Origin: Microcoleus sp. CSU_2_2
GTDB taxonomy: Bacteria; Cyanobacteriota; Cyanobacteriia; Cyanobacteriales; Microcoleaceae
Reading direction: 5' to 3'
Length of the DNA stretch: 37,011 nt
Assembly (NCBI GenBank): GCA_012035135.1
Contig: JAAUPI010000026.1
Span: forward strand, 1 to 37,011
Shown here: positions 1-37,011 of the stretch, in pieces
Layout: each line of letters opens with the position of its first letter
Numbering within the stretch: the first letter of the stretch is position 1
The notes under the pieces: model-generated
What the model saw: only the letters and a program-made list of their open reading frames with translations
The model's database searches: none
What the model was told of the DNA's origin: nothing
Translations under genes and position numbers: made by a program

Positions 1-37
1 ACACATGAGCAAAAGGGTCAATCCCTAAGAATATCGG

Positions 38-114
38 GAGCTGGATGCACGGAAACGGGCACGTCCAGTTCTAACTGAGAGGTGCTGGGGATAATACCCC
101 ACATCGACTCAAAC
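38..114 (+). ncRNA. Group II intron 3' end (domains V and VI)
   Basis: Positions 38-71 fold as a canonical group II domain V. The outer 8-bp stem pairs 38-45 with 64-71 and carries the catalytic AGC triad at 39-41. A two-base CG bulge lies at 62-63, and an upper stem is capped by a GAAA tetraloop at 52-55. Positions 77-110 form a domain VI-like hairpin with a GGGG/CCCC upper stem (87-90 with 97-100) and an unpaired A near 107. Seven bases further the sequence AC at 113-114 fits the AY 3' splice site. The rest of the intron, including any reverse transcriptase, lies left of the window. The exon that follows is tnpB in frame, so splicing would rebuild that transposon gene. The upper stem has one A-G mismatch. 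The exact 3' splice base (113 or 114) is inferred. Confidence 0.8.
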
Positions 115-476
115 TGATGCGCCGATGTCGAGTGAAGGTTGACGAAAAAACAGGTAGATTTCTGAAAAATGGGCAATCAAGGAAGAGAGGTTTAAACCGT
201 TCTATTTCTGATGCAGGCTGGGGCGAGTTAATACTGAAGATTGAGTATCTGGCTGCGAAGCAAGGAAAAATCGTCATCAAGGTTAATCCCAAATATTCCA
301 GTCAAGAATGTCGCAATTGCGGTCACATCGACAAGTCTAATAGAGATGGCGAAAAGTTCATTTGCAGTGAATGTGGCTACCACGAACACGCTGATATAGG
401 TGCAGCAAAAACTCTTCGTGATCGGGCTGTGAAATTGGTACGCGGGGACTCCGCGAAACCGGGCGTTCGAGCCTAA
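115..476 (+). CDS. tnpB: TnpB C-terminal part (3' exon), IS200/IS605 family
   Basis: This reading frame encodes the C-terminal third of an IS200/IS605-type TnpB, the RNA-guided nuclease ancestral to Cas12. Visible marks are the GLNRSISDAGWGEL block, the VNPKYSSQEC segment, a zinc ribbon made of CRNC and CSEC pairs, and the HADIGAAKTLRDRA block that holds the last RuvC aspartate. The ATG at 117 is not a natural start: TnpB proteins are near 400 residues, and the frame is closed upstream by a stop at 72-74 inside the group II intron. The N-terminal exon must lie left of the intron, outside the window. The residues at the junction (MRRCRVKVDEKTG) match the usual context after the central domain, so no coding sequence seems lost on this side. 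Activity depends on intron splicing. A decayed fragment is the alternative. Confidence 0.88.
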
Positions 477-599
477 ACGCCCAGAAGATATCCTCACACT
501 CAATTGAGCAAACGTGAGGAGTCTGGGAACTCTAGAAATAGGGAAATTGAGGTAGAAATTCCTCAAGAATCCTCGCGCCTTCAGGCCGAGGAGTGTCAA
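477..599 (+). ncRNA. IS200/IS605 right end with probable TnpB omegaRNA scaffold
   Basis: Directly after the tnpB stop there are three nested hairpins. CCAGA 481-485 pairs with TCTGG 522-526 and encloses TCCTCAC 491-497 with GTGAGGA 514-520. TTGAGG 547-552 pairs with CCTCAA 561-566. CCTCG 571-575 with CGAGG 587-591 encloses GCCT/AGGC. The last hairpin followed by AGTGTCAA resembles the right-end structure recognised by the TnpA transposase in this family. In known TnpB systems the guide RNA scaffold is transcribed from the 3' end of tnpB and ends at this point, and the guide comes from flanking DNA. That role here is inferred from position and folding. The exact element end near 599 is also inferred. 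Confidence 0.55.
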
Positions 600-607
600 C
601 GAAAACA

Positions 608-681
608 GTTGACAGCCGTCACTGAGCTTGTCGAAGTGTTGACTGTTGACAGCCGTCACTGAGCTTGTCGAAGTGTTGACA
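608..681 (+). repeat. 37-bp tandem duplication
   Basis: Two copies of a 37-bp unit, 608-644 and 645-681, begin GTTGACAGCCGTCACTGAGC and differ by at most a base at the junction. Each contains CACTGAGCTTGTCGAAGTG, a short imperfect palindrome that is a common dispersed repeat in cyanobacterial spacers. The array starts about 9 bases beyond the inferred right end of the tnpB element, so it occupies the position of the presumed RNA guide. Confidence 0.9.
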
Positions 682-693
682 GTTGCGGGCGGA

Positions 694-732
694 GTTTTTA
701 GGGGCTTGCGATTTAAACCCCGCCCTAAAAAC
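694..732. repeat. Inverted repeat, 10-bp stem
   Basis: GTTTTTAGGG (694-703) pairs perfectly with CCCTAAAAAC (723-732) around a 19-base loop. It is followed by CTTCAAGGCGGAGGATG at 739-755, which resembles the GGCGGAGGATG tail of other IS200/IS605 right ends. It may be a remnant of a second element of that kind. It could also act as a terminator for transcription leaving tnpB, although no clean T run follows. Confidence 0.5.
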
Positions 733-814
733 AATCCACTTCAAGGCGGAGGATGCGAGAGCCTTGTTACTTGGTAAACGGTAGGAATAATTTACGATCG
801 ACTATTCACAAAAA

Positions 815-1354
815 ATGACAGAAGATATTCAATCTCTCGCTAGCTTAGAATTATTTCCCTACATTGACTCTGAGGGAAAGTTGCCGGAGTTCGTACAGGG
901 AAAAATCGGCGTTTATGGGATTTTTGACAATGAGAAAGTGCTAAAATTTGTGGGCTATTCTCGCGATATTTATCTCAGCCTCAAACAGCATCTAGTGCGC
1001 CAACCTCTACATTGTTACTGGCTGAAAGTCCAAACAATCGATCGACCAAACCGCACTATTCTAGAAAGCATTCGATCGAGTTGGATTGCTGAAAACGGTT
1101 CGCTACCGACTGGGAATGATAGCGATGCTGCTTTGTGGAACGATCCGATCGATACTAAAAATGTGATGACGGCGGCAGAAGTGGCAAGTTATGAAGGTAT
1201 TGTGGCCGATGAAATTGCTAAAGATAAGTTGTTGAAAAATGTCGCGCGTCGAGTAGAAAATGAAATTTTCTCGCAGTTAAAAGCTCGTGGTGTGACTGAG
1301 GAAATTCGGTTTAATCCTAAGTTGAAAACTAGCGGTTTGCTGGATTTGAAGTAA
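815..1354 (+). CDS. GIY-YIG-fold family protein
   Basis: This 179-residue protein carries a divergent GIY-YIG nuclease signature. GVYGI at residues 32-36 and FVGYSRDI at 45-52 correspond to the two GIY/YIG strands and the conserved arginine (R50). An ILESIRSSWI segment near residue 90 resembles the helix that supplies the metal-binding glutamate. The C-terminal part (about 115-179) is charged and helical, with no second domain I recognise. Similar short proteins occur across cyanobacteria and plant plastids, and I know of no defined role for them. The ATG at 815 lacks a clear Shine-Dalgarno sequence. It is a lone gene between a transposon relic and a repeat-rich spacer. Catalytic activity is unproven. 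The family call is firm, the function open. Confidence 0.75.
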   Translation: MTEDIQSLASLELFPYIDSEGKLPEFVQGKIGVYGIFDNEKVLKFVGYSRDIYLSLKQHLVRQPLHCYWLKVQTIDRPNRTILESIRSSWIAENGSLPTGNDSDAALWNDPIDTKNVMTAAEVASYEGIVADEIAKDKLLKNVARRVENEIFSQLKARGVTEEIRFNPKLKTSGLLDLK

Positions 1355-1422
1355 AGTTAGATCGCGTCCGTTTGAATCGGAATTAATGAGTGCGAGCGGG
1401 GACGATCGCGACGCAGGGCTGT

Positions 1423-1476
1423 AATACCAAATCCGGGTTTGTTACCCCCTTTATAATGAGCAGGAGCGTAGGGTGC
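1423..1476. repeat. Half copy of dispersed ATACCAAATCCGGGTT element
   Basis: ATACCAAATCCGGGTT at 1423-1438 runs on to CTTTATAAT near 1456 and is followed by GTAGGGTGCGTCGCC (about 1469-1483). The same two modules, in the same order, make up the left arm of the long hairpin at 11423-11574. Here the matching right arm is absent. Confidence 0.7.
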
Positions 1477-1512
1477 GTCGCCACGAATAATTCTCGTGCT
1501 TAAACCGAAAGG

Positions 1513-1541
1513 TGTTGGGTTGAACGAAGTGAAACCCAACC
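1513..1541. terminator. Hairpin between convergent genes
   Basis: GTTGGGTT (1514-1521) pairs with AACCCAAC (1533-1540), giving an 8-bp stem with an 11-base loop. It lies between the ends of the GIY-YIG gene and the minus-strand hybrid kinase. It could stop transcription from the kinase, but no strong T run follows on either strand, so it may only be a dispersed palindromic repeat. Confidence 0.35.
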
Positions 1542-1551
1542 TACTCGATTT

Positions 1552-1571
1552 GTCAACTGTCAACTGTCAAC
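1552..1571. repeat. Heptanucleotide tandem repeat (GTCAACT)
   Basis: Almost three copies of GTCAACT overlap the last codons and the stop of the minus-strand hybrid kinase (TGA at 1560-1562). The final residues of that protein are therefore encoded by repeat DNA. Confidence 0.85.
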
Positions 1572-4500
1572 GGCTATAGAACCTTTTAATTTGGCTAAAA
1601 CTGCTACGAATCGATCGGGATCGATCGGCTTGGTTAAGTGTTCGTCATAGCCGGCTTCGATCGCTCGATTGCGGTCTTGTTCTGTAGCGTAAGCTGTTAG
1701 GGCTACGGCTGGTAATCGCTTGATCTGCTGTGATTCAGAAGAGCGGATTTTGCGGATTAGCGAATAGCCATCTTCGATCGGCATACCGATATCGCTGACT
1801 AAAATATCGAGCTGCGAATGCTCTAAAATTTCGATCGCCTCCATTGCCGAAGCAGCCGCGATCGCACTTGCCCCGCACCCGGACAGTATCACTGTCAAAA
1901 ACTCGCGGTTGTCGGGTTCGTCGTCTACCACCAAAACTTTTAACCCGCCCAGAAGGTTCGATCTCAAAAGCTCAAATTGCCTTTCCTCTCTCAACTTTAA
2001 CTTCTGACTTTTTGGCTGTTTGAGCGGCAGCGTCACCGTAAAAGTCGCACCTTCGCCTTCACCGGGACTTTCGGCACGCACAGTGCCACCGTGGAGTTCC
2101 ACCAAGTGCCGGACAATTGCCAATCCGAGTCCCAAACCGCCATGAGCTTTTGTAATCGAACCGTCAGCTTGTCGGAAGCGATCGAATACGTAGGGCAGAA
2201 ACTCACGAGAAATACCCTTGCCAGTATCGCTGACTTGAATTTGCAAATGGGTAGATTCTCCATTTCCGCCGATCGCAGACAGCCGCAATGTCACCGTGCC
2301 CCCCGACGGCGTAAACTTAACAGCGTTAGTCAACAGATTCGACACTACCTGCTGCAATCTCGGCCCATCACCCCACATCAATCCCACGTTGGGGTTAAAT
2401 TGGGATTTGACAGTTACAGACTTGGTTTGGGCCATGAAATCGACTGAATTCACGGCCACTTCGATCGCCTTTACGATGTCGAACCAGCCGTTTTTGAGAC
2501 AAAGTTTGCCTTGAATAATCCGCGAAACGTCCAGCAAATCTTCCACTAGCTGCGTTTGCACCCTTGCCTGACGCTCTATCGCTTCCAAAGCCGAGGCTAA
2601 AACCTCTGGGGTGTAATTGCCACGGCGCAACACCTGGGACCAGCCCAGAATTGCATTTAAAGGTGTGCGTAGTTCGTGGGAGAGAGTCGCTAAAAACTCG
2701 TCTTTGAGACGGTTGATCGCTTCAGCTTCAGCCCGCGCCGCCCGTTCGCGATCGAGCAACTGAGCGCGTTCTGCTTCTGCTTGCTTGCGATCGCTGATGT
2801 CGGCGACGATCGACATACAGTTTATATTGCCCTTGCTATCGCGGACAGGAGTTGCCCACAAACCAATGTCGATCGGGCTGCCATCTTTCCTTTGGCGACG
2901 GGTTTCCACTCCGGAGATCGCATTTTTTTCCCGAATCCCTTTCAAGTTAGCTTTGAATTCCTCTTGCTTGTCTGGAGGAATGCTGGGCAGAAACTTGCCG
3001 AGCACCTCTGATTCATTCCAGCCAAAAATCCTCTCGGCGGCTGGGTTCCACATTTTTACCGTAGCGTCGTCGGCGCTAAAAACGGTAATTGCCAGAGGAC
3101 AAGCCTGAATTAAGGCTTCGAGAGTTTGATTGATTTCCGATCGCGCTGCTTCTGCCTGTTTGCGATCGCTAATGTCCATATTCATCCCGATCATCCGCTC
3201 TTTCAAACCTCGATCGTCCTCAAACACAGTAGCCCTACAAGCGATCCAGCGCCAACTCCCGTCAGGGCGACAGATGCGAAACTCCATGTCTAATTCCTCG
3301 CCTGAAGCAGCGGCCGATCGCACCTGCTGTTCGGCAAGGGCGCGATCGTCTGGATGCACCATTGCCACCCAACTTTCATATTTGCCACCAAAACCCCCCA
3401 CAGGTAGCCCGTACAAAGCTTCTAACTCTGGCGTCCACGAGACTCGATTGGTTTGGATGTTCCATTCAAAAGTTCCGATTTTGCCTGCTTGCTGAGCGAT
3501 TTGCAGCCGTTTCTGATTGTTTTTGAGTTCGGCTGCCACCCGCTCGATCTCAGTCAAGTCAATGTAGAATCCCACGATCGTCTCTGGTTCGCGATCGCGC
3601 ACCTCCAAAGTCGTCGCGCCCACCAGAATCGGCACGCGACTGCCGTCTTTGCGAATGTACTCTTTCTTAAAAGGAGTTGCCACTCCCTTAGCCCGCAGTT
3701 CTTGTGCCGCCAGGGCGTCGAGGTGTAAGAGTTCGGGGGGGGTCATTTTATCCCACCGCATGGCTCCAGAGAGTACGTCAGCGCGGGTATAGCCCACCAT
3801 GTTGAGCAGGGCGTCGTTAGCGTAGGCGATCCGACCAGTGAAATCGCCGATCGCGACTCCAAAAATATTGGACTCGAACAGTCGCCGGAATATGAGTTCG
3901 CTTTGCTTTACAGCCCGTTCTGCTTGCTTGCGATCGGTGATTTCAGTGACGACGGTGCTGACGCCTAAAAGCTTGCCCAATTCATCGCACACGGGGTAAA
4001 AACTGACCAGCCAATCTCGAATCACTCCCGGCCGTTGCAGGGTTTCGGCTTGAACTTCTAAGTCTAGTACCGGGGTTTGAGTTGCGAGCACTTGTTGGTA
4101 AATCGGCTCTACTACATCGGCGAGTTCGGGAATCGCTTCTCTGACAGTGCGTCCGATGTGATCTGCGATCGATCGGCCGTTGATCGCAGCGAGGTATTCG
4201 TTCATGCGCACGTAGCGCAAATTGGTATCGACAAAGGACAGCCCGACTGGTGCGGTATTGTAAACTAAGTTCAGTTCTGCTAGTTGGTGGGCGATGCGTG
4301 CTTCGTTTTCTCGGATCTGGTTTTGAGCTTGTTTGCGATCGCTAATATCGAGCACGAAGAACGAGCCTTTCTCCGTGCATCCTTGAAAGTGTGCGCCCCC
4401 GACTAAAACCCAGAATCGCGAACCGTCTTTGCGGATGTATTCTTTTTCAAAAGGCGTGCAATTTCCTTCTATTTGGATTTGAGCGAGGGCTGCGCGATCG

Positions 4501-7073
4501 AGATGTTGGTATTCCGGTGGCGTGAGTTTTAACCAGCACAGGTTTCCCGAAACCACGTCTTCCCTGTTATATCCGATCATATCGAGCAAAGCCTCATTAG
4601 CTTCAGTAACTTCGCCATTTATATCCCAGAAACCGATGCCGATCATGTTGGATTTTACCACGCTGCGGAACCGCTTTTCGCTTTCTTTCAAAGCTATTTC
4701 TGTCTGTTTAGCTGCGGTAATATCTGTGAGAATTATGCCTGCCCCAAGTATTTGTCCGCTGGCATTTTTTACCGGATAGTAGTTACCTACCCAATGTCCG
4801 AAATATCCCGGTTTCCCCTTAGATTCACCGCTAATCTCTACGTTTAAAATTGGCTGACCTGTTTCTAAAACTTGTTGAATTATCGGTGCAAATTGGGCCG
4901 CCGATTCTGGTAGCAGTTGGCAATAATCTTGCCCCAAGTGCTGTTGGGCCGGCAAACCATTTAGTTCTGCTAAGACTTGATTGATGCGAAGGAAACGCAT
5001 TTCGCGATCGAGAAAGCAAATCGCTAAAGGAGAAGCTTCTAGGAGCGAGTCAATTAAAGCAAAGGATTCTGATGTTTGAGCCAGTGCTTGCTGTGCTGCT
5101 GTATAAAGTCTGGCATTGTCCAGGGCGATCGCCACGTGGTAAGCTAAGTCTTCTAACATTGCCATGTCTTCGGAATTGTAGCGGCGATCGGACTTTGAGG
5201 TAAAGCAGCTAATAGCGCCGATTACCCGTCCGCGGGCAATCATCGGCACGCAAGCGTGAGAGCCGATATTGAGCGATCGTAATATTTCTAGTTCTGCTTC
5301 ATTCTGGGCTCCGGCTGCTAGAATTTCTTCATCAACTTCGGCAATTAGTTCAGATTTTCCGCTGCGAATTACTAAGGGATAACTATTTACAAAATTCTCG
5401 TCAAGCGGGTTGCACATCTTCAATTTATTCACAGCATTCACCTTGCCAATTTCTGCGGGAGCGATCGCGACTTTGCGCACATTACCATCGCTTTCTGTTA
5501 AGTGAATGTAGCACCCGTCTGCTACAATTGGCACGGCTAAATCTGCCACTGTTTGCAACACCGTTTCGCCGTCAAAAGCAGCAGCCAGCATTTTACTAAC
5601 TTCTGCTAAAAATGCCGATCGCTGTTGTTCTAATTCTGCTTTTTCCCTGGCTGCTTGTTCGACAATCAACTGAGCTTTTTGGATTTCGGCAACTTTAAGT
5701 TCGGTGATATCTCGTGCTACAACTAAGGCATATTGAATAGCACCTTCTTGGTCAAATTCTGGAACTACGCGAGATTGATATGTTCTGAACCCGCTAGTTG
5801 ATAGCGCTTGAAATTCGATGATTTCTTCCCGACCTGTTTCTAAGACTTTATGCAGAGTTTCGTCCCACTTTTGGCACAGTTCCGGTGGCATTCCTATTTC
5901 TTGACTGGTTTTGCCGATAAAGTACGAAACTGGTTGTCCTTGAGTTTTTCCCACTGCTGGATTGACGTAGACATAACGCAGTTCTTTGTCAATGCGAATA
6001 ATGATATCTGGCGTATTTTCTAGCAACATTCTCAGTTGCTGTTCGCTGCTAGATAAAGCTGCTTGTGCTTGTTGCCGATCCGTGATATCTGTGACTGTGC
6101 CGACGTGTCCGATCAGTTCGCCAGAGTCGGAGAACATTGGCGAAGAACAAACATTAACCCAGCGCACAATTCCCTCTGAGGTTTGCAAGCGATATTCGAT
6201 CGCATATTTGCTACCTTCGGTGGTATAATTCGACCAATTGGCTAATACTCGATCGCGCTCTTCTGGATGAATTATTTGTACCCAACCTGCGTCTAAAATT
6301 TCGTCACCACTCAACTCAAAAATCGCCTGACATCGAGGGTTTGCATAGGTACTGCGCCCCTGAATATCTGCCATGAAAATGCCGACAGGGGAACAGGAAC
6401 TTAAAGAACGAAATTTTTCTTCTTCAGCTTGCAGCGCAGCCTGAGCTACTGTTAATTCGGCTGTGCGCTGTTTGACTCTAGTTTCTAGCTGCTCGTATGA
6501 TAAAGCTAGCGCGATTTCGGCTTGTTGGCGATCGGTAATATCGATGCCAGTTGCGATTACATATTCTACCAAACCTTCGCGATCGTTAATAACTGTATTT
6601 GACCAAGAAATTAAGCGTTTGTCCCCACCTTTTGTCAGCCAATAGTTCTGATACTCACAGGCAAAGTCTTTGGTTTTAAATTTGGTAAAATATGTTTTGA
6701 CTGGCTCGACTTCTTCGGAAATCAAAAATACATCCCAAACGCATTTATTTTCAACTTCAGCAAATGAGTATCCCGTGGTTTTTTCGCAAGCTTGGTTGAA
6801 GCGGACAATCCGACCTTCCCGATCGAGGACTACAATCAAACAGGCCGCTATGTCAATTACTTTTGAAATAATATCTCGTTCGGTTTCTAGTTCTTGTTTT
6901 GTGGACTTTAAACCAGCATACCAAATACTAACCGCAGCAGCAAAAAAAAAGGTTGCAGCAATTGCCTTGAGTGCCAGCAGTAACAGAGTTGTCAGCAACA
7001 GTGCCGTGCCAGCGGTACATTTAAAAATACTGTAAGGTTTAATGGGTAAGGGCAGTAACTGAAACAAACTCAT
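1560..7073 (-). CDS. Hybrid sensor histidine kinase with nine PAS and one GAF domain
   Basis: This 1837-residue sensor should phosphorylate itself on His and pass phosphate to its own receiver. A hydrophobic stretch at about residues 18-55 would anchor it in the membrane with little periplasmic domain. PAS domains follow at about 70-180, 215-330, 340-455, 665-783, 795-910, 925-1045, 1050-1173, 1180-1300 and 1310-1425. A GAF domain sits at about 490-655. The HisKA H-box SHELRTP places the phospho-His at 1466, the HATPase has the DTGKGIS and GGLGLGLAIV boxes, and a receiver ends the protein with phospho-acceptor D1761 in VSDIGMP. The C-terminal half of the PAS array looks tandemly duplicated. 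The ATG is preceded by AGGT at fair spacing. The signal is unknown. No output response regulator gene lies adjacent, so the output partner must be elsewhere. Confidence 0.93.
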   Translation of the reverse strand: MSLFQLLPLPIKPYSIFKCTAGTALLLTTLLLLALKAIAATFFFAAAVSIWYAGLKSTKQELETERDIISKVIDIAACLIVVLDREGRIVRFNQACEKTTGYSFAEVENKCVWDVFLISEEVEPVKTYFTKFKTKDFACEYQNYWLTKGGDKRLISWSNTVINDREGLVEYVIATGIDITDRQQAEIALALSYEQLETRVKQRTAELTVAQAALQAEEEKFRSLSSCSPVGIFMADIQGRSTYANPRCQAIFELSGDEILDAGWVQIIHPEERDRVLANWSNYTTEGSKYAIEYRLQTSEGIVRWVNVCSSPMFSDSGELIGHVGTVTDITDRQQAQAALSSSEQQLRMLLENTPDIIIRIDKELRYVYVNPAVGKTQGQPVSYFIGKTSQEIGMPPELCQKWDETLHKVLETGREEIIEFQALSTSGFRTYQSRVVPEFDQEGAIQYALVVARDITELKVAEIQKAQLIVEQAAREKAELEQQRSAFLAEVSKMLAAAFDGETVLQTVADLAVPIVADGCYIHLTESDGNVRKVAIAPAEIGKVNAVNKLKMCNPLDENFVNSYPLVIRSGKSELIAEVDEEILAAGAQNEAELEILRSLNIGSHACVPMIARGRVIGAISCFTSKSDRRYNSEDMAMLEDLAYHVAIALDNARLYTAAQQALAQTSESFALIDSLLEASPLAICFLDREMRFLRINQVLAELNGLPAQQHLGQDYCQLLPESAAQFAPIIQQVLETGQPILNVEISGESKGKPGYFGHWVGNYYPVKNASGQILGAGIILTDITAAKQTEIALKESEKRFRSVVKSNMIGIGFWDINGEVTEANEALLDMIGYNREDVVSGNLCWLKLTPPEYQHLDRAALAQIQIEGNCTPFEKEYIRKDGSRFWVLVGGAHFQGCTEKGSFFVLDISDRKQAQNQIRENEARIAHQLAELNLVYNTAPVGLSFVDTNLRYVRMNEYLAAINGRSIADHIGRTVREAIPELADVVEPIYQQVLATQTPVLDLEVQAETLQRPGVIRDWLVSFYPVCDELGKLLGVSTVVTEITDRKQAERAVKQSELIFRRLFESNIFGVAIGDFTGRIAYANDALLNMVGYTRADVLSGAMRWDKMTPPELLHLDALAAQELRAKGVATPFKKEYIRKDGSRVPILVGATTLEVRDREPETIVGFYIDLTEIERVAAELKNNQKRLQIAQQAGKIGTFEWNIQTNRVSWTPELEALYGLPVGGFGGKYESWVAMVHPDDRALAEQQVRSAAASGEELDMEFRICRPDGSWRWIACRATVFEDDRGLKERMIGMNMDISDRKQAEAARSEINQTLEALIQACPLAITVFSADDATVKMWNPAAERIFGWNESEVLGKFLPSIPPDKQEEFKANLKGIREKNAISGVETRRQRKDGSPIDIGLWATPVRDSKGNINCMSIVADISDRKQAEAERAQLLDRERAARAEAEAINRLKDEFLATLSHELRTPLNAILGWSQVLRRGNYTPEVLASALEAIERQARVQTQLVEDLLDVSRIIQGKLCLKNGWFDIVKAIEVAVNSVDFMAQTKSVTVKSQFNPNVGLMWGDGPRLQQVVSNLLTNAVKFTPSGGTVTLRLSAIGGNGESTHLQIQVSDTGKGISREFLPYVFDRFRQADGSITKAHGGLGLGLAIVRHLVELHGGTVRAESPGEGEGATFTVTLPLKQPKSQKLKLREERQFELLRSNLLGGLKVLVVDDEPDNREFLTVILSGCGASAIAAASAMEAIEILEHSQLDILVSDIGMPIEDGYSLIRKIRSSESQQIKRLPAVALTAYATEQDRNRAIEAGYDEHLTKPIDPDRFVAVLAKLKGSIAVDS

Positions 7074-7167
7074 TTTGGTTGACCTGTAGTGATCGCGATC
7101 GCGCGCTAGTTCCTTTACTAAAGGTGAAAGATTTTTAATATAATGTCCGATGAATCAGTCATCATTT

Positions 7168-7207
7168 GAGTGCGAGCGTCCCGCGATCGAGCGGGACGCT
7201 CGCACTC
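7168..7207. repeat. Perfect inverted repeat, 17-bp arms
   Basis: GAGTGCGAGCGTCCCGC (7168-7184) and its exact complement at 7191-7207 flank a GATCGA loop. Both neighbouring genes point away, so it is not a terminator for either. A related GAGTGCGAGCGGGGACGATCG occurs at 1387-1407, which suggests a dispersed palindromic element. It could also be an operator or a transcript-stabilising hairpin. Confidence 0.85.
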
Positions 7208-7378
7208 GTTAATAAATACAAGCGATCGATCGAACTTGATATAATTAATGATTATTTGTTTTTTCTCCAGTAAACTCTATCTAGGGGGGCTTGTCATCTT
7301 CCCCGAGACTGATTTGAAGAAGAGCACGACACGGATTCGGACACGGATACACAAATGAATTTGACTGTGTTTCGTTTA

Positions 7379-7471
7379 CTCTCCCACTCTCTCTCACTCT
7401 CTCCCACTCTCTCCCACTCTCTCACTCTCTCACTCTCCCACTCCCTTGAATCTAAAATCTAAAATCTAAAA
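7379..7471. repeat. CT-rich low-complexity tract and TCTAAAA heptamers
   Basis: Positions 7379-7445 are an irregular array of CTCTCCCACT and CTCTCACT units. Positions 7451-7471 are three exact TCTAAAA heptamers. The CTCCCACT unit recurs at 34064-34103 and the heptamer, inverted, at 12721-12755. Confidence 0.9.
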
Positions 7472-7550
7472 TCGCATGACTCTAGCACTCTCCTTGCTAT
7501 TGTGGATGAAGAGATAGATTCGATAAGCTGATTTCTGGGAGAAAATTACC

Positions 7551-10500
7551 GTGAACAACAAGCTGGCAAAAATTATCGGATTATTTTTCGCAGCAGCACT
7601 TGTCTTTGGATTCATCGGTTACGCACTTCAAAATTCCAATGTGGCGAGTAACTCAGCTCGATCGATCGGCTTTCCCAATCTTACTCTAGCTACCACCAGT
7701 GCGATCGACACCAAACGCGACCAAATCTATCTTAACGGAACTTGGCAATTTGTCCCCGCGATCGGCAACCCCCAAAATCCCCCCGCATCCCCAAGTTGGG
7801 GTGCCATCTGGGTACCCGGAGATTGGCAAGAAGAAAAAAGCGAATTCATACCCGGAATCATCTCTCGTGGCAACGGTAAAGATTGGGAAAAATTCAACAA
7901 CAAACAACTCTCAAAAGCCTGGTATCAAAGAACCGTAAGCATTCCCAGCGACTGGAAAAACAGCCGGATTTTCATTGATTTAGCCAGAGTCAGTACCGAT
8001 GCTGTCATCTTTGTCAATGGTATTAACTGCGGTCAAATTGAATGGCCTTACGGCACTGTTGACATTAGCAAAGTAGCCAAATCAGGCACCAATACTATTT
8101 CTATCTTAGTCGCGGCAGTCTCCGACGAAAAGGAAAAAGCCGTGATTATGAGTCCTACCGAAATCTACACCACAAAATCCAACTTACAATCGCGGGGAAT
8201 TATTGGCGAAGTCCGGCTATTCAGCGTTCCGTCTGGCCCCCTAGTTAGTGACGTATTTGTGCAAACTTCCACCCGAAAAAAGCAAGTTCAATTAGATGTA
8301 GAACTCAAAGACGTTGTGCAAAACGGTCAAGTTCAGCTTGTCGCTAAAATGCTCGATGAAAAGGGCAAAGTAGAACAAGAATTCACAAGCACTGCTAACG
8401 TTCAAGCTAAACCGCTGCAAACTGTAAAAGTCGAGTGGCAATGGCCGAATCCCCGCCTCTGGGATGCCGGAAAACCAAACCTCTACACGCTGCAATTGTC
8501 AGTAAAAGGTAGTGGTATTAACACGCAATACGACCAACCTTTCGGCTTCCGCGAATTTTGGGTAGAAGGGCGGAAGTTTTTCTTAAATGGAACTGAGTTT
8601 CGCCTGCGACCTGCCCTGCATTCCGATACTTGGGAAGGTGGCACTGTCGAAGTTTCTGACAAATTAATTGAAGGCTATGTTCGAGCTGGTTATAATATAG
8701 CAGAAATGTGGCCTTGGAATCACGACGAACGGGGTCGGTGGCACTTTCGAGAACTCTTTTCCGAAAGAGCAGACCTCAAAGGTTTTCCAATTATGGCACC
8801 TGCTTTAGACATTACTGGTGTCGCTTGGACTGGACAGTGGAATAACCGCCAATTAATCGATCGCTGGAAAGGACGAATGGCGACAGAGATGCGTCGCTAC
8901 CGCAATCATCCGTCAGTATTAATGTGGGCGACAAGTCCTAATTTTTTCGGCAATGGCGACGACCAAAATCCCCGCCGCATCGGCAAAAGAAAAGTGGAGG
9001 GAACGATCGGACCCATAGAAGACAAGCGTTTACAGGAAAAAACGCCCTTGGGCAATGAAGCTTTTGCTGCTATGAAATCGATCGACCCAACTAGACCCGT
9101 GATGGTACACCAAGGCGGAACCTTTGGCGATGTTTATTCGCTGAATTCTTATTTGAATGTAATCCCACTTCAAGAAAGAGAAGAGTGGATTTCTGAGTGG
9201 AGCAAAACTGCGGAAATGCCCTATATGGTAGTCGAATTTGGCACGCCTTTGCATGCAACGATGATGCGAGCTCGCGAAGGTTTTAATAAGGTAATTCTCA
9301 GCGAACCTTGGATGACTGAGTTTACCGCAATTTATTTTGGCAAACAAGCTTACGAGTTGGAAACAAAAGCTTATAAATATAAAATTCGGGAGCAATTTGT
9401 TAAGGATCAAGAGTATAAAAGCTGGCATATGAGTAAGGATTTAGATTTTGCACCGGCTTTCCAAAAATTGCAGAACTTATTCAGTACCAATACTTGGCGG
9501 AGTTGGCGGACTTTTGGGATGTCTGGGGGGATGATTCCTTGGCAAGATGGTCACGGTTGGGAGGTTTTGGATGCTGGCAGAACTAAAGTAGATCTGGGAG
9601 GATTTAAAACTGGACGCCGGGGCGTTTATTTGAAGCAGGTATCGAATAATCTTTTGCATCTTTTGCAGCCCGAAGCTTACAAGATTCATCCTGGGGGCGA
9701 GGCAATTATGAATAATAACGGCCCGACATTGGCTTGGATTGCTAATGCTAATCCCGATTTTACTGCCAAAGATCACAGCTTTTTTGCTGGCGGAAAATTG
9801 GCGAAGCAAATAGTGTTAATTAACGATACAAGGACGAAGCAAGATTTTGCATTTAATTGGCGGGTTTTGGTGGGTGGAGACCAGGTGGGAAGTGGCGAAA
9901 AAAAGGGGAGTATTGAGGCGGCAAAGACGCTGTTTTTCCCAATTGACTTGAAATTGCCAAATACAATTTCCGGCAAGGCTGAAGGCGAAATTAGGTTGAC
10001 TGCGAGAGTGGGCGATCGTCCGCATTCTGATACTTTTTCGTTCCGGGTTTTTGCAAATCAAGCCAAAGTAAAAGATGCGGTAGCAATATTCGATCCAGTT
10101 GGCAAAACATCGGCAATGTTAAAACAGTTGGGTTACGAGCTTTTGCCTTGGAATGGTTCGCAAGTTTCATCGCTATTAATTATTGGTCGGGAAGCGTTTT
10201 CTAGCGGGCAAAATTTGCCGGGAAATTTGGAAAATTTTGTGCGGAATGGCGGCAAAGCAATTGTGTTTCCTCAACGCCGGGAATGGCTACAAAATATGGG
10301 TTTACGGGTTGCCGAACACGTAAGTCGTCGCGTCTATCCAGTTGACAGCAGCCATCCGGCAGTTGGCGGTTTGGACGAGGCAGATTTGCGGGATTGGATG
10401 GGGGAAAGTACGCTAGTTGAAGGCTATCCAGATACGATTCAAACTGGGGCAAGATTGAGTCCGGCAAATATGCCTTGGTACGGTTGGCATTGGGGAAATC

Positions 10501-11363
10501 GTGGTGGTGTCAGCAGTGCTTCAATTGAGAAGCCTCACCACAGTTCTTGGAGGCCAATTTTGGAGTCTGAGTTTGATTTGGCTTATTCACCTTTGATGGA
10601 ATTGGATTACGGAAAAGGACGGCTAATTTTAAATGAGTTGGATTTGGAAGACCATTTTTCAGTAGATGGTGGGGCCGCGCAATTAGTTCAACAAATTATG
10701 AGTTACGGGATTAATTCTCCGGTGTTTGGGAAGCCGCAGCGGGTAGTTTTAATTGGGGGAGATGGGGATGCGAAGAAGTTGGACAGTTTGGGGGTAATTT
10801 ATCAGCGGGCCGATTCGCTCTCTAAGGATGTTGGTTTGGCGATTGTGGGGTCAAAAGCGAATGTTAAAGATGCCGATTTACGAAGTTATTTGAATGGTGG
10901 CGGGAAGGCATTTTTCTTGCCGAGACAAGTGTCTGTTGCTGGTTTAGGTGTGAGTTTACAGCAAGCGAAGGATTTCGGAGGTGCATTGGCGGTTCCGAAT
11001 TGGGATGAGTTGAAGGGAGTTAGCGGTTCGGATTTACGATCGCGCTCTTTTTATGATACTTGGTTGATTAAGTCTGGGGGTGAAATAGCTGCTAATGGTT
11101 TGTTGAGTCGGGTTGCTGTCGGTAAGGGTGTGGCGATTTTCTCTCAGATTGACCCGGATAGTTTGAATGCTGATGCTAAGACTTATTTGCGTTTTACGCG
11201 CTGGCGGCAAACTCGGACAAATGCTCAGATTTTGGCTAATTTGGGGGCTAGTTTTCAGGTAGATGGAGTTGTGTTTAACGGTTCGAGTAATCAGTTTTAT
11301 CACTCGGATTACAAGACGGGTTTTGAGATGGGGGACGATCCTTATCGATATTATCGATGGTGA
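7551..11363 (+). CDS. Glycoside hydrolase family 2-like protein, membrane-anchored
   Basis: This 1270-residue protein has an N-terminal membrane or signal segment (about residues 7-27) and then the GH2 order: a jelly-roll sugar-binding domain (about 45-225), an Ig-like domain (about 230-335) and a TIM barrel (about 340-640). The barrel keeps the HPSVLMW strand near residue 453 and a nucleophile-like Glu562 in MVVEFGTP. The canonical Asn-Glu acid/base pair after HPSVLMW is missing; ATSPNFFGNGDD stands there instead. Beyond the barrel, two regions at about 840-910 and 1060-1120 resemble the Rossmann/GATase-like domains of some beta-galactosidases. The GTG start follows GGGAG at fair spacing. 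It stands alone between repeat-rich spacers. A cell-surface glycosidase is the best guess. The substrate is unknown, and a non-catalytic role is possible. Confidence 0.75.
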   Translation: MNNKLAKIIGLFFAAALVFGFIGYALQNSNVASNSARSIGFPNLTLATTSAIDTKRDQIYLNGTWQFVPAIGNPQNPPASPSWGAIWVPGDWQEEKSEFIPGIISRGNGKDWEKFNNKQLSKAWYQRTVSIPSDWKNSRIFIDLARVSTDAVIFVNGINCGQIEWPYGTVDISKVAKSGTNTISILVAAVSDEKEKAVIMSPTEIYTTKSNLQSRGIIGEVRLFSVPSGPLVSDVFVQTSTRKKQVQLDVELKDVVQNGQVQLVAKMLDEKGKVEQEFTSTANVQAKPLQTVKVEWQWPNPRLWDAGKPNLYTLQLSVKGSGINTQYDQPFGFREFWVEGRKFFLNGTEFRLRPALHSDTWEGGTVEVSDKLIEGYVRAGYNIAEMWPWNHDERGRWHFRELFSERADLKGFPIMAPALDITGVAWTGQWNNRQLIDRWKGRMATEMRRYRNHPSVLMWATSPNFFGNGDDQNPRRIGKRKVEGTIGPIEDKRLQEKTPLGNEAFAAMKSIDPTRPVMVHQGGTFGDVYSLNSYLNVIPLQEREEWISEWSKTAEMPYMVVEFGTPLHATMMRAREGFNKVILSEPWMTEFTAIYFGKQAYELETKAYKYKIREQFVKDQEYKSWHMSKDLDFAPAFQKLQNLFSTNTWRSWRTFGMSGGMIPWQDGHGWEVLDAGRTKVDLGGFKTGRRGVYLKQVSNNLLHLLQPEAYKIHPGGEAIMNNNGPTLAWIANANPDFTAKDHSFFAGGKLAKQIVLINDTRTKQDFAFNWRVLVGGDQVGSGEKKGSIEAAKTLFFPIDLKLPNTISGKAEGEIRLTARVGDRPHSDTFSFRVFANQAKVKDAVAIFDPVGKTSAMLKQLGYELLPWNGSQVSSLLIIGREAFSSGQNLPGNLENFVRNGGKAIVFPQRREWLQNMGLRVAEHVSRRVYPVDSSHPAVGGLDEADLRDWMGESTLVEGYPDTIQTGARLSPANMPWYGWHWGNRGGVSSASIEKPHHSSWRPILESEFDLAYSPLMELDYGKGRLILNELDLEDHFSVDGGAAQLVQQIMSYGINSPVFGKPQRVVLIGGDGDAKKLDSLGVIYQRADSLSKDVGLAIVGSKANVKDADLRSYLNGGGKAFFLPRQVSVAGLGVSLQQAKDFGGALAVPNWDELKGVSGSDLRSRSFYDTWLIKSGGEIAANGLLSRVAVGKGVAIFSQIDPDSLNADAKTYLRFTRWRQTRTNAQILANLGASFQVDGVVFNGSSNQFYHSDYKTGFEMGDDPYRYYRW

Positions 11364-11422
11364 AAAACATCGTCGCTAAATCCGCCCCTTGTATGGTGCG
11401 TCGCTGCTAGATTTGCGATTTG

Positions 11423-11574
11423 ATACCAAATCCGGGTTTCCCATCCCCGTTATAATTGGTATGGTGCGTCGCTATGAGATCTCCCAATAGCAACGAGAGT
11501 TGTTCGTAGCGACGCACCCTACATTTACTAGATTTACGAGATTATAAAAGGGGTAAGTAACCCGGATTTGGTAT
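11423..11574. mobile_element. MITE-like long imperfect hairpin
   Basis: The left arm starts ATACCAAATCCGGGTT at 11423 and ends TTATAAT near 11455. The right arm (11541-11574) is its imperfect complement, ending AACCCGGATTTGGTAT. Inside, GGTGCGTCGCTA (11463-11474) pairs with TAGCGACGCACC (11507-11518). There is no coding content, and I see no clear target-site duplication. It lies between the convergent GH2-like and trpD genes and could also terminate both. A half copy is at 1423-1476 and the inner module recurs at 33161-33219. Confidence 0.7.
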
Positions 11575-11652
11575 GATTTGTGGATAGTTGATGGCGACGC
11601 ACCCTACGTGTTGGAAAAGGAAGCACCAGTGCCCGATGCCCATGAGTTGATA

Positions 11653-12717
11653 TCAACGCAAAAATTCAATTAACTGCTGCAATTTCAACCAAGGTTCGCC
11701 ACTCGCTAAAATGTCCTTAGCTAGAGAAACTCCTGCTGCGTGAGAACCCAAAGGAACTACACCTCCCACCTGAAGTGCCAAAGATGCATTCAAAGCTACC
11801 ACATTCTGTTGAGCTGGCGTTCCCTTACCTTGCAAAACGTTCCGCAAAATCTCGGCATTCTCCTCAACATTACCTCCTTTTAACGAGCCGATCGGACTTG
11901 GTGTCAAACCTAATTTTTCAGGATCTAAAGTCGTTATTTCCACTTTGCCATCCGACAAAATCGCTAAGTCTGTAACATCTCCCAAACCCGCTTCGTCCAA
12001 CTTTTCTCTACCGTGAAGGACTACAGCCAACTCAGTCCCCAACTCGCCCAAAGCTTGGGCAATAGTTGATATCAGACTCGGATCGAATACCCCAATTACC
12101 TGCCCTGTAGGGCGCATAGGATTGACGAGCGGGCCCAAAAGGTTAAAAACAGTCCGTACCTTCAAAGTGCGCCGGAGCGGCGCTACAGCCTTCATTGCTG
12201 GATGCCAACCTGGGGCAAATAAAAAGGTGATCCCTACTTCATCTACAGCGGCTTTGACTTTGGAGGGATCGGCGTTGAGGTTGACTCCCAAAGCTTCGAG
12301 TACGTCAGCAGAACCGACTTTGCTAGAGGCCGATCGATTTCCGTGTTTGGCGACTCGAACTTTGCTGGCGGCGGCTACAAAAGCGACAGCAGTTGAAATA
12401 TTAAACGTTGAAGCGTCGTCACCGCCGGTGCCGCAAGTATCAATTAATTTGAGATTTGGGACTGCGGAGGGGCGATGATCGAGAATGCTTTGGGATTCGC
12501 CTGCGAGAGACTGAGACTGCAACACCTTAGCCATTCCGGCTAATTCTTGAGGAGAGAGGCCTTTTGCTTGGAGTGCAGCTAAGATTGCGCCTGAGAGTAC
12601 GGGAGGAATAGCTTCTGCGAGCCATCCGTGCATCAAGTCAGCCGCCTGAGAGCGATCGAGAGATTGTCTGTCTAGCAATTGTTGCAGCAAAGAAGGCCAC
12701 AGAGGAGAATCAGTCAT
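11653..12717 (-). CDS. trpD: Anthranilate phosphoribosyltransferase
   Basis: TrpD joins anthranilate to PRPP to form phosphoribosylanthranilate, the second step of tryptophan synthesis, in the cytosol. The 354 residues match the family length. The N-terminal helical part is followed by the PRPP-binding loop DTCGTGGDD near residue 92, then [18 protein letters not shown] near 125, which supplies anthranilate and phosphate contacts, and [12 protein letters not shown] near 165. The ATG at 12717 lacks an obvious Shine-Dalgarno sequence, because the bases in front of it are a run of ATTTTAG heptamers. No other trp gene is adjacent, which is usual in cyanobacteria, where trp genes are dispersed. The gene converges on the GH2-like gene with repeat DNA between them. 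It looks intact. Confidence 0.97.
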
Positions 12718-13305
12718 GCGATTTTAGATTTTAGATTTTAGATGTTAGATTTTAGAGCCTGCTGTCTGTATCGGGATTTTACCAGACTTGCTCGCGACTT
12801 TTTCCGCCTCAAATCCGAGATTTTGGCCCAAATGCCAGAACCGCTACAGAAATTTTTTCAACTAACTACCCCAATATGAATTTTTTGATACAACAATATC
12901 CCCCCCGATTGTGACAATTTTACATAGTCAGCTCAGTTCTGTACTGAGTTGTAAGCTTTCGGATTTCAGGGTGTTCAATTGCTAATATATTCAGGGAGAT
13001 TTTCAAGGGCGGGGTGCGATCGGATCTCTGCAACAAAGTCAGATCGATCGGCAAACCTCACCTTTACAGCCAGTCGGGCCTCAAAATAAGGCAAGCCATG
13101 CCGACTAAACTTTTATCAGCAGCAACTACAATTAACAGCTAAGTAGACGGCATGAAGGGACACAATTGTATCATTGCAAGCAGAAACGAGTAGGATGAAG
13201 CTATTCGCTGGCTTTTTCCGATTGCTCTTTTGCCGTGCAGTGACACACCATCTCTCCGCCTGACTACTTAACGACTAAATTTTTACTGAAGGCTGACCAA
13301 AAATA
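12718..13305. other. Divergent spacer with heptamer repeats and hairpins
   Basis: This 588-bp spacer separates trpD and the second PAS kinase and should hold both promoters. It starts with five ATTTTAG heptamers (12721-12755, one variant), the complement of the TCTAAAA unit at 7451. A tight hairpin, CTCAGT/ACTGAG with a TCTGT loop, lies at 12932-12948. A second inverted repeat pairs AGTCGG 13072-13077 with CCGACT 13101-13106. I see no ORF of convincing codon use and cannot assign promoters. Confidence 0.5.
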
Positions 13306-16300
13306 TTGAAGTCACAAAAAAAAGCAGGGTATTCAAAAGTGGGAAATCATCAATTGGAAAATACAACGATCGACTGTAAATTGGAAAACAAAACGATCGA
13401 CTGCCTGAATGTCGAGGAGGCACTTCACCAAATGGAAGCAAAATATTACAGTATGTTTGAAAATGCTGTATCAGGCATTTTCCAAACAACACATGACGGT
13501 CGCTACATCAGCGCTAACCCAGCTCTGGCTCGCATTTACGGTTATAATTCTCCCGAAGAATTGATGATGAGCCTCACTGACATCAGCGATCAGCTTTACG
13601 TCGATCCCCAGCGGCGCGACGAGTTTGTTTCTGCTTTGCAAGAAGAGGGCATCGTGTCGGATTTTGAGTCGCAGATTTATCGCCGAGACGGAACAATAAT
13701 TTGGATCGCCGAAAATGCGCGGGCTGTCCAGGATGAAGACGGTAAATTGCTTTACTACGAAGGTTTTGTTGAAGATATCACTCAGCGCCAGAAGGCAGAG
13801 TCTGCACTTCGAGAAAGCGAAGAACGCTTGCGTTTGATAATTGAAGGCGTCAAGGATTACGCAATATTCATGTTAGATACTGAGGGCTATGTAGCTAGCT
13901 GGAATTCGGGAGCAGAACGCATTTTGGGATATCGATCGCATGAAATAGTTGGCAAGCAATCTGAGTATTTTTACACGAAGGTAGATATTGAACTCGGCAA
14001 GCCTCAAGAAAAATTAGCGATAGCTACCGCAGAAGATAGATATGAGGATGAAGGCTGGCGGCTTCGCAAGGATGGCTCGCGATTTTGGGCAAACATTATT
14101 GTGACTGCTTTGCGCGACGACAGTGGAGAGTTGCACGGCTTTTCTCAAATCATGCAGGACATTACCGAGCAAAAGCGGGCGGCAGAGGAAAAGATGCGAT
14201 TGATTGCTTCTTTGCAAGAATCGGAAAGGAAGTTTCGCACTTTGTACGAATCGACTACCGATGCGGTAATGCTACTAGATGAAAATGGTTTTTTGGATTG
14301 CAATCCGGCAACGTTAAAGTTATTTGGATGCAGCACTCAATTGGAGTTTTGTGGCAAACATCCTTCGGAATTTAGCCCGCTGCTGCAAGCAAATGGCGAA
14401 GATTCTGTCAGCTTATCTCAAGAGCGAATTAATACGGCTTTGGAATCGGGAAATTGCCGTTTTGACTGGCTCCACTGCCGCTTGAATGGTTCGCAGTTTC
14501 CGGCAGAAGTGCTGCTAACTTCTATGGATGTTGGTGGCAAGATGGGGTTGCAAGCGGTAGTGCGCGACATTACTTATCGAGTACAAGCAGAGGAGGCTTT
14601 GAAGCAGGCTAATGAGGTGTTGGAATGCCGGGTGCAAGAGCGGACAAGTCAGTTAGAACAAGCTATTAAACAGTTGAGTTTGTCGGAAGAAAAGTTTTCT
14701 AAAGCTTTTCGATCGAGTCCCGATCCGATGACGATTACTACTTTTGCTGAAGGGCGATTTATTGAGGTTAATGACAGTTTTTTATCGATGATTGGTTACT
14801 CTAGGACAGAGGTAATCGATCGTACCGTACCGGAATTAAATATTTGGGTAAGGTCGCAAGACAGACTTGATTTTAGGCAAATTCTGCACGAACAAGGTGT
14901 TGTTCGCAATCAAGAATGCGAGTTTCGGATGAATTCGGGATCGGTGGTGGTATGTCTGCTGTCGGCAGAGTTAATTAATTTGGGCGGCGAACTCTGTATG
15001 CTGGGAGTGATGACGGATATTACCGATCGCAAACGAGCTGAAGAAGCCTTGCGGGAAAGTCAGCGGGCTTTAGCAACACTGATGAGCAATTTGCCGGGGA
15101 TGGCTTACCGTTTTCGTAACGATCCCGATCGCAGTATGGAGTTTGTCAGCGAAGGTTCCTATCAGTTAGCCGGCTATTCTCCGGAAGAGTTTATCGCAAC
15201 TCGGAATGTGTCGATAGCCAAGTTGACTCACCCGGACGATCGAGATAATTTATGGAATGCGGTACAAGTTGCTTTGGCAGAAAACCGACCCTATCAGCTT
15301 ACTTACCGAATTACTTCTAAAACAGGAGAATTGAAGTGGGTTTGGGAACAAGGTTTAGGAGTGTTTTCCGACTCTGGAGAGTTGATAGCTTTGGAAGGGT
15401 TGATTACTGATATTTCCGAACAAAAACGTAGCGAGGAAGCTTTACTACGATCGCAAACTGAATTGACCCAACAAAAACTTCAGCTTGAAATAACTTTGCA
15501 GGAATTGCAGCAAACTCAAGCAGTATTAATTCACACCGAAAAAATGTCTACACTCGGTCAAATGGTAGCCGGTGTCGCTCACGAAATTAACAATCCAGTC
15601 AGCAGCGTCTGTGGCAATCTCGTTCACGTCGGTCACTACACAGAAGACTTGCTGAATTTGATTGATATGTATCAGAAACACTGCCCGCAACCCCCGGCAG
15701 AAATTCAAAATACAATTGAGAATATTGAGTTGGATTTTCTATTAGAAGATTTGCCAAAAGCGATGTCTTCGATGCAAGTAGGAGCCGATCGAATTCGGGA
15801 AATAGTACGATCGCTCCGGAATTTTTCGCGCAAGGATGATTCTGAAATGACTAAGGTTAACCTGCACGAAGGAATTGAGGGGACGCTGCTGATTCTGCAA
15901 AGTCGGCTCAAAGGGCGCGCTGGGTATCCGGAAATTACGGTAATTAAGGAGTATGGAAATTTGCCTTTGGTGGAGTGCTATTCAGGTAAAATTAATCAGG
16001 TATTTATGAATTTGATCGGCAATGCGATCGACGCGATCGAGGAAGACAATCAGGGGCGTTCTGTTGCGGAAGCACAAGCTAACCGCAGCAAGATTAAAAT
16101 TAAGACAGAAGTCAAAAACTCGAATGCTGTAGTTAGGATTTATGATAACGGCCCCGGTATGCCAGAAGAAGTGAGTCAGCAGTTGTTCACGGCATTTTTT
16201 ACGACAAAACCAGCCGGTAAAGGTACTGGTTTGGGTCTGTCAATTTCGCACAAAGTTGTGCAAGAACACGGTGGCAAACTAAGTTGTGTTTCTGCACTGG

Positions 16301-16353
16301 GTCACGGAGCAGAGTTTATCATTGAAATCCCGATCGAACAAATTAGTCCGTAA
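13306..16353 (+). CDS. Multi-PAS sensor histidine kinase
   Basis: This soluble-looking sensor kinase of up to 1015 residues has five PAS/PAC units at about residues 45-165, 170-290, 300-425, 465-585 and 590-705, each closed by a DIT-type linker. A coiled-coil linker (about 705-745) precedes a HisKA-type segment with phospho-His 759 in VAHEINNP, and a HATPase with NAIDAI, DNGPGMP and GTGLGLSISHKVV boxes. The NNP form of the H-box and the missing receiver separate it from the hybrid kinase at 1560-7073. No transmembrane segment is visible. The start is uncertain: TTG at 13306 has a GAAGG upstream, GTG at 13339 is in frame, and the first ATG is at 13432. No response regulator gene is adjacent. 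Confidence 0.92.
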   Translation: MKSQKKAGYSKVGNHQLENTTIDCKLENKTIDCLNVEEALHQMEAKYYSMFENAVSGIFQTTHDGRYISANPALARIYGYNSPEELMMSLTDISDQLYVDPQRRDEFVSALQEEGIVSDFESQIYRRDGTIIWIAENARAVQDEDGKLLYYEGFVEDITQRQKAESALRESEERLRLIIEGVKDYAIFMLDTEGYVASWNSGAERILGYRSHEIVGKQSEYFYTKVDIELGKPQEKLAIATAEDRYEDEGWRLRKDGSRFWANIIVTALRDDSGELHGFSQIMQDITEQKRAAEEKMRLIASLQESERKFRTLYESTTDAVMLLDENGFLDCNPATLKLFGCSTQLEFCGKHPSEFSPLLQANGEDSVSLSQERINTALESGNCRFDWLHCRLNGSQFPAEVLLTSMDVGGKMGLQAVVRDITYRVQAEEALKQANEVLECRVQERTSQLEQAIKQLSLSEEKFSKAFRSSPDPMTITTFAEGRFIEVNDSFLSMIGYSRTEVIDRTVPELNIWVRSQDRLDFRQILHEQGVVRNQECEFRMNSGSVVVCLLSAELINLGGELCMLGVMTDITDRKRAEEALRESQRALATLMSNLPGMAYRFRNDPDRSMEFVSEGSYQLAGYSPEEFIATRNVSIAKLTHPDDRDNLWNAVQVALAENRPYQLTYRITSKTGELKWVWEQGLGVFSDSGELIALEGLITDISEQKRSEEALLRSQTELTQQKLQLEITLQELQQTQAVLIHTEKMSTLGQMVAGVAHEINNPVSSVCGNLVHVGHYTEDLLNLIDMYQKHCPQPPAEIQNTIENIELDFLLEDLPKAMSSMQVGADRIREIVRSLRNFSRKDDSEMTKVNLHEGIEGTLLILQSRLKGRAGYPEITVIKEYGNLPLVECYSGKINQVFMNLIGNAIDAIEEDNQGRSVAEAQANRSKIKIKTEVKNSNAVVRIYDNGPGMPEEVSQQLFTAFFTTKPAGKGTGLGLSISHKVVQEHGGKLSCVSALGHGAEFIIEIPIEQISP

Positions 16354-16387
16354 GTCATTTAAGACTGGATTGATGCAAGGAGAACAT

Positions 16388-16450
16388 CAACGGTCGCGCT
16401 CACTTCTAGATTATGGTTGAGCTTCCTGGTTAACTCGCCAGCGACCGTTG
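16388..16450. terminator. Inverted repeat between convergent genes
   Basis: CAACGGTCGC (16388-16397) pairs perfectly with GCGACCGTTG (16441-16450). The loop is long (43 bases) and no T run follows. It lies between the ends of the PAS kinase and the giant minus-strand gene, so a two-way terminator is plausible but unproven. Confidence 0.35.
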
Positions 16451-16517
16451 CCGTTCAAAATCAACGTTCTGGAATTAAAACTAATTTCGCCTTAAGCTTG
16501 CTTAGTCTAAACTCCAG

Positions 16518-19500
16518 TTACCTCGAAATGGTTATAAAATCCAGAGTAGTAATAGCACCATTAGCTCCAAAAACATTAGCTAACACCTCGCCAGTTTCTG
16601 CAACTTGCAGAACGGTTCCGTTGGCAGATGAGTTAATTCGCAGTCGATCGAAACTCAAACCGCCAGCTAACGCAAACTTATCGGTTCCGACTTCAAAATT
16701 CAGCACAGTATCGCTACCGCTGTTGGCAGACAACACAAATCGATCGCTCTCATTAATACCTCCAATTAAAGTATCCTCGCCCCCGTCGCCCGACAGCCAG
16801 TCATCCCCAGCGCCTCCGTTGAGAATATCGTTATCTTTCCCTCCGTAAAGGGTATCGCTGCCGTCATCGCCGTTGAGAGTATCTTGCCCTTCGTTGCCGT
16901 AAATGAGGTCATCGCCAGCATCGCCACTAATGCACTCTTGTTGCCCTTGCGAACCTACGGAAACAGCCGTGTCATCGGCCCGATCGCCATAAATGGTATC
17001 GTTACCGTCATCGCCACACATGATATCGCTGCCGTCGTCGCCATACATCAAGTCGTCGCCTTCATCTCCATGCAGTAAATCGTCGTCGCTGCCACCGCGA
17101 ACGGTATCGTTGCCAAAACCGCCACTAAGAGAGTCGGAACTGTCATCCCCAGCAAGGAAGTCGTTACCGGCACCGCCAAACAGCAAATCTCGCCCATTCG
17201 GGTCGCCTGTAATAGATTCAGCGAGACCCCCGTAAAGAGTGTCGTCGCCATCATCGCCTACGAGGGTATCAGAACCGAGTTCGCCAAAAATCAGGTCGTT
17301 GTCTTTGCCACCGTAAGCTAAGTCGTCAGCTTTGCCGGTATAAATGCTGTCGTTACCGCTACCGCCACCGATGATATCCCCGTCTTCGTTGCCGAAAATT
17401 AAGTCGCTTTCATTGGTAGCGATGTTGCTGCCAACGGCAGTGCCGTAGTCACCGACAATCGTGTCAGCACCTCGATTGCCGTATAGGGTGTCGGAGCTAG
17501 TTTCGCCGAAAATGCCGTCGGCCCCTTTGCCTGCAAACATTAAATCGCGGCCGTCTCCTCCCACCACTGTGTCGTCGCCGTCTTGGCCTTGGGCGAAGTC
17601 GTCACCATCACCTCCAAACAGCAAATCGCGTCCCTCAATGTCGCTAACAAAAGAGTTAAGAACACCGCCGAACAGAGAATCGTCTCCTAGATCGCCGGAG
17701 AGAGTATCCGGGCCGAGATCGCCCCATAGCAAGTCGCCGTCGATGCCACCGTAGGTGTTGTCGCCACCTTTGCCGGAGTAAACAGTGTCGTTGCCTTGGG
17801 TGCCAGCAATCGCATCTCCTCCTCCGCCACCGAAGATTAAATCGCCTTCGTTGTCGGTGAGGTTGAAGCTGTTGCCATTGTCGCCGACGATCGTATCTGG
17901 ATCGAGATCGCCAGAAAGCGTGTCGGAATTGCGATCGCCAAACAGGCGATCGCGCCCTTTACCCCCGAAGGCGGTGTCAGTTTCTTTGCCGGCGTAAACG
18001 ATGTCGTCGCCTCTATCGGCAGCGATGAAGTCCTGCCCTCGATCGGCGAAGACGATATCGGCGCCACCTTCGCCAAGTACCGTGTCATCTCCAGGAAAGG
18101 CAACAAACAGTTCGTTAGTGTCGGCGCCCGTTAACAAGTCGTTTCCGAAAGTTCCGAGGATGGCGTTTTGGATGTTGATGAAATCAGCGATATTTGAGTC
18201 GAAGTTGAGAATCTGCCGCTGCTGGGGTTGGATAAATGTGACCGGCGGAACCAGGGGCAAGGGTGGGCAATCACAACCCGTATCCGGTTCTGGAACCCGA
18301 CCCGTGGGTGTTGGTGTTGGTTCCGGCGTGGGTGTTGGTGTTGGTTCCGGCGTTGGCGTTGGTGTTGGTTCCGGCGTTGGAGTTGGAGTTGGCGCCGGTG
18401 TTGGAGTTGGAGTTGGCGCCGGTGTCGGCGTTGGTGTTGGTTCCGGCGTTGGAGTTGGTGTCGGAGTTGGCGTCGGAGTTGGTGTTGGAGTTGCCGATGG
18501 GGTAATGGAGATAGTAGCGGGAGCCAAACTGTCTGCACCGCGGCTGTCGGTAGCGCTGTAAGTGAAGCTGGTACCGGTGAAGTTGCCGGAGGCTTGGAAG
18601 AACAACTGGCTCACCAGAACGGGCGTCAGGCGCTGAAAGAGCGTAATCGGAACTCCGCCGCTTGCCGGATCGCCCAAGAACAATTGACCTTGATCTACTG
18701 GGGGTAAGCTTTCGATCTCAAAGGAGGCGATCGTATCGTTTGGATCTGCGTCTCGGCCGGAAAGTCCAGTCACGCCGATCGTACTGCCTGGGGCCACCGA
18801 TGTATTGGCATTTAACGCTACCGGCGGTTCGTTAAAGTCAGGCAGAATCGCAGAGACAGTGGCCACTGCCGGACTCTTAGCGCCGGCGTTATCCGTAGCG
18901 CTGTAGGTAAAGTTTGCCCCCGTGAAAGCCCCTGTTGACTGGAAGAACAACTGGGTAATTTGGTCTGGCGTCAAAATTTGACCGGCTGTAACTGCTACTC
19001 CACCGTTGGCCGGGTCGCCTAAGAATACGATGCCTTCATTCGCTGGTGGCAAAGTTTCGATCGTAAACGAAACCACAGTGCCGTCGGGGTCTGTGCCTCC
19101 AAGTCCGGGGAGGTTAACCGCGGTTCCCGGCACCAAACTGACGCTGGCATTATTCGCGATCGGCGGTTGGTCGGGGGGAGGGGGGAACAAGGCGGCAGTT
19201 GCAGAGGCGGGACTGATGGCGCCTTGACTATCTGTGGCGCTGTAGGTAAAGGTGGCTCCGGTGAACGCGCCTGTGGCTTGGAAGAATAGCTGACCAAGCT
19301 GGGTTGGAGTCAAGACTTGACCGGCTGTCACTGGTACTCCGCCACTGGCTGGGTCGCCCAAGAACAGGACGCCTTGGGCTGCTGGAGGCAAAGTGTCGAT
19401 CGAATAGGAGGCGATCGGGCTGTCTGGGTCGTTAGCCGTCAGTCCTGTGAGGTTGACCGTAGCGTTCGGCGCTACTCCTGTATTCGTGTTGACGGGTATT

Positions 19501-22500
19501 GGCGGTTCGTTGAACTGCGGCGGAATCAGAGAAACGCTAGCTGCGAGGCTGCTGGTTCCCCCATTGTCGGTGCTGCTGTAAGTAAAGTTTGCCCCCGTGA
19601 AAGTGCCGGCCGATCGGAAGAACAACTGGCTGATTTGAGCAGGCGTCAGAACTTGACCCGCCGTCACCGGTACTCCGCCGTTAGCCGGGTCGCCCAAGAA
19701 CAGCACCCCTTGAGTTGCTACGGGCAGGGTGTTAATCGTGAAGGAAACAACGGTGCCGTCTTGGTCTGTTCCTCCCAGGTTGGTCAGCCTGATAGCGCTG
19801 TTGGGCGGTAGCGTCGCGTTGCTGTTGTCTGCTACTGGAGGGGTGTTGTTGGGAGGAGCGGCCGCGACTGTCGTAGTGACACTTGCACCTGGGGCCGTAC
19901 CGTCGTTGTTGTTGGGGTTGGGGTCGGGAGTGGTCGAGCTACTCTGAGAAGTGTTGCGGATGCTGCCGGCCGTCGGCACGATTAATGTTACCTGTCGGCT
20001 CGCGTTGTCTCCGCTCTGTAGGGTGGGAATAGTTGGGAAAGTCACAATCCCTGTCAGAGGGTCGTAAGTACCGCCGCCCGTGGCCGTGACTCCCGTTAAA
20101 CCAGGAATGATGCTGTCGGTAATAACTACGTCTTGAGCGTCGTTTGGCCCATTGTTGACAGTAGTTATCGTATATGTAACAGAGCTACCTGCTGTAGCAG
20201 ATGTGAGACCAGTCTTGACGGTAACTAAGTCGGCACCGGGAGCGACGCTGGTGGTGACAGTGGCGCCCGGAGCTGAACCGTTGTTGTTGTTAGGGTTCGG
20301 GTCGCCTGTGGTTGAGGTACTCCGGGATGTATTGGTGATGCTGCCAGTATCTGGCATCCTTAAACTAACGATGCGGGTGACGTTCGCGCCGTTTGCCAAG
20401 CTGGCGATCGGCGGAAAAGTCACCAACCCTGTCACTGAGTCGTATACGCCGCCGTCGGATGCCGAAACTCCCGTCAAACCGGGGATGATGCTGTCGGTAA
20501 CAATGACATTGGCTGCGGCACCAGGTCCGATATTAGAAGTAGTGATTGTATAACTGACAGACTGACCCGCAGTTGCCGATGTGAGACCGCTCTTGGTTGT
20601 GGAAATATCTGCGGCGGTGCCGATGACGGTAGTAACTCGACCCCCCGGCTGGTTGGGATTGGCAGATGTCGAGCCGTCGTTGTTCGTTGGGTTGGGGTCT
20701 GGAGTGTCCGAGGTACTCCTGACAATGTTGGTGATCGTGGTCAGCGTGGGTGGCGGTACAAAGCTGATCGTGCGGATCACGGTTTGATTGACAGCGAGGC
20801 TGGGAGTTATGGGGAAGGTGACGAGGCCACTTATTGGGTCGTAAGTACCTCCAGGAGAGGCGATGACATCTGTTAAGCCGGGTACCAAACTGTCGGTGAT
20901 CTCGACGTTGGCAGCCGCCACGGTGCCAAGGTTGGTGGTGGTGATTCTGTAGGTAAGCTGTTCACCGGAGTTGAGGGTAGGCGGGGCAGTTTTTTCGGTA
21001 CGAACGTCGGCGCCGGGAACGAAGGTGGTGGTGACTTTGCCTCCGGGTTGACCGGGCAGGGCGGTTGTCGAACCGTCGTTGTTAGTTGAGTTGGGGTCTG
21101 GGGTGGTTGAAGAACTTCTGACGGTGTTGGTGATGCTCGTCAGCGTAGATGGCGGTACTAAGCTGATGCTGCGGGTCTGGGTGGTGCCGATCGGTAAATT
21201 GGCGATCGCCGGGAAAGTAATCACGCCCGTAGCTGGGTCATAAGTCCCGCCGTCGGATACGCTGACTTCTGTCAAGCCGGCAATCAGACTGTCGGTGATG
21301 ATGACGTTGGCGGCATCTTTGGGGCCGCTGTTGCTGCTGGTAATTACATAAGAAATTGAGCCACCTGCCACGATGCTCGCCGGGCCGGTTTTTTGGGTAA
21401 CAACATCTGCCCCAGGGTCGATCGTCGTAGGGACGATCGCAGTAGTATCTGTACCGTTGTTATTGCCCGGAGTGGGGTCGGCAGTAGGGGAAGTGCTCCT
21501 TGCCGTGTTGGTGATGACGCCGGTCAGGGGGGCTGTGAAGCCGATCGTTCGAGTAACTGTAGCAGTATTAGCTAGAGAGGGGATCTCCGGAAACGTCACA
21601 ACCCCCGTAGCTGAGTCGTAAGTACCGCCGTCTGATGCCGTAACTCCTAACAAACCTGGAACGATGCTGTCAGTGATGACAACGCCAACAGCAGGACTCG
21701 GCCCGTTGTTGATTGTGGTAATTGTGTAGCTGAGCGCCGCGCTCGGGTTGGCTGCCGTCGGCCCAGTTTTGGTCGTTACAACATCAGCGCTGGGCGTAAT
21801 CGTGGTGAGAACAGAGGAATTGGTAGGAGTTCGGTCTTTGTTTTCGGTGCTGCCGTCGTTATTGGTGGGGAACGGGTCAGGAGTAGTATCTGAGCTGCTT
21901 CTGGCCGTGTTGCTGATGCTGGCCAGGTTGGCTGGGGCAACAAAGCCGATCGTCCGAGTAGTTGTAATACCATTGGGTATCGTCACAGGCGGGAACGTCA
22001 CAATCCCCGTGGCCGGGTTGTAAATGCCACCGTCCGATGCCGTAACTCCCACCAAACCCTGAACAATGCTATCAGTGATAATAGCGTCAACTGCGGGATC
22101 TGGGCCGATATTGGCGGTGTTTAACGTGTAGATAATCGTTGACCCAGCCGCAGCAGTAGTCGGACCGCTTTTGGTAGTAACCAGATCGGCAGCAGTCTCA
22201 GTAATCGTGGTATCAACTAAACCTAAGGGTGTTGAACCATCGTTATTACTCAGGTCGGGGTCGAATGTCGAGGAACTGCTAAATGCCGTGTTGGTGAAGC
22301 TCCTACCCAGGCTTAAACCCGGAGGCAAGGCAGGATTTGACAACACAATTGTCAGGGTCCGAGTGACAGTCTCGCCAGGATTGAGCAACGGAATTGTCGG
22401 CCAGATGACGCTCCGCGTCGAGTTTGAATAAACGCCACCGTTGGAAGCAACTACACTTGGGGCGAGATTCAAGTCGGCGGGAAGTAGTGCGTTGGGTATT

Positions 22501-24302
22501 TCATCTTGAATTAGGACATTTTCAGCAGCATTTGGCCCGTCGTTGATAGTGGTGATGGTGTACGTAATGCTGCCACCTAATTTGATTGCCTGCGGCCCGC
22601 TCTTAATCGTCACAATGTCGGCTTGGCTGGTAGCAGTATTGACTGTCTCAATTACCAGATTTTGAATTTCGTGAGCATTGTTAGCGTCTCCCGTGGAACT
22701 CGCGAAACCAAATTTCAAGTTACGGGGGATGGGGCCGTTGGCTGCTGCTAGGTCGGGGATATTAATCAGAGTAGTCTCATATATGTCATCAAAAGCAGTG
22801 CCGTCACCTCCATCAAAGGCAACAATCAGGCGGTTGGTAACAGGTTCTAAGGTAATTTGAACTCTTCTTCTAGACGCATCACGATTAGTTGTGAGGGTAT
22901 TGCTGAAGTTAAAACCAGGAGGACTAGTAGCTGCTTCACTAAAGTCAATACTGGTAGGAATGTTGTCGATACCAAAGGGAGCGAAAGCTTGAGTTAAAAA
23001 CGGATAATTATTAGTTGCATTGCCTCTGAGCGTTACTGAATCTGGCCTGAAAGCAGTCATGTTGGGGGCATCTGGCACAGCAGGTGGAATCGGCCCTGAA
23101 CGCCCTTCTCCTGTGTGTAGAGAATTGGGCTGAGTGCTAGAGGCGGTAGACGTGGAAAAATTCCCGTACTCGTCAAATCCTACCCCTAAATAACCTCCCG
23201 CAATACCGGGGGTAGGAACGCCTGCATCTACCCGTTGAGCGTAGCCCAGAGAACCCCCAAAACCACCAGCCGCATTCGGACTAGCTGTTCCGTCAATCAG
23301 GAAGAAACTGATACCGTCCCCAGGCTGGTCACCAATAAATGGCCCCTGAGCTGCAAATTGCTGAGTGGAACCGTAGGAAAAGAAATCAAATTTAACCTTA
23401 ATACCGTCAGTTGCGGGAACGGGGTTGTTGTAGATGACGAAGGACGCCCGAGTGATTGCTGCTGGAGTTAATTGCAGAGCGCCACTCCCAGGAGGTTGGC
23501 CACCAATAGCAGGCAGTACACCTGATTCTGTGCCGCCAGTGATAGCAGGAATTGGTTGACTCGCAGCCGAAGTGAGGGGATTGAATACAGCCCCATTATT
23601 TCCTCCGTAGAGCCAAGGCCCTCTAACTTTGGATTCCTTGAAAGTTTCGTTAACTAATGTATTGAGGACTCCGCTGTACGCTTCCAGCACCTCTTTTTCA
23701 ATCGCGATACTCGCCTCTATTTCCCCTGTCGCAAATTCTAACTCCCAGTCGCCACCGAGTGCCGCACTCCCCGTCAAGTCGTCCGAGGCTGCAATATCTG
23801 CACCGGCAATTTCGCTCAGTCGTCGCACGAAGGCTTTGCCACTTTCTCCCGCAGCTACGCTGCATCCAAATAACAAAATACTCCCTCTGTCGCTGAGGGC
23901 TGTTCCCCACTGCTGCAACAAATGACTGTAGGTTTCTAAGCTGTCGCTGCTGAGTTCTGTTGACCCCAGTTGCAGCCACGCATCTCGGCCGTGAGAAATT
24001 ATCTGAAGGCTGTCTAAATCCCTGCAATTAGCCAGAATTTTAGTAATTTGCTCGACTCCATCCCGCGTCGAATCGAGTACAAATACCTCTGTACCTACTG
24101 TTTTTCCGCTGACAAAGCTCTGGTAATTTTCGACTTGGGAGTCGATGAACAGTACATTTAGGGAGTTTGTCGCAACAACCTCTATCTCCCTTCCATTGCC
24201 AGCATAAGTTGCTGTTATTCGGGAGTTTTTGCCAGCAATGCTTTTGGTAGAGTTACCTGATAGTTGGGTTGGGGAAATTGGTTTGTTGCAAATGCTTTGC
24301 AT
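16518..24302 (-). CDS. Giant modular surface protein: DUF4347, lectin-like, DUF11 and RTX repeats
   Basis: This 2594-residue protein starts with a DUF4347 domain (about residues 45-215, with IISHGRDAW and [13 protein letters not shown]). A lectin-like beta region follows at about 215-555 ([22 protein letters not shown]). Seven DUF11 repeats start with AD.VT.K.G between about 560 and 1470. Four near-identical repeats with the LFLGDPA.GGV motif lie at about 1485-1925, then a Thr-Pro linker (about 1934-2001). RTX-type GGxGxD calcium repeats run from about 2045 to 2560. No Sec signal is seen. The RTX repeats and C-terminus suggest type I secretion, but no exporter gene is nearby. The ATG follows GAGGT at good spacing. 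Adhesion, sheath or motility roles are inferred. The DNA-level repeats make recombination, or assembly collapse, possible. Confidence 0.9.
18298..18492. repeat. Minisatellite encoding the Thr-Pro linker
   Basis: Units built from GGTGTTGGTGTTGGTTCCGG and close variants are tandemly repeated in the giant gene. On the coding strand they give TPTPTPEP and TPTPTPAP units. Units are multiples of 6 bp, so copy-number change would lengthen or shorten the linker and keep the frame. Confidence 0.92.
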
Positions 24303-24339
24303 GGTTAGATTACCTCACAGATTGTGTATAAGATACCCA

Positions 24340-24371
24340 TTTTCAAGATGAGAATTATCATGTCTTGAAAA
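24340..24371 (-). promoter_or_regulatory. Hairpin upstream of the giant surface-protein gene
   Basis: TTTTCAAGA (24340-24348) pairs perfectly with TCTTGAAAA (24363-24371). It lies 38 bases before the ATG on the coding strand, in the probable leader or promoter region. It could be an operator palindrome or a 5' leader hairpin. No T run marks it as a terminator. Confidence 0.35.
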
Positions 24372-24455
24372 CTAGGATAAGGGTAAAAGGAACCGAAGGT
24401 AAGGAATTGTTCGATCGAAATCCCACGCTTAGCTTAAAAGCGCAGAACTCCGTCA

Positions 24456-24656
24456 ATGCTTCCCCATCTGAATCAGCACGAAGTTATGCTACTTGATGAT
24501 TTGATAGCACGACAAATATTGCCACCGAACGAGAAGCAAGATTTTGGAGTTTTTAGCCTGATAATTTTTCTGTGGGTTTCTCTTTTACCTTCTGCTTTCT
24601 TCCTGCTTTGTGTATCTGTTAGAAACAGATCTATTGCATACCGCAGTAAAAAATAA
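24456..24656 (+). CDS. Doubtful small membrane ORF
   Basis: The 66-codon frame has one strongly hydrophobic segment (about residues 32-54, FSLIIFLWVSLLPSAFFLLC) and a basic tail (RNRSIAYRSKK), so a single-span membrane protein is conceivable. There is no clear ribosome site before the ATG and I recognise no family. It diverges from the giant gene. It may well be chance. Confidence 0.22.
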   Translation: MLPHLNQHEVMLLDDLIARQILPPNEKQDFGVFSLIIFLWVSLLPSAFFLLCVSVRNRSIAYRSKK

Positions 24657-25343
24657 TACCAGAAATTCTCATCAATGGACTTATGAAGTTTTCTGTAGAT
24701 TGTTTACTGCACTTTATTTTCACTGAGATTAAACTAGGACTCTCGCCTCGTGTCACAATTCGTAAGGTGCGTCAGCTCCTAAACTCTCAATAATCGCTCT
24801 AGAAATTTGCCTGACGTACCCTATGGGTCACTTTGAGTGTCCCAGTTAGCCTTAGTCCTATAAACAATAGTTAGCAGAAATCAACTCTGGTTGCGATCGT
24901 TTTAGAACTTACACGCTGGAAATAAAAAATCAAGGTTTGAAATTGCTTCGTTTCGATCGCCAAGACAGGATAGTGTTACAGACAGACCAAGTTCTCAAAG
25001 TAGTGTCAACTTAGAGTCTTTGAGCTAGTTTTTCGTTAAAGTCGATGCTTTGAACCCTTTTTCACGCAGAATTTTTCAGGAGGTGTTTGAAAAGTCGGCT
25101 TGCAGATTCGCGATCGAGGTACTTGCGAGTTGTCTTAGCTAATTTTTGAGAAAAATACTGAATGCGATCGACCCATTATGCCAACTCTAACCTAATAGCA
25201 ATACTGCTTAATTAGGTTTAAGTGCCTAGTTTAACAGCTTTTCACTGAGAAAAAGCTCGAACAACAATCCCTACACGTAAGCAGATATTAACCGATGATT
25301 AGTACATTTGCAAACACTAGTACGCATACAACCCCTGTACAAG

Positions 25344-25664
25344 TTATATCTTTTCACCCCTAACGTCAATAGTTCGGGCTTTGTAATACCGACAATCTTG
25401 ACAGGGGCCTTCTGGGTTGACAGCACAGCGAATATAATTAGACCTGGCATTATACTCGCAAGTGATATCACCGATCGGATAACCAAGACCTTCAATGTAA
25501 GTTCGATCGGCCGTTTGCAGTTGTGTTCGCAGAGATCTGTTTGCCACGGCTAACCTCGCTGCTGCAATCCTTTCGCGGGCTTGGGTCTCTGAAGATTTCA
25601 TCACCAACAAAGACAGCAGCCACGGAGTTAGACCTAAGAAAAAAATTAGGAGAGCTGTCAACAC
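25344..25664 (-). CDS. DUF6464 family protein
   Basis: This 106-residue protein has an N-terminal hydrophobic helix (about residues 2-21, ending in two leucine-rich turns) and a short charged coiled stretch (about 24-50). The C-terminal domain carries four cysteines, arranged as CEYN, IRCAV and CQDC, within about residues 69-92. The pattern YIEGLGYPIGDITC and NPEGPCQDCRYY matches my recollection of the cyanobacterial DUF6464 family, whose function is unknown. Spacing of the cysteines would suit a metal site or disulfides. The GTG at 25664 opens the frame. No in-frame ATG lies close upstream, and the frame stays open further upstream, so the start is uncertain. It is a lone gene. Confidence 0.65.
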   Translation of the reverse strand: MLTALLIFFLGLTPWLLSLLVMKSSETQARERIAAARLAVANRSLRTQLQTADRTYIEGLGYPIGDITCEYNARSNYIRCAVNPEGPCQDCRYYKARTIDVRGEKI

Positions 25665-25985
25665 ATTTTCTGGGCTGGTATTGCGAATAATATTTTCATC
25701 TATAGCACTTCTGAAGCACTTCTGAGTAAATTCAGGTACGCCCGGTAATTGGGAAAAAGGTAATTGGTAATCGCTCGCCCGCGTACCTCACTGACTCGAT
25801 CGCCACTATAGACGATTGAGACGAATGACAGAAAATTATCCCCAAGCAGACGCTTTTAAATCGAGAAAGTTCCTGGTAAATTCTTAGACGTTGAAGGAAA
25901 ACAGTAGAGGGGAGAAACAAGAAGTTTGTTTCTTCGATCCCTAAAATCAGAATTTATCCGGAAGTATCCCTAAACCGCAAGATAT
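25665..25985. other. Spacer with short repeats
   Basis: This spacer lies between the divergent DUF6464 and HTH genes. It holds a perfect 11-bp tandem duplication, AGCACTTCTGA at 25704-25714 and 25715-25725, and an inverted repeat AGGTACGC 25734-25741 with GCGTACCT 25781-25788. I see no gene and no assignable promoter. Confidence 0.5.
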
Positions 25986-26018
25986 ATGTTAAGAAGTTCC
26001 CGATGCCCCGATGGAGGT

Positions 26019-26474
26019 ATGCCACCTAAAGCCCACCTAGAATCTCACCTGACGGCAGAGGAACTCAAAATTCGCTACCGGCAGGCTGACAACACCACAG
26101 AGTCCCGCCGCTGGCACTTGCTAGTATTGGTTTCCAGAAATTGGACGATCAAACAAGCAGCCCAAGTCGTAGGCCTCAACTACGACTACGCCAAAGAAAT
26201 TGTCCAGCGCTATAACCGAGAAGGGCCTAACTCTGTGAGAAACCGCAGCGGAGACCGCCAGCCCCCTCCAGCTAAATCCTTGCTGAATCCCGAACAGCAA
26301 GAAGAACTGCGACAAGCCCTCCAAGGTTCAGCCCCCGATGGCGGAGAATGGACTGGCCCCAAAGTAGCTCGCTGGATTGCCGAAAAGACGGGTAACGATC
26401 GTGTCTGGCCCCAACGCGGCTGGGATTACCTAAAGCGGTTGGGTGTTGACTTGCGCCGCCGGCGCAAAAAGTAG
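26019..26474 (+). CDS. Orphan helix-turn-helix protein, IS630-transposase N-terminal type
   Basis: The protein (151 residues from this ATG) matches the DNA-binding half of IS630-type transposases: LTAEELKIRYRQA, then a helix-turn-helix (IKQAAQVVGLNYDYAKEIV, about residues 47-65), then a second winged region ending in WTGPKVARWIAEKTG and PQRGWDYLKRLGVDLR. It stops in a basic tail, RRRRKK. The DDE catalytic half that follows in transposases is absent, because a strong terminator begins 17 bases after the stop. It is therefore a stand-alone HTH gene, a form that recurs in cyanobacteria. An in-frame ATG at 25986 would add 11 residues; neither start has a well-placed ribosome site. A domesticated regulator, or a trans-acting partner of an IS, are the options. 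Confidence 0.72.
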   Translation: MPPKAHLESHLTAEELKIRYRQADNTTESRRWHLLVLVSRNWTIKQAAQVVGLNYDYAKEIVQRYNREGPNSVRNRSGDRQPPPAKSLLNPEQQEELRQALQGSAPDGGEWTGPKVARWIAEKTGNDRVWPQRGWDYLKRLGVDLRRRRKK

Positions 26475-26490
26475 ATAGTACACAATATTT

Positions 26491-26535
26491 AGAGGGGGTT
26501 AATTGCTGCTAAACTGCAATTGCCCTCTTTTTTTT
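26491..26535 (+). terminator. Rho-independent terminator of the HTH gene
   Basis: AGAGGG (26491-26496) pairs with CCCTCT (26523-26528), with an inner AATTGC/GCAATT stem. A run of T follows (26528-26535). It lies 17 bases after the HTH stop and before the next gene on the same strand, so the two genes are separate units. Confidence 0.85.
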
Positions 26536-26571
26536 GGCGCAGCGATTAATATTATTTTGAGGATGTTGACT

Positions 26572-27876
26572 ATGCTGGGGATGCGGCGTTTTTGGCCTGT
26601 CACAAACAAGACTTTGGCAGTAGTAGCTGGGATCGGATTTTTTCAGGTGTTAACGATCGCAAGTTCATTTTCTCAATCATCTAACCTCCGCTCTCTCGAC
26701 GAACTCTACAAAATCCGCGATCGAATTGTCACTCAATTAGAACAACCTCCTTCTCCTTCCCCAGAGCCAACTCTGCTTTCCCGCTTAGTACCTTTCACAG
26801 CTAGCCCTCAAGAACAACTACTAAAGCAGCTACAAGCAGTCGAGATCCAAATATTAGTAGAACAAAGGGCTAACGACAACTTGCAACAAGCAGTCCGTTT
26901 AGCTGACCAAGCTGTAGAAACTGGACGAGTGGCAAATCAGTCGATCGAATCTGCGCAGCAAACTCAATTCCTTTGGCAGCAAGCCCTCAACAACTTGCAA
27001 GAAATTCCGCAAAATTCATTTTTAGCTCCTCTAACTATCTCAAAAATTCAAGAATACCGCGAAAATTTAACGGGAGCAATCTCTGAGTTACAGCAAACAA
27101 AATCTGATTTTTTGCGGACGGTTGCTCGACAAAGTGGCTTATCTGCGAAGGCTTCGATCGGCATTTGTCGCCTTTCTAGAGAATGCGTACACCTGCGGGG
27201 CAATGTACCTCCAGTCAGTCCAGCCAGCTTAATTAAACTTCCCATTGCTGTCGCCCTGATGAACAAAGTTGCGAAAGAACAAATAAGTCTGGACAAGGAA
27301 GTTTATGTCACTCCTGGCAATTTCACTGAAGATTCATCGACAAAAATTCAGTCCAAGCAGAATTATCCGCTCAAAACACTATTAGAAGAAATGATCGATC
27401 GTAGCAGCAATATTGCCACCAATCAACTGATCGATTATTTAGGTTCAGATTACATCAATCAATTCTTAGAAAATCGTGGCTACGAAGTCACCCGCGTTAA
27501 TTTTAAATTAATGGGGAAAAAGATTATGCCTGCCAATCCCGGTTCTGGCCCCAACCGCGTGACTGTTAACGAACTCAATGAAATGATGGTGCAAATTTAC
27601 AATGGCGAAACACCAGGTGCTAAATTTTTAGTAGAAACTCTCAACCGCCAGTACGATCGCAATATCGGATTTGCAGCTTTGCAAGGAACAGAAGTCCAGT
27701 GGTTGGGTGAAAAAACCGGAGAGAATTCCCTAGTTCTCGGCACAACTGTAGCGATGAGTATTGACGGCGAAGCATATATTATTACGGTGATTGATGCTCG
27801 CAGCGGTAGCGATATAGAAATGCGCAATTCTATTGCTAAAATTGCCGATTATATTAGTAAGAATCCCAGCTTTTAA
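26572..27876 (+). CDS. Serine hydrolase, class A beta-lactamase fold
   Basis: From this ATG the protein has 434 residues. An N-terminal hydrophobic segment (about residues 10-30) would export or anchor it. A glutamine-rich helical region (about 35-190) precedes the beta-lactamase-type domain. That domain shows the three hallmark motifs: SLIK (nucleophile Ser219, Lys222), SSN at 278-280 in place of SDN, and KTG at 381-383. Such cyanobacterial proteins are usually annotated as serine hydrolases, and resistance should not be assumed. A cell-wall or other periplasmic hydrolase role is inferred. TGAGG ends 9 bases before this ATG, which decides the start; ATG at 26563 and 26581 are alternatives. 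The frame formally extends to TTG 26503, but that lies inside the terminator. Its stop overlaps the stop of mfd by 3 bases on the opposite strand. Confidence 0.85.
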
Positions 27877-30800
27877 ACGCTAATATTTGCTTCTGGCAAA
27901 GCGCCCTGCATTTTACCCAGCCAATCAATCAAATTATCCAATTGTTTGTCCGCAGTCAAAACAGCCATACCTCGAATAGTCACTTTTCCCTTGCTGTAGA
28001 CAAAACGAGAGTGCAAATGTTCCGGCAAATTAGCTTTGAGTAGGTTCCAAGCAGGTTCCTCCATCGGGGTTTCCAAAACAATATGCTGCTTATTTTCCGG
28101 TTTGATCCGAGAAAAACCGATTTGCTTGGCGATTTGTTTGAGTTCGACAATGCGGATCAGTTGCTTCGCAGGAAGAGGAATGGGGCCGTATCGATCGCAC
28201 CAATCCGCCTGAATCTGCTGCAACTCTTGGGGCGTATTCGCAGAAGCCACAGAACGGTAAGCGCTCATCTTTTGATCCAAATCCCCGATGTAATCGGCAG
28301 GAATAAACGCCGTCAAACTAAGGTCGATTTGCGTGTCTTCAACTTTCGGAATTTCTTGACCCTTAATTTCGCGAATTGCCTCTTCTAACATTTCAGCATA
28401 TAAATCAAAGCCGATCGCCTCCATTTGACCGGACTGTTCCGTACCTAAAATATCTCCCGAACCGCGAATTTCCAAATCTCGCACAGCCAATTGATAACCC
28501 GATCCCAACTGCGCGAACTCTTGAATTGCCCGTAATCTTTGCCTTGCAGCATCAGTCAATTGATTTTTCTTGGGATACAACAGCCAAGCATGAGCTTGAA
28601 TGCCTGCACGTCCCACCCGTCCTCGCAATTGGTACAATTGACCCAAACCAAACCGTTGCGCATCTTCAATCAAAATTGTGTTGACACGGGGAATATCTAA
28701 ACCCGATTCAATAATCGTCGTGCAGACCAAAATATCGAACTCCGCCGCACTAAAGGTCAGCATAATCGATTCCAGTTCCGAAGCATCCATTTGACCGTGG
28801 GCGATCGCAATTCTGGCAGAAGGAACCATCTCCTGCAATTGTGCCGCCAACTCATCGATTCCCTCAATCCGTGGAACCACATAAAAAACTTGACCGCCCC
28901 TATCTAATTCTTGACGAATTGCCGATCGAATCGCTTCGGGGTCATAAGGGGCCAAATGCGTTTGAATCGGGCGTCTGCTGGGGGGCGGAGTCGCAATCAA
29001 ACTCATCTCCCGAATTCCGGATAGCGACATATATAGAGTGCGAGGAATCGGTGTTGCTGTCAAAGTCAGAACATCTACTTCTGTTTTTAAAGCTTTAATT
29101 GCTTCTTTTTGTTTGACTCCAAATCGCTGTTCTTCATCCACCACCAACAGCCCTAAATCTCGAAATTTAATCGCTTTACTTAAAACAGCTTGAGTACCGA
29201 CAATTACATCTAATTCCCCAGTCGCCAAACGCTTGTGAATTTCCCGGCGTTCGGTTTCCGTCCGAAAGCGATTCAACAAACCAACTTCGATCGGATAAGG
29301 GGAAAAACGCTCTTTCAAGGTGTGATAGTGCTGCTGGGTCAAAATCGTCGTCGGTGCGAGCAAAGCCACCTGCTTGCCCGCAGTAACCGCCTTAAAAATA
29401 GCTCTCAGAGCAACTTCTGTCTTGCCAAAACCAACATCACCGCAGACCAAGCGATCCATCGGTCGATCGCCCTCCATGTCGCGTTTCACATCTTGAGTTG
29501 CTTTCAACTGATCTGGCGTTGGTTGATAAGGAAAAGAATCCTCTAACTCTTGTTGCCAAGGCATATCAGGAGGAAAAGCGTAACCTACTTGTTTAGCTCT
29601 TTTTGCGTAAAGATTCAACAAATCTACGGCTAATTTCTTAACAGCTTTGCGAACTTTTGTTTTAGTTTTTTCCCAAGTTTGACCTGTGAGTTTGTTGAGA
29701 TCTGGCACTTTGTCGCCGACAGTCCGAAACCTCGACAAAGCACCCAATTGATCGGCTGCAACTCTCAGCGTACCGTCAGCGTATTGAATCAATAAATACT
29801 CGCGAGTTCCCGATTGATCGTCAAACGTTCTAACTTGATAAACTTACCAACTCCGTGCTGACGGTGAACGACAAAATCACCAGGGCTTAATTTATTTGGG
29901 TCTACTTGTTTAGAAGCAGCGCGACGACGCTTGCGAATATAACTAAAAGTAGCGAGAGAATGTTGTCCGTAAAATTCCCGATCGCAAATCAAAACGATCC
30001 GAAAAGTCGGCAGAATAAAACCTTCCAATTCTGCCAGCCCGCTATACTTCAAAGCGATCGGAATATGCTGTAATTGCAACTTGTCGATCGCCAAATAATC
30101 GCGCGGATTCACCACAAACTGAGCCGGACAGTCATGTTCTGAGAGCAAAGAAACAGAGCGACTGGGTTGAGCCGAAACCAGAAAAATCGTAAAACCCCGA
30201 TCGCGTTCTTCCCTCAACGTTTGGGATAACTTCGCAAATTGGTGAGGCATCACCGGCACCGGGCGAGAAGCCAAATTAATCGGCGGAGACGACGCAGCTA
30301 GCACCGAAAAAGTAGATTCCGCTAATTCAGAAAAATAAATTCGATCGAACCCTTCCACATCCGCCATAGACTCAGCAAAAGAGCGGTGAATTTTAGGAGG
30401 AGAAGGAATTGAATTTGCTGTTTTTGTCGATTCGCGATCGCAAACTTCCCACTGTTCCTCGGCATTTTCAAACCAACGATTGCTGTGCGCCTCACACTGC
30501 CCTGGTTCATCAATTACAACCAAAGTATTAGGAGGCAAATAATCCAAAATAGAAGCCGGTCGATCGAAAGCCAAACCCAACAACCGCTTAATAACCTTCC
30601 CTTCCCCTTCCTCCTCATTCCCCCCCAAGGGGGGAACAGGGGGGGGTTCTTCGCGGTTCGTTTTCAAACTCCACCTTTGGGCCAAAGCCGCCCCAACAAT
30701 CCCGCTAAAATCAGTAGGAGTCAAAATCAACCGATCGATCTTATCAAGCGATCGCTGCGAAGACGGGTCAAACTCCCGAATTTGCTCCAAATCATCTCCA

Positions 30801-31414
30801 AACCACTCCAGCCGCACCGGCAACTCCGCCGCCACCGGAAACACATCCACAATATCGCCCCGACGACTCCACTGGCCCTCCATTTCCACCAACGCCACGC
30901 GATCGTACCCCATCGAAGCCAATTGCCGATCTAAAATCTTCGAGTCTTGAACCATACCTCGCGCCAAAGTCAGACAGTACGGTTTAAAAGCAGCAGGTGG
31001 CGGCAAATGAGACTGAAGAGCTCTTTCTGTAGCTACAATCGCGATCGGCTTAGCATTGGCAGTTATTTCTTCCTTCTGGACCAAATCCGCCAACACCTGC
31101 ATTTGCCCCCACGTCATTTCGCTTTCATCGGAGTAAGATAACTCGTAGGGCAAAGCCTCCGAAGTCGGGTAAAAAAGCACTGTCTGCCAGCCCATCGCCT
31201 CCAGCCCCGCCACCCAGCGCCCTGCTTCCTCCAGAGTTGCCGTCACAGCCAATAAATTTCGTCCCTCTTGCTGTGCGAGGGCTGAAGCTACCAAACCTTT
31301 TGGCAAGCGGGCGATGCCGTTGAGTTCCAAGCAATGATGCCGTTTGAGCTTATTAAGTAGTTCTGTTGCTAGGGGAGATCGCCCCAGAATCCGAATTATT
31401 GAAGAGAAAGTCAT
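27873..31414 (-). pseudogene. mfd: Transcription-repair coupling factor Mfd, split by a one-base frameshift
   Basis: Mfd displaces stalled RNA polymerase and recruits UvrA to DNA lesions. The gene reads in two frames. Residues 1-541 (31414 to 29789) hold the UvrB-homology module and most of the polymerase-interaction domain, ending [12 protein letters not shown] then a stop. The second frame (from about 29792 to 27873, 639 residues) continues with [17 protein letters not shown], the helicase with Walker [12 protein letters not shown], the DEEQ box [19 protein letters not shown]-like TATPIPRTL, and the C-terminal domain. Together they make about 1180 residues, the normal length. Family proteins read [13 protein letters not shown] across the junction; here one A is missing after GGGAA at 29807-29808. 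All other motifs are intact, so this is either a very recent mutation or a sequencing error. Confidence 0.9.
29807..29808 (-). other. Site of the mfd frameshift
   Basis: The plus strand reads GCGAGTTCCCGATT; inserting one T at 29807-29808 restores [13 protein letters not shown] on the minus strand. A short homopolymer next to a C run is a common place for both real slippage and base-calling error. Confidence 0.8.
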
Positions 31415-31796
31415 GTGCTAAGAAGAAGGAAGAAGGAAGAAGGAAGAAGGAAGAATGCTTATATAGCAAGCTTTGTAGGCATCTAGATCTTACGTTTTTG
31501 TAATTAAGTAGATTTACTTATTAATTTTGATCCGCGATCGGCCAAGGCCCTTTCCCTTTGCCTGTTAAGGAGATTGTACGACAAACATCATCGATTGTGT
31601 CGATCGGCTGTGGGGTTGGAACTTAGCTGAAGGTAGATTTTTGCTCTAATATATCGAGCTTACGATCGAAACGAGCCAGTTCCGTTAATCTAGTGACAGG
31701 TTTAGAAAAAATTTTGATTTTGCGATCGAGATTGATAGCTTCCAGGCCTTTCCTTTAACCGGGCAGCGTGCTTTGCCGTTACGATAAATTTTAGAA
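31415..31796. other. Divergent spacer with AAGAAGG heptamers
   Basis: This spacer separates the start of mfd from the start of the CNNM gene and must contain both promoters. It begins with 4.7 copies of the heptamer AAGAAGG (31423-31455) directly before the mfd ATG, leaving little room for a normal ribosome site there. The remaining sequence is AT-rich, with several CGATCG sites and no ORF I trust. Confidence 0.6.
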
Positions 31797-33128
31797 ATGT
31801 CCCCAAGTACCGACCTTCTGATTGTTCTCCTGCTGGTTTTCCTCAATGGCTTGTTTGTGATGTCAGAGATGGCCATCATCTCTGTACGGAAGGTGAGACT
31901 GCAACAGATGGCCAACCAAGGTTCGACCAATGCCCGCGTCGCCTTGGATCTGGCTAATGCCCCCAATCAGTTCTTACCGACAGTTCAAATCGGGATTACG
32001 ATGCTGGCCATTCTGTCGGGCGCTTTCGGAGAAACGACGGTTGCTAGAAGAGTAGAACCTTTGTTGCGACTGATTCCTGCCCTGGCACCCTACTCTCAGA
32101 CGATCGCCTCAGTAGTAGCAGTTTTAACCATAACTTATCTGACCTTAATTATCGGCGAACTCGTGCCGAAGCGATTAGCCCTCAACAACCCAGAACCCAT
32201 CGCCTCAATTGTTGCCATTCCCATGCGAATGCTCTCAAAAATAGGTGCTCCTGCGGTGTATCTGTTAAGTTATTCGACTGACTTAGTAATGCGATTGATG
32301 AGGATATCGCCATCAACAGAACCGCAAGTTACAGAAGAAGAAATCAAAGTTTTAATCGAACAAGGAACCGAAGCCGGCACCTTTGAAGAAGCCGAACAAG
32401 ATATGGTAGAAAGAGTCTTTCGTTTAGGCGATCGACGAGTCAGCGCTTTAATGACCCCACGTCCCGATCTTGTCTGGTTAGATCTCGAAGACTCAGTAGA
32501 AGAAAATCGTCAAAAAATGCTCGGCACGGGTCATTCTAGGTTCCCCGTGTGTCAGGGAGGTCTCGACAACGTGCTCGGTTTAGTACACGTTACAGATATG
32601 CTGTCTCGGACTTTAACAGGTCAACCCCTCGATTTAAGTGCTTCTTTACGGCGCCCTTTATTTGTGCCGGAAAGCACGCGAGGTTTAAAAGTATTAGAGC
32701 TTTTCAAACAATCTAGCAATCAAATTGCCTTGGTAGTAGACGAATACGGCGTCATTCAAGGATTAGTGACAGTCAACGACATTTTAGTCGAACTCGTGGG
32801 CGACTTTCCCTCGATTGAAGATGCAGACGAACCCCAAGCCGTGCAGCGCGAAGACGGTTCTTGGCTGTTAGACGGAATGCTGCCGGTGGAAGATTTTTTC
32901 GAGCTGTTTGGCATCGAAGAATTGTCAGCAGAAAATAAAGGAAGCTACCACACAATGGGCGGTTTTGTGATTACAAATTTGGGCAAAATTCCCGCAGCAG
33001 CCGAGCATTTTGAGTGGAACGGTTTGCGTGTCGAAGTAGTCGATATGGACGGGAACCGAGTTGATAAAATCTTGGTAATGCCGATCGACTCAACGGGCGA
33101 TCGACCCTCCAGCAATCTCAAAACCTAA
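31797..33128 (+). CDS. CNNM/CorC-family membrane protein (hemolysin family)
   Basis: This 443-residue protein has the standard order: a DUF21/CNNM membrane domain (about residues 1-190, with an N-terminal span FLNGLFVMSEMAIIS and later spans around 60-80 and 100-125), a CBS pair (about 210-335, RRVSALMTPRPD then IALVVDEYGVIQGLVT), and a C-terminal CorC_HlyC domain (about 350-430, DGMLPVEDFFELFGI). Members bind adenine nucleotides through the CBS pair and are linked to magnesium or sodium homeostasis. The old name hemolysin is historical. The NEP motif of the membrane domain appears as NNPEPIASIVAIP. No clear Shine-Dalgarno sequence precedes the ATG. The gene converges on purQ across a 15-bp inverted repeat. 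It looks complete. Confidence 0.93.
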   Translation: MSPSTDLLIVLLLVFLNGLFVMSEMAIISVRKVRLQQMANQGSTNARVALDLANAPNQFLPTVQIGITMLAILSGAFGETTVARRVEPLLRLIPALAPYSQTIASVVAVLTITYLTLIIGELVPKRLALNNPEPIASIVAIPMRMLSKIGAPAVYLLSYSTDLVMRLMRISPSTEPQVTEEEIKVLIEQGTEAGTFEEAEQDMVERVFRLGDRRVSALMTPRPDLVWLDLEDSVEENRQKMLGTGHSRFPVCQGGLDNVLGLVHVTDMLSRTLTGQPLDLSASLRRPLFVPESTRGLKVLELFKQSSNQIALVVDEYGVIQGLVTVNDILVELVGDFPSIEDADEPQAVQREDGSWLLDGMLPVEDFFELFGIEELSAENKGSYHTMGGFVITNLGKIPAAAEHFEWNGLRVEVVDMDGNRVDKILVMPIDSTGDRPSSNLKT

Positions 33129-33160
33129 AAACCATAAACACCAGTTGTTAATTCTAGTTG

Positions 33161-33219
33161 TAGGGTGCGTCGCTACCATATTTTCGAGTTGATTTGTAGA
33201 TTGATAGCGACGCACCCTA
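33161..33219. repeat. 15-bp perfect inverted repeat, possible two-way terminator
   Basis: TAGGGTGCGTCGCTA (33161-33175) pairs exactly with TAGCGACGCACCCTA (33205-33219) around a 29-base AT-rich loop. It lies between two convergent genes. The same module is inside the 11423-11574 hairpin, also between convergent genes, and as single arms near 1469 and 11601. Confidence 0.8.
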
Positions 33220-33249
33220 GGGTATCTACAACAAGATTGCCAATATCAA

Positions 33250-33951
33250 CTATAAAATCGCAGCAACAGTTGCCATCAACAACCCTTGAAACAATTTCAT
33301 CCCATCAGTTTCGCCCAACATTGGATCGGATGCCCTCTCTGGATGTGGCATCATTCCTAACACATTGCCCGCCCGATTGCAAATGCCAGCAATATTATTT
33401 AACGAACCGTTCGGATTCCCAGCATCGTTAATTTCGCCCGCTTCTGTGCAGTAGCGAAACAACACTTGGTCATGTTCTTCGAGTTCTGCCAAAGTATCGG
33501 CATCAGCATAATAATTGCCTTCCCCGTGGGCGATCGGCAAATCGATGATTTCACCCGAAGTATAAGCGGAAGTCCAAGGAGTATTACTGCGTTCTACTTT
33601 CAAGGAAATGCGATCGCAAATAAAATTTAATCCCGCATTCCGCACGAGAGCACCTGGAAGCAAACCAGCTTCGGTTAGCACTTGAAAACCGTTGCAAATA
33701 CCGAGTACAAGTTTGCCTTTGTTCGCGTGTTCCGCAGTAGCTTTCATCGCAGGAGAAAAACGGGCGATCGCACCGCACCGCAAATAATCTCCGTAACTGA
33801 AACCGCCGGGAACTACCATAATATCGATATCCGAAATATCGGTATCTTCGTGCCAAATCATGCGAGTTGGTTGGTGGAGCAACCCTTGAGTTACCCACAC
33901 TACATCGCGATCGCAATTTGAACCGGGAAAAACAATAACTCCAAATTTCAT
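33250..33951 (-). CDS. purQ: Phosphoribosylformylglycinamidine synthase subunit PurQ
   Basis: PurQ is the glutaminase subunit of the split FGAM synthase (PurLQS) of purine synthesis; it releases ammonia for PurL. The 233 residues start at MKFGVIVFPGSNCDRD, the classic N-terminus. Catalytic Cys86 sits in LGICNGFQ. The histidine-glutamate pair is in MMPHPERASDP, and HGEGNYYAD is also conserved. The frame runs 48 codons further upstream to 34095, but that stretch translates the low-complexity spacer (PLHPLHPLH) and is surely not coding. No clear ribosome site precedes the chosen ATG. PurS lies just upstream on the same strand, so purS-purQ form an operon. PurL is not in the window. Confidence 0.97.
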   Translation of the reverse strand: MKFGVIVFPGSNCDRDVVWVTQGLLHQPTRMIWHEDTDISDIDIMVVPGGFSYGDYLRCGAIARFSPAMKATAEHANKGKLVLGICNGFQVLTEAGLLPGALVRNAGLNFICDRISLKVERSNTPWTSAYTSGEIIDLPIAHGEGNYYADADTLAELEEHDQVLFRYCTEAGEINDAGNPNGSLNNIAGICNRAGNVLGMMPHPERASDPMLGETDGMKLFQGLLMATVAAIL

Positions 33952-33980
33952 AAGTCTAAGGAAGTTCGGCAACGGATTGT

Positions 33981-34109
33981 GTAACGGATGTAACGGATGT
34001 AACGGATGGAAGAAAGAGGGAAGAGGGAAGGAAAGAAGAAAGGCAGAAAGAAGAGGGAAAAAGTCTCCCACTCTCCCACTCTCCCACTCTCCCACTCTCC
34101 CCCTCTCCC
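33981..34109. repeat. Tandem repeats in the purS-purQ spacer
   Basis: Three perfect GTAACGGAT copies (33981-34007) are followed by a purine-rich stretch (34008-34063, variants of GAAGAGGGAA). Then come four perfect TCTCCCAC copies and variants (34064-34109). Together they fill almost the whole 161-bp gap inside the operon. Confidence 0.92.
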
Positions 34110-34112
34110 GAT

Positions 34113-34397
34113 TTATGCCGCAACTGTCTCGACAGGTACAGCAATTGCAGTCAAATCAAAGCGATAGTTTTCAATTACTGGATTAGCCAAAAGTTGGTCA
34201 CAAATGCGATCGAGCTGTTCGCGGGCCTCCGATTCGCCAGCAGCAGTTAGGATCAATTCAACGTACTTCCCAATGCGCACGCCCTCAACATTGTCGTATC
34301 CCATATGTTGCAAACCAGACTGTACGGCAGTGCCGGCCGGATCTAAAACCGAAGGGCGGAGGGTAACATAGATTTGGGCTTGATATTTTTGAGTCAC
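34113..34397 (-). CDS. purS: Phosphoribosylformylglycinamidine synthase subunit PurS
   Basis: PurS is the small structural subunit that joins PurL to PurQ in FGAM synthase. From this GTG the protein has 94 residues, close to the family norm: YQAQIYVTLRPSVLDPAGTA at the N-terminus, GLQHMGYDNVEGVRIGKY in the middle, then REQLDRICDQLLANPVIE. The frame extends to a TTG at 34478, but the extra 27 residues look unlike the family, so GTG 34397 is preferred. No ribosome site is obvious at either. It is divergent from the Zur-type gene, with 136 bases between the two starts, and is followed by purQ. Confidence 0.93.
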   Translation of the reverse strand: MTQKYQAQIYVTLRPSVLDPAGTAVQSGLQHMGYDNVEGVRIGKYVELILTAAGESEAREQLDRICDQLLANPVIENYRFDLTAIAVPVETVAA

Positions 34398-34533
34398 AGC
34401 AATGTGTAGGTAATGCGAAAGTTCTGGCCACCCTATTCTACAACCAGGCTGGATGTCGATCGCCTTTCCAGACCCCAAGTGAGCTAGCCTAGAAACAGCG
34501 ATAGATTTGATTCCAGCAGATTACAAAAAAATT

Positions 34534-34926
34534 ATGAGAACCAACCGCACCCGCAGTCAGGAGCGTATTTTACACTTGCTCAAGCACTTGAATCGATCGC
34601 TCTCAGCGCAAGATATCTACTTAGAACTGCGTAACAGCGACCAAAGCATGGGCTTAGCAACCGTTTACCGTTCCCTCGACGGTTTAAAGCGAGAAGGGTT
34701 GGTTCACGTCAGAACTCTGGCTAGTGGCGAGTCTCTTTACGGTGCCGCCCACCAAGACCAACATCATTTAACTTGTTTGGAATGCGGCGCGTCAATTCCG
34801 ATCGACGAATGTCCGGTTCACCACTTAGAAAGCCAATTACAACAATCTCATTCTTTTAAGATTTACTATCACACTTTGGAATTTTTCGGATTGTGCGATC
34901 GATGTACTTTAGCTCAAGAATCTTAA
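34534..34926 (+). CDS. zur: Fur-family transcription regulator, probably Zur (FurB)
   Basis: This 130-residue protein has a winged-helix DNA-binding half (about 1-75, RTRSQERILHLL and SMGLATVYRSLDGLKREG as recognition helix) and a metal-binding dimerisation half. The cysteine pairs CLEC and CDRC form the structural zinc site. The sequence DECPVHHLE and the end YYHTLEFFGLCDRC resemble Anabaena FurB/Zur more than FurA or PerR, as I recall those proteins. Zur represses zinc-uptake genes when zinc is plentiful. The ATG at 34534 is chosen because homologues start MR..RTRSQER; TTG 34507 is in frame upstream. I saw no Zur box and no zinc transport gene in the window. The Fur call is firm, the Zur subtype likely. 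Confidence 0.8.
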   Translation: MRTNRTRSQERILHLLKHLNRSLSAQDIYLELRNSDQSMGLATVYRSLDGLKREGLVHVRTLASGESLYGAAHQDQHHLTCLECGASIPIDECPVHHLESQLQQSHSFKIYYHTLEFFGLCDRCTLAQES

Positions 34927-34949
34927 ATTTGGTAATAGGTAATAGGTAA

Positions 34950-35081
34950 ATGCTCGAACAGTTATATCGCTGGCTAAATCTGAGCGAAGCTGAACAGGAT
35001 ACTTTGATTAAACAATTAGTGGCAAAATTTCTGGGATTGGTTAACTTGTATCTCGGCGATGAGACAAGCAGCGCATCTTGA
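34950..35081 (+). CDS. Possible 43-residue protein
   Basis: The short frame starts at an ATG 3 bases after AGGT and encodes an amphipathic helix-rich peptide (MLEQLYRWLNLSEAEQDTL ... LVAKFLGLVNLYLGD). Codon use looks like real cyanobacterial coding sequence. It lies 23 bases after the Zur-type gene on the same strand and before a terminator-like hairpin, so it could be cotranscribed. I recognise no family. It may be a remnant of a longer gene. Confidence 0.35.
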   Translation: MLEQLYRWLNLSEAEQDTLIKQLVAKFLGLVNLYLGDETSSAS

Positions 35082-35144
35082 TGATGTGGCGGCTGGGCGT
35101 TTTGTTAAGTCGTTAGATATTGATAGACGATCTTAGGTGAAGTG

Positions 35145-35195
35145 AGATTCCCGACTTGTTGAAGAAGTCGGGGATCTGAGTATTCTGTTTTTTTT
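35145..35195 (+). terminator. Hairpin with T run after the zur unit
   Basis: AGATTCCCGACTT (35145-35157) pairs with AAGTCGGGGATCT (35165-35177), a 13-bp stem with one G-T pair and a 7-base loop. Eight T follow at 35188-35195, 10 bases after the stem. The stem resembles a palindrome that is widely scattered in cyanobacterial spacers, so it may be a repeat serving as a terminator. Confidence 0.6.
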
Positions 35196-36159
35196 AGGTG
35201 GGCTTACTTCCTTCCCCAACGATCGATCGCATTCCTTCCAGCGTAGCGGGGATGCTGCGCGGGTCCATAAACATCACCTTGCTGCTGTCGCTAGTACCAA
35301 TTTTCAAGCCCATATCCAGATAGTTTTGAGCTAACAAAAATTGTAAAGCCTCGCGAGCATTGGGGTCAGTTTGCAGAGTTTTGCCGATAATTTGCAAAGC
35401 TTCAGAAGTAGCTTGAGCTTTCAAAACCTGACTTTGGCGTTCTGCTTGCGCTTTCAGGACGATCGCCTTTTGTTGAGCTTCTGCTTCCAAAATTGTCGCT
35501 TTTTGGCGCGCTTCCGCATCCAAAACTTGCGCTTCGGCTTTGCCTTTGGCGCTGTTAACCGCTGACTCCCGTTCGCCTTCGGATGTCAGAATTGCCGCCC
35601 GTTTACGCCGATCGGCTGCCATCTGCAATTCCATCGATTCTTGTACAGTTTTAGAAGGGATAATATCGCGCAATTCTACCCGCGTTACTTTCACTCCCCA
35701 AGGATCGGTAACAATATCTAAATCTCTGAGCAAGATTTCATTAATTTGAGAACGGGCTGTAAAGGTTTGTTCGAGGTCCAGTTGACCCATTTCGGCGCGA
35801 ATTTGCGTGAGCACCATATTTACCATTGCTGACTGAAGATTTTCTACTTTGTAGCAGGCTTTTTCCAAGTCTACAATCCGCCAGTAAACCACAGCATCAA
35901 CGGTGAAAGAAACGTTATCGCGGGTAATACAAGCTTGGGGGGGAATGTCTAAGACTTTTTCCCGAATTGTTTGCTCGTAAACAACTCGATCGAGAAACGG
36001 AGTTACAAAATTTAAACCTGGTTCGAGTTTCTTGCCGCTGTATTTACCTAAAGTTTCTACCAACGCTTCGTTGCCCTGATTGATAATCTTGACGGAACCT
36101 GCGAGGGCAGATCCGCCTAATGCTAAAAATACGAGTAAAAACATTTGTTCCACGGTCAT
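35194..36159 (-). CDS. SPFH/Band 7 domain protein (stomatin/paraslipin type)
   Basis: This 321-residue protein has an N-terminal membrane segment (about residues 5-22), an SPFH/Band 7 domain (about 24-185, with [18 protein letters not shown] and [15 protein letters not shown]), then a long Ala/Glu/Gln-rich coiled coil (about 185-265, repeats of [16 protein letters not shown]). A short C-terminal segment contains [22 protein letters not shown]. This order fits the paraslipin/stomatin-like branch, which assembles ring- or scaffold-like oligomers on membranes. The gene upstream on the same strand is nfeD, the usual partner, separated by a 239-bp spacer with a MITE. No specific bacterial role can be assigned. 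The ATG at 36159 follows GGAG at about 3 bases (GATAGGAGATGACC), so the ribosome site is close but recognisable. Confidence 0.93.
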
Positions 36160-36168
36160 CTCCTATCA

Positions 36169-36285
36169 CTGTTGATTGGGTGCATCTCAGTTTTGCAAAT
36201 ATAGAACCCATTTGAGATCTTTTAAATCGCCGACCCTGGGGAATGCGAGAGCCACTCCACTCATTGAGATGCACCCTGTTGATTG
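36169..36285. mobile_element. MITE-like element with 10-bp direct repeats
   Basis: A 97-bp segment (36179-36275) begins GGTGCATCTCA and ends with the exact complement TGAGATGCACC. With the flanking G and C the inverted ends are 12 bp. It is bordered on both sides by CTGTTGATTG (36169-36178 and 36276-36285), a perfect 10-bp target duplication. There is no ORF inside. The duplication length fits IS4-like transposases, an inference. It sits between nfeD and the SPFH gene. Confidence 0.75.
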
Positions 36286-36310
36286 TTGTCAGTTGGTAGT
36301 TGTCATTAGT

Positions 36311-36342
36311 TACCAATTACCAATTACCAATTACCAATTACC
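36311..36342. repeat. Heptanucleotide tandem repeat (TACCAAT)
   Basis: Four perfect copies of TACCAAT (36311-36338) and a partial fifth are followed by degenerate copies to about 36385. They occupy the rest of the nfeD-SPFH spacer. Confidence 0.9.
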
Positions 36343-36398
36343 TCTTGCCAATTCCTAATTTCCAACTACAAGTTACCAATTATTAATTACGCATTTTT

Positions 36399-36830
36399 TT
36401 AGGAATGCAGTAAATTTTCTGGCACTACTATCAGAGTAGTGCCTTTTCTGCCGACTACAATTACGTTTTGGTTGGGGGGGATAGCTGCGTCGCAATCTTC
36501 ACAGCGAGCTCGCCAAGAATTCCCCTCGAAAATTACTCGTCCCGCTTCTCCGGGAGGAATTTCTGTTAAAGTTGTCGCTTCCTTGGCATCTTCGATCGCC
36601 CTTGCCTTGCTTTTTGGTATCAAACGCCGAGAAGCTAGCACAAAAACTGTCGAAAATACCATCCACAGGAATATTTGTAAATTAACGTAAGGTAAAGCTA
36701 AAGAAATTCCAGCTACGGCGAAGGCGCTCAGCCCCATCATAAAAGCTACAAAAGCAGTGGGGAGAAATAGTTCTGCCAAACAGAGCAAAGCCCCAGCTAG
36801 CAGCCAAAGGAGTGTTGGATTCGACAGCAT
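36399..36830 (-). CDS. NfeD-family membrane protein
   Basis: This 143-residue protein is the short (truncated, protease-less) NfeD type. Hydrophobic segments at about residues 7-26, 28-46 and 50-67 form the membrane part. A soluble OB-fold-like domain follows (about 85-143, with GEAGRVIFEGNSWRAR and VIVVGRKGTTLIVVPE), the typical NfeD C-terminal domain. NfeD proteins partner with SPFH proteins in membrane protein quality control or microdomains, and the next gene on this strand is such an SPFH gene. The ATG at 36830 lacks a strong ribosome site; an AATTATTTTT tract precedes it. The cysteine pair in CEDCDAAIPP is an unusual detail. It is the first gene of the pair. Confidence 0.93.
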   Translation of the reverse strand: MLSNPTLLWLLAGALLCLAELFLPTAFVAFMMGLSAFAVAGISLALPYVNLQIFLWMVFSTVFVLASRRLIPKSKARAIEDAKEATTLTEIPPGEAGRVIFEGNSWRARCEDCDAAIPPNQNVIVVGRKGTTLIVVPENLLHS

Positions 36831-37011
36831 AAAAATAATTGGGGTAATGATTAGATTTTAGATGAAATAGTTAAATAATTGAAGAGTTGAAGAATTGCCA
36901 AAGAGTAACTCCGCAACGGTTTGCGACTTGCCTGCCCCAACGCGATTTTTCAACTAGCAGTATAAGGTTGAGTTATAGCAGAGACCGGACTGAGCGTCCG
37001 TTAGCGAAGCC
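36831..37011. other. Right-end spacer
   Basis: The last 181 bases contain the upstream region of nfeD. A GATTTTAGATG at about 36850 resembles the ATTTTAG heptamers seen elsewhere. I see no gene or structured RNA before the window ends. Confidence 0.4.

What the first reader, a model, noticed from the sequence alone, without database searches (positions are those of the whole stretch)
38..476. Group II intron inserted in an IS200/IS605 tnpB gene
A textbook domain V (AGC triad, CG bulge, GAAA loop) and a domain VI ending AC at 113-114 are followed directly by the in-frame C-terminal part of TnpB. The junction residues (before MRRCRVK) fit normal TnpB, so the retroelement appears to sit inside the RNA-guided nuclease gene, and TnpB production would depend on splicing. 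One mobile element gating another is rarely described.
Basis: partly seen in the sequence, partly recalled or inferred. Interest (0 to 1): 0.72.

Follow-up and report, generated by a model that had tools for sequence, protein, structure and literature searches.

The report
Group II introns inside TnpB genes
A self-splicing, self-copying RNA element sits in the middle of a gene for an RNA-guided DNA-cutting enzyme carried by a jumping gene, and in related cyanobacteria the same thing has happened repeatedly at fixed spots, so one selfish element may control another.

Summary
Bases 36-114 are group II intron domains V-VI (RF00029, 51.8 bits). The intron ends at 114, and 115-476 encodes a TnpB C-terminus (PF07282). 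Thirteen fetched intron-free homologues run across 114/115 reading ..SG|M... The contig begins inside the intron, so this copy's 5' exon and EBS are unseen. A relative has a 98%-identical intron end on a 2219-nt intron with RT/maturase, and both tnpB exons give ..LEDLNVSG^MVKNR.. across it. Another genome has an open tnpB 5' exon at that site.

The phenomenon is wider. Of 150 listed intron 3' ends (of 168 found) in 29 congeneric genomes, 24 strictly and 28 loosely adjoin sense-strand OMEGA parts: TnpB ORFs, IscB ORFs or HEARO RNA. One to two adjoin such parts in antisense. One genome has five 100%-identical introns in tnpB genes whose 3' exons are 58-92% identical, which implies homing. EBS1-IBS1 pairing is complete in 16 of 19 introns. 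A control of 60 introns from two other genera gave none. Splicing and control of TnpB are inferred. RmInt1 in ISRm2011-2 is the precedent; my searches found no TnpB or IscB report.

The parts
1..114 (+). 3' end of a mobile group II intron (contig begins inside it)
   Evidence: 98% identical over 114-116 nt to the end of the intron in G014:C412; RF00029 at 36-114
2..28 (+). last 8 codons and stop of the intron-encoded protein (HMSKRVNP, stop)
   Evidence: frame-2 translation; C-terminus HMSKRVTP in the 553-aa RT/maturase of G014:C412
36..114 (+). domain V and domain VI, ending AAAC
   Evidence: RF00029, 51.8 bits, model 1-77 of 77
115..476 (+). tnpB 3' exon; first complete codon 117-119; TNB zinc-finger part, stop at 474-476
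   Evidence: PF07282 E 9.9e-21; 13 intron-free homologues; 96% to G016:C65 over 115-476
570..592 (+). hairpin, probably the right end of the IS200/IS605-type element
   Evidence: DNA fold of 545-605, -12.2 kcal/mol, z -3.66; homology to L008 runs to base 603; the role is recalled knowledge of the family

Best explanation
A mobile group II intron with its own reverse transcriptase/maturase has inserted by retrohoming in a tnpB gene of an IS200/IS605-type element. It lies inside the Met codon that follows the RuvC-II motif (motif name recalled), ..LN(I/V)SG|M. It finds the target by base pairing: EBS1 in the intron pairs with the last six bases of the 5' exon, which lie in the codons of this conserved motif, so one intron can enter many tnpB genes. 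Unspliced, TnpB would stop a few residues into the intron, before the zinc finger. Spliced, the frame is restored. The right end, where TnpB guide RNA is expected (recalled), lies on the 3' exon side and is not interrupted, so only the protein should depend on splicing. Shown: position, frame, empty alleles, repeated insertion, EBS1-IBS1 match in relatives. Inferred: splicing, retrohoming as the route, effect on TnpB activity.
For: Intron domains and boundary. Complete sister copy in G014:C412 with tnpB on both sides, GUGCG..AC ends and RVT_N, RVT_1, GIIM domains. Second sister in a different tnpB gene, G014:C375; open 311-aa frame ending LEDLNVSG before the intron in G019:C262. In G013 five introns are 100% identical over 2375 nt while their tnpB 3' exons are 57.8-92.2% identical; four copies of a second intron, also 100%, lie in exons 63.4-100% identical. 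Joined frames match the TnpB profile across the junction, e.g. G035:C159 hmm 1-357, Calothrix L106 hmm 1-362. EBS1 pairs with the own IBS1 at 6 of 6 in 16 of 19 introns (mean 5.53, against 2.51 with other copies' exons; 0 of 10000 permutations). 28 sense to 1 antisense, or to 2 with a TnpB in antisense 67-70 nt off.
Against: The window's own 5' exon, 5' splice site and EBS are missing. Intron 5' halves found in the same genome (C61, C253) lie in HEARO RNAs, not tnpB, so this copy's 5' half was not found. In the sister copy at this site EBS1 pairs with 5 of 6 bases; two of 19 introns pair at only 2 of 6 (their EBS region did not align). Some host genes are decayed: frame damage in G026:C166, a stop in the exon of G013:C1:7294134, a truncated 5' exon in G014:C412. 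No RNA data.
Confidence: 0.88

Rival explanations
1. Chance junction of two relics, or an assembly join: an intron end happens to abut a tnpB fragment.
For: The contig begins at base 1 inside the intron and no tnpB 5' half for this copy was identified; the genome is 84% complete in 357 contigs.
Against: The junction is base-exact against 13 intron-free alleles, the frame is preserved, and two other genomes show the same intron at the same codon with tnpB on the 5' side.
Confidence: 0.04
2. The intron is spread by the IS: an IS carrying an intron transposes as a composite, IStron-like, and the intron itself is passive.
For: Two G013 copies have identical introns and identical exons (2333491 and 5314279), as expected if the IS, or identical ISs, carried it along.
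Against: Otherwise, in the two multi-copy sets compared in G013, introns are 100% identical while the host tnpB exons differ by 8-42%; an IscB intron is 98.7% identical between genes of 68.3% identity. This needs movement of the intron between genes, and EBS1 fits each target in the lineage tested.
Confidence: 0.07
3. No specialisation: tnpB and iscB are merely abundant, dispensable DNA, and introns accumulate where they do no harm.
For: OMEGA genes are abundant (1393 TNB and 411 HEARO matches in 29 genomes); group II introns are said to nest often in intergenic regions or other mobile elements (PMC8919778 passage); of 79 relatives of the sister's protein with a readable 3' end only 4 adjoin TnpB, and introns of two other genera gave 0 of 60.
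Against: Uniform insertion predicts about 0.6 sense tnpB and 0.04 HEARO cases per 150 against 16 and 6 seen (a weak null). Sense bias 28 to 1-2. Among 71 other distinct 3' exon frames no DDE transposase appeared in the 25 of 37 Pfam families shown. Sites recur at the same codons in divergent genes.
Confidence: 0.25
4. The intron has become a useful brake on TnpB, kept by selection on the host or on the IS.
For: Placement just after the RuvC-II motif truncates the nuclease unless spliced; the RmInt1 authors proposed such control for ISRm2011-2 (PMC4238363 passages).
Against: Nothing here separates a selected brake from a tolerated parasite; the G013 insertions look recent (100% identity) and several host genes are decayed.
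Confidence: 0.15

Closest known systems
RmInt1 in ISRm2011-2 (Sinorhizobium meliloti)
   Same: mobile group II intron interrupting an IS transposase gene; splicing needed for the protein; proposed to limit the IS (PMC4238363, passages)
   Different: that host gene is described as the transposase needed for the IS to move; here the hosts are RNA-guided nuclease genes and an associated RNA, hit by several intron types at several sites
IStrons (group I intron + IS605-type element)
   Same: self-splicing RNA combined with an insertion sequence (PMC4227781, abstract start and passages)
   Different: the ribozyme is group I and the IS gives it mobility; here a group II intron with its own RT lies inside tnpB and appears to move between genes by itself
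Cyanobacterial group II introns with RT/maturase
   Same: same intron class; proteins up to 78% identical in Nostoc, and others in Dolichospermum and Anabaena
   Different: only 4 of 79 such relatives with a readable 3' end adjoin TnpB, one of them the sister copy itself
TnpB of IS200/IS605-type elements (OMEGA)
   Same: TNB domain and, in relatives with both exons, near-full-length profile matches when the exons are joined
   Different: gene split by an intron after the RuvC-II motif

Membership tests
Group II intron | domain V with AGC triad and GNRA loop, domain VI, end AY | tested here: met
   RF00029 51.8 bits, full model; ends AAAC at 111-114
Group II intron | 5' end GUGYG and domain I with EBS | tested here: inconclusive
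   outside the contig in the window; met in sister copies
Group II intron | intron-encoded RT/maturase | tested here: inconclusive
   only the last 8 codons lie in the window, 2-28; the complete 553-aa protein of G014:C412 has RVT_N, RVT_1, GIIM
Group II intron | splicing in vivo | not testable with these tools
   needs RNA
IS200/IS605-type TnpB | TNB zinc finger | tested here: met
   PF07282 E 9.9e-21
IS200/IS605-type TnpB | N-terminal and RuvC-I/II part (5' exon) | tested here: inconclusive
   not in the contig; present in intron-free homologues and sister copies; C58/C309 carry a tnpB start only 84-87% identical to the nearest homologues
IStron (group I intron + IS605) | group I intron core | tested here: not met
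   RF00029 is the only gathering-level Rfam match in the window; the part beyond the contig edge was not seen
RmInt1/ISRm2011-2 type (group II intron in an IS gene) | intron interrupts a protein gene of an IS in frame | tested here: met
   intron-free alleles; joined exons of the sister copy; the window's 5' exon itself unseen

The most novel reading that the evidence does not exclude
In the filamentous cyanobacterial genus of the window, several group II intron types have specialised on OMEGA elements. They recognise codons of conserved motifs of TnpB and IscB, and conserved bases of HEARO (the IscB guide RNA, recalled), and so can enter many of the RNA-guided nuclease elements in a cell. Each nuclease, or its guide RNA, then becomes active only when a second selfish element splices itself out, so the two parasites control each other's spread.
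Probability: 0.4. Interest if true: 0.85.

Novelty: new variant of a known kind. Interest (0 to 1): 0.7.

Why it matters
TnpB and IscB are the relatives from which Cas12 and Cas9 are thought to descend (recalled). If group II introns routinely home into them, expression of these nucleases in nature can hinge on RNA splicing, and supply of guide RNA and of protein can be uncoupled. The natural set of identical introns in divergent tnpB genes of one genome makes two things directly testable: how EBS retargeting follows conserved protein motifs, and whether an intron can restrain an RNA-guided nuclease.

Tried and rejected
Rejected: that the window junction is chance (intron-free alleles). Rejected: that contigs C61 and C253, intron 5' halves in the same genome, are the window's missing half. 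Their 5' exons are HEARO sequence that continues into the 3' exon of C136 in uninterrupted relatives. Not settled: C58 and C309 as the missing 5' exon (same IS family, best match L008 at 86.8%, against 96% for the window's 3' exon).

A first screen by zinc-finger regex found TnpB in only 4 of 150 3' exons, because many insertions are N-terminal; the profile screen replaced it. That profile had been iterated on ORFs of all loci then on hand, the tested ones included. With the 35-sequence seed profile alone the same 16 loci plus G017:C2 match in sense within 76 nt of the junction, but only 6 of them within 19 nt, with one in antisense within 100 nt (G014:C506, 67 nt). IscB profile hits about 100-400 nt upstream of intron ends were taken as the HNH domain of the introns' own proteins and not counted. 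G017:C2:37623 (TnpB from nt 41, probably the one TNB hit) was not counted. G014:C375 is outside the 150 because its domain V is cut by a contig end.

The first EBS1 test used 13 introns: two that did not align were dropped, and five with a 5' end seen had not entered. One search put all of these back except L314 (298 nt, too short) and L297 (about 130 nt): 19 introns, 16 at 6 of 6, one at 5, two at 2. The register had been found by eye on L289 and L286; without those two the mean stays 5.53 (17 introns).

Negative results: 60 intron 3' flanks from five genomes of two other genera of the family had no adjoining TnpB, IscB or HEARO (0 of 60; two weak TnpB matches 576 nt away). Those 60 were rows high in the list, and OMEGA genes in those genomes were not counted. 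A HEARO lies in antisense about 3 kb upstream of the 3' end of G017:C165, not counted because the intron start is unknown.

Full report
WHAT IS IN THE WINDOW. The window is G000:C163:1-37011 and its base 1 is the start of the contig. Bases 36-114 match the group II intron domain V-VI model over its full length (RF00029, 51.8 bits, the only gathering-level Rfam match). Bases 2-28 read HMSKRVNP-stop, the C-terminus of the intron-encoded protein seen complete in a relative. From 115 the frame is a TnpB C-terminal part, 119 aa from its first ATG, with the TNB domain, then a hairpin at 570-592. Homology to the intron-free element L008 ends at 603.

THE BOUNDARY. A DNA search of 61 genomes of the family (37 with any match) gave tnpB homologues at up to 96% that start at base 115. 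In 13 fetched loci (L008-L015, L017-L019, L021, L022) the sequence runs on without an intron and reads Asn-(Ile/Val)-Ser-Gly|Met across the point. The intron's last base is therefore 114 and it splits the Met codon.

COMPLETE SISTER COPIES. The end of the window's intron is 98% identical (116 nt) to G014:C412 and 99% (80 nt) to G014:C375. Both are followed by other tnpB genes, at the same codon. In G014:C412 (the same contig as public PVWI01000052.1, 'Filamentous cyanobacterium Phorm 6', 100%) the whole intron is present: 2219 nt, GUGCG to AC, with a 553-aa protein (RVT_N, RVT_1, GIIM). Its 5' exon ends ..IILEDLNVSG and its 3' exon gives MVKNRKLSR; that 5' exon matches TnpB only from profile position 212 and is truncated. 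G019:C262 has a 311-aa open frame, MKARYQFRFYPT.. to ..VLEDLNVSG, joined to the same intron start (93% over 129 nt) until the fetched stretch ends.

WHAT IS MISSING HERE. The window's own 5' half was not found. The same genome holds two intron 5' halves (C61, C253; 91% to the sister), but their exons match positions 1-120 of HEARO, and the 3' half C136 continues it from 119-120. Intact HEARO in two relatives scores 133-134 bits with Rfam RF02033, while the interrupted parts in C136 and C253 score 56 and 47, below the gathering score of 83. Contig ends share exactly 127 bases in two pairs, so I infer that an assembler k of 127 broke the repeats.

HOW WIDE IS IT. RF00029 found 168 matches in 29 congeneric genomes, of which 150 were listed (sum of the per-genome counts). 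All 150 were on hand with 3' flanks (none missing). I built profiles for TnpB (99 sequences), IscB (8 seeds; one seed has PF14239 RRXRR and HNH) and HEARO, and scanned exons on both strands. Strict cases adjoin the 3' junction: 15 TnpB ORF (14 within 19 nt by profile, plus the window by alignment), 6 IscB ORF (within 7 nt), 3 HEARO (within 4 nt); together 24 of 150. Four looser cases make 28: G015:C607 (TnpB N-terminus read at the junction in another frame, profile from nt 44), G020:C26 (HEARO from nt 43; the alignment puts the intron end next to it), and G037:C1:2075063 and G015:C591 (HEARO on the 5' side only). In antisense I found one adjoining case (HEARO, G020:C14:45-122, from nt 10) and one TnpB 67-70 nt away (G014:C506). 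With the un-iterated TnpB seed profile, 16 of 16 counted TnpB loci still match in sense within 76 nt, 6 of them within 19 nt.

IS THIS MORE THAN CHANCE. With 1393 TNB and 411 HEARO matches in 188.6 Mb, uniform random insertion predicts 0.64 sense tnpB, 0.04 HEARO and 0.21 iscB cases per 150 (I assumed 1.15, 0.22 and 1.3 kb targets and one iscB per HEARO). Copies are not independent: counted once per intron type and site there are about 16 sense to 1 antisense (p 3e-4; not recomputed with the second antisense case). Uniform insertion is a weak null, because introns in essential genes are purged. A better comparison is the other 122 exons: 51 have no open frame of 35 aa; the other 71 include 10 with RT and 10 with maturase domains (nested introns) and, in the 25 of 37 Pfam families shown, no DDE transposase and one TNB. 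A control of 60 flanks from two other genera gave 0 (28 of 150 against 0 of 60, p 6e-5). So the pattern is strong in this genus and not universal. Outside it, of 80 loci encoding relatives of the sister's protein (best 80 of 306), 79 had a readable 3' end, and 4 adjoin TnpB: the sister itself, Nostoc JL33 (L079), Calothrix MO_192.B10 (L106) and Richelia SL_2_1 (L083, weaker).

INTRON MOVES, GENE STAYS. In G013 five introns of 2375 nt are 100% identical, at ..FVR|N.. or ..FIR|N.., while the first 870 nt of their 3' exons are 57.8-92.2% identical. Four introns of 2488-2489 nt are 100% identical at ..VVWN|D.. in exons 63.4-100% identical. An intron of 2401 nt at IscB ..PFT(I/L)I|LK.. is 98.7% identical (last 2380 nt) between genes of 68.3% identity. 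A second IscB site..EYLLN|KW.., has an intron end in G037 and twice in G011, in exons 66-70% identical in the two pairs compared (the 5' half was seen in G037 only). This is what retrohoming to a homologous site predicts.

TARGETING. In 19 introns of the window's lineage with a known 5' end, a six-base EBS1 pairs with the last six exon bases: 6 of 6 in sixteen, 5 of 6 in the tnpB sister copy, and 2 of 6 in two whose EBS region did not align. The mean is 5.53 against 2.51 with other copies' exons, and 0 of 10000 permutations reach it (an earlier set of 13 gave 5.92 against 2.40). The sister's EBS1 would pair perfectly with Ser-Gly-Met written TCC GGA A|TG; its one mismatch, and the one expected for the window's homologues (5 of 6), falls on the third base of the Gly codon. 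EBS2-IBS2 was seen by eye only.

MECHANISM AND LIMITS. Shown: anatomy, empty sites, repeated sites, restored frames in relatives, pairing. Inferred: splicing in vivo, reverse splicing as the route, and that active TnpB needs splicing. Decay exists too (G026:C166, G013:C1:7294134). The HEARO cases would make an RNA, not the protein, depend on splicing; that HEARO is the IscB guide RNA is recalled.

LITERATURE. Searches for group II intron with tnpB, transposase/cyanobacteria, IS605, retrohoming/transposase gene, TnpB/splicing, IStron, HEARO and IscB showed no paper, by listing or in the passages I saw, that describes group II introns in tnpB, iscB or HEARO. Passages were seen in PMC8919778, PMC4238363, PMC7923331, PMC4853749, PMC4227781 and PMC9581776; no paper was read whole, and other listed papers only as listings. 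The library is open-licence PMC only. The nearest precedent is RmInt1 in ISRm2011-2.

Noticed in passing
G000:C61 end, C253 start, C136 start (L286, L287, L052); also G023:C7, G020:C26, G015:C615: Group II introns inserted inside HEARO (RF02033); the exons of C61/C253 and C136 are contiguous in intact HEARO of relatives.
   Followed up: partly
G013:C2:103613, G013:C1:613950, G014:C261; G037:C1:5037713, G011:C131, G011:C189: IscB ORFs split by group II introns at two fixed codon positions; at the first site the intron 5' end reads GCGCG rather than GUGYG.
   Followed up: partly
G026:C166:31071-36032: 4962-nt insert in a decayed tnpB, longer than the other introns measured; may hold a second element.
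   Followed up: no
window 604-685: Two near-identical copies of a ~45-nt unit (..GTTGACAGCCGTCACTGAGCTTGTCGAAGT..) just outside the right end of the tnpB element (seen by eye).
   Followed up: no
window 815-1354 +: 179-aa protein without Pfam match; its N-terminal part looks to the eye like a GIY-YIG nuclease domain (recalled, not tested).
   Followed up: no
window 1560-7073 - and 13306-16353 +: Two large proteins with many PAS domains and histidine kinase domains, 1837 and 1015 aa.
   Followed up: no
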